A stretch of 64,000 bases of DNA from Natronobacterium texcoconense. Lineage in GTDB: Archaea > Halobacteriota > Halobacteria > Halobacteriales > Natrialbaceae. The stretch covers positions 1,364,001 through 1,428,000 of the forward strand of contig NZ_FNLC01000001.1 in NCBI RefSeq assembly GCF_900104065.1. The letters are read 5' to 3'. Positions 1 to 64,000 of the stretch are shown in pieces. The notes beneath the pieces are model-generated. The model ran no database searches. It was given only the letters and a program-made list of their open reading frames with translations, and was not told where the DNA came from. Each line of letters begins with the position of its first letter. Positions within the stretch are counted from its first letter, which is position 1. The position numbers were made by a program, and so were the translations under genes.

Positions 1-49
1 AGCGGAGAACGTCGAAGCACTGCTCGAGTCCGTCGAACATCCCGTCTGA
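1..49 (+). CDS. C-terminal tail of a truncated gene
   Basis: The first complete codon is at base 2 and an open frame runs to a TGA at 47-49, giving the last 15 residues (AENVEALLESVEHPV). The amphipathic, acidic composition fits the end of a haloarchaeal protein. The rest lies outside the window, so no function can be given. Confidence 0.5.
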   Translation, partial: AENVEALLESVEHPV

Positions 50-80
50 CCGGGAAAAGGACGACTGCACGATAGCGGGC

Positions 81-323
81 CTACTCCGGCGTCTCGACGA
101 TGCGTGTCTGGCCCGTCCGCGGATCGATGTGGACACGCCAGGTACTTTCGGCGCTCGTCGCGGGCACGATCCACGTCGACCGCGTCCGCTGGGGCATCGA
201 CGTCACTACCGAGTCACAGCCAGCGTCGTCCAGCACGTCGTAGGCCGTAACCGCAGCCTCCTCTTTGGTCGTGATTGCGGATCCGTCGCCGGTCGTGGTG
301 AGTGGGTCGGTCATGGTGGTCAC
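81..323 (-). CDS. Small PepSY-like hypothetical protein
   Basis: An 80-residue acidic protein, unrecognised by name. Its C-terminal third has a tryptophan and then an HIDPRTGQTRIV segment, which resembles the second half of a PepSY-type fold where a strand-turn-strand follows a charged helix. The N-terminus is threonine-rich with no signal peptide or membrane segment. Start is uncertain: ATG at 323, or an in-frame ATG three codons later at 314. It converges with the truncated gene to its left and lies upstream of the fixX end on the same strand, separated by about 100 bases, so it need not belong to the fix operon. The PepSY resemblance is an inference from a short segment. Confidence 0.6.
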   Translation of the reverse strand: MTTMTDPLTTTGDGSAITTKEEAAVTAYDVLDDAGCDSVVTSMPQRTRSTWIVPATSAESTWRVHIDPRTGQTRIVETPE

Positions 324-420
324 CCTCTGGTCGTACGTATGTGTCTCTCACTCATGAACCGGGGATTCGGTTCCCGGCGAGTGAGAACGGCCTGAACGGG
401 TACAGCCGTCGTACGGCCCG

Positions 421-732
421 TCAGCCGTGTTTGAACGTCATGCCAGCGCCGCGTTCGGGGTACGTCCACACGACGTTGTCGTACTCGCAGGCGAACCGAC
501 AGCTCGAGCACTCGAGACAGTTCTCGTAGGCGATGTGGGGAACGCCGTCCTCTCCCTCGCGCCAGACGTTCGCCGGACAGACGCGTACGCAGTCGTTGGT
601 TTCACACTGCATGCAGACGTCCTCGACTTTCACGTCGAGGTGCGAGTCGCCGGGGTCGTCGTACTTGACAGTGTACAGGCGGTCCTCCATCGAGTCGTTG
701 TCGATCGTCGGTGTCTTGGGTTGTGCGCTCAT
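421..732 (-). CDS. fixX: Ferredoxin-like protein FixX
   Basis: A 103-aa iron-sulfur protein, last gene of a fixABCX operon. Two cysteine quartets are visible: C40-x2-C43-x4-C48-x3-C52 and C72-x2-C75-x2-C78-x3-C82, enough for two [4Fe-4S] clusters. In the FixABCX family this small subunit passes electrons between the ETF flavins, the FixC flavin/quinone site and the ferredoxin partner. Its ATG lies one base beyond the fixC stop, so the two are almost certainly co-translated. Length and order (A-B-C-X) are standard for the family. The pathway role in this organism (electron bifurcation or simple quinone reduction) is inferred, not shown. Confidence 0.92.
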   Translation of the reverse strand: MSAQPKTPTIDNDSMEDRLYTVKYDDPGDSHLDVKVEDVCMQCETNDCVRVCPANVWREGEDGVPHIAYENCLECSSCRFACEYDNVVWTYPERGAGMTFKHG

Positions 733-733
733 C

Positions 734-2083
734 TCAGGTCACCACCTTTCGGTACCGCAAGGCGAGTTTCGCAGCGCCGGTCCAGCCGCCGACGGCATCG
801 AGGACGGCGCTTTTCGCGTTCTCCGCGTGGGTCTCTTTCGGGCTCCGATCCATTCGGAAGTACTCCGTGCTGGCGTCACCGAAGGCCCGTGGCAGGTCCT
901 CGAACAGCAGATCGCGGTCCGATTCGACCGCGTCCATCATCCAGGCGTATCGCTCTAAGTTCTTCACGACGAACGACCCCTCGAGCGCCCTGGGGTAGGC
1001 CCGCAGTTCGCCGAGATCGTCGTCTTCGACTGCGTCGGCGACCGCTTTGCCGGCGTAGTACCCGCTCTCGACGGCCATGTTCGTCCCCTCGAGGTGGACG
1101 CCGTTGTTGAGTACGAGGCCGGCCGCGTCGCCGACGATGGCCGCACCGTCGTGGACGAGGTCGGGGATGCTCTCGGCACCGCCCTCGGGGATAGTCTTCG
1201 CGCTGTACTCGACGGTTCGGGCGTCGCGGAGGAGTGGCGCGACGGCCGGATGGGACTTGAACGCGTTCAGCGTCTCCTCCGGAGACTGATCGTGCGTTGC
1301 GGCGTCCTCGAGCCGGTAGGCGACGCCGACGCTTACCGTGTCCTCGTTGGTGTAGATGAAGCCCCCGCCGAAGGCGTCGCCGACCGCGCCCTCGCCGAAG
1401 TAGTGGTAGGAGACACCCGACTCGTCGGTGAGCCGGAACCGGTCCTCGATGACGCCGTCCCGTTCGGGGAACTCGAGGACTTCCTTGACGCCGACGGCGA
1501 CGTTCTCCCTGGTTTCGGTCGATTTGAGGTTCGCGCCTTCGCTGACCAGGGAATTGCCACCTTCGGCGAGCACGACGTAGGGAGCACGGATCGTGCCGTC
1601 GGGGCGGTCGGTCTCGACGCCGACGATGCGGCCGTTCTCTCGGACCAGTCCGGTCACCGTCGTCGAGGTGACCAGCGTCGTCCCTTCTTCGACGGCTTGC
1701 TCGGCGAACCACTCGTCGAACTGCCCACGGAGGACGGTGTAGGAGTCGTTGTGCGGCTCCTCGTGCCACTCGCCGGGCCGGAGCGAGACTGCGGTCTCGT
1801 CGCGCTCGCTCAGCATGCTGAACCGACGTTCGGCGACGTACCGTTCGACCGGCGCGTCGTCGAAGTCGGTCAGTTCGCGGATCGTCGGCGTGTAGAGGAC
1901 GCCGCCGAAGACGTTCTTGGCTCCCGGCGAGGAGCCGCGTTCGATCAACAGGACGTCGAGTCCGCTGTTCGCCATCGTCAGGGCAGCGGCGCTCCCGGCG
2001 AGGCCGGCGCCGACGACGATGGCGTCGAACTCGTCGTCGTAGTTCGGGTCTGTGACGGTGTCGCTCTCGAGTTCTGGACTCAT
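734..2083 (-). CDS. fixC: FixC: flavoprotein-quinone oxidoreductase
   Basis: A 449-aa FAD-dependent oxidoreductase of the ETF-quinone oxidoreductase/geranylgeranyl-reductase superfamily. The N-terminal dinucleotide-binding motif GAGLAG is at residues 25-30, followed by the acidic strand end LLIERG. A second FAD motif, VGDAAGLV, lies in the C-terminal half. It has no iron-sulfur cluster of its own; the adjacent FixX supplies it, as in other Fix systems. The start ATG overlaps the fixB stop by four bases (ATGA), so translational coupling is likely. Expected role: take electrons from the FixAB flavins and reduce menaquinone at the membrane. Confidence 0.92.
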   Translation of the reverse strand: MSPELESDTVTDPNYDDEFDAIVVGAGLAGSAAALTMANSGLDVLLIERGSSPGAKNVFGGVLYTPTIRELTDFDDAPVERYVAERRFSMLSERDETAVSLRPGEWHEEPHNDSYTVLRGQFDEWFAEQAVEEGTTLVTSTTVTGLVRENGRIVGVETDRPDGTIRAPYVVLAEGGNSLVSEGANLKSTETRENVAVGVKEVLEFPERDGVIEDRFRLTDESGVSYHYFGEGAVGDAFGGGFIYTNEDTVSVGVAYRLEDAATHDQSPEETLNAFKSHPAVAPLLRDARTVEYSAKTIPEGGAESIPDLVHDGAAIVGDAAGLVLNNGVHLEGTNMAVESGYYAGKAVADAVEDDDLGELRAYPRALEGSFVVKNLERYAWMMDAVESDRDLLFEDLPRAFGDASTEYFRMDRSPKETHAENAKSAVLDAVGGWTGAAKLALRYRKVVT

Positions 2084-3114
2084 TGTACCACCTCCTGTGG
2101 CTCGGCCTCGACCCTGTCCGCGAGCGCGGGACAGGCCTCGAAGAGGTCGGCCACGATGCCGTAATCGGCGTGCTCGAAGATCGGTGCGTTCGGGTCGTTG
2201 TTGATCGCGACGACGGTCTCGCTCTTGTTCATCCCCTCGAGGTGCTGGACCGCGCCGCTGATGCCGACGGCGACGTAGAGTTCGGGCCGGACGGTCTTGC
2301 CGGTCTGTCCGACCTGTCGGGCACCGTCGACCCAGCCCTCGTCGACTGCGGCGCGACTCGCCGCGAGTTCGGCGTCCAGGGCCTCCGCAAGCTCGAGTGC
2401 CGGCTCCAGGTCGCCGTCGATACCGTGGCCGACGGCGACGATCCGGTCGGCCTCCGTGATGTCGGCTGTGTCGCCGACCTCGCGCTCGACGACCTCGCTG
2501 ATGCAGTCGGCTTCCTCGACGACCACGTCAGCCTCGACGACCTCGCCGTCGGCCTCGTCTTCGGGCTCGGCGGCCTCGAAGACGCCAGGACGGATCGTCG
2601 CCATCTGCGGACGGTGTTCCTCACAGAGGATCGTGGCGAGGACGTCCCCGCCGAACGCGGGCCGTCGGGCCTCGAGCAGGCCGTCGTCGTCGACCCCGAG
2701 TTCGGTGACGTCGGCGGTCAGCCCGGCGTGGGCCGGCACCGCGACGCGGCCCGCGAAGTCCCGGCCAGTGTGAGTTCCGCCGATGAGGACGATCGAGGGC
2801 TTGCGCTCCTCGACCATCGCCCGGAACTGCTCGCCGTAGGGGTCGGCGCGGTAGGGCTCGAACACCGGATCGTCGGCGACGAGCACCCGGTCGGCACCCC
2901 GTTCGAGGGCTTCCTCGGCGACGTCGTCTAGCTCCTCGCCGATCGTCAGGGCGACGAGGTCGTCGCCCAGTTCGTCGGCCAGCCCCTTCGCCTCGCTGAG
3001 TAGCTCCCAGGAGACAGGCATTACGTCGCCGTCGTGTTCTTCGATGAACACCCAGACGTCGTCGTACTCGTCGACGTCGACGACGCCATTCTCGAGTGCT
3101 TCGTCGTCGCTCAT
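2080..3114 (-). CDS. fixB: Electron transfer flavoprotein alpha subunit FixB
   Basis: A 344-aa ETF alpha subunit. The C-terminal FAD domain is clear ([15 protein letters not shown], then [19 protein letters not shown]), which is the ETF-alpha signature around the isoalloxazine and the ribityl chain. The N-terminal ETF domain precedes it. A very acidic stretch lies between them, near residues 175-200, typical of halophilic linkers. It overlaps fixA upstream and fixC downstream by four bases each. With FixA it forms the flavin heterodimer that accepts electrons, most likely from NADH. Confidence 0.93.
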
Positions 3115-3887
3115 ACTATCACCTCCTCGATCGAGTCGGCAAGGTCGTCGACCTCGTCGACCACCTCGCTCTTGCGCTCGACGGGATCGACCGTCTCCAT
3201 CCCGCCGACGGACGTCGGCGAAACCTCGAGGCCGACCTCGTCTTCGATCTCCAGTTCTTCGGCGTCCCAGACCGTCGGCTCGAAGTCGTTCTCGCCGTAG
3301 ATCTTGCGGTGCAGCGGTGCGGGACGGGGCTCGAACTCGCCGTAGGCGGCCGCGACGACCACTGGCAGGTCAGCAGCGACGACCTCGTGACCGCCCTCGA
3401 CGTCGCGTCTGGCGACGAGACGATCTTCCTCGGGCCGGGCGTCGACCTCCTCCGCGTAGGTCAGTTGCGCCCAGCCATTGTGCGCTGCGATGCCCGGCGG
3501 TACCTGGCCCGTCGAGGAGTCGGTCGTCTCCTCGCCACAGACGACCACGTCGGCCTCGAGCGCCTCAGCGGTCCGTGCGAGCGTGAGACTCGTCGGCCAG
3601 GTGTCGCTGCCTCCGAACGCCCGGTCCGAGACCAGCACGGCGTCGTCACACCCCATCGCGACGGCCTCCTCGAGGACGCTCACGGCGTTTGGCGGCCCCA
3701 TACTCATCGCGATCACCTCGCCGTCGACCTGATCGCGGATCCTGAAGGCGGCCTCGAGCGCCTCCCGGTCCGGCCCGTTCATCACCGCGGGCGCGCTCGC
3801 CCGGTCGAGCCGACCCGTATCGGGATCGATACCGACCTCGGCCGCGTCGGGAACCTGTTTGACCCCGACAGCTATTGTCCATGTCAT
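3111..3887 (-). CDS. fixA: Electron transfer flavoprotein beta subunit FixA
   Basis: A 258-aa ETF beta subunit and the first gene of the operon. Family features include the N-terminal KQVPD motif, the VVCGEETTDSSTGQVPP segment that forms the nucleotide site, and the C-terminal recognition region. In bifurcating ETFs the D-x-STGQV loop holds a second FAD rather than AMP; which is bound here cannot be told by eye. The ATG at 3887 is preceded by a good TATA element about 43 bases upstream, fitting a short leader. The other three fix genes follow without gaps. Confidence 0.93.
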   Translation of the reverse strand: MTWTIAVGVKQVPDAAEVGIDPDTGRLDRASAPAVMNGPDREALEAAFRIRDQVDGEVIAMSMGPPNAVSVLEEAVAMGCDDAVLVSDRAFGGSDTWPTSLTLARTAEALEADVVVCGEETTDSSTGQVPPGIAAHNGWAQLTYAEEVDARPEEDRLVARRDVEGGHEVVAADLPVVVAAAYGEFEPRPAPLHRKIYGENDFEPTVWDAEELEIEDEVGLEVSPTSVGGMETVDPVERKSEVVDEVDDLADSIEEVIV

Positions 3888-3927
3888 GGTCTCGTCACAC
3901 CTCGAGATTGGCCGACCGACGAAATGG

Positions 3928-3934
3928 TTTATAA
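3928..3934 (-). promoter_or_regulatory. TATA box of the fixABCX operon
   Basis: On the minus strand the sequence reads TTATAAA, with AT-rich flanks in GC-rich surroundings. It ends 41 bases before the fixA ATG at 3887, which predicts transcription starting about 15 bases ahead of the start codon. A second AT-rich block (TATATAAAC on the minus strand, about 3979-3987) lies further upstream and could be an alternative start. Confidence 0.65.
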
Positions 3935-4040
3935 TGACTTTTCCAACCGCTCGGGAAGTTCCTTCACTGGTTCAGGTGTTTATATATCTATCTCGGCACG
4001 ATCTCCGCCGATTCGCCGGAGATGGGGACGACAGGCCGTA

Positions 4041-5009
4041 TCAGGCGGGTTGAGACCGGGCCGCCCGCTGTCGGTTGATCGTCCCGATCAGATCGGTGAT
4101 CGCAACGGCGACGTCGCGGAACGGATCGTCCGTTCGAGACGACCGTCGGTCGGTCCGTGGCGACTCGAGCGGGACCGTCCCGAGATACGGACACGACAGA
4201 TCGAAATCCGTGAGATCGTACGCAAGCGCGTGACTTCGGTCGGGCTCGCGGTCCTCGTAGGTACCGAGCGCGCCGACTACCTCCGTCTCGAGGGACAGCG
4301 TCCGGACGGCGGTTCGAACCGGCACCGATTCCGTCTCGACTGCTCCGAGGGCGACAGTTCCTCGCGTCGGGAGCCGATCCAGAACGGTACTGCGAACGGC
4401 TGGGGCCGAGGAAGGCAGCGCCACGAGCAGGTAATCGAGACCACCCCACTCGAGGCGGTCACGGACCTGCGGAAGCAGGAGGGAGACTACGGCGTCTCCC
4501 GACGGCATCGCTCCATCCCGGGGGAGGAGGGGGCCGAGTCGGACGGCGGAGACGTTTCGCCTCGTCACGGGGACGATCGGATCGCTCGAGAGATCCGGCG
4601 GATCGACGGCGTCGAGCCAGGTCTCCACGCCCGTCTCGAGGCGGAAGTCGAAGACGCCGACGCGTGCGCCGAGCGTCGCGAGTGCCGTCGCCAGCGCACC
4701 GGTGACGACACCTGTCCCGTCGTCAGCGGTCGTCCCGCCGACCGCGATCACGTTTCTGACGCCAGGGATGCCGTCACGCTCCGGGTTGGCGTGTATCCGC
4801 GGTACAAGTCCCATCCCGCGACAGAGTGCTCGGATCTCGTCGCACATCTCCCACTCGGACGGGGAGAAGGGCGCGTTGAACGCCACCGAGACGAACGCCT
4901 CGTCCCCGGCGACGGTCACGCCGGTGACGAGCCCCAGCGAGACGACGTCGTCGTCCAGTTCCGGATCCTCGACCGCACGGAGTCGCTCCCGCAGTTTGTC
5001 TCGTGTCAT
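4041..5009 (-). CDS. Divergent Mrp/ApbC-like protein with a decayed P-loop
   Basis: A 322-aa protein with the layout of Mrp/ApbC iron-sulfur carrier ATPases. A MIP18/DUF59 domain occupies residues 1-80 (VEDPELDDDVVSLGLV), followed by a MinD/Mrp-type Rossmann domain. Canonical Mrp proteins have GKGGVGKST here; this one has GGTTADDGTG at 91-100, with no lysine or following serine/threonine pair. The next motif, normally D-x-D, reads FDFRLE at 120-125. Only a single cysteine (CPYLG) remains near the C-terminus where Mrp usually has CxxC. The fold is therefore recognisable, but ATP hydrolysis and cluster binding in the usual way look unlikely. It lies 153 bases upstream of fixA on the same strand with a promoter between them. 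Confidence 0.75.
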   Translation of the reverse strand: MTRDKLRERLRAVEDPELDDDVVSLGLVTGVTVAGDEAFVSVAFNAPFSPSEWEMCDEIRALCRGMGLVPRIHANPERDGIPGVRNVIAVGGTTADDGTGVVTGALATALATLGARVGVFDFRLETGVETWLDAVDPPDLSSDPIVPVTRRNVSAVRLGPLLPRDGAMPSGDAVVSLLLPQVRDRLEWGGLDYLLVALPSSAPAVRSTVLDRLPTRGTVALGAVETESVPVRTAVRTLSLETEVVGALGTYEDREPDRSHALAYDLTDFDLSCPYLGTVPLESPRTDRRSSRTDDPFRDVAVAITDLIGTINRQRAARSQPA

Positions 5010-5144
5010 CGTATCAGCCGGGACCGGGATCCCGTACCTGAGACGTCTCGTTCTCGCGCGAAAGTCGTCGTCTCGATTCCCGTGGTATGAAAGCGACGGT
5101 GAACACGTTCAGCCGGTCCCCACGAATCAGGAACGGGGCTGCTG

Positions 5145-5150
5145 TTATAC
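5145..5150 (+). promoter_or_regulatory. TATA box of the first NarO-like regulator
   Basis: TTATAC about 28 bases before the ATG at 5176. The spacing predicts a leaderless transcript and supports that start over the longer open frame that reaches further upstream. Confidence 0.55.
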
Positions 5151-5175
5151 CGCACTCCGGTGCGTCGTATCGAGT

Positions 5176-5784
5176 ATGACCGGCGAGTCAGCACAGTCGG
5201 ACGTGACGCCACTTCGAGCGACGCTCGAGGTCACCCCCGACGAGAACTCCCAATGTCCCGTCGTGTCGACGACACCGAACGCGACGGCGATCAGACAGAG
5301 CGTCTCCGAAAGCGAAATCTGTCACAGCGAACTGACGGTCGACGGCGACGACGGCCGCGAGCGCCGATACGTCTCGGAACGGGTCCGCGAGGGATGTATC
5401 TGTGAACGGCTCTTCCAGTTCGACTGCGTTTTCGACGTCGAAAGCGTCCAGGACGGGTCGTTGCACATCTTCCTCGTCGTCGAAGACCGGACGCTACTGA
5501 GCCGGATCGTCGACTCGCTCGAGGAAATCGGAGCGAACGTGCGGTTACGTCGGCTCTCGCACCTGGCAGGCGACGAGGAGACGACGCTCGAGATCGATGC
5601 GGCAAGCGTCACCGAGAAACAGCGCGAAGCAGTCGAACTCGCCGTCGAACGCGGCTACTACGGACGGCCTCGCGAGGCGACGCTCGACGACCTGGCCGAC
5701 GAACTCGAGATCTCGAACTCCGCCGTCTCCCAGCGACTCAATGCGGTCGAAAAGACGTTGATACAGTCGTTCAGCGAACGGTAA
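5176..5784 (+). CDS. NarO-like HTH-10 redox regulator, copy 1
   Basis: A 202-aa regulator of the bacterio-opsin-activator (HTH-10) family. The C-terminal helix-turn-helix is clear at about residues 148-200 (TEKQREAVELAVERGYY, then LADELEISNSAVSQRL). Ahead of it is a cysteine set: C27, C49, and C74-I-C76-x7-C84. This matches the C-Xn-C-X-C-X7-C signature reported for the Haloferax NarO regulator of anaerobic respiration, where it is thought to sense oxygen or redox state. The start was chosen from the TATA spacing. A paralogue follows within 100 bases on the same strand, and haem genes lie beyond it. That it senses redox state is inferred from the motif; its target genes are unknown. Confidence 0.85.
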   Translation: MTGESAQSDVTPLRATLEVTPDENSQCPVVSTTPNATAIRQSVSESEICHSELTVDGDDGRERRYVSERVREGCICERLFQFDCVFDVESVQDGSLHIFLVVEDRTLLSRIVDSLEEIGANVRLRRLSHLAGDEETTLEIDAASVTEKQREAVELAVERGYYGRPREATLDDLADELEISNSAVSQRLNAVEKTLIQSFSER

Positions 5785-5840
5785 CTGTCCCGGCGTCGAT
5801 CGATCCGCCCGTTCCCAGCGAGTGGGTATTCCCCGCCAGA

Positions 5841-5848
5841 ATTTATTG
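5841..5848 (+). promoter_or_regulatory. TATA box of the second NarO-like regulator
   Basis: ATTTATTG lies about 28 bases before the ATG at 5873, which predicts a leaderless mRNA. This separates the second regulator from the first as its own transcription unit. Confidence 0.55.
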
Positions 5849-5872
5849 GCCCAATCCCAAGGTCGCGACATC

Positions 5873-6520
5873 ATGCCGGTACGAGGTCCCGATCGCGATT
5901 CCGATACCTCCTCGGACGACTACCTCCGAGCCCAGTTCCGGATCGAACCACATGCTGGGGCAGGCTGTCCGGTACTGGATGCAGGCGAACATGGCAGTGA
6001 CGTCAGTCAAGACCTTCGGCATGGAACGACTAGCTGTGATGGCGACTGTGAGTGTCGGTCGGAGGTCACCGACAGAACCGACGGGGAAGCCACGTACATC
6101 CGTACGGACGTCACCGACCGGTGTGTCTGCCCAGTCTTCCAGCAGCACGATTGTATCGCGTCGATCGAGGGCGTCGAAGACGGCTGCCTCTCCGTCTCGA
6201 TCACGACGCCGACGCGGTCCGAACTCGAGGCGATCGTCGGCGACCTCCGCGAGACCGGTGCAACGATCCATCTCGAACGAATCGAGGGGGCCGGAGACGC
6301 CGCCAGTACCGACAGTCACGCCATCGAGATCGATACCGCCAACCTCACCGAAAAACAGCGCGAAGCCGTCGTCGCTGCGGTCGAATCGGGCTACTACGAG
6401 ACGCCACGCAGGGCAGCTCTCGACGATCTGGCCGACCAACTCGAGGTGTCGAAATCCGCCGTCTCCCAGCGGCTCAACGCCGTCGAATCGAAACTCGTCA
6501 CGTCGCTGGTGTACGGATAG
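5873..6520 (+). CDS. NarO-like HTH-10 redox regulator, copy 2
   Basis: A 215-aa paralogue of the preceding gene, with the same order of parts. The cysteines are C32 (in GCPVLD, matching QCPVVS in copy 1), C55, C59, C61 and C84-V-C86-x7-C94. The HTH-10 domain is at about residues 160-212 (TEKQREAVVAAVESGYY, then LADQLEVSKSAVSQRL). Copy 2 has two extra cysteines (C-x3-C-x-C at 55-61), so its metal site may differ. The two copies are clearly related but not near-identical, suggesting an old tandem duplication with possible division of labour. Start chosen from the TATA position. Role inferred as redox- or oxygen-responsive transcription control. Confidence 0.85.
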   Translation: MPVRGPDRDSDTSSDDYLRAQFRIEPHAGAGCPVLDAGEHGSDVSQDLRHGTTSCDGDCECRSEVTDRTDGEATYIRTDVTDRCVCPVFQQHDCIASIEGVEDGCLSVSITTPTRSELEAIVGDLRETGATIHLERIEGAGDAASTDSHAIEIDTANLTEKQREAVVAAVESGYYETPRRAALDDLADQLEVSKSAVSQRLNAVESKLVTSLVYG

Positions 6521-6630
6521 CAACAGTCCGTCCGATTCGGTCGCACCGAATAGCCCCGCCGCCCGTCTGCTTATAAATCCGTGTAGTATAGAGCAGTATC
6601 CACTTCGCCGACACCGACGTTGATTACAGT

Positions 6631-6987
6631 ATGAGCTCCGAGAAACGTTCTGACTGGAACGACAGGACCGTCTTCGATGACCGCCCGGGACAGGCCGGCA
6701 GCGAAGCGGCCTGTTACTGTGAGATCCAGTACGAATTCGACTACGGTATCGCCGACCACCGCCCCGAACACGAAAGCTGGCTGTTCGACTGGAGTCTCGC
6801 ATGTCTCGCACTCGAGTCGATCAGGGACGTCGTGGTCGATCGGTTCGAAGACGGCCGAACGATGACCGTCTCGATCAGGATCGAGGTCCGCGACCAGTGT
6901 TCGTCGATGCTCGAGGACGAGGAGTTTACGGCGCTGCTCGATCGGCTGGAAGGGTGGGTCGGACACTACACGCTCCGATTCGAATAG
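6631..6987 (+). CDS. Small acidic CxC protein, function unknown
   Basis: A 118-aa protein I do not recognise. Near residues 28-30 it has a CYC motif, echoing the CxC of the two regulators just upstream, with further single cysteines later (SLACLAL and DQCSSM). The middle and C-terminal parts look like an alpha/beta output-type fold (helix SLACLALESIRDVVVDRF, strand TMTVSIRIEV), loosely like haloarchaeal output domains, but no family can be named. TATA-like TTATAAATC lies at 6571-6579, giving a leader of roughly 30 bases. It is co-oriented with the regulators and the haem genes that follow. Confidence 0.65.
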   Translation: MSSEKRSDWNDRTVFDDRPGQAGSEAACYCEIQYEFDYGIADHRPEHESWLFDWSLACLALESIRDVVVDRFEDGRTMTVSIRIEVRDQCSSMLEDEEFTALLDRLEGWVGHYTLRFE

Positions 6988-7278
6988 GTCGACGGCGTCT
7001 ATTTCCTGGTAGCGGCTGTCTCGGCTGGTCCCGTCGGCGACCGCGAACCGAACGGTCGAACACCGTCACGTCGATCTCTACCAGGTGGAGTCAGCGCGGC
7101 CGTCCGTTCGCTACCCGACACCATCCTATCTATTATTCATCATACCTGCAAAACCGATAATTTTGGTTAGATACGGCGACATCCGGTAGATCGAGTCGTC
7201 CATCGGCGACGTACCGATCTCCCGCGACCGAATCGCCACAACGGAATCGTTATGACACTGAGTTGGCAACGTCCGACA
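6988..7278 (+). other. Intergenic region with no gene seen
   Basis: About 290 bases between the small CxC protein and the hemG leader. An AT-rich stretch lies at about 7125-7170 (near TATTATTCATCATACC and GATAATTTTGG), which could hold terminator or promoter elements. A weak TATA-like TTATGA lies at 7250-7255. No convincing ORF or RNA fold was seen. Confidence 0.4.
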
Positions 7279-7335
7279 ATGGATACGCGAACCGGGACAG
7301 GGAACGACGGGCGGTCGAACGGGGCGAGATACTGA
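7279..7335 (+). CDS. Possible 18-aa leader peptide ahead of hemG
   Basis: A short open frame, ATG at 7279 to TGA at 7333-7335, encodes MDTRTGTGNDGRSNGARY and ends one base before the hemG ATG. A weak TATA-like TTATGA about 27 bases upstream of its ATG would make this ORF, not hemG, the leaderless start of the transcript. That arrangement would allow re-initiation or coupled translation of hemG. Only position and spacing support it; the peptide has no recognisable motif. Confidence 0.35.
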   Translation: MDTRTGTGNDGRSNGARY

Positions 7336-7336
7336 G

Positions 7337-8602
7337 ATGACGGTCGGCGTCGTCGGAGCCGGAATCAGCGGGCTCTCGCTCGTTCACGCGCTCGCCGACG
7401 AGGACGAGGACGTCGTCGCGTTCGAGGCACGCGACGAACCGGGCGGCGTCATGCGAAGCCGCCGCGTCGACGGCCGCGTCCTCGAGCTCGGGCCACAGCG
7501 ACTGCGGCTCACGCCCGGCCTCGAGTCGATGATCGACGACCTCGGCCTTCGCGATCAGCTACGGACGGGCGACGACGACCAGCCGCTGTACGTCTATCAC
7601 GACGGCTCGCTCGAGGTCGTCCCCCTGTCGCTCCGGGAGGCCATCACGACGGACCTGCTCAGTCCGCTGGGGAAACTCCGAATTCTGAAAGAGCCGCTCA
7701 CTGACTCGGCACGACCCGGCGAGACCGTCGAGGAGTACCTCGTCCGGAAGTTCGGCCATCAGGCCGCCCATCGCTTCCTCGGCCCGCTGTACAGCGGGCT
7801 GTACGGGACCGCACCGGAGAACATGCTGATGGAGTACTCGCTGGGTCGCGCCCTCGAGAACGCGGGTATCGACGGCAGCGTTCTCCTGTGGGTCGCCCGG
7901 AAACTCCTCTCGGGACGGGAGACGCCACCGATCTGTACGTTCGACGACGGACTCGGTGAGCTGACGACCGGCCTTTACGAGGCACACGCCGAGACGATCG
8001 CCCTCGACACCCCCGTCGAACGGATCGATGACGCCGGCGACGGCTACGAACTCGTCACCGACGAGGGAACCGAACGCGTCGACGACGTGGTCCTGACGAC
8101 GCCCGCGCCAACGAGCGCCGACCTGCTCGAGTCCGTCGACGCCGACCTCGCGGCGACGCTCCGGAAGTTCAACTACAACCCGATTGGGATGGTGTTCGTG
8201 GAGTCGGACCTCGAGCGCGACGGTATCGGCGCGCTCGTTCCGTCGGGCGCGGACATCGGGATCAGCGGGAGTACGTGGAACGCGAGTTTCCTCGATCGTG
8301 ACCGCGTGTTCACGTGCTACGTCGATCCCGGGAGCGACCCCGAGATGACTGACAGATCCGACGAGGAACTGGGGGAAGTCGCAGCAGCCGAGTTCGAACG
8401 ACTCACCGGTGCTGCGGCGTCGCCGATCCACGTCCACCGCTGGAATCCCGGAATGCCCGCCTACGACCGCTCGTGGACAGCGATGGACGACCTCGAGGCC
8501 CCTGATGGGCTCCACTTCTGTGCGAACTACGTCGGTCGCCCCGGCATTCCAGGACGGCTCCGGAACGCGAAACGACTCGCCGGCGAACTTTCCGACGACT
8601 AA
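7337..8602 (+). CDS. hemG: Protoporphyrinogen/coproporphyrinogen oxidase (HemG/HemY type)
   Basis: A 421-aa flavoprotein of the amine-oxidase/protoporphyrinogen-oxidase family. The FAD motif GAGISG is at residues 7-12, followed by EARDEPGGVMRS. The C-terminal FAD contact region reads CANYVGRPGIPGRL. It is followed 63 bases later by hemH and, converging, hemE. In classical haem synthesis this enzyme oxidises protoporphyrinogen IX; in the coproporphyrin-dependent pathway a closely related enzyme oxidises coproporphyrinogen III. Sequence inspection cannot choose between these substrates. No coproporphyrinogen decarboxylase (HemF/HemN) gene is nearby. Confidence 0.85.
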   Translation: MTVGVVGAGISGLSLVHALADEDEDVVAFEARDEPGGVMRSRRVDGRVLELGPQRLRLTPGLESMIDDLGLRDQLRTGDDDQPLYVYHDGSLEVVPLSLREAITTDLLSPLGKLRILKEPLTDSARPGETVEEYLVRKFGHQAAHRFLGPLYSGLYGTAPENMLMEYSLGRALENAGIDGSVLLWVARKLLSGRETPPICTFDDGLGELTTGLYEAHAETIALDTPVERIDDAGDGYELVTDEGTERVDDVVLTTPAPTSADLLESVDADLAATLRKFNYNPIGMVFVESDLERDGIGALVPSGADIGISGSTWNASFLDRDRVFTCYVDPGSDPEMTDRSDEELGEVAAAEFERLTGAAASPIHVHRWNPGMPAYDRSWTAMDDLEAPDGLHFCANYVGRPGIPGRLRNAKRLAGELSDD

Positions 8603-8633
8603 CGCCCTGCCGTCTCGTCTTCCGCCTCCGAAG

Positions 8634-8642
8634 TATCTATAC
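8634..8642 (+). promoter_or_regulatory. TATA box of hemH
   Basis: TATCTATAC centred about 27 bases before the hemH ATG predicts a leaderless transcript. hemH therefore may be transcribed on its own as well as with hemG. Confidence 0.5.
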
Positions 8643-8665
8643 CGGCCCCATCCTAACGGCCGATT

Positions 8666-9724
8666 ATGGAGACCGCCATCGTTTTGCTCAACTTCGGAGA
8701 ACCGGCCGAGCCGGATCGTGACGTCGTCCTCGAGTACCTTACGCGGATCTTCTACGACAACGCCTCGCTCGAGGACGCCGAATCCGAGGAAGGAGCGTGG
8801 GAACGTTCCCGCGAACTGGCGAAACGACGCCTCCCCGGCCTGATGGAGGAGTACGAGGAGATCGGTGGCTCGCCGCTGCAGGAGCAGGCGACCGCCCAGG
8901 CCGAGGCACTCACGGAGACGCTCGAGGAACGGGGGCACGACGTCTCCGTCTACCACGCGATGCAGTTCATGGAGCCGCTGATCCCCGACGTCGCCGAGGA
9001 ACTGGCCGCCGAAGAGTACGAGTCGGTCCTCGCGGTCCCGATCTACCCGCTCTGTGGCCCCTCGACGACCGTCGCCGCCATCGACTCGCTCGAGGAAGCG
9101 ATCGACGACCTCGAGTACGACCCAGAGTTTGCGTCGATCACCGGCTGGCACCGTGCGCCGGCGTACAACCGGATCCGTGCCGAGGCGATCCGCGGGTTCG
9201 TCGACGGGCAGGGACTTGACCTCGACGATCCCGACACCGCATTCGTCTTCTCGGCACACGGAACGCCGACGAAGTACCTCGAGGAGGGGAGTCGCTACGA
9301 CGGGTACGTCGAGGAACACGCCGACGCGGTCGCCAACATCATCGATCTCGAGGAGTACGAGATCGGCTACCAGAACCACGAGAACCGCGGCATCGACTGG
9401 ACCGAACCCGAAACCGAAGACGTCGTCGAGGGGCTGGGCGACGAAGCCGACCGCGTCGTCGTCGAACCGATGAGCTTCATGCACGAACAGTCCGAGACGC
9501 TCGTCGAACTCGACGTCGATCTCGCAGAAGACGCCGAAGCGGTGGGACTCGACCTGTATCGAGTTCCAGTTCCCCACGACGATCCGCGATTCCCCGGCCT
9601 GCTCGCCGACCTCGTCGAGCCGTTCCTCTCGGGTTTCGACCCCGCATACTACCAGCTTCGGCAGTGTCAATGTCGTGACGAGCCGGGCACGTACTGTATG
9701 AACGCCGGGCTGCCGCCGCAGTAG
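8666..9724 (+). CDS. hemH: Ferrochelatase HemH with C-terminal cysteine cluster
   Basis: A 352-aa ferrochelatase that inserts ferrous iron into a porphyrin. The catalytic histidine is H198 in FSAHGTP, and the conserved glutamate of the E-T-L motif is E277. The usual IYPLCGPSTT and tandem Rossmann-like halves are visible. The C-terminus carries C334-Q-C336-x7-C344, a plausible metal or [2Fe-2S] site; some ferrochelatases have a C-terminal cluster, though with different spacing. It could act on protoporphyrin IX or on coproporphyrin III. The gene faces hemE tail to tail with only 15 bases between stops. Confidence 0.9.
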   Translation: METAIVLLNFGEPAEPDRDVVLEYLTRIFYDNASLEDAESEEGAWERSRELAKRRLPGLMEEYEEIGGSPLQEQATAQAEALTETLEERGHDVSVYHAMQFMEPLIPDVAEELAAEEYESVLAVPIYPLCGPSTTVAAIDSLEEAIDDLEYDPEFASITGWHRAPAYNRIRAEAIRGFVDGQGLDLDDPDTAFVFSAHGTPTKYLEEGSRYDGYVEEHADAVANIIDLEEYEIGYQNHENRGIDWTEPETEDVVEGLGDEADRVVVEPMSFMHEQSETLVELDVDLAEDAEAVGLDLYRVPVPHDDPRFPGLLADLVEPFLSGFDPAYYQLRQCQCRDEPGTYCMNAGLPPQ

Positions 9725-9739
9725 AATCGCTCTGTAACG

Positions 9740-10750
9740 CTACGATACGTTTTTCGCCGTCTCGAAGAACGCTTCCACGTTCTCGACCGGCGTGTTTCGG
9801 TCGACGCCGTGGCCGAGGTTGAGGATGTGGCCGGCGTCACCCGCCGCATCGATGACCTCTCGCGTTCGTTCACGGACCGTCTCGCGATCGCCGTACAGCA
9901 AGGCTGGATCGAGGTTCCCCTGGATCGCCACGTCCTCGTCGGCGAGTTCTTCTCGGGCGTCCGCGAGGTCGACCGTCCAGTCGAGTCCGATCACGTCAGC
10001 ACCGCTGTCAGCTAGCAAGTCGAGGTTGCCGCTCATATTCCGCGCGAAGACGACAGTCGGGACGTCGACCGCCTCGAGGATTTTCTGGTGGTACGGTAGC
10101 AGGAACTCCCGGTAGTCCGCAGGCGAGAGCAGGCCGGCGTAGGTGTCGAACAGCTGGATCGCGTCGGCACCCGACTCGACCTGGAACTCGACGTACTCCA
10201 CCAGTACGTCGGTGAAGGCCTCGAGCAACCGGTCGAACGCGTCGGGATGCTCCGCCCGGAGCCGGCGAACCTCCATGAACGAGCGAGAGGGTGTCCCCTC
10301 GCAGACGTACGCCGAGAGCGTGAACGGACCGCCAGCAAAGCCCAGGACGGCGGCCTTTGAGCCGAGTTCGTCGTCCAGGCGCTCGAGCAGGTCGCCGACG
10401 TACCACAGTTCGTCGCGGACGTCGCCTCGCTCGCGGTCGGTATCGGCCGGCTCTTCGACCGGATTCTCGACGACCGGGCCGACGCCGGACTCGAGGTGAT
10501 ACGCGAAGTCGAGCGGCTCGAGCACTGTCAGGATGTCAGAGTACATGACGACGGCATCTGGCTGAAACCGCTCCCAGGGCTGGAGGGTGATTTCGGCGGC
10601 AACCTCCGGGGTCGAGATGGCCTCGAGAAACGTGTAGTCCTCCCGAAGTTCACGGTACTCGGGGAGGTACCGGCCGGCCTGGCGCATCATCCAGACGGGT
10701 GGCCGTTCGGTTTGCTCCCCCTGGGCCGCCCGCAGGAACAGGTCCTTCAT
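9740..10750 (-). CDS. hemE: Uroporphyrinogen decarboxylase
   Basis: A 336-aa HemE that converts uroporphyrinogen III to coproporphyrinogen III. The N-terminal signature PPVWMMRQAGRYLPEY at residues 17-32 contains the two substrate-binding arginines (R23, R27). The DAVVMYSDILT motif holds the key aspartate, and the C-terminal GHGVDRNTPVENV motif is intact. Length is normal. It converges on hemH. Many archaea use siroheme-derived haem synthesis instead, so the classical enzyme is noteworthy. Ends and start are unambiguous. Confidence 0.92.
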   Translation of the reverse strand: MKDLFLRAAQGEQTERPPVWMMRQAGRYLPEYRELREDYTFLEAISTPEVAAEITLQPWERFQPDAVVMYSDILTVLEPLDFAYHLESGVGPVVENPVEEPADTDRERGDVRDELWYVGDLLERLDDELGSKAAVLGFAGGPFTLSAYVCEGTPSRSFMEVRRLRAEHPDAFDRLLEAFTDVLVEYVEFQVESGADAIQLFDTYAGLLSPADYREFLLPYHQKILEAVDVPTVVFARNMSGNLDLLADSGADVIGLDWTVDLADAREELADEDVAIQGNLDPALLYGDRETVRERTREVIDAAGDAGHILNLGHGVDRNTPVENVEAFFETAKNVS

Positions 10751-10894
10751 GTCTCGTCGTTGGCGAGGCGACAGCCTAATAGTTGTGAAACCGGGCTGAT
10801 CGACTCTCGGAACGTGGAAAGAGAGAAGGTCGGTGAAACAACGGACGGCGATCGGAAGTCGGCCGTTCAGCAGCCGTCGTTTGGAGTTGGAAAC

Positions 10895-11758
10895 TCAGTA
10901 GAACTCGCGGACGAGGTCCATCGCGTCCTCGGGTGCGCCGTCGGGAATCTCGGACATGTCTTCGGTGACGCCGTGCTGTTCGTGGTACGGCACCGAGTTC
11001 TCGTCTTTGTACATCACACCCTGGTACTCCTTGTCGCTGTCGAGGATGACCTTCTTGGCGGACTCGTAGTCCGTCGGATCGTGGCCCTCCTCGTCCAGGT
11101 CGACGAGGTTGTCGCGGAAGTAGTCGTAGGTGTCGACGTCGTTGAACGTGACACACGGGCTGAAGACGTTGACGAAGCCGAAGCCGTCGTGTTCGATGGC
11201 TTCCTGAACGATCTCCTGGTGGCGCAGGGCGTCCGACGCAAAGGACTGGGCGATGAAGCTTGCACCGGAGGCGAGTGCGAGCGCGAGCGGGTTGACCGGT
11301 GGCTGCTTCGGACCCTCGGGGGTCGTCGAGGTCTCGAAGTCAGACCGCGAGGTCGGCGAGGCCTGGCCCTTGGTCAGCCCGTAGATACGGTTGTCCATGA
11401 CGACGTAGGTCATGTCGACGTTTCGGCGGACGGCGTGGACGAAGTGGCCGGCACCGATCGAGTAGCCGTCACCGTCACCGCCGGCGACCATCACTTCGAT
11501 GTCGGGGCGGGCCATCTTGACGCCGGTGCCGACCGGGAGCGCACGGCCGTGAACCCCGTGAAGGGCGTAGCTGTGCATGTAGGTCCCGATCTTGCCGGAA
11601 CAGCCGATCCCGGCGACCACGAACGTGTTGTCGGGGTCGTTGCCGGTCTCGGCCAGGGCTTTCATCATGCCGTTCATCGTCCCGAAGTCGCCGCATCCGG
11701 GACACCACGTCGGCTGCTTGTCGGATTTGAAGTCAGTGAATCGTACGTCGGAGCTCAT
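10895..11758 (-). CDS. korB: 2-oxoacid:ferredoxin oxidoreductase beta subunit
   Basis: A 287-aa thiamine-diphosphate-binding subunit. The motif WCPGCGDFG (C19, C22) and the ThDP/magnesium motif GGDGDGYSIGAGHF...VVMDNRIYGLTKGQ are complete. With KorA it oxidatively decarboxylates a 2-oxoacid, most likely 2-oxoglutarate, to the acyl-CoA while reducing ferredoxin. The start ATG overlaps the korA stop by one base (TAATG), so the subunits are translationally coupled. Substrate assignment rests on resemblance of the alpha subunit to KorA rather than PorA. Confidence 0.9.
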   Translation of the reverse strand: MSSDVRFTDFKSDKQPTWCPGCGDFGTMNGMMKALAETGNDPDNTFVVAGIGCSGKIGTYMHSYALHGVHGRALPVGTGVKMARPDIEVMVAGGDGDGYSIGAGHFVHAVRRNVDMTYVVMDNRIYGLTKGQASPTSRSDFETSTTPEGPKQPPVNPLALALASGASFIAQSFASDALRHQEIVQEAIEHDGFGFVNVFSPCVTFNDVDTYDYFRDNLVDLDEEGHDPTDYESAKKVILDSDKEYQGVMYKDENSVPYHEQHGVTEDMSEIPDGAPEDAMDLVREFY

Positions 11759-13509
11759 TATGCTGGCACCTCCTCGGAGAGTTTCTGCGTGATCTGTTCG
11801 GCGAGTTCGTCCGCCTTGAAGCGGACGCCGGTGTACTTGTTAATGCGCTTGACGCGGGTAAGTGCGTCGTGTTCGAGCAGGTCGGCGAACTGGCCGGTCG
11901 CGTTCGCCTCGACCACGATCACTTCGTCTGCAGCCTCGATCTCGTCGCTGAGATCCGGCCGTGGGAAGATGTACGGAACGGAGATGACCCGAAGGTCGAT
12001 CCCGTCCTCCTCGAGGTAGTCGAGCGCTTCGGTGAGTGCGCCCTCGTTGGAGCCCCACGAGATGACGAGGTTGTCGGCGTCCTCGTCGCCGAACTCGCGG
12101 TAGTCCCAGTCTTCTTCTTCCTCGGCGGTCGCGACCTTCCGGTAGCGTTTGTCGACCTGCTGGACGCGCTCGTCCTGGTCTTCGGTTCGGCGACCGAGTT
12201 CGTCGTGCTCGAGGCCGGTGCTCATGTGGGCACCGTCGGTCGTTCCGGGGATAGCACGCGGGCTGACGCCGTCGTCGGTGACTGCGTGGGCGCGGAACCG
12301 ACCCTGGGCGTCGAGCCACTCGTCGACTTCGTCCTCGTCGACGAGTTTGCCGCGGTCGATCTCGACTTCGTCCATGTCGAAGGTCTCCGGCGGGAACGTC
12401 TGTTCGGTGACCGACATCGCCAGGTCGGAGACGAGGAAGACGGGCGTCTGGTACTTCTCGGCGAGGTTGAACGCCTCGATGGTCTTCCAGAAACACTCGT
12501 CGATCGAGGTGGGCGTGACGACGAAGCGTGGAATTTCACCGTGGCCGCCGTACAGCGCCATGTTGAGGTCGCCCTGTTCCTGCTTGGTCGGCATCCCGGT
12601 CGACGGGCCGGATCGCTGGACGTCCGTGATGACGAGCGGCGTCTCGCTCTGTGCGACGAGGCCGAACGTCTCGGTCATCAGGTCGATCCCGGCACCCGAG
12701 GTCGCGGTCATCGACCGCGCGCCGGCGCGGGCAGCACCCAGCGCCATGTTGATCGCGGAGAGTTCGTCCTCGGCCTGGACGACGTGACCGCCGTAGTCTT
12801 CGATCCGGCCGGTCAGGTACTCCATGATCGACGTCGCGGGCGTGATCGGGTAGCCGGCGTAGAACCGACAGCCGGCGGCGAGTGCACCCATGCCGATCGC
12901 TTCGTTCCCGTTCAGGAGGACGTAGTCCTCGTCGGTCGTCTCGAGGTCGTAACCGAGGTCGACGTCGTAGTTTTCGCGGACGTACTCCTGGCCCTTGCGG
13001 GCGGCTTCCTTGTTGTTCTCGACGATCTTCGAGCCCTTGCCGCCGAAGCGCTTCTCGAGAGACTCGTCGAGATATTCGACGTCGAAGCCAGTGATCTCAC
13101 ACGCGGCACCGAGCGCGACGGTGTTGCGCATGATTGCGCCGCCGGCTTCCTCCGCGATGGACTTCAGCGGGACGTCGACGCCAGTTACCTCCTCGGGAAT
13201 GTCGGCGTCCCAGGAGCGTTCGCCGTCGTAGATGACGGCGCTTCCTTCGTGGAGTTCGCCGACGTTTTCGTCGATCGTTCGCTGAGTGAGCGCGACGAGG
13301 ATGTCGAGTCGGTCCACGACGCTTTGGACCTGATCGACCGACGTTCGAATCTTGTACGCCGTGTAGCCGCCACGGATACGAGATGCGAAATCTTTCGAGG
13401 TGAACACGTGCCGTCCGGCGCGCGAAAGCGCCTGGGCGAAAATCTTGCCAGTGGAGTCGATACCGTCCCCGGCCTCGCCTCCGACCGCCCAGTTGAGATC
13501 CTCTGCCAT
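11758..13509 (-). CDS. korA: 2-oxoacid:ferredoxin oxidoreductase alpha subunit (gamma-alpha fusion)
   Basis: A 583-aa subunit. The N-terminal catalytic gamma domain (GGEAGDGIDSTGKIFAQALS, then SRIRGGYTAYKIR) spans about residues 1-190 and is fused to the pyrimidine-binding alpha domain (GNEAIGMGALAAGCRFYAGYPITPATSI and onward). The open frame continues upstream of 13509, but the extension crosses the divergent promoter area and does not resemble the family, so ATG at 13509 (MAEDLNWAVGG) is taken. The pattern is that of haloarchaeal KorA. It supplies reduced ferredoxin and feeds the citric acid cycle. Confidence 0.9.
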   Translation of the reverse strand: MAEDLNWAVGGEAGDGIDSTGKIFAQALSRAGRHVFTSKDFASRIRGGYTAYKIRTSVDQVQSVVDRLDILVALTQRTIDENVGELHEGSAVIYDGERSWDADIPEEVTGVDVPLKSIAEEAGGAIMRNTVALGAACEITGFDVEYLDESLEKRFGGKGSKIVENNKEAARKGQEYVRENYDVDLGYDLETTDEDYVLLNGNEAIGMGALAAGCRFYAGYPITPATSIMEYLTGRIEDYGGHVVQAEDELSAINMALGAARAGARSMTATSGAGIDLMTETFGLVAQSETPLVITDVQRSGPSTGMPTKQEQGDLNMALYGGHGEIPRFVVTPTSIDECFWKTIEAFNLAEKYQTPVFLVSDLAMSVTEQTFPPETFDMDEVEIDRGKLVDEDEVDEWLDAQGRFRAHAVTDDGVSPRAIPGTTDGAHMSTGLEHDELGRRTEDQDERVQQVDKRYRKVATAEEEEDWDYREFGDEDADNLVISWGSNEGALTEALDYLEEDGIDLRVISVPYIFPRPDLSDEIEAADEVIVVEANATGQFADLLEHDALTRVKRINKYTGVRFKADELAEQITQKLSEEVPA

Positions 13510-13686
13510 GTTGTCGCGAAAATTGCCCCCTGCCGATAAAAAGGCTTCTGAAACCCAGGCCGAATTCCTCCCGAAAATGCGGTTTACACACGTTATAGTA
13601 ACGATCCAGCGGAAAATAACGAAAACGACAACGATACCGAACTGAGAACGGAACGACTTTTCAATTCGACCCCGAACCGGTTCAAT

Positions 13687-14331
13687 ATGGAGATAGAGGG
13701 GACGCCAGTCACCGTCGAATCGGTACGCGACGTCGGGCCGGATACGATCGCACTCGAACTCGAGACGCCCGAAGAGTTCGACGCGTTGCCCGGCCAGTTC
13801 GTCCTGTTGCGGGCCGCACCCGGAGACGAAGTCTACGAACGTCACTACACGCTCTCGTCGCCGTCGGTCGAGGACACGTTCGAACTCACGGTCGGCATCG
13901 ATCCCGAAGGGGAGTTGTCGCCCTGGCTCGCCGACCTCGAGGGCGGCGAAACCGTCCACGTCGACGGGCCGTTCGGGACGATCACCTACGAGCGCGATCA
14001 GGACGTCGTCGCCGTCGCAGGCGGGCCAGGCGTCGGTCCCGCAGTCTCGATCGCAGAGGCCGCCCACGACGCCGGCCACGAGGCAGTCGTCGTCTATCAG
14101 GACGACGAACCCGCCCACCGCGACCGGCTCGAGGCGCTCGAGGACGAGGGTGCGACGGTCGTCTTCGTCGACGACGACGCGGACGAAGAGCTAGCAGATG
14201 CCATCGAGACGCACCTCGAAAAGGGACAGTACTACGCCTTTGGCTTCGACGGATTCGTCAGGTTCGTCGCGGACGCTATCGAGGACGCGGGCGGCGATCC
14301 GGACGAGGCGCTGATCGAGAACTTCGGTTGA
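13687..14331 (+). CDS. FNR-type flavin reductase
   Basis: A 214-aa protein of the ferredoxin-NADP reductase superfamily. The N-terminal beta-barrel contains the FAD motif RHYTLSSPS near residues 55-63, and the C-terminal nucleotide domain begins with VAVAGGPGVGPAVSIAEAA. The NAD(P)-binding half is short and ends in a very acidic stretch, so it is smaller than typical 250-aa homologues. No iron-sulfur domain is fused. It is divergent from korA, which may share the promoter region; an electron-transfer role with the oxidoreductase is possible but unproven. Confidence 0.8.
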   Translation: MEIEGTPVTVESVRDVGPDTIALELETPEEFDALPGQFVLLRAAPGDEVYERHYTLSSPSVEDTFELTVGIDPEGELSPWLADLEGGETVHVDGPFGTITYERDQDVVAVAGGPGVGPAVSIAEAAHDAGHEAVVVYQDDEPAHRDRLEALEDEGATVVFVDDDADEELADAIETHLEKGQYYAFGFDGFVRFVADAIEDAGGDPDEALIENFG

Positions 14332-14337
14332 CATCCT

Positions 14338-14357
14338 CCTGCGCCTGAAGACGCAGG
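14338..14357 (-). other. Hairpin resembling an IS200/IS605 end
   Basis: CCTGCG-CCTGAAGA-CGCAGG forms a perfect six-base stem seven bases past the flavin reductase stop. Read on the minus strand, GGATTCCTGCGTCTTCAGG followed by CGCAGGAGGATGTCAA looks like the hairpin end of haloarchaeal IS1341/TnpB-type elements as I remember them. It could equally act as a terminator for the reductase gene. Confidence 0.4.
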
Positions 14358-14853
14358 AATCCCGAGCGGTGGGAGTTTCAGGTTTGCAACCAGGGATGCC
14401 GCCACTTCACGGGAATCCGTTTAACCCAGACGTCGTGGTCGGTGGCTGACTGGCGTTGCCAAACCGCCGTTACTCCTATCCTCCACGTCGTTGCCCCCCA
14501 TCTGTTGTTTTTGCCAGCAGGGAGACGCTGACACTTCGATGGACTCGGAGGTATCGTTGTGCTTGCTCGACCGACAGGCACGATGACGAACCCTTCTGGA
14601 TTCGCGTTCACCGCGTCGGTGTTTCGGATATTGTCTCATTGGGTGGCGGATAGACCGCCTCCGAAGGTCGTTCGGAATCCGCTTCGTTCCGACCTGACCT
14701 TGCTTCTGTGTAGTGGTTCTGTATATTTGAAGGTTCAGGTTGGAAACTCAGCTATGCTTCTGTCAGTGGAAACGTAATCGAGTGACGACGCGTATCCACG
14801 CCGTGAACGACGTTGTATTGCGCCTGTTCAGCGTATAATGTTCGCAGTCGCAG
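14358..14853 (-). mobile_element. Possible degraded transposon scar, no intact gene
   Basis: About 500 bases without a credible gene. The composition differs from neighbours: fewer GAC/GTC codons and more mixed AT content. Short minus-strand frames (for example 14378-14611 and 14421-14639) are rich in R, S and T and show no TnpB motifs such as the CxxC zinc finger or the DHADYNA signature. The stretch begins at the hairpin at 14338-14357, so a decayed IS200/IS605-type element is the best guess. Evidence is weak. Confidence 0.3.
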
Positions 14854-15096
14854 TTACCCGTCGAAGACGACGGCCGTCCCACCGCAGTTCGGACACGCCT
14901 CCTGTTCGTCGGGGAATCCGGCGTCGCACTCGAGACAACGGTACTCGAGGTCGGCGTCGGAATCCGTTTCGCTTTCGCTTTCCCCGTCGGTCTCGGCCGC
15001 TGGGTCGTCTTCGTCTTCGACCATCTCATCGCGCGCGGTCTCGGCTTCTTGCTTGACTCGTTCGACTTTCTCCCCGAGGCGTTCGAACAGGCTCAT
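14854..15096 (-). CDS. Small zinc-ribbon protein
   Basis: An 80-aa protein. Residues 1-30 form a charged amphipathic helix (MSLFERLGEKVERVKQEAET), 30-50 a very acidic linker, and 51-80 a zinc ribbon with C54-x2-C57...C68-x2-C71 (CLECDAG and CPNCGG). The start is the ATG at 15096; the longer open frame upstream runs through the cspA promoter region and is not used. Such proteins are common in haloarchaea and may bind nucleic acid or partner proteins; the function is unknown. It is divergent from the cold-shock gene. Confidence 0.75.
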   Translation of the reverse strand: MSLFERLGEKVERVKQEAETARDEMVEDEDDPAAETDGESESETDSDADLEYRCLECDAGFPDEQEACPNCGGTAVVFDG

Positions 15097-15241
15097 ACGT
15101 GCCTCTGGGCGAGTACCGTGAAAAGGTTTGGTCCCGAGTTCACCACTCGAGTCGTCGATTTCGTGTGTCCCGACCGGCGCGAGTCGTGTGGGCTCGACCC
15201 ACGGAACCCTTATCCGTGCACCTCCCTTCCCTTTAGAAGCA

Positions 15242-15436
15242 ATGGCAGAAGGTAACGTTGATTTCTTCAACGACACAGGCGGTTACGGTTTCATCTCGAC
15301 GGACGACGCGGACGACGACGTATTCTTCCACATGGAGGACGTTGGCGGACCGGACCTCGAAGAGGGGCAGGACGTCGAATTCAGCATCGAACAGGCCCCC
15401 AAGGGCCCCCGGGCGACCAACGTCACCCGACTCTAG
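15242..15436 (+). CDS. cspA: Cold-shock domain protein
   Basis: A 64-aa single cold-shock domain, the usual size. The RNA-binding motifs are intact: GYGFIS at residues 14-19 (RNP1 type) and VFFHM at 27-31 (RNP2 type). It binds single-stranded nucleic acid and probably acts as an RNA chaperone. A TATA-like CCTTATCC at 15208-15215 is about 30 bases upstream, giving a near-leaderless transcript. Confidence 0.95.
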   Translation: MAEGNVDFFNDTGGYGFISTDDADDDVFFHMEDVGGPDLEEGQDVEFSIEQAPKGPRATNVTRL

Positions 15437-15510
15437 AGCAGTCTAGATAGCAACAACGCGTATTTTGAGACGATAGCGATCGACCAGCGGTAGTTCTGAC
15501 TGCAGTACGG

Positions 15511-15894
15511 TTAGTGTTCGACGAGCTCCAGCAGGATCCCGCCCGTATCCCGCGGATGCAGGAACGCCACCGAGTGACCCCACGCGCCCGGACGAGGTTC
15601 CTCGTCGACCAGCGTCACGTCGTGGTCGCGGACCGTCTCGAGTGCGCCCTCTATGTCGTCGGTCGCGAGCGCGAGATGGTGGATGCCCGGCCCGTTCTCC
15701 TCGAGGTAGTGTGCGATCGTCCCGCCCTCGATGGGTTCGAGCAACTCGAAGTAGCTCTCGCCACACTCCAGGAAGACGACGCGCATCCCGTCGAAGACCT
15801 CTTCGTGGACGCGCTCGAGGCCGAAGAGATCGGTGTATAGCTCCGCGAGTTCGTCCGCGTCGGTGGTCGCGATGCCGGCGTGGTCGAAGTGCAT
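15511..15894 (-). CDS. mce: Methylmalonyl-CoA epimerase
   Basis: A 127-aa protein of the vicinal-oxygen-chelate family. The expected metal ligands are visible: H5 in the first repeat, H73 in GIHHLAL, and E123 near the C-terminus (ILLELVEH). It interconverts (R)- and (S)-methylmalonyl-CoA, feeding the mutase encoded about 1 kb upstream on the same strand. Length is typical. Together they return propionyl-CoA-derived carbon to succinyl-CoA, which the methylaspartate pathway at 29-35 kb requires. Confidence 0.9.
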   Translation of the reverse strand: MHFDHAGIATTDADELAELYTDLFGLERVHEEVFDGMRVVFLECGESYFELLEPIEGGTIAHYLEENGPGIHHLALATDDIEGALETVRDHDVTLVDEEPRPGAWGHSVAFLHPRDTGGILLELVEH

Positions 15895-15960
15895 TGGGTG
15901 GTAGTCGACGGAACGGCGCTGCTAGTATTATGATTTTTCATTGCGTATCGCGGCAGGTCG

Positions 15961-16791
15961 TCACCGCAGACCGAGTCGAGCCGCCAGTTGCTGCCAGCGG
16001 CCGTCGCCCAGATCGCCGACCACCCCCATCTCCTCGTCGGTGAGTTCGAAGTCGAACACCGCGGCGTTCGACTCGATGTGGTCCGGACTCGCTGCCTTGG
16101 GAATCGCCGCCACCGACGGCTGCTGGACGAGCCACCGCAGCGCCACCTGCGCGGCAGACTTGCCGTACTTCTCCCCGATCTCGAGGAGGCGATCGTCGCC
16201 CGGAACCGCACCTTCGGCCAGCGGGCTGTAGGCTGTCAGGCAGACGCCCTCGTTCGCACAGTACTCGAGCAGATCGTCCTGATGGTGGTAGGGGTGGTAC
16301 TTCACCTGGTTCGTCACGATCGGCGTCTCCGAAATCTCGCGGGCGCGCTCGAGGCCGCCGACCTCGAAGTTACTGACGCCGATGTGATCCACGACGCCCT
16401 CTGACTGGAGGTCGTTCATCGCGCCCAGCGTCTCCTCGAGCGGTGCGCGGTCACTGGGTGCGTGCAACAGCAACAGGTCGACAGTCGTCAGCCCGAGTCG
16501 ATCGAGGCTGGCCCGCGTCGAGGAGAGCACGTCTTCGCGGGCCGCGTTGTCGGGGTGGACTTTGGTGACGACGAAGATTTCGTCGCGAGCGACGTCGCTG
16601 TCGGCGATCGCCCGACCGACAGCTGTCTCGTTGTCGTACATCTGTGCGGTGTCGACGTGGCGGTAGCCGACCTCGAGAGCGGTCTCGACGGCCTGCTTGC
16701 AGTCGTCGCCAGTTATGCGTGCCGTCCCGAAGCCGAGTTTCGGGATTTCGGCACCACCGGCGGATACTGCTGCACTCGCGCGGTCAGTCAT
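15961..16791 (-). CDS. Aldo/keto reductase
   Basis: A 276-aa NAD(P)H-dependent reductase of the AKR family. The catalytic tetrad is present in context: Asp and Tyr in DTAQMYDNE, Lys in VTKVHPDN, and His in LLLHAPSD. The C-terminal cofactor loop is IPKAASPDHIESN. Start taken at 16791 (MTDRASA); an in-frame ATG eight codons upstream is less likely. It lies between mce and the mutase gene on the same strand with short gaps. Its substrate is unknown; position alone does not tie it to methylmalonyl metabolism. Confidence 0.85.
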   Translation of the reverse strand: MTDRASAAVSAGGAEIPKLGFGTARITGDDCKQAVETALEVGYRHVDTAQMYDNETAVGRAIADSDVARDEIFVVTKVHPDNAAREDVLSSTRASLDRLGLTTVDLLLLHAPSDRAPLEETLGAMNDLQSEGVVDHIGVSNFEVGGLERAREISETPIVTNQVKYHPYHHQDDLLEYCANEGVCLTAYSPLAEGAVPGDDRLLEIGEKYGKSAAQVALRWLVQQPSVAAIPKAASPDHIESNAAVFDFELTDEEMGVVGDLGDGRWQQLAARLGLR

Positions 16792-16860
16792 ACCTCGAGA
16801 AACAGTCGCCCGCATATTTAATCCACGCCTGGAAAGACGAAACGGAAGAACAGCGTTCGC

Positions 16861-18546
<1,686 letters not shown>

Positions 18547-18645
18547 TATAGTTACTGTTGGCGGGGGACGGCTTCAAGGTTCATGAACGCGCTATAATTG
18601 AGAGTCCGTAACACAGGAATGGGGACAGTCGTGACAGGCGGGGCG

Positions 18646-19236
18646 TTATCGCCCGGTGTCGTACTTGTAGGTCGCCGACTCGGGGTCGATTCCGAAGTCC
18701 TCGGCCGACTCGTCGGTCGACTCCTCCTCGTGTTCGGCCGGTGCCCGCTTGAACGCCTCGCGGAGTCGCTCGGGCATCTGGAACTCGGCGACGTCTAACG
18801 CGTACGGCACTGCGTCCGGGTCGACGCCGTCTCGTTTGTCGGACAGCCGTTCCTGAAGCGGTGCCGGAAGCGCGGACTCCTCGATGCGCTGGAAGCCGAA
18901 CAGGGCGAGATACGCCCCCTCGCCGGTCAGCGCGTAGACCGTCTCGAACCCCTCGTCGCTCGCGTACTCGACGAGTCGTTCGACGACGTGCGCGCCGACG
19001 CCCTGGCCGCGCCACCCCTCGAGGACGCCGATACTCGTGAGTTCACAGACTTCGTCCCGGCCGTCGCCCTCGACTTTGTGGACCCGGATGCGGCCGAATC
19101 CGGCCTTCTCGCCGGAGTGTTCGTCGATCGCGAGGACGTAATCCCGGGAGCGGAACGCCGTCTCGTCGAGCCCCATCGACTCGATGTGATCGAGCAGCCA
19201 GACTTCCTCCCTGTTTTTCGCGTCCCGCACGTACAT
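18646..19236 (-). CDS. GNAT-family N-acetyltransferase
   Basis: A 196-aa protein with a GNAT acetyl-CoA site, GVLEGWRGQGVGAHVVERLV, matching R/Q-x2-G-x-G/A. The C-terminal part is an acidic extension specific to this type. The start at 19236 (MYVRDAKNREEVWLL) was preferred over an upstream ATG because the sequence before it is not protein-like. Similarity suggests an acyl acceptor that is a small molecule or a protein terminus; it cannot be named. It is divergent from the S9 peptidase, so both promoters lie in the 120-base gap. Confidence 0.8.
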   Translation of the reverse strand: MYVRDAKNREEVWLLDHIESMGLDETAFRSRDYVLAIDEHSGEKAGFGRIRVHKVEGDGRDEVCELTSIGVLEGWRGQGVGAHVVERLVEYASDEGFETVYALTGEGAYLALFGFQRIEESALPAPLQERLSDKRDGVDPDAVPYALDVAEFQMPERLREAFKRAPAEHEEESTDESAEDFGIDPESATYKYDTGR

Positions 19237-19330
19237 GGTTCGACGTACGGACTGTGCGGCAAAAAGCATTTGTGGGTTCCCGTAACGTATCGTCCGAATC
19301 CGGTTTTCGTCGTTCGCCGGAGGTCGAAAA

Positions 19331-19336
19331 TTTATG
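19331..19336 (+). promoter_or_regulatory. TATA box deciding the S9 peptidase start
   Basis: TTTATG within an AT-rich block (AAAATTTATG, 19327-19336). It is centred 27 bases before the ATG at 19360 but only about 12 before the alternative ATG at 19345. The spacing supports the downstream start and a leaderless mRNA. Confidence 0.5.
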
Positions 19337-19359
19337 TAGGTTCGATGAGAGCTGATCGT

Positions 19360-21234
19360 ATGATCGATTCAGTCGACGACCCGCTCGAGGAGCTCGCGAA
19401 CCTCCCGACTCTCGCTCACCCGGTCGTCTCCCCGGACGGCGACGAGGTCGCTTGCTACTACGATATCACGGGACGCAACGAACTCCACGTGCTGGACGCC
19501 GAAACGGGCGACCTCGAGCAGTGGTCCGACGGCGAGGTCCCCCGCAACGCCCGCTGGTACCTCCACTGGAGCGCAGACGGCGACCGCGTCTACTTCCACC
19601 GCGACGAGGGCGGCGACGAACAGAACGACGTCTACGCATTCACTCGAGACGGCGAAGTCAAATCCGTCGTCGAGATGGAGGGGCAGGTCGCGGTCCACGA
19701 CGTCGGCGACGACGCCCTGCTCGTGGGGTCGAACCGGGACGGCCAAATGAACGTCTACCGGCACGACCTCTCGAGCGGCGAGACGACGAAGGTCACCGAC
19801 TACGAACGCGCGGTCTGGACCTCCACCCTCTCGCCGTCGGGCGACCGGATCGCGTACGCGACCAACGAGACCGACGACTTCGACAACCGGGACGTGTACG
19901 TCGCGAACGCGGACGGTTCGGAGCCGCGAAATCTCGAGATCGGCGAGGTCGGCGGCGAAGCGAGTCCGATCGACTGGGGACCAGCCGGCGACCAGTTGCT
20001 CGTGGGCGACAACACGCCGGATCTCGGGCGCGTAGGGGTCTACGACGTGGCGGACGACGCAGTCACCTGGCTCGGCGACGGCGAGTACGAGGAGACGCCC
20101 GTCACCTTCCTCCCGGACGGCGAGCGCGTCCTCGCGCTTCGGGTCCGGGACGCCGTCTCCGTCCCGGTCCTGTACGACGTAGAGACCGGCGAGAGCCGCG
20201 AACTCGAGGTTCCCGAAGGCGTGACGACGTTCGGTCGGATCGGGCCGAACGAGATCTGCCTCGACGAGGATCGATTCGTGTTCCAGCACACGTCACCGAC
20301 GAAACGGCCCGAATTGCTGGTCTACGACGTAGAGAACGACGAGTACGAGACGCTGCTCGAGGCCGAGTACGGCCCCTTCGACCGCGAGGACTTCGCGGAC
20401 GCCGAGTACTTCACCGTCGAGTCCGACGGCGTCCCCGAGACGCCCGCCGAGGCCGTCGATCACGATCCGTACGACGAACTCGAAATCGGCTGTCTGCTGT
20501 ACGACTCCGGTGAGCGTCCGTCGCCGCTCGTCGTCGTCCCCCACGGCGGCCCGCGGGCGCGCGACGACAAGTCGTTCAACCTCTACACGCAAGTGCTGGC
20601 CTCCCAGGGGTTCTCGGTGCTGAAGGTCAACTACCGCGGCTCGACCGGTCGCGGCCGCGAGTTCGTCGAACGACTGATCGAGGACTGGGGCGGTGCCGAA
20701 CAGGGTGACGTCGCCACAACGGTCGAACACGTCCTCGAGACGCGCGACTGGATCGACGAGGACCGCGTGGTCGTCTTCGGGGGTTCCTACGGCGGCTACT
20801 CCGCGTACTGGCAAGTCGTCCAGTACCCCAAACTCTACGACGCCGGCATCGCCTGGATCGGGCTGACAGATCTCGAGGAACAGTACGAGACGACGATGCC
20901 CCACTACCGCGTCGAACTGATGGAGAAGTACCTCGGGACGCCCGAGGAGAACCCCGACCTCTACGAGGAGCGGTCGCCGATCACCCACGCCGAGAACCTC
21001 TCGGCACCGCTGCTGATGGTCCACGGCGTCAACGACAGTCGCGTCCCCGTCTCCCAGGCACGGCTGTTCCGCGACCGACTCGAGGAACTCGGCTACGAGG
21101 GCGGCGAAGGCGGCGACTTCGAGTACGAGGAGCTCGGTGAGGAAGGCCACGCTTCCACCGACCAGGACCAGAAGCTCCGAACCTTCCGGCTGCTATCGGA
21201 TTTCCTCGAGCGGCGGGTCGACGGGAGCGCGTAA
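19360..21234 (+). CDS. S9-family prolyl oligopeptidase/acylaminoacyl peptidase
   Basis: A 624-aa serine peptidase. Residues about 1-370 form WD-like/TolB-type beta-propeller repeats (SPDGDEVACYY, SPSGDRIAYATNE and so on). The C-terminal part is an alpha/beta hydrolase with the catalytic triad S476 in GGSYGGYS, D559 in GVNDSRVP, and H597 in EEGHA. No signal peptide is seen, so it is cytoplasmic and probably degrades short peptides or removes N-acylated residues. The start at 19360 fits the TATA spacing. It converges with the unknown gene at 21237. Confidence 0.9.
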   Translation: MIDSVDDPLEELANLPTLAHPVVSPDGDEVACYYDITGRNELHVLDAETGDLEQWSDGEVPRNARWYLHWSADGDRVYFHRDEGGDEQNDVYAFTRDGEVKSVVEMEGQVAVHDVGDDALLVGSNRDGQMNVYRHDLSSGETTKVTDYERAVWTSTLSPSGDRIAYATNETDDFDNRDVYVANADGSEPRNLEIGEVGGEASPIDWGPAGDQLLVGDNTPDLGRVGVYDVADDAVTWLGDGEYEETPVTFLPDGERVLALRVRDAVSVPVLYDVETGESRELEVPEGVTTFGRIGPNEICLDEDRFVFQHTSPTKRPELLVYDVENDEYETLLEAEYGPFDREDFADAEYFTVESDGVPETPAEAVDHDPYDELEIGCLLYDSGERPSPLVVVPHGGPRARDDKSFNLYTQVLASQGFSVLKVNYRGSTGRGREFVERLIEDWGGAEQGDVATTVEHVLETRDWIDEDRVVVFGGSYGGYSAYWQVVQYPKLYDAGIAWIGLTDLEEQYETTMPHYRVELMEKYLGTPEENPDLYEERSPITHAENLSAPLLMVHGVNDSRVPVSQARLFRDRLEELGYEGGEGGDFEYEELGEEGHASTDQDQKLRTFRLLSDFLERRVDGSA

Positions 21235-21236
21235 CG

Positions 21237-22157
21237 TTATCCGGCCGACAGCGCTTCTTCGAGCCGATCCTCGATTTCGTCGAGTTCCGTTCGCAACTCC
21301 TCACTCTCGGCGTCCGCGAGTTCGTCGATCCGGTCGGCGATCCCCTGCAGTCGCGAGTACTTCTCGTCCTCGTCGACGCCGGTTTTCTGGACGTAGACGC
21401 TCTCGTCGACGTCGTACACCTCGTCCTCGGAGAGATCTGTCACCGAGAGCACGACGTCCAGTTTCTCGGGGTCGACGCCGAGGACCCACGCTCGCGGGAT
21501 GCCGTGCTCGTCGAGCGACTCGAGGACGGTCTCGTCGTCCTTCGGGCTGCGACGCTCGCGAACCGTCCGCCGGACCGTCCCGTAGCGGCCGTGTAGCTGC
21601 TGGTCCGGCCCCAGTCGCTCGAGCAGCGGCTCGCGCGCCGAGCGTCGGAGTCGGTCCGCACCGCGCTGTACGTCCGACGAGAGGACGTACAGGTCCGTCA
21701 GCGGATCCGTCTCGAGCGACGACGGCTCGTCCGCGTCGATGCGCTCGAGCAGGGTCGCGAGCAACAGCGCGTCGTCGTGGACGCGTTCGGGCTGGGTTCG
21801 CGCCTCGGTCGGCGACACGAGGAAGGGGCTCTCGCCGGCGACTGCGTCCGGATCGCGACCGATTTCGTCGCCCTCGACGGTGAACGTGCCGGCGAGGGTG
21901 AGCAACGCGGCGTAGGGTTCGACGCCCGGCTGCAGGTCGTCGACGGCGACCCATCCGTTCTCGAGCTGGTCGACGATCACCGCGAACTGCTCGCGCCAGA
22001 GCGGTCGCTCCTCGTCGCTGTCGCGAAAGCGAACGACGATCCGGTCGGTCTCGATTCGGACGACCTCGAAGCGGCGTCCGGAGACCGGCGTCTCGAGGAC
22101 CGATCCGGACTCGAGGGAGGCGCCCTCCGTTCGAATATCCGCCCAGATTTCGTCCAT
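21237..22157 (-). CDS. Conserved-looking hypothetical protein with coiled-coil tail
   Basis: A 306-aa acidic protein I do not recognise. The N-terminal 100 residues look like a beta-rich domain (VLETPVSGRRFEVVRIETD, RIVVRFRDSDEE). The middle has many charged helices, and residues 270-303 are predicted coiled coil (IADRIDELADAESEELRTEL). The start at 22157 (MDEIWADIR) was chosen because the longer frame enters the divergent promoter of the aldehyde oxidoreductase. It ends two bases from the S9 peptidase stop. No catalytic motif was seen. Confidence 0.7.
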   Translation of the reverse strand: MDEIWADIRTEGASLESGSVLETPVSGRRFEVVRIETDRIVVRFRDSDEERPLWREQFAVIVDQLENGWVAVDDLQPGVEPYAALLTLAGTFTVEGDEIGRDPDAVAGESPFLVSPTEARTQPERVHDDALLLATLLERIDADEPSSLETDPLTDLYVLSSDVQRGADRLRRSAREPLLERLGPDQQLHGRYGTVRRTVRERRSPKDDETVLESLDEHGIPRAWVLGVDPEKLDVVLSVTDLSEDEVYDVDESVYVQKTGVDEDEKYSRLQGIADRIDELADAESEELRTELDEIEDRLEEALSAG

Positions 22158-22263
22158 ACGACGCCGTTCATCGTACGGAAGCAAAAGTCGCGGGCAGGAA
22201 ATACGAGCGTCGGGACGGGTCGGAAGTACAACATTAAGGTCGCTTCGCGTACATCGTGAGAGC

Positions 22264-23937
22264 ATGCTCCACGCGACCGGACCGCTGCTCACCGTCGACG
22301 TCGGTGAGCGGACAGCGACCGAGACCGAGATCGACGAGACGCTCGAGAACTACGTCGGGGGGCGAGCCCTCGCGACGGCGCTCGCTCACGATCGTATCCC
22401 GTTCGATGCCGACCCGTTCGGGCCGGAAAACCGGGCGTACCTCTCGACAGGGCCGCTCCAGCAGTCGGGGATGTCCTTCACCGGTCGGATGAACATGACC
22501 GGGCTCTCGCCGCTGACCGACGGCCTGGTCTCGACCAACGCCGGCGGCTACCTCTCGCGGAACTTCGTTGACAGCGGGATCAGCGTCCTCGAGGTCGTCG
22601 GCGAGAGCGACGAGTTGCTCGCCGTCCACGTCACCGACTCGGGCGTCGAGTTCGAGGCGGTGCCCGAACTCGAGGAGGCGACGGTTCCGGAAGTCTCCAA
22701 TTACATGGCCGAACACCACGATCTTGGTCCCGAGAACTGCATCGCGATCGGTCCCGCCGGCGAGAACCTCGTTCGCTTCGCGTCCGTGATGACATTCGAC
22801 TCGCGGGCGTTCGGCCGCGGCGGGCTTGGAGCCGTCCTGGGGGCGAAAAACGTCAAGTGCGTCACCTTCGAGGGCGACGCCGCGCCCGAACTCGAGGTCG
22901 AGATTCCGGACCCGCCCGAATCCGAGGTTCACAGGGAGGCAGCCACTTCGGACGACCGGATGCGCCGCCAGGGGACCACCGGCGGCACGGAGTTCATCAA
23001 CGACAACTTCTCGCTGCCGACGCGGTACTTCCGCGACTACGAGTTCGAGCACGTCGAGCAGATTGGCGGCGACGCCGTCGAGGAGAAAAAGTACAAGAAG
23101 GGAGCCTGCTCGGCCTGCGCCTACGCGTGCAAACTGCCGACCCGCGACGAGGAGACCGGCCTCGAGACCGAGGGCCCCGAGTTCGAGACCGTCTACTCCT
23201 TCGGCTCGATGCAGGGGATGGACGACATCGTGGACGTGATGAAGGGTAACGAACTCTGTGACAACCTCGGGATGGACACAATCTCCGCGGGCGTCACCGT
23301 CGCGGCCTACCTCGCGAGCGAAGAGGAGTTCGGCAACGCCGACCTCGCCCACGAGATCACCGAAAAGATCGCCTACCGCGAGGGGATCGGCGACCTCCTC
23401 GCGGAGGGCGTCGACCGCTGTCACGACGACCTCGGCGTCGACAACCTGACCGTCAAGGGGATGGAGTTCGCCGCCCACGACGGGCGCGTCCTCCACGGGC
23501 AGGGCCTCTCCTACGCCGTCGCGAACCGCGGTGCCGACCACATGTACGGCGGCATGCTCTCCCTCGAGTACAGCGGCGAACTCGACCCCGAAGGGACGCT
23601 GGGCAAGGCAGAGACGCTCGTCGAGGAGGAGAACTTCAACGCCTTCCGCGACACCGGCGTCGTCTGTGCGTTCGGCAGCGACTACGTTACCGAGGAGCGC
23701 CTCGAAACGCTGTTCGACGCCGACTACGACGACCTGCTCGAGGTCGGCGCGAAGACGGTCGAACTCGAACGGCACTTCAACAACCAGCGCGGGTTCGACG
23801 TAGAAGCAGATCGGCTTCCGTACGAGATTCCCGACCTCGAGGAAGCCATCACGGAGTACTACGACGCCCGCGGCTGGAACGCGGATGGTACCGTGCCGGA
23901 GTCGCCGACGCTCGAGACGGTTCCGGCTGACGACTGA
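22264..23937 (+). CDS. aor: Aldehyde:ferredoxin oxidoreductase (tungsten family)
   Basis: A 557-aa member of the tungsten-pterin AOR family. Domain 1 begins GPLLTVDVG and contains GGRALATAL and the GRGGLGAVLGAKNVK pterin-binding region. The [4Fe-4S] ligands are C282-x2-C285-x3-C289 and a distant C468 in VVCAFGSD, the family pattern. It oxidises aldehydes to acids with ferredoxin as acceptor. It is slightly shorter than hyperthermophile AORs (about 605 aa). No cofactor gene is adjacent, except that a MoaD-like protein lies 3 kb away. Confidence 0.9.
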   Translation: MLHATGPLLTVDVGERTATETEIDETLENYVGGRALATALAHDRIPFDADPFGPENRAYLSTGPLQQSGMSFTGRMNMTGLSPLTDGLVSTNAGGYLSRNFVDSGISVLEVVGESDELLAVHVTDSGVEFEAVPELEEATVPEVSNYMAEHHDLGPENCIAIGPAGENLVRFASVMTFDSRAFGRGGLGAVLGAKNVKCVTFEGDAAPELEVEIPDPPESEVHREAATSDDRMRRQGTTGGTEFINDNFSLPTRYFRDYEFEHVEQIGGDAVEEKKYKKGACSACAYACKLPTRDEETGLETEGPEFETVYSFGSMQGMDDIVDVMKGNELCDNLGMDTISAGVTVAAYLASEEEFGNADLAHEITEKIAYREGIGDLLAEGVDRCHDDLGVDNLTVKGMEFAAHDGRVLHGQGLSYAVANRGADHMYGGMLSLEYSGELDPEGTLGKAETLVEEENFNAFRDTGVVCAFGSDYVTEERLETLFDADYDDLLEVGAKTVELERHFNNQRGFDVEADRLPYEIPDLEEAITEYYDARGWNADGTVPESPTLETVPADD

Positions 23938-24174
23938 TCGGACGGTCTGCTGTACCGATTTATCGGTGCGACCGCAAGACGTGTCGCGGTCTCTGGAAAC
24001 GACTTCCAGTGGTTCAACCCCGTCGAAATTCTTGGCAGTTGATGAGTTTTAGTAGTTGTGCTGAATATAGGGGGCGAATGTCACGCGAAGTCTAACTCCA
24101 TTTATGAATCTGGACATCGCTCAGTCCAGAGTAGTAATCCACAAACAGATGGGCGTCAAGTTGGTACCCAAAGG

Positions 24175-24182
24175 TATTATAC
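24175..24182 (+). promoter_or_regulatory. TATA box of the small lipoprotein gene
   Basis: TATTATAC centred about 26 bases before the ATG at 24204, consistent with a leaderless transcript. Confidence 0.5.
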
Positions 24183-24203
24183 GTAGTTCCACAAACATTT
24201 TCT

Positions 24204-24587
24204 ATGAAACGGCGATACATTCTTGAACTACTATCTCTTGCTGCCGTTCCCGCAGTTTCCGGGTGTATAACTGAACACCAACTAGCGGATGAGAACGGGA
24301 ACTCCGAGACAGAGAGCCGATCAACCGATGAAACGCGGTACAGTATAGATTTGTCTCCCGTTTCGGACTCCGAGATAGAAGGAGAAGAGATCGAGAAATC
24401 GGACATCTGTGAATTTGAGGAGTTGCCGGAGCCGACACAGCCTGAAATCAAGCAAGTGATAGAGAGTGGGAACTACCACCAAAAAATTTCTGGTGGTGCT
24501 GCGATGGGGTTACATTCTCAGGAGTGTGGCTATATCCGCTACGGAGATGAACTCTACAGCTTTGGTATCATGGTCTCAAGCGGCTAA
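24204..24587 (+). CDS. Small secreted lipoprotein, unknown function
   Basis: A 127-aa protein with a short signal peptide: basic MKRR, a hydrophobic core, and a lipobox V-S-G-C with the lipidated cysteine at C21. The mature part is acidic, with a low-complexity linker (about 25-55) and then a small folded domain holding C-E-F...C-G-Y cysteines that could form a disulfide. Codon use is more AT-rich than the surrounding genes and adjacent intergenic DNA is AT-rich, which suggests recent acquisition. No family was recognised. Confidence 0.7.
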   Translation: MKRRYILELLSLAAVPAVSGCITEHQLADENGNSETESRSTDETRYSIDLSPVSDSEIEGEEIEKSDICEFEELPEPTQPEIKQVIESGNYHQKISGGAAMGLHSQECGYIRYGDELYSFGIMVSSG

Positions 24588-24886
24588 AGTACTCGAGACA
24601 CAGCCAATTTATATGACGTCCTGCCTTTGATGCATAGAATTTTCCTGAAAGGAATCGCTTAATAAATAAGCTATCTCTCGGGTAGCCCATGAGAAATCGG
24701 GTGAGTAAAGCCGACCGTCGTGCTGATCTTATCCTCTAGATGTTCCAGGGTATTTTTGCCAGTAGGCGTACAGATTCAACGTCACGCAGTACATCGTACG
24801 CCTATACTGCGATGTGAGGCGCGGTATAGGGGAAATCAGTTATCGATGCGTATGTATGGGTGAACCTGAAAGACTAATCCGCCGAA
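24588..24886. other. AT-rich intergenic patch with inverted repeats
   Basis: About 300 bases without a clear gene. It holds several short inverted repeats (AGTAGGCGTAC with GTACGCCTA near 24759-24803; GCAGTA with TACTGC near 24786-24809). It also holds a minus-strand fragment described separately. The composition is clearly more AT-rich than the chromosome around it, as expected for a site of repeated insertion. Confidence 0.4.
24729..24827 (-). pseudogene. Possible transposase C-terminal remnant
   Basis: On the minus strand a roughly 31-codon frame ends at a TAA at 24729-24731 and reads in part CVTLNLYAYWQKYPGTSRG. An aromatic helix such as LNLYAYWQK followed by a short tail resembles the end of some DDE transposases, but no catalytic part is present and no family can be named. 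Offered only as a hint of past insertion. Confidence 0.2.
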
Positions 24887-25303
24887 TTAGAGCGTGTCAA
24901 ACGAGTTTATCACGTCACTTGTCGAGTACGTATCGACCAGATCTTGTTTATCGAAGTCGGAATCGTCGCTCCAGATGGCCCCGTTGCTGGCGATCGCACA
25001 CGCGAGGTACAACACGTCGTCGGGGTCGGTATCTCCGATTGCCTCGTCTGCCCTCTCGATAGCTGGATAGAAGTCGCTGGCAGGAACGACCTCAATGTAC
25101 TGAAACAGGAGATCGATGAACTGTCCCACACGATCCGGTTCCATTCCCGATTTCTCCACGATCAGGTCTTCGTAGTTCTCGACTTCGTCGTGGACAAACG
25201 CGGGCGTCAAAAGATCCGGTTCGAGTGTCACGATGAGTTCCCGCGTCTTCGAATCAGCGATGAGTGCAGAGATGACGACGTTGGCGTCGATGACCAGCTT
25301 CAT
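24887..25303 (-). CDS. vapC: PIN-domain toxin (VapC-like)
   Basis: A 138-aa PIN-domain ribonuclease. Conserved acidic residues are visible at D6 (VIDANV), E40/E43, D95/D96 (TDPDDVLYLACA) and D113/D114 (SDDSDF), which bind the metal ions. It follows a small ribbon-helix-helix-like gene by nine bases on the same strand, the usual antitoxin-toxin order. In VapBC modules the toxin cleaves RNA, often tRNA, until held by the antitoxin. The pair sits in an AT-rich accessory patch. Confidence 0.85.
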   Translation of the reverse strand: MKLVIDANVVISALIADSKTRELIVTLEPDLLTPAFVHDEVENYEDLIVEKSGMEPDRVGQFIDLLFQYIEVVPASDFYPAIERADEAIGDTDPDDVLYLACAIASNGAIWSDDSDFDKQDLVDTYSTSDVINSFDTL

Positions 25304-25312
25304 TCGTCGAGT

Positions 25313-25543
25313 CTACTCCGATTCCTCTTCGATGCGCTTGCGCCCACGTTCGTTAATTCTATCGGCGATTTCCTGAACGTCGTGCTCGGTGAGTTCGCTC
25401 TCGCTGGTGAGTTCATCCATCATTTCGAGCGTCTCGATCTTCTCCTGGATGGCCTGTCGCGTGACCACGCTCCAGTTGATCTCAGGGTGCTTTTCCATTC
25501 GCTCTTTGAGGTCGTCGTCCACGTTGACCGTGATACTGGGCAT
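25313..25543 (-). CDS. vapB: VapB-like antitoxin
   Basis: A 76-aa protein. The N-terminus (PSITVNVDDDLKERMEKHPE, then NWSVVTRQAIQE) has the strand-helix-helix pattern of ribbon-helix-helix DNA-binding antitoxins. The C-terminal acidic helix probably wraps the toxin. Start at 25543; an ATG six codons upstream is possible. It precedes the PIN toxin by nine bases. Expected to bind its own promoter and neutralise the toxin. Confidence 0.8.
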   Translation of the reverse strand: MPSITVNVDDDLKERMEKHPEINWSVVTRQAIQEKIETLEMMDELTSESELTEHDVQEIADRINERGRKRIEEESE

Positions 25544-25677
25544 ACAGGAATCTGTGGACACACAGAATACTGTGTCTTTCGGTGCATTCCACGTTGAACG
25601 TTATCGAATTCGTACTCCGTATTCAGCAACCAGAATTCGTTATTTGATTAGAGTTTCAACAGATCCAGCGGTCCGTA

Positions 25678-26931
25678 TCAGGAACGTCGGGTTTTCACCG
25701 CCAGGTAGCCACCCAGGAGTAGCCCGACCGTCGGGAAGACGGTGAGCACGAGAAAGAGCAGACCCGTCCCGCCGTAGGTGAGGACGATGCCGGCGATCGA
25801 CGCGCCCGCCGCACCGATGCCGAACGCGCCGAGGTAGGTGTAGCCGAACGACAGTCCGTGAGCGTCCGCGGGAGCGTACGTCCCGATCAGCGCCTGGTGG
25901 ATCGGCACCTCGAGGTAGACGAAAAAGCCGAGCGCGGCACAGGCCAGCAGCGTCGCGGCGAGTCCCAGTTGCGTGGCGACGGGGAACGAGAGCGTAACAA
26001 CGATCAGCGCGACGAACGCGCCGACGATCGCCAGTTCGGGCGAACGATAGTCGCTGATCTTCCCGCCGGCGTACTGGCCGACGGCCCCGATCAGCAACAG
26101 GCCGGCGTAGGCGTACTGGCTCGGTTCGAACTCCTCGCCCGCAATTTCGGCTGGCTCGAAGACCGGCAGGTCAGCCAGCACGTCCGGGAGGAACGTGAAG
26201 ACGCCTCTGTAGTACGTTCCCGCGATCAACGCGATGGCGAACGCGATCACGAAGCTTCCGACGAACAGCAGTTTCGTCTGCTCGAGGAGGTCTCCGAGCC
26301 CGTCGATCCGCCCGTTGGCGTCGGGTGACGACCCTCCGTCGGGGGCTCCGCGCGCACCGTCGTCTGCTTCGACCCCTGCAGTTTCGTCGAACGTGAGTCC
26401 GTACGCCGCGAGGACGCCGATCACGGCGGGGAGAACGAAGAGGACGGCGACGACCCGCCACTCGAGAACGGTGAGTGCGATCGCTGCGGCCAGCGGCCCG
26501 AGCGCCGTCCCGACGTTTCCCGCCGCGCCGTGGTAGGCGAGGACGGTTCCCTGGCGCTGCGAGCCGCGGGTAATGAGCGAGAGTCCGGCGGGATGGTAAA
26601 GGCTCGCGGCCGCACCCCAGACGACGAGTGCGACACCCAGGACGGCGACGTTCGGGGCGAGACTTACGAGCGCGAACCCGCCGCCCATGCCGGCCATCGA
26701 GAGGACGACGAGTCGCTTCGAGCCGTATCGATCCGCGAGAATGCCACTCGGGAGCGCGCCGACGCCGACGAGTCCGTAGCCGACGGCGACGACGGTCCCG
26801 AGCAGGGCCGGGGAGACGTCGAAGGCGTCCAGCCAGATCACGACGAACAGCGGGATCGTGAGTTCGTAGACGTGGAACGTCGCGTGCCCGATCATCGTAA
26901 AGCGAGCGATGGCGCGATCGTTCCCGTTCAT
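25678..26931 (-). CDS. MFS transporter
   Basis: A 417-aa membrane protein with about twelve hydrophobic segments and the major-facilitator loop motif after helix 2 (GILADRYGSKRLVVLS). A central acidic cytoplasmic loop (about 195-225, DGARGAPDGGSSPDANG) separates the halves. Glycine-rich helices such as GAFGIGAAGASIAGIV are typical. Substrate unknown. It lies alone between the toxin-antitoxin pair and the MoaD-like gene. The start MNGNDRAIARF matches the expected cytoplasmic N-terminus. Confidence 0.88.
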   Translation of the reverse strand: MNGNDRAIARFTMIGHATFHVYELTIPLFVVIWLDAFDVSPALLGTVVAVGYGLVGVGALPSGILADRYGSKRLVVLSMAGMGGGFALVSLAPNVAVLGVALVVWGAAASLYHPAGLSLITRGSQRQGTVLAYHGAAGNVGTALGPLAAAIALTVLEWRVVAVLFVLPAVIGVLAAYGLTFDETAGVEADDGARGAPDGGSSPDANGRIDGLGDLLEQTKLLFVGSFVIAFAIALIAGTYYRGVFTFLPDVLADLPVFEPAEIAGEEFEPSQYAYAGLLLIGAVGQYAGGKISDYRSPELAIVGAFVALIVVTLSFPVATQLGLAATLLACAALGFFVYLEVPIHQALIGTYAPADAHGLSFGYTYLGAFGIGAAGASIAGIVLTYGGTGLLFLVLTVFPTVGLLLGGYLAVKTRRS

Positions 26932-26984
26932 AGGTCGACTATCGAGGAGGTGGAGTTAGTCGTTCTGGCTCGTCGTACTCGAGG

Positions 26985-27272
26985 TCAGCCGCCGTACACC
27001 GACGGAATCATCCGTACCACGGACTCCTCGTCCAGTTCCGTCTCGAGGCCGTCGAGGTGGACGACGTTCCGCTCGTCGACTGTGACGACCGTATCGCCCG
27101 CCAGTCCCGTCTCGTCGGCGTCGAGGAGTTCACCCTCGAGGTCGGGATACGACGCCTCGAGGTCCGTAAGGAGGTCGCCGATCGTGACCGGCTCGACGTC
27201 GACCTCGTGGTGGACGGTCTTCTCACCGACGGCGTTCCGGAACGGACCGAAGAAGACGCACTCGAGTTGCAC
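26985..27272 (-). CDS. MoaD/ThiS-family sulfur-carrier (SAMP-like) protein
   Basis: A 95-aa beta-grasp protein ending in Gly-Gly (SVYGG), the thiocarboxylation/adenylation site of MoaD, ThiS and archaeal SAMP proteins. The first strand is ECVFFGPFRNAVGE. No ATG lies near the family N-terminus, so a GTG at 27272 (read V/M-QLECVFFG) is the likely start; the upstream open frame is not protein-like. It may supply sulfur for molybdo/tungstopterin (the aldehyde oxidoreductase above needs it) or for tRNA, or modify proteins like a ubiquitin. Confidence 0.8.
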   Translation of the reverse strand: MQLECVFFGPFRNAVGEKTVHHEVDVEPVTIGDLLTDLEASYPDLEGELLDADETGLAGDTVVTVDERNVVHLDGLETELDEESVVRMIPSVYGG

Positions 27273-27423
27273 GACGTGACGTTCGTCGGGATCGACCTTG
27301 TAGCCGACGGTTCGACGGCGAGTAGTTCGGGGTCTCGCGACTCTGTGGACTACGTCGAGCTCGTACGCAAAACGGTGGCGGTGTTCGCCCGAGTGAAGAG
27401 GTATCGGCGCGGCCTCGAGCACG

Positions 27424-27945
27424 CTACGGCGTCAGCCGGTCCCATAGCGACTTCATATCGCTGGCTGTCGCCATCGCGTCGAGTTCGCGGTAAGCAGACT
27501 TCTCCTCGTCGTAGTTCGACTCGAGGGGCTTGCTGATCTCGTCGTCGTAGCCGATCTGGGTCGCCATCATCGAGAGCCCTTCGTAAGCAGTCATCTCGAT
27601 CCGCTCGGTCATCATTCCGGCGTTCATGTAGGCCATGTCCAGCAGGTCGTCGTCGTCGATCGCGTCCTCGAGCGCGTGGCGTTCCTCCTCGAGCGCGTCG
27701 AGAATCGGCGTCTTCCGGCGTTCCGCTGGCCGATCGAGTTCGGCGAAGACCTCCTCGAGTCGCTGGACCTGCGTTCGTGTCTCGTCGCGGTGGTCGGCAA
27801 ATCCCTCGCTCATCTGGTCGTTGGTCGCGTTGATCGCCATCTCGTCTAACGTCTCGACGAGTTCCTGCTCGACGTAGTACTGCTGGGCGAGTTTGTGGTG
27901 GAACAGTTCCTCGAGGTCGTCGATGTGGTCGACAGTCGTCTCCAT
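27424..27945 (-). CDS. DUF892 (YciE-type) ferritin-like protein
   Basis: A 173-aa all-helical protein with the DUF892 pattern: LEELFHHKLAQQYYVEQELVETL, repeated E/H-rich helices (DHRDETRTQVQRLEEVF) and a final EEKSAYREL helix. The family is ferritin-like and linked to stress responses; metal-binding Glu/His residues are present. Start at 27945 (METTVDHIDD) rather than the upstream ATG. No operon partner is obvious. Confidence 0.8.
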   Translation of the reverse strand: METTVDHIDDLEELFHHKLAQQYYVEQELVETLDEMAINATNDQMSEGFADHRDETRTQVQRLEEVFAELDRPAERRKTPILDALEEERHALEDAIDDDDLLDMAYMNAGMMTERIEMTAYEGLSMMATQIGYDDEISKPLESNYDEEKSAYRELDAMATASDMKSLWDRLTP

Positions 27946-28036
27946 ACGTGGGTCGCCGACGATGAGAAGCATAGTCGTGGGCCCCGAACACGCAGGGTTC
28001 GAAGCGACGAATCCGGGCCGAGAAAGCGGAGATCCG

Positions 28037-28771
28037 TCAGAACGAGACGCTCTCGAGTTCGATTCGGTTCGGTTCGGGAACCGACGCGCTCGAGACGGCG
28101 ACCTCGCCGCGTTCGTCGTCTCCGTCGTCCCCGAGGACGATCACACCGTCAGCGAGCAGCGGCGCGATGATCCCCGCGACTACGGTCCGCGGATCGGACA
28201 AGGGTGCACGGACGACCACGCGGTCGCCGGTCTCGAGACCGTGTTCGTCGATCACGTCGCGCGCGGCCTCGAGAACTTCCTCGTGTGTGTACGTTCGGTC
28301 GCCGTCAGTCAGCATGGTCGTCCCGGGATCGACGTCGAGCGGTGGGAACGCCGGGTTCTCGCTCCAGATACCGGCGTCGAAGTGCTGGACGTCCGGCGCG
28401 TCGGGCTTTCGACCGTAACCGACTTTCTGGGCACCCCTCGGGAGGTCGTAGGTGTCGTCCTCGAGGTCGTCGACTGGTGCGACCAGCGCGCGGACGTCGT
28501 CCTCGTCGACGAGATCGGTCGGCGGATCGAACCGGGTCCGGCCCTCGAGCAGCGTCGTCCCGAAAAAGGCGAGCAGGGCCAGCGGGCCCTCGCCGACGAC
28601 GCCGACGGTGACGCCGTTTCGGACGCCCGAGTGTCGGAGGAAGTTCCCCGACTTCCAGGCGGACGTACAGAGCCAGTGGTAGTCGAACGGCTTCCCCGTC
28701 GCGTCGACGAGCGCCGTCCGGTCGTCGCGGAGGTCGCGAGTAAGGAGGTCGTCGACAGTCGCGGCGGTCAT
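28037..28771 (-). CDS. Protein with two copies of an adenylation-enzyme N-terminal unit
   Basis: A 244-aa protein resembling the front part of AMP-dependent synthetases but lacking the adenylation core (no YTSGTTGxPKG motif and no C-terminal lid). Two similar units can be seen. Residues about 18-75 run TALVDATGKPFDYHW...VTVGVVGEGPLALLAFFGT. Residues about 160-235 run TMLTDGDRTYTHEEV...DRVVVRAPLSDPRTVVAGI. Each matches the DGxRxTYxEL...GDRVxVxxPNxxE unit of the family. It may bind CoA or a nucleotide, or regulate a full enzyme. Catalysis is unlikely. Confidence 0.65.
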   Translation of the reverse strand: MTAATVDDLLTRDLRDDRTALVDATGKPFDYHWLCTSAWKSGNFLRHSGVRNGVTVGVVGEGPLALLAFFGTTLLEGRTRFDPPTDLVDEDDVRALVAPVDDLEDDTYDLPRGAQKVGYGRKPDAPDVQHFDAGIWSENPAFPPLDVDPGTTMLTDGDRTYTHEEVLEAARDVIDEHGLETGDRVVVRAPLSDPRTVVAGIIAPLLADGVIVLGDDGDDERGEVAVSSASVPEPNRIELESVSF

Positions 28772-28973
28772 ACCCGTAGCTCTCACCCGGGAGGAAAAAA
28801 GACCGCCGATCCACCGACCGCGTCTCCCGCCATCGGCCGTCGTATAGCGGGTTTTGCTCGATCGATCGCCACAGGTTCGGCGTGAGCGGCGTCGGTCCCG
28901 AGTACCTCGCGGACCGAACGTCTACAGATTCATCCTCGAACTCGTGTTCAGTTCGACGGTCTCGAGGCGGCGG

Positions 28974-30017
28974 CTATCGGTACGACAATTCGAGTTCGAG
29001 CGCGCGCTCGAGCAGATCTCCGTCGTAGTACTCCTCGGCCTGCTCCGGGCGGGTGTCGTGGATTGCGCGGACCTGCTGGACGGTGTTGCGGAAGTTCTTG
29101 AACGTCGCTTCGTCGACCATCTGGCCGTCGAGCGTGACGGCACCGGTCCCTTCGCGTTTGGCCTCGTTGAACCGTTCGATCTTGCTCACGTCGCGCTCGA
29201 GCTCGTCGGGCGTAGGCATGTGGACGGTGTTGGCCTGGATCGTCTGTTTGGGGTACAGCGACCAGGAGCCGTCCAGACCGAGACGGGCTTCGTGTTCGAC
29301 CTGGTCTGCGTACTCGTCGGCGTTGTAGTAGGTCAGTCCCGCGCGTTCCTTGAACAGGTCGTCGAAGGGGCCGCCGATCGAGAGCAGGCCGCCGGCGCTG
29401 GCCTCGTTCGAGAGCGCCTCGAGCAGACCGTCCCAGCGTGGCATTCCGTCGCCCAGGTCCCGGCCGCCGAGTTCGGCCGCGTAGTCGACGGGCCCGAAGA
29501 CGAGCGCGGTCAGCCGGGAGTCCTCGCCGAACCTGGCGATCTCACGCAGGTCCGAGCGGGCGCGGCCGGTCTCGATGATGATCGAGAGGCCGATCGAGCC
29601 GTCGGCGTAGCCGTGTTCCGATTCGGCCTCGGCGACGGCTTCCGCGGCGTGTTTTACGTCCTCGAGTCGGCCCACCTTCGGGACGACGACGCCGTCGATT
29701 TCGTCGCCAATCTCGCTTACGAGGCGGTCGATCTGGTTACGCCCCTTCTCGCGGTAGGTTTCGTCCTCGTAGCTCCACTCGACGCGAGGCCAGATTTCGC
29801 CCGGGAACTCGTACTCGGGCACCTTCTCGATGGTGTTCTCGAGGCCCTCCGCTTTCATGTCGGGCGCAGTGCCGTCTTCCAGGTCAGGCACGAGCCAGTC
29901 GGGTGCCTGGAAGCCGTCGGCCTCGAGGCCGGAGGTGAGGTACTTCGCCGAGTCGTCTTTCGGAACGGCGGCCGGTGCGGTCTGGAAGGTTCGACAGAGT
30001 CGGATGTCGTCGGTCAT
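28974..30017 (-). CDS. mcl: CitE-type beta-methylmalyl-CoA/malyl-CoA lyase
   Basis: A 347-aa member of the HpcH/HpaI-CitE lyase family, with features such as VVPKVGRLEDVKHAAEAV, IETGRARSDLREIA and VFGPVDYAAELG. In the methylaspartate pathway this enzyme cleaves beta-methylmalyl-CoA to glyoxylate and propionyl-CoA. It is the last gene of the operon, 19 bases after mch. The family also includes citrate-lyase-like and malyl-CoA lyases, so the assignment rests on both sequence and context. Confidence 0.88.
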   Translation of the reverse strand: MTDDIRLCRTFQTAPAAVPKDDSAKYLTSGLEADGFQAPDWLVPDLEDGTAPDMKAEGLENTIEKVPEYEFPGEIWPRVEWSYEDETYREKGRNQIDRLVSEIGDEIDGVVVPKVGRLEDVKHAAEAVAEAESEHGYADGSIGLSIIIETGRARSDLREIARFGEDSRLTALVFGPVDYAAELGGRDLGDGMPRWDGLLEALSNEASAGGLLSIGGPFDDLFKERAGLTYYNADEYADQVEHEARLGLDGSWSLYPKQTIQANTVHMPTPDELERDVSKIERFNEAKREGTGAVTLDGQMVDEATFKNFRNTVQQVRAIHDTRPEQAEEYYDGDLLERALELELSYR

Positions 30018-30036
30018 GGTTTGTATAGCTGAAGCG

Positions 30037-31098
30037 TCAGTAAGTTCGTTTCTGGATCTCTGCAGTTCGCGTCCCGGAGTAGACCGGTTCGTCGTCCTGG
30101 TTGAACGCGATGTGCTCGAACCGGACAGTTCCTGCCTCGTCGCTCGAGGCGCGATCTTCCGCCTCGAGCACGCGCGTGAACGCGTAGACGGTGTCTCCGG
30201 CGGCGACGAACGTGTGGAACCCCTCGTCGTCGAAGCCGACCTCGCGCCAGGTCTCCTCGTCCGAGCGGGCGTGGCCCAGCGCCGTCGACCGAGTGACGTC
30301 GCCGTAGGTGACGATGTCGCCCGACGGCGAGTCGCCCATCACGTCCACGTTGTGGTGCTGTTTGGCCGTGTTCAGCGTCGCGAGCGGCAGCGAGGCGACG
30401 GTGACGTCGTCCTGGGTGCGGCCACGTTCGTGGCGGTAGGCGACGGCGGCGTCGCGGTCCTCGGCCTCCTCGAGTGCTGCCACGAAGTCCTCGAAGTAGC
30501 CGCCCTCGGGCGTGACGAACGCTTCGGGGAGTTCGGGGGTGTCGCTTTCGTCCGTGGTCGTCTCCCCACTGCCGTCCGTCGCGACTGGTTCCCGACGCGG
30601 GATCATGTTCGTGCGCTCGTAGGAGCACAGGATCTCGCCAGTCTCGGCGGCCATCCCGCGGGTTCGCCAGGAGACGATGCCGTACTCGGGCCGGGAACTC
30701 GAGGTGGCCGTACTGACCACCTCGCTCTCGACGTGGAGTTCGGTGCCGGCGTAGACTGGCGTCCCGGGGAACCGGACGTCGGTGCGCCCGAGGAAGTAAC
30801 CGCCTTTTTCGCTCAAGTCCTCGACGGTGATACCGAGTGTGGCGGCAGTGAGATAGTCGGGGTGGATGGGTGGTTCGTCGAACCCGCGTGCCTCGGCTGC
30901 GTCGGATCGCCAGTAGGCTGGATCGTGATTCAGGGTCTGGCTCATCCATCCCTCGTTGCCGAACTGCGTGAGCGTAAGGCCGGGGTCGTGTTCGACGACG
31001 TCTCCCTCCTCGAAGTCCTCGAAGCAGTTCCCTTTCTCTTTCGTGTCGGCTCGCTCGAGTGCCTGCGAGAACGTCTCCGGGTCCGTCCAGTCAGTCAT
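30037..31098 (-). CDS. mch: Mesaconyl-CoA hydratase (MaoC family)
   Basis: A 353-aa protein with two MaoC-like hot-dog halves: residues about 20-150 (ending YGIVSWRTRGMAAETGE) and about 190-345 (VAYRHERGRTQDDVTVASLP, RSTALGHARSD, VRFEHIAFNQDDEPVYSG). It hydrates mesaconyl-CoA to beta-methylmalyl-CoA. Its start overlaps the end of mal by eight bases, so translation is coupled. The double-domain size matches mesaconyl-CoA hydratases of the methylaspartate cycle. Confidence 0.9.
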   Translation of the reverse strand: MTDWTDPETFSQALERADTKEKGNCFEDFEEGDVVEHDPGLTLTQFGNEGWMSQTLNHDPAYWRSDAAEARGFDEPPIHPDYLTAATLGITVEDLSEKGGYFLGRTDVRFPGTPVYAGTELHVESEVVSTATSSSRPEYGIVSWRTRGMAAETGEILCSYERTNMIPRREPVATDGSGETTTDESDTPELPEAFVTPEGGYFEDFVAALEEAEDRDAAVAYRHERGRTQDDVTVASLPLATLNTAKQHHNVDVMGDSPSGDIVTYGDVTRSTALGHARSDEETWREVGFDDEGFHTFVAAGDTVYAFTRVLEAEDRASSDEAGTVRFEHIAFNQDDEPVYSGTRTAEIQKRTY

Positions 31099-32368
31099 CC
31101 GCCGTCACCTCGTCCGTGCTGGATGGTAACTGTTCCCGTTTCCGTCTGGCGATCGTCCGTCGCATCTCGTTCTCGACGATCATGTACCCCTCGTCGAAAC
31201 CCATTCCGGGCTTTGCGAGTACCTGTGCGGCGTTGGTTGCGAGCGCGACGTGGGCACAGGCCCGCGAGGAGGTTGCAGTCTCGTTGCAGGTGCCGCCGAG
31301 GTACGCGCGGGTGTCCGTTCCCTCGCAGTACCGGACTGCCTGGCCGCTGCGGTGGATGCCGCCCAGATCAGGGGTTTTGACCTGCACGAGGTCGGCAGCG
31401 CCCGCGTCGACGAACGCCCGCACGTCCTCGAACGTGTTACACCACTCGTCGGCGACGATATCGACGTCGACGTTCGCGTCGGCTAGTCCCTCGCGGAGTT
31501 CGACCATCGCCGCGATCTGGTCCGCGCGGTTGCCGGCATCCATCGGCCCCTCGATCTGGATCGGGTACGGCGCGGCGGCTTCCTCGAGCGCCGCGAAGTA
31601 GTCGACGACCTCGTCGCGGTCGTACGGCGGGCCGAAGATTTCGCCGATCATCCCGTACACGTCGATGTGGAACCGCGGCTCGTAGCCGTCGGGCCCGAGT
31701 TCCTGCGACCGCTTGGTGAGCCACTCGACGTACTCGAGCAGCGTCTCGCCGTCTTCGCCGATCTTCTCGACGCTGTTGATCAGGGCGTGGGGAAGCACGG
31801 GAACGCCCTTGACGAACATCTTTTCGGTGTTGCTGTAGCGGTCGTCACCGGACTGTCCGAACACTGGAACCGGTTCCGTCGCGGGGTCGGTCCCGAGTGC
31901 GTCGGCCATCACGTCCGTCTTCGTGGCTCCGGTCGCTTCGGCGGCCGCTCCAAGAAGCGACTGCGAGACGCCGTAGCGAATCGCCGTGTGGAGTCGTTCC
32001 CCTTCGACCTCGAGTTCCTCGAGCAGTTCCGCGTTTGCGAGGAACTCGGTCGCGTCTCGCCCCTCGAGTTCGTCGGCGACCGGACCCTCGACGACGGGCG
32101 CGTACTCCTCGGGCTGGAAGAGTGGATCGCGTCCACCGGCACCGGAGTACTGGACCGCAGCACAGTCGCCGCGGATCGTGGAGCCGTCCTCGAGTTCGAC
32201 GTCGACGATGAGCGTCTCGCCGGCTTGCCGGATCTCGTCGAAGCCGTCGGTGACTGGCTCACCGTCGTAGGTGAAGCCGTCCTGCTGTGCTCCCTGTTTG
32301 ATCGCGCGCTGGTCGTCGAAGAAGAACCCGGCGTAGCCGGGCGTCGCGTGAATTCCTGTAATCTTCAT
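31091..32368 (-). CDS. mal: Methylaspartate ammonia-lyase
   Basis: A 425-aa enolase-superfamily enzyme that removes ammonia from 3-methylaspartate to give mesaconate. The family start MKITGIHATPGYAGFFFDDQ and the barrel motifs (VDIVADEWCNTFEDVRAF, DLVQVKTPDLGGIH, GTCNETATSSRACAHVA) are all seen; these hold the magnesium ligands and catalytic lysine region. ATG at 32368 lies one base past the glmE stop; an alternative ATG three codons upstream (32377) would overlap it. It sits between the mutase genes and mch in operon order. Confidence 0.93.
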   Translation of the reverse strand: MKITGIHATPGYAGFFFDDQRAIKQGAQQDGFTYDGEPVTDGFDEIRQAGETLIVDVELEDGSTIRGDCAAVQYSGAGGRDPLFQPEEYAPVVEGPVADELEGRDATEFLANAELLEELEVEGERLHTAIRYGVSQSLLGAAAEATGATKTDVMADALGTDPATEPVPVFGQSGDDRYSNTEKMFVKGVPVLPHALINSVEKIGEDGETLLEYVEWLTKRSQELGPDGYEPRFHIDVYGMIGEIFGPPYDRDEVVDYFAALEEAAAPYPIQIEGPMDAGNRADQIAAMVELREGLADANVDVDIVADEWCNTFEDVRAFVDAGAADLVQVKTPDLGGIHRSGQAVRYCEGTDTRAYLGGTCNETATSSRACAHVALATNAAQVLAKPGMGFDEGYMIVENEMRRTIARRKREQLPSSTDEVTADD

Positions 32369-32369
32369 G

Positions 32370-33812
32370 TTAGGCATCCCCCTGTGGCGGGTGTGGTCGG
32401 CCGATGAGCTTTCCGTCGCTGATCGCGTCGACGTCGTCCGCGACCATCCGGAACGACTGGTCGCGTCCTTCGGTGTCGGCGCGTCGCGAGAGTCGTGCCT
32501 TGTGGATCTCCTTGATGTCGTCGTCCATCTCGAGGTCGGCCCACTCGAAGATGCGGACGCGACCGTCGTCGTCGCGGGCGGGAAGGACGGCTCCCTTCGC
32601 ACTGTCGCTGGGGGCGAAGGGGACGTCCAGCGCGCCGGAGTCGAAGGCCCGGATCGTTCCCTGGACGACGTCGCCGTCGCCGTGCTCGAAGATGGTATCC
32701 ATCAGACACCGCGTCTCGCGCTCGATGAGGTCCTGTTCCTCCGCGATGCCGTCGATGTCGATGTTCTGTTCGATCGCCATGTCGATGACCTGTCGCGTCG
32801 TGCGCAGGCCGGAGGCGTTTGCCTCCTTGGTCGGCACCCCCTGGAACTCCTGTGGAGACTTGGTGATGACCTTGTCCGGCTGGGCAATCGCAGCGGTCAT
32901 CCCGCCGAGGCTGATGACGCCGTTGGCGCGGGCCTCGTCCGGCGGGAAGCCGCCCATCCACTCGTGGAAGACGGTCGTGACGACGACCTCGTCGGGGAGG
33001 TACTCGTCGCCCAGTTTCTGCAGGGCGTTCAGGGCAGCGACGTCCTGAACGACGTTACCGACCTGCCCGTAGCCGAGCGTGATCGAGCGCACGCCCTGTG
33101 TGGCGGCGAGCTGTCCCTCGACGATCATGATCGCGATCGCGATCGATGGCGGGACGAGCGTTCCCGTGAGCGGGCCGAACGGTTCGCGGTTGATCCGCAC
33201 ACCCCGTTCCGTGTACGCGCCCGCGAGTCGATCCACGAACTGCCACTTCTCGATGGTCTCCTCGAGCCCGTGGCGTTTCGTGTACGGGATGTTGTACGAG
33301 ATCGGCCCACCCTCGAAGCTCTGGAAGCCGCCAGCGAAGGTGATCGCCGCGAGCAGTCGTGCGTCGGGCGTGCCGTGGCGCACCTCGATCGGTGCCTCGA
33401 TCGAATCGATCAACTCGCGACAGCCGTCGACCCCGTGGTTGACCGCGGGGAAGCCGTTGAGGGTGTCCTCGCCCGTCTCGCGGGCCTTCTCGAGGCCCTC
33501 CTGAGCTTTCCCGTACTCGTTGTCGCGCGTGTAGGAGTCGATAGTCGTCGGCAAGAGGTCGGCCTTTCCCTCCCCGTGGAGGTACTCGAGCAACTCGATC
33601 TGGTCGTCGAGCCGTGGAACGCCGGCCCGCGGCTGCAAGAGCGGCTTGTCGGCCGACTCGAGGACGTCGGCGAACCGCTTGTGGGCGGGAAGCGACTCGT
33701 GGTACGCGATCGCGTCCTCGAAGTCGACCTCGCTTCCGGTCGGCCAGCCGGACCGGATCTCTTCGTCGATACGCCGTAGCTCGTCGGATGGAATACGTTC
33801 GTCTCGTATCAT
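32370..33812 (-). CDS. glmE: Glutamate (methylaspartate) mutase epsilon subunit
   Basis: A 480-aa large subunit of B12-dependent glutamate mutase. Recognisable segments include the N-terminal substrate-binding part (QPRAGVPRLDDQIELLEYL), IEVRHGTPDARLLA with the glutamate-binding arginine, and IPYTKRHGLEETIEKWQ. With GlmS it converts (S)-glutamate to (2S,3S)-3-methylaspartate. The start ATG directly follows the glmS stop, and mal follows its own stop by one base. Full length for the family. Confidence 0.95.
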   Translation of the reverse strand: MIRDERIPSDELRRIDEEIRSGWPTGSEVDFEDAIAYHESLPAHKRFADVLESADKPLLQPRAGVPRLDDQIELLEYLHGEGKADLLPTTIDSYTRDNEYGKAQEGLEKARETGEDTLNGFPAVNHGVDGCRELIDSIEAPIEVRHGTPDARLLAAITFAGGFQSFEGGPISYNIPYTKRHGLEETIEKWQFVDRLAGAYTERGVRINREPFGPLTGTLVPPSIAIAIMIVEGQLAATQGVRSITLGYGQVGNVVQDVAALNALQKLGDEYLPDEVVVTTVFHEWMGGFPPDEARANGVISLGGMTAAIAQPDKVITKSPQEFQGVPTKEANASGLRTTRQVIDMAIEQNIDIDGIAEEQDLIERETRCLMDTIFEHGDGDVVQGTIRAFDSGALDVPFAPSDSAKGAVLPARDDDGRVRIFEWADLEMDDDIKEIHKARLSRRADTEGRDQSFRMVADDVDAISDGKLIGRPHPPQGDA

Positions 33813-34253
33813 CTAGGAAGTGATAGTAGCACGCTCCGACTCGGTCGGTGTGATCTCGAGGTCCTGTCGCAGGGCGGCGATTGCTTCCTCGGGGTCGGTT
33901 TCGGAGTCGAAGACGCGGTCGAAACCGAGCTCCTGGAACGTTCGCCGGGTCTGCTCGAAGTCGTCCTGTCCGACGGCGAGGTTGCCGCCGATGTAGGTGA
34001 CGGCGTCGACGTCGGCCGCTTCCAGGACCTCGTGGAATCCCTGACAGTCCTGCTCGGCGTGGCCGTAGAGCGAGGATACCAGTACAGCCTCCGCGTCGTG
34101 TGCTACTGCTGCCTCGGCGAACTCCTGCTGGGAAGTCTGGACGCCGAGGTTGACGACGTCGAAGCCGGCTGCACTGAACGCCTGCTCTAGGATCGTAATG
34201 CCAACGACGTGAGCGTCGGAACCGATCACGCCGAGGACGACCGTTCTGGGCAT
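33813..34253 (-). CDS. glmS: Glutamate mutase sigma (B12-binding) subunit
   Basis: A 146-aa cobalamin-binding subunit. The base-off/His-on signature D13-x-H15-x2-G18 (GSDAHVVG) is intact, followed by later family motifs (VSSLYGHAEQDCQGF, YIGGNLAVG). First gene of the methylaspartate operon. Start at 34253 is supported by a TATA box about 31 bases upstream. The symbol refers to glutamate mutase S, not glucosamine synthase. Confidence 0.95.
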   Translation of the reverse strand: MPRTVVLGVIGSDAHVVGITILEQAFSAAGFDVVNLGVQTSQQEFAEAAVAHDAEAVLVSSLYGHAEQDCQGFHEVLEAADVDAVTYIGGNLAVGQDDFEQTRRTFQELGFDRVFDSETDPEEAIAALRQDLEITPTESERATITS

Positions 34254-34279
34254 CGTGTGCAGAACCATGAGGAATCGCA

Positions 34280-34287
34280 CTATAAAG
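34280..34287 (-). promoter_or_regulatory. TATA box of the methylaspartate operon
   Basis: CTTTATAG on the minus strand, centred about 31 bases before the glmS ATG. It lies in an AT-rich divergent region of about 155 bases shared with mct, so common regulation of both directions is plausible. Confidence 0.6.
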
Positions 34288-34358
34288 TTAATGATCTTCC
34301 ATGATAATATTCCTTAATGACCCTTCATCACCCCCATTGACATGCAGCCACACCATCA

Positions 34359-34366
34359 TTATTAAT
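34359..34366 (+). promoter_or_regulatory. TATA-like element of mct
   Basis: TTATTAATAG lies about 47 bases before the mct ATG at 34410, predicting a leader of roughly 20 bases. It sits in the AT-rich divergent region opposite the glmS promoter. Confidence 0.5.
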
Positions 34367-34409
34367 AGTAAAGGTTTTTGCGGCTATCGGCAGAAGCGAG
34401 AATACCTTC

Positions 34410-35615
34410 ATGATCGATGGTAAAGATTCGGGCTCCACTGACGGGGGCGCGCTCTCGAACCTACGGGTGCTCGACCTGACGCAGGTGCTGGCCGGACCGT
34501 ACTGTACGATGTTGCTCGCGGACCTGGGTGCAGACGTGGTCAAGATCGAGCGACCGGGCGGCGATCTCATCCGATCGAACCCACCGTTCGTCGACGATGC
34601 GGACGAAGAAGCCTACGGCGGCTACTTCCAGAGTGTCAACCGCGGAAAGCGAAGCATCGAACTCGACTTCAACGAGGAGGCCGACCGCGAGGACTTCCTC
34701 TCGCTCGTCGAGGAGGCAGATATCGTCGTCGAGAACTACCGGTCCGGGACGATGGAGAAGTACGACCTCGGCTACGAAACCCTCCGTGAGTACAACCCAC
34801 AGCTCATCTACTCCTCGATCCGTGGCTTCGGCGATCCACGCACCGGCGAGACCGAACGGCAAGGCCAACCCTCGTTCGACCTCATCGCGCAGGCACTCGG
34901 CGGCGTCATGGAGATCACCGGCCAGGAAGACGGGCCACCGACGAAAGTCGGTCCCGGCATCGGCGACCTCTTTACCGCGACGCTTAACTGCATCGGCATC
35001 CTCGCGGCCGTCAACCACCGCGAACAGACCGGCGAGGGCCAGTACGTCGACACCGGGATGTACGACGCCATGATCAGCATGACCGAACGCGCGATCTACC
35101 AGCAGTCCTACACTGGCGAGCCCCCGACCCGACGGGGCAACTCCCACCCGACGCTGTTTCCCTACAACGCCTTCGAGACGGCAGACGGCTACGCCGTCGT
35201 CGCCGCCTTCGGCACCAACCACTGGACGGAAGTCTGTGCCGCAATGGACCGCCAGGACCTCGCCGACGAGTACCCGACCGCCGCGGACCGTCTCGAACAC
35301 CGCGAGTACCTGCGCGACCAGATCGCCGACTGGGCCCTCGAGCGGACGACCGACGAACTAGTCGACGCACTCGAGGGTCGCGTCCCGGTCGCGCCGGTCC
35401 AGAACACCGAGGAGATCTTCGACGATCCGCACGTCCACGCTCGTGACATGCTCGTGCCGGTCGAACAGCCCGGTTCGGGTGAGGACGTCGAAATCGCGGG
35501 ATCGCCGATCAAGATGACCGAAACGCCACCCGAGCCGCGGGGTCGAGCGCCGCTGCTGGACGAACACCGGGAGGAAGTGCTGGGGGAGAAAGCGGAGACG
35601 GCCGCGGACGATTGA
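34410..35615 (+). CDS. mct: Mesaconyl-CoA / succinyl-CoA:mesaconate CoA-transferase (family III)
   Basis: A 401-aa class III CoA-transferase. The start of the fold reads LRVLDLTQVLAGPYCTMLLA, then ADVVKIERPGGD. The Asp expected to form the covalent CoA intermediate aligns with D219 in VDTGMYDAM. Placed divergently from glmS, it is the likely enzyme that activates mesaconate (or moves CoA between its carboxyls) in the methylaspartate cycle. The family includes many substrates, so context is the main basis for naming it. Confidence 0.85.
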   Translation: MIDGKDSGSTDGGALSNLRVLDLTQVLAGPYCTMLLADLGADVVKIERPGGDLIRSNPPFVDDADEEAYGGYFQSVNRGKRSIELDFNEEADREDFLSLVEEADIVVENYRSGTMEKYDLGYETLREYNPQLIYSSIRGFGDPRTGETERQGQPSFDLIAQALGGVMEITGQEDGPPTKVGPGIGDLFTATLNCIGILAAVNHREQTGEGQYVDTGMYDAMISMTERAIYQQSYTGEPPTRRGNSHPTLFPYNAFETADGYAVVAAFGTNHWTEVCAAMDRQDLADEYPTAADRLEHREYLRDQIADWALERTTDELVDALEGRVPVAPVQNTEEIFDDPHVHARDMLVPVEQPGSGEDVEIAGSPIKMTETPPEPRGRAPLLDEHREEVLGEKAETAADD

Positions 35616-35829
35616 CCACGGTTCGATCGATTTCGCATTCGTTTGCTGGTAGTTCGGGAACCAGACCTCGTCTCGTTGCTCGAGTCATCAATCGAGAGGG
35701 TGATTCCGCCGCGCCGGATGCGTACCTCGGTGACTGTCTCGTAGTCGCAGTTGGACGGATTCCGACTGGTGCTCGATTGCCTCGCCGACCACTGGTTTCA
35801 TAGTGTGACAATTCGAGGCATCGAGTATC

Positions 35830-38800
35830 ATGAGTCAGGCGACGCTCTCGCATCGGCCGTACACGAACTCGAATCTTTTCTCCGGCCACTACCTCGACGA
35901 GCGCGTACAGGACCGCGAAGAGTGGGACTGCGACGAAGCGGCACGAGCCGCGATGGACGAACTCGAGGATCTGTACGAACTCGAGTCCGACCTCGTCTCT
36001 GGGTACGCCGAAGACCCGTTGATCGACAACTGGATAGACGAGGTGCTCGACGTACTTGGATTCGGGACGAACGTCGAGACGACGCTGCCCGACGGCGGTG
36101 GTTACGTCGACGCGTTGCTGTTCGAGGACACGGAGTCGCGGCGGGACGCCGCCGAAGTCTACCTGAGTACGGAAGACACGACGGATCTATTCGAACGCGG
36201 CGTGGGTCTCGTCGAAGCCAAACAGTGGGACGCTGACTTCACGACCCGGTTCAGTGAGCAGCGACCCTACCGCAACGCCTCTCACCAGATCAAACACTAC
36301 CTCGAGCGGACGCCGGAGAACATCCAGTGGGGTATTCTCACGAACGGGCGCAAGTGGCGACTGTACGGGACGAAAGACTACGAGACCCAGACCTACTACG
36401 AGGTTGACCTGCCGGAACTGCTCGAGAAGGGCGACCTCGAGGCGTTCAAATATTTCTACGCCTTCTTCCGACCGGAGGCGTTCCGCGAGGGGTCGGGGTC
36501 GACGTTCCTAGATTCTGTTCGTTCCGAGAGCGAGACCGTCGCCCAGGAACTCGGTGAGGACCTGCAGGATAACGTCTTCACGGCAGTCCGGGTGCTCGGT
36601 CGCGGGTTCGTCGAGTCGAACGATCTCGATATCGATCCCGAGAACGACGAGGCACTCGCGGAGTTGAAAGAGCAGTCGCTCGTCTTGCTCTACCGGTTGA
36701 TGTTCGTCCTCTACGCGGAATCGCGGGGATTGATCCATCCCGAAGGAGGTGATGCGGTCACCGAGTACGAGGACAACTTCAGCTTAGACGAGTTACGCCT
36801 CGAGATTCACGACGAGATCGGCGAGGTCGACGACGGCTTCGACGAAGCCTACAGCGAACACTCGACGACGATGTGGAGTCGGCTCGAGGACCTGTTCCGA
36901 CTGGTCGACGAGGGCGAGGAGTCGCTGGGCATTCCGCCGTACAATGGTGGCCTGTTCAACCGCGAGGAACACGAGTTCCTGACGGAAAACGAGGTGAGCA
37001 ACCGGTATCTCGCGGAGGTCATCTACCGGATTTCGACGACCGAGAACGACGAGGGTCGGTACGTGCTGGCCGACTACGCGGATCTGGATACGCGACACCT
37101 GGGAAGCGTCTACGAGGGGCTGTTAGAGCACCAGTTCCGGATCGCGCCGGAGGCGTACGCGGCGGTCGCCGAGGACGGCGGCCAGGTCTGGAAACCCGCG
37201 ACGGAGGTGTCAGTTGCGGACGCCGTGGAAACGGTCGACGAAGGCGGCCTGTACGTGGTCAACGACGAGGGCGAGCGCAAGGCCACGGGAGCGTACTACA
37301 CGCCCGACTATGTAGTGACCTACATCGTCGAGGAAACGGTCGATCCGTTGATCGACGAGATCCGCGAAGATCTACAGGAGCAGGGCTTCGAGCCGGGAAC
37401 ACACGAGTATCTCGGTGCGTTCTACCGGCGGGTACTGGATCTGAAGATTCTCGACCCCGCGATGGGCAGCGGCCACTTCCTCACACGGGCGACGGAGTAT
37501 CTCGCCCAGCAGGTGATGGAAGAGGTACGCGATATCGAGGAGGCGACGGCGTTCGACGAGCAACGGGTACGCCGCGACGTCGCGAAGGAGTGTATCTACG
37601 GCGTCGACCTGAACGGCATGGCGGTCGAACTCGCCAAGCTCTCGATGTGGCTCGAGACGCTGTCGGCCGACCAGCCACTGGCGTTCCTCGATCACCACCT
37701 GAAGGCGGGGAACTCGCTCGTAGGGTCGGACGTGACCGACGTGCTCTCGAGCGACGCCGAGGAAAACGGCGGTCAGCTAACCCTCCAGCAGGCGCTGGCT
37801 CGCGTTCGTCAGGATACCCTCGAGCACGTGATGGAACGGATGCAGGAGTTGCTCGAGATCGACAACGAGACGCTCGAGGACGTTAAGTCGATGGAAGAAA
37901 TCTACGACGAGGTCCGCAGTGATCCGTTCTACCAGCGACTGTTCGAGTTGACGAACGTGCATACTGCAGAACGGTTCGATCTGGACGTTCCGGAGGGAGC
38001 CTACGAACGGATGGCTCGAGCGATCGACGACGAGGACGAGTGGGATGACGTTCGGGAGGAAGACTGGTTCCAGACCGCCCAGGAGATGGCCGGTGGAGAG
38101 GCGTTTTTCCACTGGGAGTTGGAGTATCCAGAGGTGTTTTTCGACGAGAATGGGGAGAAGCAGGAGGATGCTGGATTCGATGCGGTGATTGGGAATCCAC
38201 CCTGGGTCGACGTAAAAGGGTTACGAGACCCCGAAGTTCTCTTCGAGCTGTTTGATACCAGTTTCAATAGAGTGAATATTTATGCTGCGTTTATCGAGCG
38301 GTCGACGACGCTGTTAGGGCCTGATTCGGAGTTCGGATTCATTACTCCGAACTCCTATCTGACTCAGAGCTCGTATCAACCGCTCCGAAAACATATTTTG
38401 GATAACCATAGTATCGAGACAATTGTCCGTCTTCCCGATGGAATCTTCTCAAATGTCACGATGGAGACGGCAATCTTACTCACACAAACTGGCCAAAACG
38501 GAATTGATACTGTCGATACGATACGGTTTCCACGTGATGTTGAAATCGCCGATATTCCTGAACCAGTTGCCGATGTATACGAGACAGACGTCAGTTGGTG
38601 GAGGGAGACGGACGACCTAATATTCGATATTTTCACATCCGACTCTGAACGGCGAGTCATACAGCGAATCGAAGCGACAGATGTTGTGATTGGGGATGAG
38701 TTTGAGTCGTGTTTGGGACTTACGCCATACGATAAACATCAAGGACACACCGAAGAGCAAATCGAAAATCGGGTCTTTCATTCAGACGAGAAGGAAACAG

Positions 38801-39861
38801 ACCAGCACTATCCGATCACGACGGGAGAAGGGATCAACCGATATCGATTGACGTGGGAAGGTGGCGAGTGGATAAAATACGGGGACTGGTTAGGTTCAGA
38901 ACGAGAGAAACGATTCTTCACTAAACCTCGTTGTGTCATTCGTCAGATCGTTTCAACGGAGGGACGTGGTATTTATGCCGCCTACTCAGATATTGAACTT
39001 TTCCACACGCAAGTTGGATTCGTTCTGCTCCCGAAAGGAGACGAGAACGCTGAAGAACGAGCTAAATCCCTCACAGCGATTATTAATTCGAAGCTAATGA
39101 CATTCTACCACCGTAAGCGGTTCCTCGACGAAAACAAAGATACGTTCCAGAAAATTCTGATTCAAGACGCTGTGGACTTCCCGCTTCCCATAGGATACCA
39201 CCATCCAGATTTGGTTGAGAATGCGGAGAAGATGGAACAACTCGTCGCCGATTACGATTCTCTCAACCTCGATTTGCTTGATCATCTTGGCTCCTATTCG
39301 GAGGGCCAAACCCTCTCTGACGTTGGTTTTTCTCAGCCCCCAGAAGGAGCCGCCGACTCCATCCTCACCGACACCGCCGAGGACCGCGAGAACCTTCGGG
39401 TCGGGACCTGCGAAGTCATCCGGGAGTCCCCCACGTCCCTCGAGATCAGACTCACGGCCCGCTACAAACCGGAAGACGAAGACGAGTACGAAACCGACCA
39501 GTGGGGGTACACCGAGACCGAACCGCTTCCGGCGCTGCGGATTTCGGATCTCACCGAAACCGAGGCCGACCTGATCGAGACCTTCGTCCCCGTCGCCGTC
39601 GACGAGGCCGGCGGCTTCGCTGACTTCCGCGAGACCGCCACGAAGACCAACTCGCTCGTCGATCGCCTCCGGAAACTCACCCTCCCCGCCGTCGACGACG
39701 TCCGCGACGGCCTCGAGAGCTATCTCGAGACCAAAGCGCGCGCCGAGGAACTCGAGGAGAAGATCGAGAAGACCGACGAGTTGATCGACGAGATCGTCTA
39801 CGAGTTGTACGGGCTAACCGACGAAGAAATCGAAATAGTCGAAGAGGCGGTCAAAGAGTAG
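35830..39861 (+). CDS. Fused restriction-modification enzyme (type IIG/Eco57I-like)
   Basis: A 1343-aa single-chain enzyme. The N-terminal part has a PD-(D/E)xK-like nuclease pattern: D94 in YVDALLF and E129-A-K131 in LVEAKQW. An Eco57I-type N6-adenine methyltransferase follows, with motif I DPAMGSGHF (D542) and motif IV NPPW (N789-W792). The rest holds target recognition and a C-terminal helical coiled-coil region (SYLETKARAEELEEKIEKTDE). The stretch at about 38210-39340, after NPPW, is clearly more AT-rich than both flanks, as if the target-recognition part had been exchanged. No separate S or R subunit is nearby. Expected to methylate and cleave one asymmetric site. Confidence 0.88.
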   Translation: MSQATLSHRPYTNSNLFSGHYLDERVQDREEWDCDEAARAAMDELEDLYELESDLVSGYAEDPLIDNWIDEVLDVLGFGTNVETTLPDGGGYVDALLFEDTESRRDAAEVYLSTEDTTDLFERGVGLVEAKQWDADFTTRFSEQRPYRNASHQIKHYLERTPENIQWGILTNGRKWRLYGTKDYETQTYYEVDLPELLEKGDLEAFKYFYAFFRPEAFREGSGSTFLDSVRSESETVAQELGEDLQDNVFTAVRVLGRGFVESNDLDIDPENDEALAELKEQSLVLLYRLMFVLYAESRGLIHPEGGDAVTEYEDNFSLDELRLEIHDEIGEVDDGFDEAYSEHSTTMWSRLEDLFRLVDEGEESLGIPPYNGGLFNREEHEFLTENEVSNRYLAEVIYRISTTENDEGRYVLADYADLDTRHLGSVYEGLLEHQFRIAPEAYAAVAEDGGQVWKPATEVSVADAVETVDEGGLYVVNDEGERKATGAYYTPDYVVTYIVEETVDPLIDEIREDLQEQGFEPGTHEYLGAFYRRVLDLKILDPAMGSGHFLTRATEYLAQQVMEEVRDIEEATAFDEQRVRRDVAKECIYGVDLNGMAVELAKLSMWLETLSADQPLAFLDHHLKAGNSLVGSDVTDVLSSDAEENGGQLTLQQALARVRQDTLEHVMERMQELLEIDNETLEDVKSMEEIYDEVRSDPFYQRLFELTNVHTAERFDLDVPEGAYERMARAIDDEDEWDDVREEDWFQTAQEMAGGEAFFHWELEYPEVFFDENGEKQEDAGFDAVIGNPPWVDVKGLRDPEVLFELFDTSFNRVNIYAAFIERSTTLLGPDSEFGFITPNSYLTQSSYQPLRKHILDNHSIETIVRLPDGIFSNVTMETAILLTQTGQNGIDTVDTIRFPRDVEIADIPEPVADVYETDVSWWRETDDLIFDIFTSDSERRVIQRIEATDVVIGDEFESCLGLTPYDKHQGHTEEQIENRVFHSDEKETDQHYPITTGEGINRYRLTWEGGEWIKYGDWLGSEREKRFFTKPRCVIRQIVSTEGRGIYAAYSDIELFHTQVGFVLLPKGDENAEERAKSLTAIINSKLMTFYHRKRFLDENKDTFQKILIQDAVDFPLPIGYHHPDLVENAEKMEQLVADYDSLNLDLLDHLGSYSEGQTLSDVGFSQPPEGAADSILTDTAEDRENLRVGTCEVIRESPTSLEIRLTARYKPEDEDEYETDQWGYTETEPLPALRISDLTETEADLIETFVPVAVDEAGGFADFRETATKTNSLVDRLRKLTLPAVDDVRDGLESYLETKARAEELEEKIEKTDELIDEIVYELYGLTDEEIEIVEEAVKE

Positions 39862-39870
39862 TACTCGAAT

Positions 39871-40125
39871 TTACTCGATCACAGCATCCTCTCGAAGACG
39901 GTATTCGTACTGTATCTGCCCTCGAGAGACGCTTTGACGAACCACATCATCGTGGCGATTCATATCGGACAACACGCTAGATGCCCCGCCGTTCGAGATC
40001 GTGTACCCGATTTCGTCCGAGCTCGTCAAGGCGCTACTCACATCGTGAGCGTCCATCCAGTCGCCGGTTTTGAGAACGCGCGCTACCCGCTCCCGCCACG
40101 TATCTTTGGGAATTCGACGACTCAT
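39871..40125 (-). CDS. Small winged-helix-like protein
   Basis: An 84-aa protein, unrecognised. The pattern of short helices and a turn (TWRERVARVLKTGDWMDAHDVSSAL, then NGGASSVLSDMNRHDDVVR) and a final strand pair (QIQYEYRL) fits a winged-helix DNA-binding fold. It converges on the restriction-modification gene with nine bases between ends. A minus-strand CTTATAG lies roughly 28-35 bases upstream. It might control the R-M gene, but there is no direct evidence. Confidence 0.65.
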   Translation of the reverse strand: MSRRIPKDTWRERVARVLKTGDWMDAHDVSSALTSSDEIGYTISNGGASSVLSDMNRHDDVVRQSVSRGQIQYEYRLREDAVIE

Positions 40126-40267
40126 GATACGAAATCAACATCTTTTGCCTATAAGTGTTCCGGGGAAGAAGATATAGGAATCCGATCAATCGCGCTCGAG
40201 TGCTGGTAACGGCCGTATGATTCCTCTTACTTCCGTCGGCCCGTCCAAAAGAGTCGTTAGATGAATC

Positions 40268-40286
40268 CACGACGGCTGCAGTCGTG
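40268..40286 (-). terminator. Hairpin downstream of the gamma-glutamyltransferase gene
   Basis: CACGAC-GGCTGCA-GTCGTG, a perfect six-base stem about 30 bases past the ggt stop. It could act as a terminator, or be a remnant of an insertion-element end. No poly-T run follows. Confidence 0.3.
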
Positions 40287-40317
40287 AATCGATGCGATAC
40301 CCGAGTCGGTAGATCCG

Positions 40318-42231
40318 TCAGCGATCCTTATCGGACTTCGATTGCGCTCGTTTCGATTCCGAACGCTCGTCGGGACTCCGCCCTCGAGCCAGATTCACAC
40401 CCACGGCAAGCCCGTCTCGAGTCGGATCGGCGGCACCCGTATACCCTGTCTCGTCGATCGCCATGACCTGGACGTTCCCCTGGTCGTCGGGGTCGTCGGC
40501 CCACGGCTGACCGCGTGCCTCGCCGTACTCGCGGGCTGCTTCTGGGACGCCCTCCTCCCACATGACGTCGAAGTCCCGGGCGCTGAAGATCGTCGGCTCG
40601 AGCAAGGCGTCGAGTGGCTCGAGGCCGTAAACCAGGTGGTGGAGGATGGCTTGCTGGGTGCTGGTGATGATCATGAATCCGCCCGGTGATCCGGCGGTGA
40701 AGATCGGCTCGCCGTCGCGGAAGGTGATCGTCGGACTCATGCTACTCAGCGGCCGCTTTCGGGGCTGAACCTGGTTCGGTCCGCCGGGTTCGAAGTCGAA
40801 GTCCGTCAACTCGTTGTTGAGCATGAACCCGCGTCCGGGAACCATCGTTCCGGAGCCCATGAGCTGTTCGATGGTCGTCGTGTAGGAGACGACGTTACCG
40901 TGTCTGTCGGCGGTCGTGAAGTGAGCGGTCGCGCCGGCCGGTTCGGACTGCCCCGTCGCCCAGTCGGGGGTGAACCGCTCCGGCGCACCCGCCGGCACGC
41001 CCGGCGGGACCTCTTCGCCGGCCGCGTAGTCGGCGATGGTGCTCTCGAGGTCGATCCGGCTGGCACGCTGACGGAGGTAGTCGTCGTCCAGCAGGCCCTC
41101 GACGGGGACGTCCACGAACTCGGGGTCGCCCATATACTGGTCGCGGTCGGCCCAGGCGACGCGATTGGCCTCGGCGATGAGGTGGTACTTCTCGGGCGCG
41201 CGGAGGTCGTACTCCTCGACGTCGAGGAACTCGAGCATCCGCGTGATCATCGCGACCGTCGTCGGGCCCGACGTCGGCACGGGCTGGCCGACGATCTCGA
41301 AGTCGTAGGCCTCCTTTCGCACCGGTTCGTCGATCGTCACCGAGTACTCGGCGAGGTCGCGCTCGTCGATGCCGGGGCCGCCCTCGAGTCCCTCGACGGT
41401 AGCGGCGATGTCGCGAGCAATTGCCCCCTCGTAGAAGACGTCACGGCCGCCGCGAGCGATCAACTCGAGCGTCTCCGCGAAGTCCTCGTTGACGAGCGTG
41501 TCGCCGGGCTGGGGGACGTTGCCGTTCTCGTCGAGGAAGACCTCGCGTGCCGCGTCGTTGAACCTGTCCAGGTTCTCCGCGATCTGTTCGGAGAGGTATT
41601 CGTCGACGGTGAAGCCGCCGGCGGCGAGCTGAATCGCGGGCCGGAGCAATCGCTGTCTTGGCCTGGAGCCGAACCGTTCGCGGGCCGTCTCGAGGCCGTC
41701 GAGCGTGCCGGGGACGCCGATGGCTTCGCTGCGCTGGATAGCCTCGTCGAACTCTCGTGGCTCCCCGTCGTCGAGGAACATCTCCGGGTGGGCGTCGCGG
41801 GGTGCGCGTTCGCGGCTGTTGATGCAGTGGACGCTGTCGGAGTCCGCGTCGTAGACGACCATGAATCCGCCGCCACCGATACCGGAGGCCTGCGGGGAGA
41901 CCACGTTCAACACGTACTGGACCGTGACGGCGGCGTCGATCGCGTTCCCACCTTCGGCGAGGATGCGTGCGCCGGCGGCCGACGCGCGTGGATCCTCCGA
42001 CGAAACCATGCCGTCCGCCGCGGTGACCTGTCGGCCACAGTCGAACGATGGGTGCGAACAGTCGACCCCGTCCAGGTCGGCCGTGGCGAGATCCGTCGGC
42101 GGTTCCGACGCGACCGTCTGCGTTCCAAGCGAGAGCGCCCCGGCGCTCGCTCCCGTCGCTGCGAGGAATCGTCGTCGACTGAAACGTCCGGTTTCGTATC
42201 TGTCGTCCGGCGATGACGAGTGTCGTGTCAT
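40318..42231 (-). CDS. ggt: Secreted gamma-glutamyltransferase
   Basis: A 637-aa N-terminal nucleophile hydrolase. A twin-arginine signal is present (SRRRFLAATGASAGALSLG, about residues 17-36), so the folded enzyme is exported. The autocatalytic site is T435 in ATAHFTTAD, which keeps the nucleophile threonine but has Ala in place of the second Thr usual in TTHF. Later motifs GFMLNNELTDF and PLSSMSPTI, and the glycine-rich GSPGGFMIITST, are intact. It probably hydrolyses gamma-glutamyl compounds outside the cell. Start at 42231; an upstream ATG is less likely. Confidence 0.92.
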   Translation of the reverse strand: MTRHSSSPDDRYETGRFSRRRFLAATGASAGALSLGTQTVASEPPTDLATADLDGVDCSHPSFDCGRQVTAADGMVSSEDPRASAAGARILAEGGNAIDAAVTVQYVLNVVSPQASGIGGGGFMVVYDADSDSVHCINSRERAPRDAHPEMFLDDGEPREFDEAIQRSEAIGVPGTLDGLETARERFGSRPRQRLLRPAIQLAAGGFTVDEYLSEQIAENLDRFNDAAREVFLDENGNVPQPGDTLVNEDFAETLELIARGGRDVFYEGAIARDIAATVEGLEGGPGIDERDLAEYSVTIDEPVRKEAYDFEIVGQPVPTSGPTTVAMITRMLEFLDVEEYDLRAPEKYHLIAEANRVAWADRDQYMGDPEFVDVPVEGLLDDDYLRQRASRIDLESTIADYAAGEEVPPGVPAGAPERFTPDWATGQSEPAGATAHFTTADRHGNVVSYTTTIEQLMGSGTMVPGRGFMLNNELTDFDFEPGGPNQVQPRKRPLSSMSPTITFRDGEPIFTAGSPGGFMIITSTQQAILHHLVYGLEPLDALLEPTIFSARDFDVMWEEGVPEAAREYGEARGQPWADDPDDQGNVQVMAIDETGYTGAADPTRDGLAVGVNLARGRSPDERSESKRAQSKSDKDR

Positions 42232-42448
42232 AGAGGACACCAGTGGCTCTACCGAAATCGAGAAAAGGTTTTCTCGGAAATCCGTGTCTTTCACGCGCTA
42301 CAACCACATATACGGTGGGAATACTGCAGCAACGGACGCTTATTTCGAGAGTTCTGAAGCAGAGTACAACGAGCCGGTTGGCTTCGCCGACTCGGACGAG
42401 TAGCGACCAAGAGTAACCCTTTTGCAACCCCCACACACACGTCCGAGT

Positions 42449-42775
42449 ATGAGTCAGGATTGGCCAGTCGACCCCGACGGGGAGGAAGGCAGCGAGGGGA
42501 TGCGAAAGTACGACATGCGTATCATCGCGGACAAGGTCGACGAGGAAGAGGACTTCCCGATGGTCGTCTCCGAGTTCGTCGAAGAGTACGGCGACCACCC
42601 GATCCGGATCAACCACGAGGAAGTCGTCGCAATGCGCGAAATCTTCGAGTACGTCGACGCCGAGGAGTTCGAAGAGATTCTCGACATGCACAAGGCCGTC
42701 GGAGCGGCGATGCGCGAGGGGAACTTCTGGAAGTACCACCCGCAGGGTGAGGATCCGGAAAAGGTTCCAGCCTGA
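42449..42775 (+). CDS. Conserved acidic haloarchaeal protein (DUF5785-like)
   Basis: A 108-aa protein with DWPVDPDGEEGSEGMRKYDM near its start and EYGDHPIRINHEEVVAMREI in the middle. I recall this as the DUF5785 family of haloarchaeal proteins, with no known function. Start at 42449. It is divergent from ggt and co-oriented with the GTP cyclohydrolase downstream (88 bases). The short helices at the C-terminus are predicted, with no cysteine or metal motif. Confidence 0.65.
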   Translation: MSQDWPVDPDGEEGSEGMRKYDMRIIADKVDEEEDFPMVVSEFVEEYGDHPIRINHEEVVAMREIFEYVDAEEFEEILDMHKAVGAAMREGNFWKYHPQGEDPEKVPA

Positions 42776-42863
42776 GAAACCGACACGCGAACCGACTCGT
42801 TTTCCCATCACGAATCTGGATTACGTATCACTTATACTACGGGCGTCGGAAGATTCGGCTACA

Positions 42864-43631
42864 GTGACTAACACGCAGGTTACGCTCCTCCAGATCGACA
42901 ACTACGGCCCGTGGACCGTAACGCCCGAACCGAGGCGAGAGGCCGATCTCCAGACGCTGCAATCGCGACTCTACGCCGACGTCTCCCAGTTCGTCGGGAA
43001 CCGCGGCGGCTACACGTTCTTCACGCGATTCGACAACATGATCGCCGTCACGAACGGCCTCGACCTCGAGGACCATCGAGTCCTCCAGGAATCGATCGGG
43101 AACCGCTACCCCGTGACGCTGAGTCTCGGCGTCGCGACCGGTACGGACCCCGTCCACGCGCTGTCCGATGCGACGACCCGCCTCCAGGAGGCCGGCAGCG
43201 CCCAGGACGAGGACCGCCGTGAGTGTCTCGAGGGCCGGATCATCGAGGACGACCATCGGACCGACGAGGACGTCCAGATCGCACATTTCGACGTGATCAA
43301 CGCGACTGGCAACTACACGGACGAACTCAACGCCTTCGACACGTTCATCGAAATCGAACAGGGGTATGCCGAACTCATGCGACACATGCGCTATGCCCAC
43401 GACAGTCTCTCCTTCTTCGTCGGCGGCGACAACGTGATCGTCGTCTGTCCAGACCTTGGATACGACGAGTACGAGGAGGCGATCGGCCACGTCGAGGAGG
43501 CCGTCGACGTCAGCCTTCAGGTCGGCGTCGGGCGTGGAAAGAGCGCCCACGACGCCGGGTTCGCGGCGAAACACGCCCTCGAGACCTGTCGGGCCGACGG
43601 GACGCGAGTCGAACTCGAGTGGGAGTCCTGA
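42864..43631 (+). CDS. arfA: GTP cyclohydrolase III (IIa type)
   Basis: A 255-aa archaeal GTP cyclohydrolase III, the first enzyme of archaeal riboflavin/F420 synthesis (GTP to a formamidopyrimidine). Motifs include QVTLLQIDNYGPWT, FVGNRGGYTFFTRFDNM, and in the second half FFVGGDNVIVVCPD and VGVGRGKSAHDAGF. These are the two GGDEF-related nucleotide-binding halves. The reading frame has no ATG at the family N-terminus, so GTG at 42864 is used. Confidence 0.9.
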   Translation: MTNTQVTLLQIDNYGPWTVTPEPRREADLQTLQSRLYADVSQFVGNRGGYTFFTRFDNMIAVTNGLDLEDHRVLQESIGNRYPVTLSLGVATGTDPVHALSDATTRLQEAGSAQDEDRRECLEGRIIEDDHRTDEDVQIAHFDVINATGNYTDELNAFDTFIEIEQGYAELMRHMRYAHDSLSFFVGGDNVIVVCPDLGYDEYEEAIGHVEEAVDVSLQVGVGRGKSAHDAGFAAKHALETCRADGTRVELEWES

Positions 43632-43733
43632 GAGCGACCCGCTCTGTACGCTCCCGAACCGAGAATCTTCGCCAGCGACGCGCTTAAACGTGCCGGAGGT
43701 AGTTTTTAGCCGGTCTATCGCTAGTATTCCTGT

Positions 43734-44363
43734 ATGGAATCGGAACTGTCGGTCAAAGACGTCCTGACCAACGAATACGTTGGGGTCAGCGAATCCGATA
43801 CCGTCCTGGATACGGTAACCGTCATGCGCGAGGAGCGTGCGGGCTCTGCGCTCGTCGTTCGCGGCACCGATCCGGTCGGGATCATCACCGAGTGGGACGT
43901 GCTCGGGCTCGTGGCCGACGAGGAAGACCCGGCCGAAACGACCGTCGAGGACGTCATGACGACACCGGTCATCACCGTCTCACCGGATCGATCGCTCACC
44001 GATGCTGCGAACGTCATGGGTCGGGAGAACATCCGCAACCTCGTCGTCGAGAACGCCGCCGACGAAGAGGTCCTCGGGCTGGTCACCCAGCGCGACGTCA
44101 TCGCCGCCGCTGGCTCTTTCCAGGCGACAGTGACCCCGCCGCGCTCGAGCGGGCTGGGAGCCGACGCCGAGGCCGAACCGGGGAGCGGCGACCTTACCCG
44201 CGATCCACACTTGGGGAACAACGAGAACGTCGACTCGGAAGTTCACCCGAACGGTGGCGACGAGTACACGACCCAGGGCGTCTGCGAGGCGTGTGGATCG
44301 CTCGCGGACTCGCTGTGGGAGTCGAACGGCCAGCTCATCTGCGCCGACTGTCGAACGGTGTGA
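43734..44363 (+). CDS. CBS-domain protein with a C-terminal zinc ribbon
   Basis: A 209-aa protein. Residues about 1-125 hold a CBS pair (VKDVLTNEYVGVSESDTVLD, then VEDVMTTPVITVSPDRSLTD and GLVTQRDVIAA), which usually binds adenine nucleotides. A linker of about 50 residues leads to a CxxC...CxxC ribbon at the end (CEACGSLAD and LICADC). CBS plus a zinc ribbon is found in archaeal regulatory proteins. Target unknown; it lies 90 bases ahead of pgk on the same strand. Confidence 0.85.
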   Translation: MESELSVKDVLTNEYVGVSESDTVLDTVTVMREERAGSALVVRGTDPVGIITEWDVLGLVADEEDPAETTVEDVMTTPVITVSPDRSLTDAANVMGRENIRNLVVENAADEEVLGLVTQRDVIAAAGSFQATVTPPRSSGLGADAEAEPGSGDLTRDPHLGNNENVDSEVHPNGGDEYTTQGVCEACGSLADSLWESNGQLICADCRTV

Positions 44364-44452
44364 CCGGCTCTCGCGTTTCCGTCGCCGACTGTCGTCGGAC
44401 CGACCACTCCGATAGAAAGACCTTTCGGGGGCGGCGGTGGATTTGATCGACA

Positions 44453-45673
44453 ATGATCGATACCCTCGACGACCTGGACGTCGAAGGGACCACCATCGGT
44501 GTCCGCGTCGACGTCAACAGTCCGATCGACGACGGGTCCCTCGCCGACGACGCCCGACTTCGGGCCCACGTCGACACGCTCTCGGAACTGCTCGAGCGTG
44601 GCGGTCGGGTCGCCGTCCTCGCCCACCAGGGCCGGCCGGGAGGCGACGAGTTCGTCTCGCTGGAGTCTCACGCCGACCGGCTTGCCGAACTGCTCGATCG
44701 GCCCGTCGACTACGTCGACGCGACGTTCACCGAGGCCGCTCGCGAGGCGGTCCGGTCCCTCGAGAACGGTGAGTGTCTCGTCCTCGAGAACACCCGCTTC
44801 TACAGCGAGGAGTACATGGAGTTCGACCCCGAGCGGGCCGCACGGACGCATCTCGTCGAAGGTCTCGCGCCCGTACTCGACGCCTACGTCAACGACGCGT
44901 TCGCGGCGGCTCACCGCTCGCAGCCGTCGCTGGTCGGCTTCCCGACCGTGTTGCCCGGCTACGCCGGTCGCGTCATGGAGGCCGAACTCGACGTGCTCGG
45001 CTCGATCGAGGAGACGCCCGAACCGCGGGTCTACGTCATCGGCGGCGCGAAAGTCTCTGACTCGATCGACGTCGCCTGGAGCGTCCTCGAGAAGGGGCTG
45101 GCCGATCACGTCCTCACGGCGGGTGTCGTCGGCAACGTCTTCCTCATCGCCGACGGCGTCGATCTGGGCGATGCGAGTTCTGATTTCATCTACGACCAGG
45201 GCTACTGGGACGAGATCGACCGCGCCACGGACTTGCTCGACGCCTACGGCGACCGGATCGCGCTACCCCGCGACGTCGCCGTCGAGCGGGACGGCTCCCG
45301 CAAGGAAATCGGTGTCAACGCGTTGCCGCCACAGGAAACGGAGGCAGCCATGGACGTCGGCGATTCGACGCTTACCTACTACCAGCGGATCCTGTCGGAC
45401 GCCGGAACGGTCATCCTCAACGGGCCAGCGGGCGTCTTCGAGGACGACCTGTTCGAACGAGGCACACGGGAGCTGTACGAGGCCGCGACCGCGGTCCCGA
45501 CAAGTATCGTCGGCGGCGGCGACACGGCTGCAGCCCTGCGACGTCTCGGCGTCGAGGGCTTCACCCACGTCAGCACCGGTGGCGGTGCAGCCTTGCGGAT
45601 GCTCACCGCCGAATCGCTTCCTGCCGTAACTGCCCTCGAGACCGACACCGAGAATGGCGGCACCGACGATTGA
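44453..45673 (+). CDS. pgk: Phosphoglycerate kinase
   Basis: A 406-aa glycolytic/gluconeogenic kinase. Family motifs are visible: VRVDVNSP near the N-terminus, the substrate loop HQGRPGG, LENTRFYSEE, FAAAHRSQPSLVGFP, and VIGGAKVSDS in the linker. The C-terminal nucleotide domain ends with the glycine-rich STGGGAALRML. It transfers phosphate between 1,3-bisphosphoglycerate and ADP. The end overlaps the acetyltransferase start by 20 bases. Confidence 0.95.
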   Translation: MIDTLDDLDVEGTTIGVRVDVNSPIDDGSLADDARLRAHVDTLSELLERGGRVAVLAHQGRPGGDEFVSLESHADRLAELLDRPVDYVDATFTEAAREAVRSLENGECLVLENTRFYSEEYMEFDPERAARTHLVEGLAPVLDAYVNDAFAAAHRSQPSLVGFPTVLPGYAGRVMEAELDVLGSIEETPEPRVYVIGGAKVSDSIDVAWSVLEKGLADHVLTAGVVGNVFLIADGVDLGDASSDFIYDQGYWDEIDRATDLLDAYGDRIALPRDVAVERDGSRKEIGVNALPPQETEAAMDVGDSTLTYYQRILSDAGTVILNGPAGVFEDDLFERGTRELYEAATAVPTSIVGGGDTAAALRRLGVEGFTHVSTGGGAALRMLTAESLPAVTALETDTENGGTDD

Positions 45674-46163
45674 GATCGAACCCGCGACGGCGGACGAAAT
45701 CGACGCAGTGACGAAACTGTGGGTGCGACTCGCCCGGGACCAGCGCCAGTACGACTCGTACGTTCGCGCCGACGAGAACCGGGAGACGATGCGGGAGACG
45801 CTCGCAGCCCACGCTGCAAGCGGCGGACTACTCGTCGCCCGCGACGACGGCGCTCTCGTCGGGTTCGTTTCGTTCTCGATCGAACGCGGAACCATCGAAC
45901 TCGACGCCACTCGAGGAACGCTCTCGAACCTGTACGTCGAGCCAGCCTACCGCGAGCACGGCGTCGGTACCGCCTTGCTCGAGCGAGCGGAAGCTACGCT
46001 CGCGGAGCAAGACGTCGACGTGATGATCCTCGAGGTGATGAGCGACAACGAGACCGCGCGCCGGTTCTACCGTGACCGTGGCTACGAGACGTTTCGCGTG
46101 ACGATGGAGCGGTCGCTCGAGGATCGGTCGCAAAACGATACACACTCAAAGGAGGAGACGTAA
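45654..46163 (+). CDS. GNAT acetyltransferase
   Basis: A 169-aa GNAT-family protein with the acetyl-CoA motif in SNLYVEPAYREHGVGTALLE and the second conserved segment ARRFYRDRGYETF. The ATG is inside the pgk end (20-base overlap), so the genes are probably cotranscribed and coupled. Acceptor unknown. The C-terminal tail is short and charged (DRSQNDTHSKEET). Confidence 0.82.
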   Translation: MAAPTIEIEPATADEIDAVTKLWVRLARDQRQYDSYVRADENRETMRETLAAHAASGGLLVARDDGALVGFVSFSIERGTIELDATRGTLSNLYVEPAYREHGVGTALLERAEATLAEQDVDVMILEVMSDNETARRFYRDRGYETFRVTMERSLEDRSQNDTHSKEET

Positions 46164-46175
46164 CTCACGGACGGC

Positions 46176-46249
46176 GCCAGGGGAGCATGGGCGGTTCATG
46201 CACTCGACTTGTAATCGAGACTTCCGGGGTTCAAATCCCCGCCCTGGCT
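46176..46249 (+). tRNA. tRNA-Thr (anticodon TGT)
   Basis: A cloverleaf can be drawn. The acceptor stem is GCCAGGG with CCCTGGC (46176-46182 and 46242-46248). The D stem GCAT/ATGC is at 46185-46188/46198-46201. The anticodon stem CTCGA/TCGAG is at 46203-46207/46215-46219 with loop CTTGTAA (anticodon TGT at 46210-46212). The T arm CGGGG/CCCCG has loop TTCAAAT, and the discriminator is T. CCA is not encoded. Oddities: position 8 is G and the D loop (GGGCGGTTC) lacks the usual A14 and A21, so it is either a divergent tRNA or a decayed copy. Downstream repeats reuse its 3' end. Confidence 0.7.
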
Positions 46250-46280
46250 TTCTGTCGCGAACAAATTCGTGAGCGACGAC

Positions 46281-46346
46281 GCCAGATGGGATTTGAATCA
46301 GAGAGCAGCTTTGCTGCGACCGTGGTTCATAATCCTCGCCCTGGCT
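46281..46346. repeat. Palindromic core of repeat unit 1
   Basis: GCCAGATGGGATTTGAA at 46281-46297 is an inverted version of the tRNA 3' end (its reverse complement TTCAAATCCCATCTGGC resembles TTCAAATCCCCGCCCTGGC). At the other end TTCATAATCC...CCTGGC is a direct copy. Between them GCAGC-TTT-GCTGC (46305-46317) makes a perfect small hairpin. The whole 66-base block can fold back on itself. Confidence 0.75.
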
Positions 46347-46378
46347 TGCTGTAACGAACGAATTCCGTGAGCGACGGT

Positions 46379-46444
46379 GCTAGCTGGGATTTGAATCAGA
46401 GAGCAGCTTTGCTGCGACCGTGGTTCATAATCCCCGCCCTGGCT
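46379..46444. repeat. Palindromic core of repeat unit 2
   Basis: Same arrangement as unit 1: GCTAGCTGGGATTTGAATCA, the GCAGC-TTT-GCTGC hairpin at 46403-46415, then TTCATAATCCCCGCCCTGGCT. The outer left arm has drifted (GCTAGCT for GCCAGAT), while the right arm is closer to the tRNA than in unit 1. Confidence 0.75.
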
Positions 46445-46445
46445 T

Positions 46446-46569
46446 GCTGTAACGAACGAATTCCGTGAGCGACGGAGCTAGCTGGATTCGAATCAGCAAG
46501 CGGCTTCGCTACGAACGTAGTTCGGCTCCCGTACTTTTGACGTCGGTCCTCACCGCCGAACGGCCTGCG
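46446..46569. repeat. Decayed third repeat copy, then intergenic sequence
   Basis: From 46446 a partial unit reads GCTGTAACGAACGAATTCCG and continues GCTAGCTGGATTCGAATCAG and CGGCTTCGCTACGAACG. It has lost the right-hand tRNA copy. After about 46520 it gives way to ordinary sequence before the stress-protein stop. No gene is seen here. Confidence 0.6.
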
Positions 46570-47028
46570 TTAGAGGTTCGTCGCGTCGTGTGGCACCGAG
46601 ACCACCGGACAGTCGGCGTTCAACAGGAGTGATTGACTAACGCTGCCGAACAGCGCCTGTCCCAGTGCTCGCCGCTTCCGGCCGCTGACGACGATGTATT
46701 CGGCGTCGTGTTCGTCGGCGTAGGCCCTGATGACTTCGGCTGGCTCGCCGACCAGTCCGACGGCTTCGAACTCCTCGAGTCCCGGCACCTGGTTCGCGGC
46801 GTTCGTCGCGACTTCGGCTGCGTTCCGTTGAACGTTCTCGACGATTTCGTTGACGGCTCCTGCCTCTCGTGTTCGGAGTGCTTCTTCGGAGACGTCGGTG
46901 AAGTCGACGGTCGGGTCGCCGACGTGGACGACGTGTAACTCCGCGTCGTACCGGTCGGCCAGCTCCGCTGCCCGCGTGACGACCGTCACTGCCCGGTCCG
47001 ATCGGTCGACTGCTGCGACGATTAGCAT
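46570..47028 (-). CDS. Universal stress protein (UspA family)
   Basis: A 152-aa UspA-like protein. Start VAAVDRSDRA, the central acidic strand ELHVVHVGD, and the C-terminal ATP-binding loop SGRKRRALGQALFGSVSQSLL (the G-x2-G-x9-G-S/T pattern, here with R-rich residues) are clear. It likely binds ATP and helps survive stress. A GTATAATAC element (47051-47059) is about 27 bases upstream of the ATG, so it is leaderless. Confidence 0.9.
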   Translation of the reverse strand: MLIVAAVDRSDRAVTVVTRAAELADRYDAELHVVHVGDPTVDFTDVSEEALRTREAGAVNEIVENVQRNAAEVATNAANQVPGLEEFEAVGLVGEPAEVIRAYADEHDAEYIVVSGRKRRALGQALFGSVSQSLLLNADCPVVSVPHDATNL

Positions 47029-47050
47029 ACTCGTTGTATCCGATCGTTCG

Positions 47051-47059
47051 GTATTATAC
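47051..47059 (-). promoter_or_regulatory. TATA box of the UspA-family gene
   Basis: Minus-strand GTATAATAC, centred about 27 bases before the ATG at 47028. The spacing predicts a leaderless transcript. Confidence 0.55.
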
Positions 47060-47312
47060 TGGCGGGTGTGCCGATCCAGGCACCGCCCGATCGGTCCGAA
47101 CCGAGACCCGCCGTTGGCTACCGAACCCCTGTTCCGTCGAATTCCGGCTTTCCAAGGGCCGCCTGAACGCCGAATACGACTACCTGAACAGTTACATCCA
47201 TCTTAAATATAACAATATTAGCCATGTATTCTAAAACAATAAATACAATAGTGTATATTTTTGTCCACCAATGTATTTACCATACCATCAACACTGCGTT
47301 GAGGCCAGAGCG
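47060..47312. other. AT-rich intergenic region upstream of the HalOD1 gene
   Basis: Bases 47200-47290 are strikingly AT-rich (TAAATATAACAATATTAG, ATAAATACAATAGTGTATAT) within a GC-rich chromosome. No gene fits. The open frame that reaches back from the HalOD1 protein into this DNA is not protein-like. It may be a regulator-binding region or a trace of inserted DNA. Confidence 0.45.
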
Positions 47313-47319
47313 TTTATAT
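47313..47319 (+). promoter_or_regulatory. TATA box of the HalOD1 gene
   Basis: TTTATAT centred about 28 bases before the ATG at 47344. This supports that start and a leaderless mRNA. Confidence 0.55.
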
Positions 47320-47343
47320 GTGGCCGGAGAAAGTCTCCGGTCA

Positions 47344-47628
47344 ATGCTACTCTCAGTCGATAGTACGGATACCGACGAACTCCAATCACTCAGTTTCGAA
47401 GTCATCGCTGCGGTCGCCGAGCGAGAAGGTGTCGACCCAACCGAGATCGAACCACCGGAGTACGACGCACTCTACGAGGTCGTCAATCCCGAAGCACTCG
47501 ACTCCCTGTTTGCAACTCGAGAAAACGGAATAGAGCGGCCAACCGGACAGGTTTCGTTCCCGTTCTGTGGCTATCACGTCGTCGTGACGAGCGAGGGAGA
47601 CGTCGAAGTGTCCGAAGCGGATAACTGA
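47344..47628 (+). CDS. Single-domain HalOD1 output protein
   Basis: A 94-aa protein consisting only of a HalOD1 domain: SFEVIAAVAEREGVDPTEIE, then PPEYDALYEVVNPEALDSLF and a final strand pair (GQVSFPFCGYHVVVTSEGD). In haloarchaea this domain is the output part of many sensor and response-regulator proteins, and solo copies are common. Molecular role unknown. The start at 47344 follows from TATA spacing. Confidence 0.85.
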   Translation: MLLSVDSTDTDELQSLSFEVIAAVAEREGVDPTEIEPPEYDALYEVVNPEALDSLFATRENGIERPTGQVSFPFCGYHVVVTSEGDVEVSEADN

Positions 47629-47655
47629 CCTCGGCCACGGTCCGAGAAGACGGGC

Positions 47656-48054
47656 TCAGTCCCGGTGACGGTCGATTCGCTCCCGCCATTCCGACGGCAG
47701 CGACCGGGACGTCCCCGTCTCTTCGTCGCGGACGACCTGCACGGTCCGAGCGGTCGCCGCCCGCTTCCCGTCGGCACGGATCTCGTACTCGAGCGGGAGA
47801 CTCGAGGTTCCCAGTTCCGCTGGGTCGACGCCGACGGTGACGTCGTCGTCGGCCTCGATCGGTCGGACGTAGTCGATCTCGAGATTCACGAGTACCGTTC
47901 CGACCTCGACCAGCGAGACGCCGAGAACGTCACGGAAGTACGCCTCGCGTGCCTGCTCGAGGTAGGTCGCGTAGGTCGCGTTGTTGACGTGGCCCATGAA
48001 ATCGATGTCCCGGAGTCGGACGTCGAGGTCGACCTCGTAACTGTAGTCGGCCAT
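47656..48054 (-). CDS. Acyl-CoA thioesterase (hot-dog fold)
   Basis: A 132-aa 4-hydroxybenzoyl-CoA-thioesterase-like protein. The catalytic segment VRLRDIDFMGHVNNATYATYLEQAR has the conserved D-x-x-G-H-V-N-N pattern of YbgC-type enzymes. Expected to hydrolyse an acyl-CoA in the cytoplasm; substrate unknown. It lies between HalOD1 (convergent) and the nuclease gene on the same strand. Confidence 0.88.
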   Translation of the reverse strand: MADYSYEVDLDVRLRDIDFMGHVNNATYATYLEQAREAYFRDVLGVSLVEVGTVLVNLEIDYVRPIEADDDVTVGVDPAELGTSSLPLEYEIRADGKRAATARTVQVVRDEETGTSRSLPSEWRERIDRHRD

Positions 48055-48106
48055 GTCGGGACGGACGGAGTCGACCGCCGTATGGGTGTCGTTCTCGTAT
48101 GACGGT

Positions 48107-48859
48107 CTACTCGGGCTGGCGTGCCGCCTCGAAGACCTGCTCGTGGAGTCGATCCGCGACGATATCCATCAGCGGCTCCATGTTTCGCGTGTCGGCCCGG
48201 TTGTACTCGACGAGCGTTTCCAGTGCGCCGTCGTCGCCACGCTCGTACTCGTGCCAGAGGCGAACCGCGTCCCGGCCGCTGATATCGGGTAGCTCGCGTT
48301 CGATGCCGATTTCCTGTTCGATCTCCTTCAGGCCCCCGTCTAACCCCAGTTTCTTGCAGGGGTACATCAGGTCGACGTGTGGAACCGAGACCTCGAGGTC
48401 GTAACAGGTCTCGAGGAAGGGAACGTCGAATCGCTGGCCGTTGAACGTGACGAGCAGCGAGGAGTCCTCGAGTTCTCGCGAGAGTCGATCGGCCGTGAGA
48501 TCTCGGTCCTTGACGAAGGTCTTGGTGTCGCCGCCACGGTGGAGGCTGACCGTCGTCACGTCGTTACAGGAGGCGTCGAGTCCCGTGGTCTCGATGTCCA
48601 GAAAACAGGTCTCGCTACGGACGTTCTCGTAGAGTCGCCAGCGACTCGAGGCCGGCAGGCGTTCGGCGAAGGGAGAGACGTCACCCTGCTCGAGGTGATT
48701 CCAGCCCTCGTCGATGAACGCCTCGATTCGGTCGGCGAGCGTCTCACCGACGACGCTTCCGTCGAACTCGTCCCAGTGGGTGATCCCGTGTTCCCACAGG
48801 CGGCGCTCGGTGGTCTCGCCGACGCCGCGAACGGGAATGAAACTGTTCTCGATGCGCAC
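48107..48859 (-). CDS. RNase H-like 3'-5' exonuclease (YprB type)
   Basis: A 250-aa nuclease. An N-terminal helix-hairpin-helix-like segment (FIPVRGVGETTERRLWEHGI) precedes a DEDD-type nuclease with FLDIETTGLDAS, VTFNGQRFDVPFLE, HVDLMYPCK and YNRADTRNMEPL (the late Asp). The start is GTG at 48859 (V/M-RIENSFIPVRG), as no ATG suits. It matches archaeal YprB-like proteins; a DNA repair role is inferred. Confidence 0.85.
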   Translation of the reverse strand: MRIENSFIPVRGVGETTERRLWEHGITHWDEFDGSVVGETLADRIEAFIDEGWNHLEQGDVSPFAERLPASSRWRLYENVRSETCFLDIETTGLDASCNDVTTVSLHRGGDTKTFVKDRDLTADRLSRELEDSSLLVTFNGQRFDVPFLETCYDLEVSVPHVDLMYPCKKLGLDGGLKEIEQEIGIERELPDISGRDAVRLWHEYERGDDGALETLVEYNRADTRNMEPLMDIVADRLHEQVFEAARQPE

Positions 48860-48909
48860 AGCAGTTGAAGCGGTCGGAATCGACAAAAACGCTTGGATCC
48901 GCCGCGAGG

Positions 48910-49554
48910 CTACAGTCGAATCCAGTCCGTCTTCGTTCTCGCCCCCGGCGTTCCATCCCGGAGGTGCCACTGCTGTTCGTAGCTCCCGTCGCGAACCCGG
49001 AGCACGACGACCGCGTCGAAAAGCGGCTCGAGCAGCGAGAGCGTATCGTGACCGTGGTCGCGTGGCAGGTGGTAGTGACCCATCCCCCGTGCATCGTCGA
49101 TCCGGGACGTGATCGTCCGAAGGAAGTGAAACACCTGTTCGGCGTCGTACGCTTCCAGTAGCCCGCCGAGCGAGTCCAGACAGACCCGAAGCTCCGACGG
49201 AGAGAAGCCGTCGGCGACCGCCTCGAACTCGTCGATCGCCGTGACGACCTCGTGTGCCAGTGGCTCCAGTGACGACCGACGGCCGGTCCCCGTCGAGAAC
49301 TCGAGGGTCATCGTCCCGTTCTCGAGTCGTCGGGAGACCACACTGCCGGTCAGTCGACGTTTCTCGCCGTCGGCGACCACCAGCTGATATCGTGGTTCCG
49401 ATCCCCGTCTCCCACACAGCCGGTGACAGGCAGCGTCGTGACAGCCCCCGGTGCCACCGACGAGCAGGATATTGCTTCCTCGTCGTTTGAGTGTCTCGAG
49501 AGTGCGTGCAAACGCCGCCCCCTCGATCCCCCGCGTCCCCAGTTCACTCTCCAT
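48910..49554 (-). CDS. KaiC/RecA-like protein without a working P-loop (DUF7504-like)
   Basis: A 214-aa protein with RecA-superfamily landmarks: a degraded Walker A, LVGGTGGCHDAACH at residues 31-44, with no lysine, and a Walker B-like strand RVCLDSLGGLLEAYD followed by FHFLRTITSRIDDARGMGHYHL. This is the pattern of the haloarchaeal DUF7504 family as I recall it. Without a lysine in the loop, ATP hydrolysis is doubtful. It may act as a signalling partner. Its promoter area (minus-strand AATATTTATT near 49580-49590) is AT-rich. Confidence 0.7.
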   Translation of the reverse strand: MESELGTRGIEGAAFARTLETLKRRGSNILLVGGTGGCHDAACHRLCGRRGSEPRYQLVVADGEKRRLTGSVVSRRLENGTMTLEFSTGTGRRSSLEPLAHEVVTAIDEFEAVADGFSPSELRVCLDSLGGLLEAYDAEQVFHFLRTITSRIDDARGMGHYHLPRDHGHDTLSLLEPLFDAVVVLRVRDGSYEQQWHLRDGTPGARTKTDWIRL

Positions 49555-49732
49555 TGGAGATAGTAAACAGGCGTCCCCGGAATAAATATTTCGGCCATCG
49601 GCAGCTCTAGAAATGCACGCGTGGCCAGACCAGCGGACGCCATCGAAAGTTTCTCCGGATCGTTCCAGCGAGGACGGCAGTGTCCGCCGGACTGACCGTC
49701 CGGCTTTTCATACCGGACCCCGTAGAGTCGGT

Positions 49733-50530
49733 ATGGCCGATAACGACGACGAGCTCGCTGAAGCCGTCCGCGAGCTCACACGGACTATCGACGAGCTTCG
49801 CCGGGAACTCGAGTCCGAACGTTCGCGGCGGGGGCCACGACTCCGGCCACCGACGCCACGGGAACTGCTTGCTTTTACCGACGACGTCGCGCTCCCCGCT
49901 GTCCTCTCGGTCCTCGAGGCGAGCGTTCGTGCCCTCGAGACCTTCCAGCGCGGGCTCGAACTCGTCAGGACCGAACGCGAGGTCCGCGATCGGACGAACG
50001 AGGCAGCGGCTACAACGAGCGACCGTGCGGACCAGTTCCGGCGGACGACGCTGTCGCGACTCGACACCGTCCTCGAGGAACTCCAGCGTGCGGCCTCGGA
50101 GGGCGCACTCCCCGCCGACGACGAGGCACGAGACCTGCTCTCGGAGGCACGACGGCTCCGCGACGAGGTCGACGACCGCCTTCGAGCCGAGACCGACGAG
50201 GTCGAGACGCCGGACGAACCGACCGGCTGGCAGGGAGACGAGACGGTCAGTATCGACATCGAGGAAGGCACACCGCCGGAACCCGACTCGAGCGACGAGC
50301 CCGACGAACCCGATCCGTCGGTCGACGTCGAGGCCGAACTCGAGACGCTCAAAGATCAGTACGGACCCGAAGAGGAGAGTTCGGACGGTCCTGCAGCCGA
50401 CGAGACCGATGGAAATCCGGATTCGAGTGATACGGATGGTGATCGGGAAGACTCGAGCGAGGAGTCCGGAGCCGACGCGAACGACGAAAACGGGGACTCG
50501 AGCCCCGACGACGGTTCGGACGAGAACTAA
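49733..50530 (+). CDS. Coiled-coil protein with a long acidic tail
   Basis: A 265-aa haloarchaeal protein. Residues 1-30 are coiled coil (ELAEAVRELTRTIDELRREL), 40-160 are a helical domain (LLAFTDDVALPAVLSVLEASVRALETF and later helices), and the last 100 residues are very acidic and disordered (DSSDEPDEPDPS...DGSDEN). No catalytic motif. It probably is a structural or DNA/partner-binding protein. The tail's stop overlaps that of the OB-fold gene on the other strand by three bases. Confidence 0.75.
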   Translation: MADNDDELAEAVRELTRTIDELRRELESERSRRGPRLRPPTPRELLAFTDDVALPAVLSVLEASVRALETFQRGLELVRTEREVRDRTNEAAATTSDRADQFRRTTLSRLDTVLEELQRAASEGALPADDEARDLLSEARRLRDEVDDRLRAETDEVETPDEPTGWQGDETVSIDIEEGTPPEPDSSDEPDEPDPSVDVEAELETLKDQYGPEEESSDGPAADETDGNPDSSDTDGDREDSSEESGADANDENGDSSPDDGSDEN

Positions 50531-50904
50531 ACTGGTTCGAATCGGTAGCCGTCCCAGGACTGGCTGTCGGGCTCTCGGATGCCCGCACCCGGTTCGCGAA
50601 GCGCTTCCTCGTAGACCGGCTGGACCTCGTCACCCGTTTCGACGTCACCGGTCGTCAACTGGACGATCGCACGGACGAAGTCGTCGCCGTCGTCGAACGC
50701 ATCACTGACGTCGAACTCGACGATCGCGAGGTGGTTCGGTTCGCGGACGCCCGGCGGCGTCGCCGTCGAGGTCGTCCACGTGACGACCTCGGCCGGGTAC
50801 TCCGTCAGATCGATCGTCTCTACCGGTTCCGCACCGCCCGGACCGCGCGGATGCCCGGGGTAGCTGATCGTACCGTTCTCGTATCGGGTCGCTTCCATCG
50901 TCAT
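50527..50904 (-). CDS. OB-fold (DUF35) beta subunit of a haloarchaeal beta-ketothiolase
   Basis: A 125-aa OB-fold protein of the DUF35/ChsH2 family, here without the rubredoxin-like zinc ribbon: the sequence contains no cysteine at all. Recognisable parts are TATPPGVREPNHLAIVEFDV and VRAIVQLTTGDVETGDEVQP. Its ATG overlaps the thiolase stop (ATGA at 50901-50904), so the two are made together. In archaea DUF35 partners link a thiolase with HMG-CoA synthase or form alpha-beta ketothiolases. Confidence 0.85.
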   Translation of the reverse strand: MTMEATRYENGTISYPGHPRGPGGAEPVETIDLTEYPAEVVTWTTSTATPPGVREPNHLAIVEFDVSDAFDDGDDFVRAIVQLTTGDVETGDEVQPVYEEALREPGAGIREPDSQSWDGYRFEPV

Positions 50905-52058
50905 TGTGCTGCCTCCATGATCGTGGTGATGACGCAGTTCCCGAAGCCGCCGACGTTACACGTGAGGCCGACGTCGGCCTCGACCTGTCGCGGCCCGGCC
51001 TCGCCGACCAGTTGCTCGTAGATCTCGACGCCCTGTGCGACGCCGCTTGCCCCCAGGGGATGGCCCTTGGACTTGAGCCCGCCGGAGGTGTTGATCGGCA
51101 GTTCGCCGTCGCGCTCGGTGTACCCCTCCTCGACGAGTTTCCAGGCCTCGCCCTGTTCGGCGAAACCGAGTCCCTCCATCTGCAGGAACTCGAGAATGGT
51201 GAACATGTCGTGCAGTTCCGCGACGTCGATATCCTCGGGATTGCGGCCGCTCATCTCGTAGGCCCCTTTGCCGCTCTCGACGACCCCACCCATCACGGTC
51301 GGGTCCTCGCGTTCGTGGACGACGTGGGTGTCGGTCGCACCGTCGATGCCCGTGATGACGGCGTACTCGTCTGCGTACTCCTCGGCAACCGACTCGGGAC
51401 AGAGCATCAGCGCCGCCGACCCGTCCGTGATCGGACAGAAGTCGTACAGCCGCAACGGATCGGCGACGATCGGTGACTCGAGTACCGTCTCGAGGTCGAC
51501 CTCCTTCCGGAACTGGGCGTTCGGGTTGTCGAGGCCGTTCTCGTGGTTCTTGACGGCGACTTTCCCCAGGCTCTCGCGAGGGGCGTCGAACCGTTCGAGG
51601 TAGTGTCGCGCGGTCAGCCCCGCAAAGGAGGGGAGGGTGACGCCGGTCTTGTATTCGGCCGGGTGGGTCAGCGACGCGATGACGTCCGTCGCCTCACCCG
51701 TAGTCTTGTGAGTCATCTTCTCGCCGCCGACCAGCAGCGTCATGTCGCTCGCGCCGCTGGCGACCGACTGCCAGGCGGCGTAGATCCCCGCACCGCCGCT
51801 GGAACTGGTCTGGTCGACCCGCTGAGTGTAAGCCGGCATCGCATTCAGGTCGTGTGCCAGCGCGTTCGGGATACCGGTCTGTCCTTCGAACTCGCCGCTC
51901 GCCATATTCGAAACGTACAGGTGGTCGACCTCGGCTGCGTCGACACCCGAATCCTCGAGACACTCGAGTCCGGCCTCCGCGAGGAGATCGAGAACCCACT
52001 CCCCCTCGCGTTGCCCGAACTGGGTCATCGAGGCACCGATAATTGCAACGCGTTCCAT
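50901..52058 (-). CDS. Haloarchaeal-type beta-ketothiolase alpha subunit
   Basis: A 385-aa SCPx-like thiolase. The position of the usual nucleophile cysteine (C-A-S-G-G) reads S85-S-S-G-G, a serine. The family histidine motif GHPLGASG and C-terminal TCNVGGFGNCV are present. Serine in this place has been reported for haloarchaeal beta-ketothiolases made of a thiolase and an OB-fold subunit, which fits the DUF35 partner right after it. Expected to condense or cleave acetoacetyl- or other 3-ketoacyl-CoA. The exact substrate is not set by sequence. Confidence 0.88.
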   Translation of the reverse strand: MERVAIIGASMTQFGQREGEWVLDLLAEAGLECLEDSGVDAAEVDHLYVSNMASGEFEGQTGIPNALAHDLNAMPAYTQRVDQTSSSGGAGIYAAWQSVASGASDMTLLVGGEKMTHKTTGEATDVIASLTHPAEYKTGVTLPSFAGLTARHYLERFDAPRESLGKVAVKNHENGLDNPNAQFRKEVDLETVLESPIVADPLRLYDFCPITDGSAALMLCPESVAEEYADEYAVITGIDGATDTHVVHEREDPTVMGGVVESGKGAYEMSGRNPEDIDVAELHDMFTILEFLQMEGLGFAEQGEAWKLVEEGYTERDGELPINTSGGLKSKGHPLGASGVAQGVEIYEQLVGEAGPRQVEADVGLTCNVGGFGNCVITTIMEAAQ

Positions 52059-52223
52059 ATCCTACGTGACTCGAGTCAGCGATTTATATGGTGGGGGTCG
52101 CGATTCTGTCGGTCAGGCCTCGAGCGCCAGGCACGCCCGACCGTCTCGAATCGGTGCGACAGGCCGGTCGCCTCGGTCGTGAACTCGTCCAGTAAACCGT
52201 GCGTCAGCAATCGTTGCAGTCAG

Positions 52224-52430
52224 TTACGGCCGATCGTCGCGCTCCTCGAGTCGTTCGACCCGCCGCTCGAGATCCGCGACTCGCTGCTCGTCGACGCGAT
52301 TGCCGCTGAGGACGACGTAGCCGACTGCGATGATGAATATCGGAACGGCGAGAAAGAGCACCAGTATAAAGAGCATAATCAGTAGTTCGGGGCCACCCGG
52401 CGCACCGGGAATGAAAAGCGGTGTGTTCAT
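52224..52430 (-). CDS. Small membrane-anchored coiled-coil protein
   Basis: A 68-aa protein. One or two hydrophobic segments at residues about 14-42 (LLIMLFILVLFLAVPIFII) are followed by a charged coiled coil (VDEQRVADLERRVERLEERD). The start GGPELLIML looks like TatA, but the rest lacks the TatA amphipathic helix pattern (FGPKKLPEL), so it is not called TatA. Function unknown. It sits between the thiolase and hflX on the same strand. Confidence 0.7.
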   Translation of the reverse strand: MNTPLFIPGAPGGPELLIMLFILVLFLAVPIFIIAVGYVVLSGNRVDEQRVADLERRVERLEERDDRP

Positions 52431-52490
52431 GCTGGATCGATCACATCAATGCACGATAAACCTGGTGGGTCCCTGACTGCCGTCGTCGCG

Positions 52491-53792
52491 TCACGCCGAC
52501 TCGGGCGACGCAGTCCGTAACTCGCTTGCACGCGAGCGCGCCTGTGAAATGACTGCTGGGCGAGCCTCGAACGAGACGAGTACGTCGTCGTCGCCGTAGG
52601 AGACGTCCTCGACGTTCGCGTTGTCGTGGATCCACGAGACCAGACTCATGGTGTCGTCGGTCATCGGGAGCACGAGTCGCTCTTCCTCCCAGTCCGGGAG
52701 TTCGTGGTCGATGCGCTCGAGCAACGCCTCGACGTTCGTTCCCTCCTGGGCACTCACAGTGACCGGGTTCGGTGCCAGCGAGGAGATCGCCTCGCGTTTC
52801 TCCGCGAGTTCCTCGTCGTCGACCCTGTCGATCTTGTTCAACACCGTCACGATCGGCGCCTCGTTGCGCTCGTAGAGGGTGTCGTGGCAGGTGACCAGTT
52901 TCTCGTGGATCTCGTCGACCGGTTCGCTGACGTCGACGACGAGCAAGACCAGGTCCGCCCGATAGACCGAATCGAGCGTCGACTTGAACGACTCGACCAG
53001 CCAGTGCGGGAGATCGCTGATGAACCCGACGGTGTCGGTAACGAGAACGTCGCGCGGCTCGATGTCCGCACGCCGGGTCGTGGTGCCAAGCGTCGTGAAC
53101 AGCCGATCCTGTGACTCTGCGGTCGACTCGAGGTCCCGGTGGAGGCCCTCGTTCTCGTCGACGTCGAGGTCGGTCGCGAGCCGTCGCAGCAGCGTCGACT
53201 TGCCCGCGTTCGTGTACCCCGCGAGCGCGACCAGATCGAATCCCGAATCGCGGCGACGCTCCCGGCGGTGCTGTTCGGTCTGTTCGATCCGCTCGAGTTC
53301 GTCCCGGATCCGGCTGATCTGGTTTTTGATGTCCTGCTCGCGGCTCTCGTCGTACTCGCCGAGACCCATGAACCCGGGGTGTTCCTCGCGTTTCGCGAGG
53401 CTGCTCTTTGCCTCGACCCGCGGGAGTTCGTACCGGAGTTCGGCCAGTTCGACCTGTAGCTGTGCCTTTCGGGTCTGGGCGCGCTGGCCGAAAATCTCGA
53501 GGATGAGCGTGAACCGGTCGATTACCTCGACGCCCTCGGGCAACAGCTGGCCGAGGTTGTACGTCTGGTAGGGGCCGAGCCGGTTGTCGAAGATGACCGT
53601 CGTGGCGTCGATTTCCGTGACTTTCGTCGCGAGTTCGTTCGCCTTCCCCTCACCGAGTTGCAGGGCAGGGTCGGCCTTTCTCGACTGGGTGACCTCGCCG
53701 ACGACGGTGTATCCCGCCGCCGCTGCGAGGTCGCGGATTTCACTGGTGTCTGGCGTGCCGGAGTCGACGCGTTTTGCGATGATCGCTCTCAT
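52491..53792 (-). CDS. hflX: GTPase HflX
   Basis: A 433-aa ribosome-associated GTPase. The N-terminal HflX domain (VTQSRKADPALQLGEGK, TVIFDNRLGPYQTYNL) is followed by a coiled-coil segment, and then the G domain: GYTNAGKSTLL (G1), DTVGFISDLPHWLVESFKST (G3), and NKIDR (G4). It acts on ribosomes under stress. Length and order are standard. It is the first gene upstream of the small membrane protein. Confidence 0.95.
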   Translation of the reverse strand: MRAIIAKRVDSGTPDTSEIRDLAAAAGYTVVGEVTQSRKADPALQLGEGKANELATKVTEIDATTVIFDNRLGPYQTYNLGQLLPEGVEVIDRFTLILEIFGQRAQTRKAQLQVELAELRYELPRVEAKSSLAKREEHPGFMGLGEYDESREQDIKNQISRIRDELERIEQTEQHRRERRRDSGFDLVALAGYTNAGKSTLLRRLATDLDVDENEGLHRDLESTAESQDRLFTTLGTTTRRADIEPRDVLVTDTVGFISDLPHWLVESFKSTLDSVYRADLVLLVVDVSEPVDEIHEKLVTCHDTLYERNEAPIVTVLNKIDRVDDEELAEKREAISSLAPNPVTVSAQEGTNVEALLERIDHELPDWEEERLVLPMTDDTMSLVSWIHDNANVEDVSYGDDDVLVSFEARPAVISQARSRASELRTASPESA

Positions 53793-54067
53793 ACTGGGTG
53801 AATCGGATGTGGACTGCTCGCGCTCGCAGTACTCGTACCTGGTCGGTCGGTACGCTCGGGCTCACCCCCGCCCGCGCCAGTGCCGTCGTCGGCCCGGCTG
53901 ATCGGGCGTGAAACGATCGACCCCTCGAGTTCGTCAGTGATGGCGGTCGAACACCTCCGCTGGACGAGCGTGAGTCATACGTCACCGTACGTATCCGACC
54001 GTCTTGAATCCCGTGCTCACTCCGGCCGCCGTCGGCCACAACACAACAGTCATTATTCCCGACTCGA

Positions 54068-54406
54068 ATGACGGGCACGATGATAAACGCCGATCCGACG
54101 ACGCTCGCACTCGAGTTCTGCGGCGGTGCCCTCATCGGTGCGCTCGTAGGCTTTGGCACGAAACGGATCGCAAAACTGCTCGCGATCATCATTGGCGTAC
54201 AGCTGATGGTCTTTCGCTACCTCGAGTCGCAGGGAATCGTCGTCGTCGACTACAACCGGCTCACGGCCGGCCTCGTCGACGCACAGGAACAGGCACAGGT
54301 CCAGGCTGCCGGTACAGAGATCCACCAGCTCGAGTCGTTGCTCTCGGTCGCATCGGTCGGCATTGGATTCACGAGCGGCTTCCTGATCGGATTCCACCGC
54401 GGATAG
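54068..54406 (+). CDS. FUN14-family membrane protein
   Basis: A 112-aa small membrane protein with three hydrophobic segments: GGALIGALVGFGTKRIAKLLAII, GVQLMVFRYLES, and LLSVASVGIGFTSGFLIGFHRG. The final G-F-x-x-G-F-x-x-G-F-x-x-G pattern and the YLESQGIVVVDYNRL linker match FUN14 domain proteins of archaea and bacteria. Start at 54068, or possibly 54080 (MINAD). It converges with the sbds gene. Function unknown in prokaryotes. Confidence 0.8.
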   Translation: MTGTMINADPTTLALEFCGGALIGALVGFGTKRIAKLLAIIIGVQLMVFRYLESQGIVVVDYNRLTAGLVDAQEQAQVQAAGTEIHQLESLLSVASVGIGFTSGFLIGFHRG

Positions 54407-54424
54407 CCGACAGAAACCAGCCAG

Positions 54425-55150
54425 CTATCGGGTTTTCAGGTCGTCTTTGTCCTTGACGATCTCCGTCTCTGCTTCGCCGCTCGAGTGTTCGTTGACGACG
54501 TTGTAGAAGTCGTTTTGCATCCCTGCAGGGAACGTGACGACGCCGATCCAGGAGCCGTCGGGCTGCCACTCTTCGCGCTCTAGGTCGCCGAACTGTCGAA
54601 CCTGTGCCTGGGCGCTGCCCGCGTACTCGGCGGGAATCTGGACGGCGATCGTCACCTCTTCGAACCGGATCGGGATGACGGGCCGGAGCGCGTCCAGCGC
54701 GTCGTCGACCTGACTCTCGACGGGCTCCATCGGATCGACCGTGAAGCCAGCCTCCTCTAAGGCGTTCTCGATGCGCTCCGGCGGATGCGGGGCATCGTCC
54801 ATCTGTGGGTTGATCGCGTTGCGTGCGATCGTATCGATCAGCTGCTTGCGCTTCTGTTCTTGCATCTCGCGGCGCTGTTCGGCCGTGATCTGGATCTCTC
54901 CGTCCTTGATGACTTCCGGGATGATCTCGAGCGGTTCGGTCGTGTCGAACACCTTCTCGAGATCGTCCTCGGCCGGCCGGTCACCGCGCGAGGCGTCCTC
55001 GAAGACGTCTTCCGCTGCGATCACGTCCTCGAGATCGTCGTCGAACTCGTCGCGTTTGATCTCGAGTGCCGCGTCCGGATCGACCAACACTTCGAAGCGC
55101 GCCCCGTGTGACTCGAGTCGCGCCGTCACCGCCTCGTCGAGTGATATCAT
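54425..55150 (-). CDS. Ribosome maturation protein SBDS/Sdo1
   Basis: A 241-aa archaeal SBDS. The N-terminal FYSH domain includes [21 protein letters not shown] and [18 protein letters not shown]. The middle helical domain has [17 protein letters not shown]...[16 protein letters not shown], and the C-terminal ferredoxin-like part has [13 protein letters not shown]. It removes the anti-association factor from 50S subunits with EF-2-like GTPases. It is the last gene of the proteasome/RNase P cluster. Confidence 0.92.
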
Positions 55151-55327
55151 ACCGTGAAATACCTCCGGCCGGGTAAAAGAGCTTTTCCTGCTGACTCGAA
55201 GGGCTGGCTCTGCCTGGGACTGGCGGGCGACTGGTGACGACGGAAGTCGGAAGAAAGCGGGGTGAAGCGCCGACGATTCGCGCCCGGCCGGCAGCCGGGC
55301 GGCGGGCCGCGTTCTCGATTACGCTCG

Positions 55328-56089
55328 TTATTCGTCGCTCTCGTCAGCTTCGTCTTCGTCCCCGAGCAGGTCGTTCTCCTCGAGGTAGCTTTCGATGCGG
55401 TCCCGTTCGAACTGCTCGAACCGCTCGGTTTCGACGTCGATCGTCGCGAGTCCGACCTCGTTGGGGAGCAAGGAGCCCTCGTTGACCGACGCGAGAGCGT
55501 CGAGGGCAAGCGAGATGCCGCCGTCGAGATCGGCTTCCTCGTCGTAGTTCTCCTCTAAGTAGTCCTGAAGGTCGCCGCGGTCGGCACCGACGGCCAGGGC
55601 CTTCCACTCGTAGGGAGTGCCCGAGGGGTCGGTCTCGAACAGGCGCGGCTCGCCGTTGTCGATGCCGCCGACGATCAGGGCGACGCCGAACGGACGGGCG
55701 CCGCCGACCTGGGTGTACTGCTGGATGTGGTCGGTGACCTCCTTGGTCAGCGTCTCGACGCCGATCGGCTTGCCGTACCGGAGCTGGTTGACCTGGGCCT
55801 GGCGGCGCGCGAAGTCGATCAGCTGGCGAGCGTCGGCGACGTGGCCGGCGCTTGCGATGCCGACGTGGTCGTCGGCCTTGTGAATCTTCTCGACGCTCGA
55901 GTCCTCGAGCAGCGGGGAGGGAACTCGTTTGTCGACTGCCAGGACGACGCCGTCCTGCGTTCGAACGCCGATACTTGCCGTACCACGTTTGACCGCCTCG
56001 CGAGCGTACTCGACCTGGTAGAGTCGGCCGTCGGGCGAGAAGATCGTGATGCCTCGGTCGTACGCCTGCTGTTGGGCTTGTCCCTGCAT
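55328..56089 (-). CDS. psmA: Proteasome alpha subunit
   Basis: A 253-aa proteasome alpha subunit. The N-terminal signature (YDRGITIFSPDGRLYQVEYA), which includes the gate residues, and the later GGARPFGVALIVGGID segment are clear. The C-terminus has a haloarchaeal acidic extension (LLGDEDEADESDE). It forms the outer rings of the 20S core. Four bases separate it from rnp2 upstream. Sits in the conserved archaeal RNase P-proteasome cluster. Confidence 0.96.
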   Translation of the reverse strand: MQGQAQQQAYDRGITIFSPDGRLYQVEYAREAVKRGTASIGVRTQDGVVLAVDKRVPSPLLEDSSVEKIHKADDHVGIASAGHVADARQLIDFARRQAQVNQLRYGKPIGVETLTKEVTDHIQQYTQVGGARPFGVALIVGGIDNGEPRLFETDPSGTPYEWKALAVGADRGDLQDYLEENYDEEADLDGGISLALDALASVNEGSLLPNEVGLATIDVETERFEQFERDRIESYLEENDLLGDEDEADESDE

Positions 56090-56093
56090 AGTA

Positions 56094-56579
56094 TCACGCT
56101 AAATCGTAATCGAGGTCTGTCGCGCCCGCGAACGCCTCATCGAGTCGTACGTCTGCAGATCCATCGTACACGACGGCGACTCGGTCCTCGTTCCCGAACA
56201 CGACGTTTCTCTCTTCGGAATCTTGCCCGCCGCGTCCTAAATAGTTTTCTTCAGCGGCACGGATCGTGCCACTGATACCACATACGCGAATTCCGGCGGG
56301 AGAGCCATCTATCTCGTCGATACAGGCGATGGCTGCTCGAGCCGAATCGGTCTCGCCGCGACGGACCTTGACGAGTGCTTCCCCGCGTCCGTCCTCGAAA
56401 TCGAACCTGACGACGGTCAGATCGGCTCTCGCACTCCCCGGATCGCCGAGCAGGTTCTGGCCCGCGTACCAGAGTTCGCGCTGGAACGATCGCCGATCGA
56501 TGCTGGCGTCGGGCCAGGACTCGAGGGTAACGGCGAGGTACCGCCAGCGCGGGCGGAGGTGCTTCGGGAGGTGTTTCAT
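56094..56579 (-). CDS. rnp2: RNase P protein component 2 (Pop5/Rpp14)
   Basis: A 161-aa RNase P protein. The start KHLPKHLRPRWRYLAVTLES matches Pop5-like proteins, and the core includes GARADLTVVRFDF-like sequence (GSARADLTVVRFDFEDGRGEAL) with a ferredoxin-like fold. With the RNA subunit and Rpp30 it trims the 5' end of tRNA precursors. The ATG overlaps the methyltransferase stop by four bases. Confidence 0.9.
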   Translation of the reverse strand: MKHLPKHLRPRWRYLAVTLESWPDASIDRRSFQRELWYAGQNLLGDPGSARADLTVVRFDFEDGRGEALVKVRRGETDSARAAIACIDEIDGSPAGIRVCGISGTIRAAEENYLGRGGQDSEERNVVFGNEDRVAVVYDGSADVRLDEAFAGATDLDYDLA

Positions 56580-57250
56580 TCCCCGTTTGCTCCGTCACGG
56601 CCGCGCTCGGCGACCAGCACGCCGACCTGGTCGTGGACTCGCTCGACCGCCGTCAGCGAGAAACCGGCGTCGGTGAACGCATCCGCGAGAGTACCGACGG
56701 TCGCTGGATCGTCGACCTCCGGCGAGTAGAACGGCTCCTCTGGGTCGGGTTCGCCGAAGAACATCACGTCGCCGAGCACGAACCGCCGTGGCTCGAGGTC
56801 GGCAATGACGTCGATCGCCTCCCGCTTCTCGTCGTCCGAGAGGTGGTGCATCGCGAAGTTCGAGGTGACGATATCCACGCGAGCGGAGCGAGTGTGGTCT
56901 CGAGGCGACTCCGACGACTCGGCGTCGACCTCGCCGTCGTACTCCGGTTCGCGGAAGGTCCCGTAGCCGAACTCGAGATTGTCGAGTCCCTGTTCGTCGG
57001 CCTTTTGCTCTGCCTCTTCCATCATTCCCTCGCTGATGTCCCGGCCGACGACGCGGTCGGCATCGGGGGCCAGTGCGAGCGCGATCGCGCCGGTACCGGT
57101 CCCGAGATCCAGCACGGTATCCGAATCGTCGGGGTCGGCGTGCTCGATCACCAGATTCGCACAGGCACGGTACTCCTCGGACTGTCCCTCGTCGTACTCG
57201 CCGGCTACCTCGTCGAACCGGGCGGCGTGGTCCTCAAGACTCTTCTTCAT
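56576..57250 (-). CDS. SAM-dependent class I methyltransferase
   Basis: A 224-aa methyltransferase. Motif I is DLGTGTGAIALALAPD at about residues 50-65, followed by the acidic-loop VVGRDISEGM. The IVTSNFAMHHLSDDEKREAI segment is motif IV-like. Target unknown; RNA is a fair guess because it sits between the two RNase P genes. The start at 57250 (MKKSLEDHAARF) lies inside rnp3, overlapping by 17 bases. Confidence 0.88.
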   Translation of the reverse strand: MKKSLEDHAARFDEVAGEYDEGQSEEYRACANLVIEHADPDDSDTVLDLGTGTGAIALALAPDADRVVGRDISEGMMEEAEQKADEQGLDNLEFGYGTFREPEYDGEVDAESSESPRDHTRSARVDIVTSNFAMHHLSDDEKREAIDVIADLEPRRFVLGDVMFFGEPDPEEPFYSPEVDDPATVGTLADAFTDAGFSLTAVERVHDQVGVLVAERGRDGANGE

Positions 57251-57938
57251 ACCTGCCACGTTCGACCCCGGGTTCAATGAACTCCTCGGACTGGATGCGA
57301 CGATTGCGCTCGGCGAGACGTCCCCACTCCGCGAGTCCCGCTTCGACGAACTCCTCGGGAAGGCCGATCTCGGCCCCGACCGCTGTCAGTTCCCGGGGAG
57401 CCCGGAACTCGAGATGCGACGTCGGCGTCCCGCTCACGACGTAGGGGGCGTCGTAGTGGTCGACGATTTCGTACAGTTTCTGCAGCGACTGGACGGTCCT
57501 GACGCGTCGCCCGCCGTGAGTCCGGAGGACGCCCGAGAGGTCGAACTCGAGGCGGACGCCGTTCTCGTCGGCTGCCTTCGCGACGACGTGGTTGACGTCG
57601 CCCTCGCCGGTCATCGGGTGGGCGAGCACGTCGACTTTCTCGTTTTCGACGGCGAAGCGGTTCAGCGCCGGCGTGCCGCCCGAGACCGTGACGATCGTCT
57701 CGTCGGTCCGGTAGTTCCCGACCGCGCCGCTTGCCTGCTGGGGATCGTCGGCCCGGATCTCGATCCCCTCGACGACGTCGACCCCGTAGGCCTCGCGGAT
57801 CTCGTCGGGGTTGTAGTCGGCTCGAGCGTCGGACCGGTTGCGCACGACCACGCCCTCGAAACCGTAGTCGGCCGCCGTTGTCGCGAGCCTGGCGACCGTA
57901 CTCTCTCCGTCGGGGTGGGCGTGGACGGCCTCGTACAT
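57234..57938 (-). CDS. rnp3: RNase P protein component 3 (Rpp30)
   Basis: A 234-aa TIM-barrel-like Rpp30 of archaeal RNase P. Segments such as MYEAVHAHPDGESTVARLA, YGFEGVVVRNRSD, KVDVLAHPMTGEGDVNHVV and VRLEFDLSGVLRTHGGRRV are typical. It heads the five-gene cluster. A promoter lies in the following 57939-58163 stretch, but I could not single out a TATA box. Confidence 0.92.
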   Translation of the reverse strand: MYEAVHAHPDGESTVARLATTAADYGFEGVVVRNRSDARADYNPDEIREAYGVDVVEGIEIRADDPQQASGAVGNYRTDETIVTVSGGTPALNRFAVENEKVDVLAHPMTGEGDVNHVVAKAADENGVRLEFDLSGVLRTHGGRRVRTVQSLQKLYEIVDHYDAPYVVSGTPTSHLEFRAPRELTAVGAEIGLPEEFVEAGLAEWGRLAERNRRIQSEEFIEPGVERGRYEEES

Positions 57939-58163
57939 ACCCGAGAACTCTCGGGGCGGTGACTTGGGGTTTGCGTCATCTCTCGAGACGCCCTCGACTT
58001 ACACGGCCGGGAGTACGCCTCGAGCACCGCGAGAGGCGTACGACTCGGGGGAGGGCAGGCGATCACCCGATAACCGACCGCGAGCGACTGTAAGGAGCGA
58101 GCGGGCCGACGACTGATGTGGAGAACGCGAAGCGTTCGAAACGGAAGGAGGAGTGCTTTTGAT
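57939..58163. other. Intergenic region ahead of rnp3
   Basis: About 225 bases holding the rnp3 promoter on one side and the repeat-like lead-in to the stem-loop on the other. It reads in part GAGCGACTGTAAGGAGCGAG and GGAAGGAGGAGTGCTTTTGA. The GAGCGA-type runs are typical of haloarchaeal intergenic repeats. No gene is seen. Confidence 0.4.
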
Positions 58164-58241
58164 CGAAATTTTACCGAGGGACAACGCGCCGTGCGGCAGC
58201 TATGCTGCCGTCGGCGCGAAAGACCGCAGAGTAAAATTTCG
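58164..58241 (-). terminator. Large two-part stem-loop element next to the TbsP-like gene
   Basis: An outer perfect inverted repeat, CGAAATTTTAC (58164-58174) with GTAAAATTTCG (58231-58241), encloses an inner hairpin at 58185-58218 built of CGCGCCG/CGGCGCG and CGGCAGC/GCTGCCG around a TAT loop. It begins three bases past the stop of the TbsP-like gene, so termination is a natural role. The nested design is larger than a simple terminator; an RNA element or a small non-autonomous repeat is also possible. Confidence 0.7.
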
Positions 58242-58244
58242 GTT

Positions 58245-59063
58245 CTAGTTGAGAATAGATTGCGCGACAGTCGCGAGCTGGCCGTTGTCCGCCTCCCGAA
58301 GTCGGTCGTCGCCGATCTTCAGGCGTAGGCGAGGACGGCCGACGTCGATCGGGACTTTCTCGGTGTCGATCAGTCCCATGTCCTCGAGTTTGGTCTTCGT
58401 TCGGCTGAACGTCGCTTTGGAGGCGATACCGACGTCCTCGCCCCACTTGCTGATGTCGTACAGCAGTGCGTCGTTGCGGGCGGCGACGAGCAGGGAGATA
58501 GTGACTTCGTCGAGGCCGTCGCCGTCGCCTCGGGCGGTCTCGAGCGAGTTCAGAATAGAGGAGAAATCTTCCTCGGCGGCCGGGCCAATTTCCTCGGAGA
58601 GCGTTTCGCGGACGTCGCTGATCGGGGGCGTCCGGAGGTTGAACGTTTTGGCGTCGTCCCAGCGGGCCGCGTAGGTGTCGTAGGTGTCCTGGACGAAGCT
58701 CTCGTCTTCGGTGATGAGCCCGCCGACGCGGTCGCCGGCGTGGACGATGGCGATGGTCCGTTCGTCGGTGACTAGAAGCGAGTTCTCGGGTGCCTCCTCG
58801 AGCGTGCGCAGTGCGAGTGCGTCTTCGCTGATGAGGTCGGCGGCGTTGGAGGCGACGATGAAGTCGTCCATGACGTCTTTGAGTGTCCGTTCGTCTGCGA
58901 GCATGTGTACCGTCGGAAGCGAGCCGTCGAACCGGGTCGCGACCGAGACGAACTCTTCGATGGCGTCCCACGAGGGGTTGACCATGTAGACGTCCCCGCT
59001 TGCGTCCTCGAGGACGCTTTCGAGGATATCGTCAATCTGGTGGTTGAGTAAATTCGAGGTCAT
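58245..59063 (-). CDS. tbsP: TbsP-like transcription regulator
   Basis: A 272-aa protein. The N-terminal 170 residues form a sensor-like domain (GDVYMVNPSWDAIEEFVS, LVTDERTIAIVHAGDRVGGLI). The C-terminal part is a winged helix (VTISLLVAARNDALLYDISKW, ASKATFSRTKTKLEDMGLI, then VGRPRLRLKIGD). It resembles the haloarchaeal DUF5821 family, which I recall as TbsP, described as a regulator of gluconeogenesis genes with TrmB. A 13-base palindrome lies at its promoter, so autoregulation is likely. Confidence 0.75.
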   Translation of the reverse strand: MTSNLLNHQIDDILESVLEDASGDVYMVNPSWDAIEEFVSVATRFDGSLPTVHMLADERTLKDVMDDFIVASNAADLISEDALALRTLEEAPENSLLVTDERTIAIVHAGDRVGGLITEDESFVQDTYDTYAARWDDAKTFNLRTPPISDVRETLSEEIGPAAEEDFSSILNSLETARGDGDGLDEVTISLLVAARNDALLYDISKWGEDVGIASKATFSRTKTKLEDMGLIDTEKVPIDVGRPRLRLKIGDDRLREADNGQLATVAQSILN

Positions 59064-59081
59064 GCCTGTGCAGAAGTAAAC

Positions 59082-59094
59082 GTGAGAATCTCAC
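59082..59094. promoter_or_regulatory. Palindromic operator candidate at the TbsP-like promoter
   Basis: GTGAGA-A-TCTCAC, a perfect palindrome 19-31 bases before the ATG at 59063. The AT-rich TATA-like TTAAGT (minus strand, 59093-59098) touches its edge. A protein bound here would block transcription start. This suggests repression by the TbsP-like protein itself. Confidence 0.5.
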
Positions 59095-59098
59095 TTAA

Positions 59099-59350
59099 TT
59101 TTGCCGGCCGTTACGGTACTATAAGTCCTCTGGCCGCCTGTCAAAGGACTGTGTTTCACGCGAGAGTGGCGTGTCGGCAGTTCAGGGGCGATATTTGGCT
59201 TCAGCCGTCGATATTCGATCGATAACAGGCCGCTGCGAGAAGGGGAACCTGGAGGTGCTGTAAGAGTGGGTCGTCGATGGGAGTCGGCTGAACTCGGTCA
59301 CAGTGATCGGCCGAAATATAGACGTATAATAGAAACCGATTATGCAGCAA
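59099..59350. other. Intergenic region, no gene seen
   Basis: About 250 bases upstream of the small ORF. It has ordinary composition to 59320 and AT-rich sequence beyond (ATAATAGAAACCGATTATG). A minus-strand open frame covers much of it, but it lacks haloarchaeal protein composition. Confidence 0.4.
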
Positions 59351-59360
59351 TAAATATATA
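59351..59360 (+). promoter_or_regulatory. TATA box of the 39-codon ORF
   Basis: TAAATATATA in GC-rich surroundings, centred about 31 bases before the ATG at 59387. It is one of the best TATA boxes in the window and is the main support for the short gene after it. Confidence 0.6.
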
Positions 59361-59386
59361 ACGGCCATTTGCAATTATAGGAACGC

Positions 59387-59506
59387 ATGGGTGATCGCGA
59401 AGACCGATCGTGGTGGATCGGTAACTGGCAAGTCGACGGACAGTCCGGACGGGTAACCGAACAATCGGTTCGCGCAAAAGGTATCAGTACGTACGGCGGG
59501 CCCTGA
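59387..59506 (+). CDS. Small 39-aa protein facing the CHAT gene
   Basis: A 39-codon ORF, ATG at 59387 to TGA at 59504-59506. The protein starts MGDREDRSWWIGNWQV and ends GISTYGGP. The tryptophan-rich centre (WWIGNW), charged N-terminus and absence of a membrane segment suggest a small soluble protein. A strong TATA box at leaderless distance supports expression. It ends 23 bases before the end of the CHAT-protease gene on the opposite strand, so the two are tail to tail. No family was recognised; it may be a partner, inhibitor or substrate of the CHAT protein. Confidence 0.55.
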   Translation: MGDREDRSWWIGNWQVDGQSGRVTEQSVRAKGISTYGGP

Positions 59507-59529
59507 CGTCGTCGACCCCCCAGACGACG

Positions 59530-61698
59530 TCAGCGAGTACGATCGAACCGGGACCAGAGTTCCTCGGACCAGTACAGGTCCCCGTCGTAGATAACTGACG
59601 CCTCCATTTCTTTCAGTAACGTCGCGAGTTCAGACCCGGACAGTGTCATGTTCGTCTCGTTGCCACAGAGGTAGGCGTACTCGTTGTCCTCGGTGTGTGG
59701 ATAGTAGTGAGCGCCCGTCGCGCGCGTCATGTAACAGTCGACGGTGACGTGATACCGGTCGGCCGAGTCGAGGTCGTCCGCGACGCCCGACGGGATCGGT
59801 CCCGGGAGATCACTCGAGGTGTCGTCCAGCGGGTTGATCGTGATCGTCGTCGGGAACCGGTGTTCGGCCTGTGTCAGGGAGTGGGTTCCGTCCCCGACGA
59901 CTGCGTAGTCTTTGCCCATCATGATCCGTCGACGGGCCAGCCCCATCGCGCGCTCGATGCTGAACCCGTGGACCAGCAGTTTCGCGAACGTCGAGCCGAC
60001 GGTGACGGCGTGGTCGTTGAGGACCTGCGAGAACGTCACCGCGCCCGCGACGCTTCCGTTCTCGATTAGCCGTTTCCCCTCGTAGAAGGAACCACAGGCG
60101 TTGAGGAAGAACGTCTGGGTGTTACAGCGATCGAGATTCGACACCGAAAGGTAGCCGTCGGAACAGCGAAAGCCGTCGGTCTCGCAGTGGCCGATGTAGT
60201 GGACGAAGTCGTGGTCGTTCTCGAAGATTCTGGCGAGGTCAGCCTGGCTGACCGACTCCTCGACGGTGACGTCGATCGGGAGTTCCTCGGAGCGTTGCCG
60301 GTAGATCGGCGCGACCTCGTCGTACTCGCTTGCCATCTCGGGGTCGTTGAGGACGACCCGGATCGAGGTCGCGTCGCTCGAGCGCTCGAGGTAGTCGAGT
60401 CGGTTGTAGTAGGCTTCGGGCGCAGATTTGAAGACGTCGATCGGGACGCCGTCGGCGAGCCAGCCGTGGACCCGGCCGTGGCGTAACTCGGGTTTGACGA
60501 CGTCGACCGAGGCGACCTCGCCGGCGCTGGCCCGGTCGGGAGTGGCAGGACCGAAGTCGTCGGTCGCGTTCGGTCCGCGGTAGAAGTCCTCGAGCGAGCG
60601 TTCGATCAACTCTTTCCCCTCTAACGTGGAGGTTCGGGGTCGGTAGATCAGGCTCATCCGGTCGAGCAGGAAGGGAAGCGCCTCGAGCCGATCGAACTCG
60701 GGGGCGACGTACGTCGAGAGGTGCCACTCCGGGATGCGGTGTTCGATCGCTGTAAAGGGGACGTCGAGGTAGGTTGCCAGCCGCTGCTGTGGCGTTGCAT
60801 CGTAGAGAGCGGCCGCGCTACAGTTCAGTTCTTCGAGGAGGGTCTCCTCCGCTAACCTGGTTCCGTACGGGCCCGCGTTGCGAACGAGACAGTCGAGGAA
60901 GAAGGCTTTCCGGAGCAGTCGTTCGACGTCGCGCTCGAGGGTCGGCATCGGAGAGAGGTGGCGTTCGATCCCCTGGTCGGGAAGTCTGAGTATCGGGGCG
61001 TCCTCTCCGCCGTCGGCGGTCCGAACCCTCGCCTGCAGGTAGTACGCGAGCGGCGCGGTGACGTACAGCGACTCGTAGCAGGGCGGGACGACGAGTTCGA
61101 TTCCAGTCTCGGGTGCGTCCGCCGCGACCTTGTCGGGGATCTCGAGTTCGTCGCCGTGCTCGAGCAAGGAGGGGTGGCCCCGCAGCGTCGGGTAGGTTCG
61201 GTCGGGGCCGTCGGTCTTGTGGGAGGCCGCGAGGTGAGAGATCGCTTCGGCGACTTTCGACGGGTCGTCCGGAACCGTAATCGTCCCTGCGGGGAGTTCG
61301 TGACGGCTTCGAAACCCGAGAACGACCTCGGTTCGTTCGGGGAACGAGACGACGACGGATTCGAAGCCGGCCGTCTTCTCGATCGTTGCCCGGCCGGAAA
61401 ACCGGAGATACGTCTTGATCTCCGTGTCGACGTCGACCACGTACTCTCCGGGACCTAACGTGAGCGGCTCGCCGGTGGGGTTCAGTTCGTACCGATCGTC
61501 CGACTCCGCCGAGAACGCGTAGACGACCGAGTGTGGGAACTCGAGGTGGGTCGCCGTCGCGAGGACGGTGTCGTCGACCGCCCGCGAGAGGTCGGGCGCG
61601 TCGCCACTGACCGCGAGATCGCCACCACGAACCGATAACTCGGCGTTGTCCACGTCGGTGACGCGGAGAGTCTGGTCTCCCAGCTCCCACTCTATCAT
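59530..61698 (-). CDS. CHAT-domain (caspase-like) protein
   Basis: A 722-aa protein with a C-terminal CHAT protease domain. The catalytic pair is H504 in FVHYIGHCE and C535 in FLNACGSFYEG, 31 residues apart, with the typical following helices (GSVAGAVTFSQVLND, FAKLLVHGFSIERAMGLARR). The N-terminal 450 residues are unlike known families and may hold beta-rich and helical recognition parts. CHAT proteases in other systems act in signalling, programmed death or defence. No TPR, effector or CRISPR gene is near. It is divergent from glyA and faces the 39-aa ORF. Confidence 0.85.
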   Translation of the reverse strand: MIEWELGDQTLRVTDVDNAELSVRGGDLAVSGDAPDLSRAVDDTVLATATHLEFPHSVVYAFSAESDDRYELNPTGEPLTLGPGEYVVDVDTEIKTYLRFSGRATIEKTAGFESVVVSFPERTEVVLGFRSRHELPAGTITVPDDPSKVAEAISHLAASHKTDGPDRTYPTLRGHPSLLEHGDELEIPDKVAADAPETGIELVVPPCYESLYVTAPLAYYLQARVRTADGGEDAPILRLPDQGIERHLSPMPTLERDVERLLRKAFFLDCLVRNAGPYGTRLAEETLLEELNCSAAALYDATPQQRLATYLDVPFTAIEHRIPEWHLSTYVAPEFDRLEALPFLLDRMSLIYRPRTSTLEGKELIERSLEDFYRGPNATDDFGPATPDRASAGEVASVDVVKPELRHGRVHGWLADGVPIDVFKSAPEAYYNRLDYLERSSDATSIRVVLNDPEMASEYDEVAPIYRQRSEELPIDVTVEESVSQADLARIFENDHDFVHYIGHCETDGFRCSDGYLSVSNLDRCNTQTFFLNACGSFYEGKRLIENGSVAGAVTFSQVLNDHAVTVGSTFAKLLVHGFSIERAMGLARRRIMMGKDYAVVGDGTHSLTQAEHRFPTTITINPLDDTSSDLPGPIPSGVADDLDSADRYHVTVDCYMTRATGAHYYPHTEDNEYAYLCGNETNMTLSGSELATLLKEMEASVIYDGDLYWSEELWSRFDRTR

Positions 61699-61856
61699 TC
61701 GAACGTTCGAATGTCACGGAGAGAAGTTAGTTGTATTGGATCGGCCACCACCGACATGTATTTGTACTGGAAACAAGTATTGGAAACGAAGTTGTGTGGC
61801 GTCTCGGTTTCCCTGGGTGAAGCCAACGGTACGGAGATTACCCGGGAAAGGTACAC

Positions 61857-61862
61857 TTATAC
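61857..61862 (+). promoter_or_regulatory. TATA box of glyA
   Basis: TTATAC centred about 26 bases before the ATG at 61886. This gives a leaderless transcript and fixes the start, although the reading frame remains open further upstream. Confidence 0.6.
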
Positions 61863-61885
61863 GACACCCAGACGCCTTATCCCAC

Positions 61886-63133
61886 ATGGACCACGACCAC
61901 GTTCGGGACGTCGATCCCGCCGTTGCGGACGCGCTCGAGAGCGAGGTAGATCGCCAGCGCGAGACCCTGCAGATGATCGCCAGTGAGAACCACGCCAGCC
62001 GTGCGGTCGTCGACGCCCAGGGGAGCGTCCTGACGAACAAGTACGCCGAAGGGTATCCCGGCTCGCGGTACTATGGCGGCTGTGAGTACGCCGACGAGGT
62101 CGAAAACCTCGCGATCGAACGCGCGACGGAACTGTTCGGTGCCGAACACGTCAACGTCCAGCCGCACTCGGGAACGCAGGCGAACCAGGCCGTCTACTTC
62201 GCGATGTTAGAGCCCGGCGACAAGATTCTCTCGCTGGATCTGACCCACGGCGGCCACCTCAGCCACGGCCACCCGGCGAACTTCGTCGGTCAGCTCTATG
62301 ACGTCGAACAGTACGAGGTCGACCCGGAGACGGGCTATCTCGACTACGAGGGACTGGCCGAGCACGCCGAGGAGTTCGATCCCGACATCATCGTCTCGGG
62401 CTACTCCGCGTACCCGCGTGAAGTCGAGTGGGACCGCATTCAGGAGGCCGCCGACAGCGTCGACGCCTACCACCTCGCGGACATCGCTCACATCACGGGC
62501 CTGGTCGCCGCCGGCGTTCACGAGTCGCCGGTCGGCACCGCCGACTTCGTCACCGGCTCGACCCACAAGACCATCCGCTCCGGTCGCGGCGGCATCGTCA
62601 TGTGCGACGAAGAGTACGCCGACGACATCGACTCCGCCGTCTTCCCCGGCGGACAGGGCGGCCCCCTCATGCACAACGTCGCTGGCAAGGCCGTCGGCTT
62701 CAAGGAAGCACTCGATCCCGAGTTCGAGGAGTACGCCCGCCAGACCATCGCGAACGCGAAGGCACTCGGCGAACAACTCGTCGACAACGGCTTCTCGCTG
62801 GTCTCGGGCGGTACGGACAACCACCTCGTGCTCGTCGACCTGCGCGAGAGCCACCCCGACACCTCCGGCGGCGACGCCGAAGAAGCACTCGTAGAGGCCG
62901 GCATCGTCCTCAACGGGAACACGGTGCCCGGCGAGACCCGATCCGCGTTCGACCCGAGCGGTATCCGTGCAGGGACGCCCGCACTGACGACGCGTGGCTT
63001 CGACGAAGACGACTGTCGCACCGTCGCCGACCTGATCACTCGCGTCGTCGACGCGCCCGACGACGAGTCGGTCATCGCGGAGGTCCGCGAGGAAGTCGAG
63101 CAGCTCTGTGCGGAGAACCCCCTCTACGAGTAG
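61886..63133 (+). CDS. glyA: Serine hydroxymethyltransferase
   Basis: A 415-aa PLP enzyme that interconverts serine and glycine with a folate-type C1 carrier. The PLP lysine is K228 in TGSTHKTIRSGRGG. The QMIASENHASRAVVDAQGS start, YPGSRYYGGCEYAD, NVQPHSGTQANQAV and DLTHGGHLSHG motifs are intact. Starting at 61886 gives the standard length. A T-tract after the stop suggests termination. Confidence 0.96.
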   Translation: MDHDHVRDVDPAVADALESEVDRQRETLQMIASENHASRAVVDAQGSVLTNKYAEGYPGSRYYGGCEYADEVENLAIERATELFGAEHVNVQPHSGTQANQAVYFAMLEPGDKILSLDLTHGGHLSHGHPANFVGQLYDVEQYEVDPETGYLDYEGLAEHAEEFDPDIIVSGYSAYPREVEWDRIQEAADSVDAYHLADIAHITGLVAAGVHESPVGTADFVTGSTHKTIRSGRGGIVMCDEEYADDIDSAVFPGGQGGPLMHNVAGKAVGFKEALDPEFEEYARQTIANAKALGEQLVDNGFSLVSGGTDNHLVLVDLRESHPDTSGGDAEEALVEAGIVLNGNTVPGETRSAFDPSGIRAGTPALTTRGFDEDDCRTVADLITRVVDAPDDESVIAEVREEVEQLCAENPLYE

Positions 63134-63149
63134 CGAAGCAACTGCACCG

Positions 63150-63154
63150 TTTTT
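63150..63154 (+). terminator. T-tract terminator after glyA
   Basis: TTTTT at 63150-63154, 17 bases past the glyA stop, followed by a pyrimidine run. Archaeal RNA polymerase often terminates at such T-tracts. Confidence 0.4.
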
Positions 63155-63341
63155 CTCTCCGAACGCCGAATACACGCGCAATAGTTTTGCCCTCGAGTGC
63201 GCCGTCTCTCGCGTCTGATTCGGGCAGTCGAGCCTTCGATCGTCGCCTCTCTCGGAGACCGGCAGGTCGGAACTCGCGTAGCGACGCGGGCCTGCCACTC
63301 GCCGGCACGCGGCTTTTCCCCGGACTCGCCGTAGCGCGGCT

Positions 63342-64000
63342 ATGTCGACGCAACCGACCGGAACGATCCTCGACGACGACCGACTGCTCGAACTCCGGGA
63401 GACCGACCGGACGACCGGCTCGGAGCTGGCGATCGAGGTGACGCCGGTCGCGGAGTTCATGGGTGCCTCGAGCGGCGACGAGGTCGACTGGGCCGTCGAC
63501 GAACATCGCGATCAGCCGATGCTCGTGTTCACTGGGCTTGACGGGGAACCGACCTCGAGCGTCCCGTATCCGCGGGAACTCTACGAGGAGGGTGGCGAGA
63601 TCGTCGCGCCTGTGCCCGACACGCTGGTCCGGACCGAATCGCCCGGAGGACTGGGGATCGACCTCGAGGCGTACGACCCCGAGCGGCCGTTGCTTTTCGA
63701 CGCGATCACGGCCGCAGAGACGATCGGTCTCGTTCCGGTCCGGTTCGACGACGGAGAGCCCTACCGCGCCGAACCGCTGCCGGAAACGGCCGGCGAGAGC
63801 GACCCCGTCGCGGAGGAGACGATCGACCGCGAACGCGACGCCGATCCGACACCCCGGCCGGAGACGATGGACGCACCGATCGATCCGATCGTGCTCGACG
63901 ACGTGCTGGCCGACGCGCCAAACGACGTCCCCGAATCCGACGTCGTCGGAATTCTGGAAGCGATCGTGACCCACGACCTCGTGGGCGTGAGCGACCACGT
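63342..64000 (+). CDS. Start of an unrecognised gene, cut by the window end
   Basis: An open frame from ATG at 63342 (MSTQPTGTILDDDRLLELRE) runs off the window after 219 complete codons. It is highly acidic, in keeping with a haloarchaeal gene, and has strong GC-type codon use. Motifs such as AVDEHRDQPMLVFTGLDGEP and PLLFDAITAAETIGLVPVRF were not matched to a family. The C-terminus is outside the window. Confidence 0.6.
   Translation, partial: MSTQPTGTILDDDRLLELRETDRTTGSELAIEVTPVAEFMGASSGDEVDWAVDEHRDQPMLVFTGLDGEPTSSVPYPRELYEEGGEIVAPVPDTLVRTESPGGLGIDLEAYDPERPLLFDAITAAETIGLVPVRFDDGEPYRAEPLPETAGESDPVAEETIDRERDADPTPRPETMDAPIDPIVLDDVLADAPNDVPESDVVGILEAIVTHDLVGVSDH

Follow-up and report, generated by a model that had tools for sequence, protein, structure and literature searches.

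REP and BIME repeats, which are mobilised by RAYT (IS200/IS605-like) transposases, are non-autonomous, multicopy sequences found in tandem groups, with a strand polarity and with hairpins that conserve their mismatches, and integron attC sites are single-strand hairpins that are conserved in structure, variable in sequence and arranged in arrays with direct repeats. The units described here resemble the former in their mismatch-conserving hairpins, strand polarity, non-autonomy, copy number and tandem grouping, and the latter in setting structure-conserved hairpins in direct-repeat arrays. They differ from REPs, whose arms are not known to be copied from the site and which have no known tie to tRNA T-arms, and from attC sites in having arms that match the local tRNA and no cassettes, none being contained in the segments of 34–219 bp (mostly 75–135 bp) that separate successive direct copies of the tRNA end. 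These segments are related hairpins rather than the unrelated spacers of a CRISPR array, and, compared with a MITE, the flanking direct copy is present whereas the inverted arm is the local tRNA T-arm and not a fixed terminal repeat.

Among haloarchaeal repeats, the PATEs and SMR of Haloquadratum are likewise short, gene-less and palindrome-bearing, and PATEs have near-terminal palindromes and no target duplication (PMC3119063, the part available). The units have palindromes too and, unlike PATEs, a direct copy of their site; in the available part of that survey, PATEs and SMR are not tied to tRNAs, have no such copy and do not take their arms from the insertion site. The cores of archaeal integrases are tRNA gene 3′ ends with T-arm dyad symmetry, and the att duplications of those that target tRNAs (SSV, pT26-2, SNJ2 and others) share the tRNA 3′ end as a core, an intact tRNA and a partial copy downstream (PMC8371274, the part available). 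As in such duplications, the insert is bounded by the tRNA 3′ end in direct copy (exact over 20 nt in 71 of 150 units, with filled and empty sites); however, the spacers are too short for an integrase gene, the viral, phage and plasmid collections gave no unit for the core patterns searched, and the units differ further in being about 80–150 bp long and gene-less, in holding an inverted as well as a direct copy, and in their common hairpin tips, tandem arrays and occurrence behind a protein gene. In kind, the units come closest to two groups, the non-autonomous palindromic repeats and the duplicated attachment sites of tRNA genes, without matching either. They are not described in the available parts of the haloarchaeal survey (PMC3119063), where partial tRNA copies are mentioned for prophages only, or of the archaeal tyrosine recombinase review (PMC8371274), and the literature searched, which comprised papers outside subscription, gave no earlier description. 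With modest confidence, we favour the reading that they form an order-wide Halobacteria family of short, gene-less, non-autonomous palindromic insertion units that are aimed at T-arms and spread as hairpin DNA by a putative enzyme.

The array behind tRNA-Thr(TGT)

The window, by which we mean the whole 64,000-nucleotide stretch of Natronobacterium texcoconense DNA that was analysed, holds an intact tRNA-Thr(TGT) gene at 46176..46249 on the forward strand (ARAGORN; Rfam RF00005, 51.9 bits), and the array behind it is neighboured by genes for a GNAT acetyltransferase and a Usp protein. The part of the tRNA that runs from the T-loop to the 3′ end (D0, TTCAAATCCCCGCCCTGGCT, 46230..46249, +) is the template copied in the units, each of which consists, in this order, of a hairpin A, which is perfect in the family's typical unit, an inverted copy I, a second structured hairpin B and a direct copy D. 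In unit 1, hairpin A (46254..46277, +; GTCGC-GAAC-AAATTC-GTGA-GCGAC) has a tandem G.A tip and is followed by I1, an inverted copy of T-stem and T-loop (46287..46297, −; TGGGATTTGAA), by B1 (46298..46325, +), whose type-1 core TCAGAGAGCAGC-TTT-GCTGCGACCGTGG also occurs in relatives, and by D1 (46326..46346, +; score 16/20). Unit 2 repeats this order with hairpin A at 46351..46375 (+; GTAAC-GAAC-GAATTCC-GTGA-GCGAC), I2 at 46385..46395 (−; again TGGGATTTGAA), a B2 identical to B1 at 46396..46423 (+) and D2 at 46424..46444 (+; score 18/20). A third unit is decayed: repeat-family comparison places its hairpin A at 46449..46473 (+), sequence comparison places the remains of its I and B (TGGATTCGAATCAG..GCGGCTTCGCTACGAACGTAGTTC) at 46483..46530 (+), with 88% identity over query positions 1–81, and its D is lost.

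The original prediction of two units of 97 and 98 bases behind the tRNA, each with a direct copy of the tRNA end and followed by a decayed third, is borne out by these features. The D-to-D periods are 97 and 98 bp, positions 46263–46360 and 46361–46458 are 93% identical over 98 bp, and the third unit retains hairpin A and part of I. The GCAGC-TTT-GCTGC hairpin predicted for both units lies at 46305–46317 and 46403–46415; with up to two mismatches it occurs five times in the window, where 0.39 matches are expected, and no shuffle reached five. Two refinements are needed. Both direct copies contain one extra T in the T-loop (TTCATAATCC), and the inverted copy of the tRNA 3′ end is real for T-loop and T-stem, about 11–13 nt, while of the acceptor end it keeps only a degraded trace (GCCAGA, with GCCAG as the trace itself, just before I1, and GCTAGC before I2). 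The RNA fold of the tRNA together with its units has a z-score of −3.9.

Site-matched arms and common hairpin tips

Units were collected from all loci, which gave 150 units behind 33 tRNA species. For type-1 units, no tRNA matches D as well as the local one does in 43 of 57 cases, and the D scores for local tRNAs sum to 576, whereas the maximum over 2000 permutations is 270. The inverted arm follows its site as well, since I agrees with the local T-stem at a mean of 3.62 of 5 bases (2.74 in 2000 shuffles, with a maximum of 3.00), and the A or G at T-loop position 4 agrees between I and the local tRNA in 121 of 124 comparisons. Both D and those bases of I that correspond to the T-arm match the local tRNA, and the hairpin tips are common to tRNAs and species, so that the suggestion of palindromes grown from one tRNA end is right for the arms, which are local, and wrong for the tips, which are common genome-wide. 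An extra T-loop base (TTCAYAAT or similar) is present in 22 of the 150 D copies, as it is in the window.

The hairpins vary in a way that keeps them paired. Positions 2–5 of the A stem are paired in 63–76% of copies, a figure that falls to 29–40% when arms are swapped between copies, and the A tips read GAAC..GTGA in 57 cases, GAGC..GCGA in 37 and a mixture in eight, the two main forms differing by the replacement of an A–T pair with a G–C pair beside an invariant tandem G.A. The inner pair of type-1 B is C–G in 37 cases, G–C in 23 and other in two, and other B types, such as GACCGAGGTTCTGCG..CGCAGGTTCTCGGGCGTGG and AGTCGCAGC..GACCGTCT, have the type-1 outer frame too. Of the tandem G.A tips, 111 belong to the tRNA-sense strand and four to the antisense strand; the complementary strand would give T.C mismatches in its place, and the hairpins therefore have a strand. 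An interpretation of the tandem G.A as a kink-turn was dropped, the 3-nt bulge being absent. In the genome of the window (G000, the window being C1:1364001-1428000), the three units behind tRNA-Ser(CGA) (G000:C1:1194679-1195026) each have a different B hairpin type, and tRNA-Pro(GGG) (G000:C8:53661-54014; L004, L143), on an 88-kb contig, is followed by a hairpin chain whose arms (GGTCCCA/TGGGAC) correspond to the acceptor end instead of the T-arm.

Distribution, empty sites and a site behind a protein gene

When the last 20 nt of each tRNA (T-loop to 3′ end) were compared with its own surroundings, with a score of at least 14/20 within 450 bp counted as a D copy, such a copy was found downstream of 27 of 40 tRNAs tested in the Natronobacterium texcoconense genome and upstream of none (0/40), a contrast that excludes chance. 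The DNA between tRNA and D copy contains two hairpins, with an inverted copy of the T-arm between them. Applied to 30 tRNAs of four further families in the order, this test found a downstream copy for 12 and an upstream copy for none. The pattern TTTGAA-N(25-55)-GTTCAAATC matches the Natronobacterium texcoconense genome 12 times in either orientation, at places that adjoin located tRNAs, and the reversed control has no match. A genome search for the 98-base unit, as the original prediction proposed, thus has a divided answer: the full unit is present at the window locus only, and the core recurs elsewhere in the genome. The A-type tip was also considered as a general haloarchaeal repeat, but GCGARC..GYGAGC is not enriched genome-wide (285 versus 521 in the reversed control), and A is therefore specific by context and not by frequency.

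Beyond this genome, the type-1 core is present in 46 of 61 relatives, and a search of 84,980 species genomes returned 38 stretches, every one of them from Halobacteria by name. A same-strand tRNA stands no more than 330 bp to the 5′ side of 57 of the 65 distinct copies, and more than 13 tRNA species are served (Thr, Arg, Ser, Val, Trp, Gly, Asp, Leu, Met, Pro, Gln, Phe and more). With a plain pattern, I-B-D palindromes were detected in 124 of 146 genomes drawn over the order, with no control match in any, and 51 of the 56 genera sampled were positive. Sampled genomes from outside the order gave 0–3 matches each (control 0–1), and the inner sequences listed for these matches are not palindromes. 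In other families of the order, the four tRNA-Ala(TGC) genes examined (L201, L202, L204, L212) all lack a unit, and their flank resembles the rRNA operon spacer.

This distribution bears on whether the units could arise in place as a mutational by-product, in which template switches during replication of the T-arm palindrome would make the inverted and direct copies and gene conversion via the universal T-loop would pass hairpin cores between arrays, so that nothing would itself be mobile. The invariably local arms agree with that proposal, as do the T-loop TTCAAAT, which is near-universal in tRNAs and flanks every B core, the exchange of B types between homologous units and the coexistence of three B types in one array of the Natronobacterium texcoconense genome, behind tRNA-Ser(CGA). 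However, local slippage alone would not produce the same tips in A and B, whose tandem G.A pairs occupy one strand, across so many genera, and T-arms are universal, yet the sampled genomes outside the order are without such units; we regard a by-product as quite unlikely.

Orthologous tRNA sites differ in whether they are filled. A regular expression was used to score all 80 tRNA-Thr(TGT) orthologs fetched from the family, of which 14 have I-B-D, nine have hairpin A only and 57 have neither. At the nine A-only loci (L111, L120, L122, L127 and others), the A tip lies at most 80 bp from the tRNA and the I-B-D pattern is unmatched; some of them may be diverged full units, and decayed units are seen at tRNA-Thr in G108 and G115. 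Within genus g9, G127 carries a unit where G081 has an empty site, and the flank beyond D continues as in G081. In genus g28, the units of G031 and G075 precede a flank that directly adjoins the tRNA in G003 (g1), G130/G131 (g9) and G025 (g22), and these two genomes of one genus have A and arms in common and different B hairpins. Insertion behind the tRNA is clean and tandem arrays form, and the predicted variability among relatives is found, with sites occupied in one species and empty in another; together with the units elsewhere, this contradicts the alternative of a sequence that is absent elsewhere and invariant. Since the D copies are direct repeats, units may also be lost without a scar, and an empty site may in some cases be the result of such a loss and not the ancestral state. 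In L125, L129, L147, L150 and L191, a flank that is conserved between genera, T(A/G)AATCCTTAGGTTCAAATCCTCTACC, stands directly behind tRNA-Thr(TGT) and itself resembles an old tRNA 3′ end.

Away from tRNAs, there is one clear case of an occupied site, in Natronorubrum texcoconense (L039). There, a three-unit array, 308 bp from first to last D, lies behind a protein gene that ends in the T-arm-like palindrome CGGTTCGAACCGGTC, and its D and I are copies of CGGTTCGAACCGGTC. Its neighbours are orthologous to the window genes 50527–50904 (76% identity) and 49613–50530 (47%), so that the array sits between orthologs of OB-fold and DUF7547 genes which overlap in the window, and the window thus has the empty form of this site, at the end of the OB-fold gene (TTCGAACCAGTTTAG, 50521..50536, −), with a 4-bp overlap with the convergent DUF7547 gene. 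The target of the units is accordingly a T-arm-type DNA sequence, and tRNA transcription or processing is dispensable.

The same array weighs on a reading of the units as structured RNA in tRNA read-through transcripts, where they would act as small RNAs, as terminators or as signals for processing of the trailer, with selection acting on RNA structure. Their polarity, in the sense of the tRNA, speaks for such a role, as do tandem G.A pairs, the conservation of internal loops and compensatory changes, and an RNA-processing site dependent on tRNA-like ends was among the original suggestions. That suggestion is weakened by an array behind a protein gene, by presence that varies between orthologs (at tRNA-Thr, 14 of 80 sites are full) and by an Rfam 15 scan of the window in which tRNA was the sole family above the cut-off. 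Selection on RNA through G–U wobble was rejected as well, isolated stem mismatches showing no bias (G–T 24, A–C 18) in what is, with so few mismatches, a weak test. A role as structured RNA appears improbable to us.

Origin, mode of spread and meaning of the units

If the units travelled as cargo of viruses or plasmids, their cores should be met there (this candidate was rejected): the exact type-1, type-2 and type-4 core patterns have no match among 2.9 million viral contigs (IMG/VR), and the core patterns searched are absent from 50,697 phage records (INPHARED) and 72,556 plasmid records (PLSDB). Loose type-3 and loose I-B-D scans of viruses gave many matches to unrelated viruses, none unit-like among the matches listed, and the tRNA-Met end found unrelated phages only. 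These results also count in judging a scar of repeated tRNA-targeted integration, the first of the original suggestions, under which the units are minimal attP cassettes of tyrosine-recombinase elements (A on one arm, I-B on the other, D as core), left behind or circulating as mini-circles. Insertion behind a tRNA with its 3′ end restored is what site-specific integration is expected to give, and D resembles the cores of archaeal integrases (PMC8371274, the part available). Three displaced arrays touch the question directly. At L064 (~4100, reverse strand), L067 (~6058) and L072 (~7659, reverse strand), arrays with tRNA-Thr(CGT) arms have no tRNA in the fetched upstream DNA and are headed by a partial tRNA-Thr 3′ end, and it seems that foreign DNA lies between tRNA-Thr(CGT) and the array, as after integration of a mobile element. 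However, the attR-like boundary of all three is a bare tRNA end without A, I or B, hence with no I-B in front. Integration alone, moreover, leaves arms fitted to 33 tRNA species with common tips unexplained, and A, I and B were missing from the viral, phage and plasmid records for the core patterns searched. Scars or satellites of integrases are thus a possible but weaker account, unlikely in our judgement and yet a serious competitor; in part it overlaps with the by-product and RNA explanations.

The best fit among the original suggestions is a mobile, hairpin-forming sequence that uses a tRNA end, given the 33 tRNA species served, the filled and empty sites, the clean junction and the array away from tRNAs. 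In the best reading, a unit goes in immediately after a T-arm sequence (TTCRAAT), which in almost every case is a tRNA 3′ end, D restores the site so that the tRNA stays intact, and the A and B tips are the family-specific part, the arms being derived from the host site. Against a mobile unit it counts that the analysis brought to light neither an enzyme nor a parental element nor any transposition event between strains, that some empty sites may be losses, and that clear sites away from tRNAs number just one. Plain transposition from elsewhere also predicts units with the arms of another tRNA, and none were seen; therefore, arm copying or rapid correction must be assumed. The mode of spread that we infer would begin with folding of the tRNA-sense strand as single-stranded DNA, this strand being proposed because the tandem G.A pairs lie on it. 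A putative trans-acting enzyme would recognise the A and B hairpins and join them at a T-arm, and fold-back repair synthesis could then copy host sequence into both arms, which would make D-A-I-B a dumbbell with a stem of host sequence. Recombination between D copies would give rise to tandem arrays and to scarless losses. Most likely, the units are selfish or neutral DNA, which the host would tolerate since its tRNAs continue to function.

Whether they amount to a new class of mobile DNA, one that brings hairpin tips only, copies the host site for its arms and so fits nearly every tRNA gene of the order, and any sequence that resembles a T-arm, with the help of a putative enzyme, we put forward as a tentative proposal. 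If this interpretation is right, most tRNA genes across an archaeal order bear a repeat family that is undescribed in the literature searched, and the family would explain the frequent duplications and hairpins at haloarchaeal tRNA 3′ ends that are otherwise read as prophage scars. The adaptation of a single element to dozens of defined target sequences would also serve as a natural experiment, and the family would point to a putative enzyme that acts on DNA hairpins at T-arm sequences. As recombination-prone repeats beside essential genes, the units would bear on the choice of tRNA sites by integrative elements and on the rearrangement of tRNA loci.
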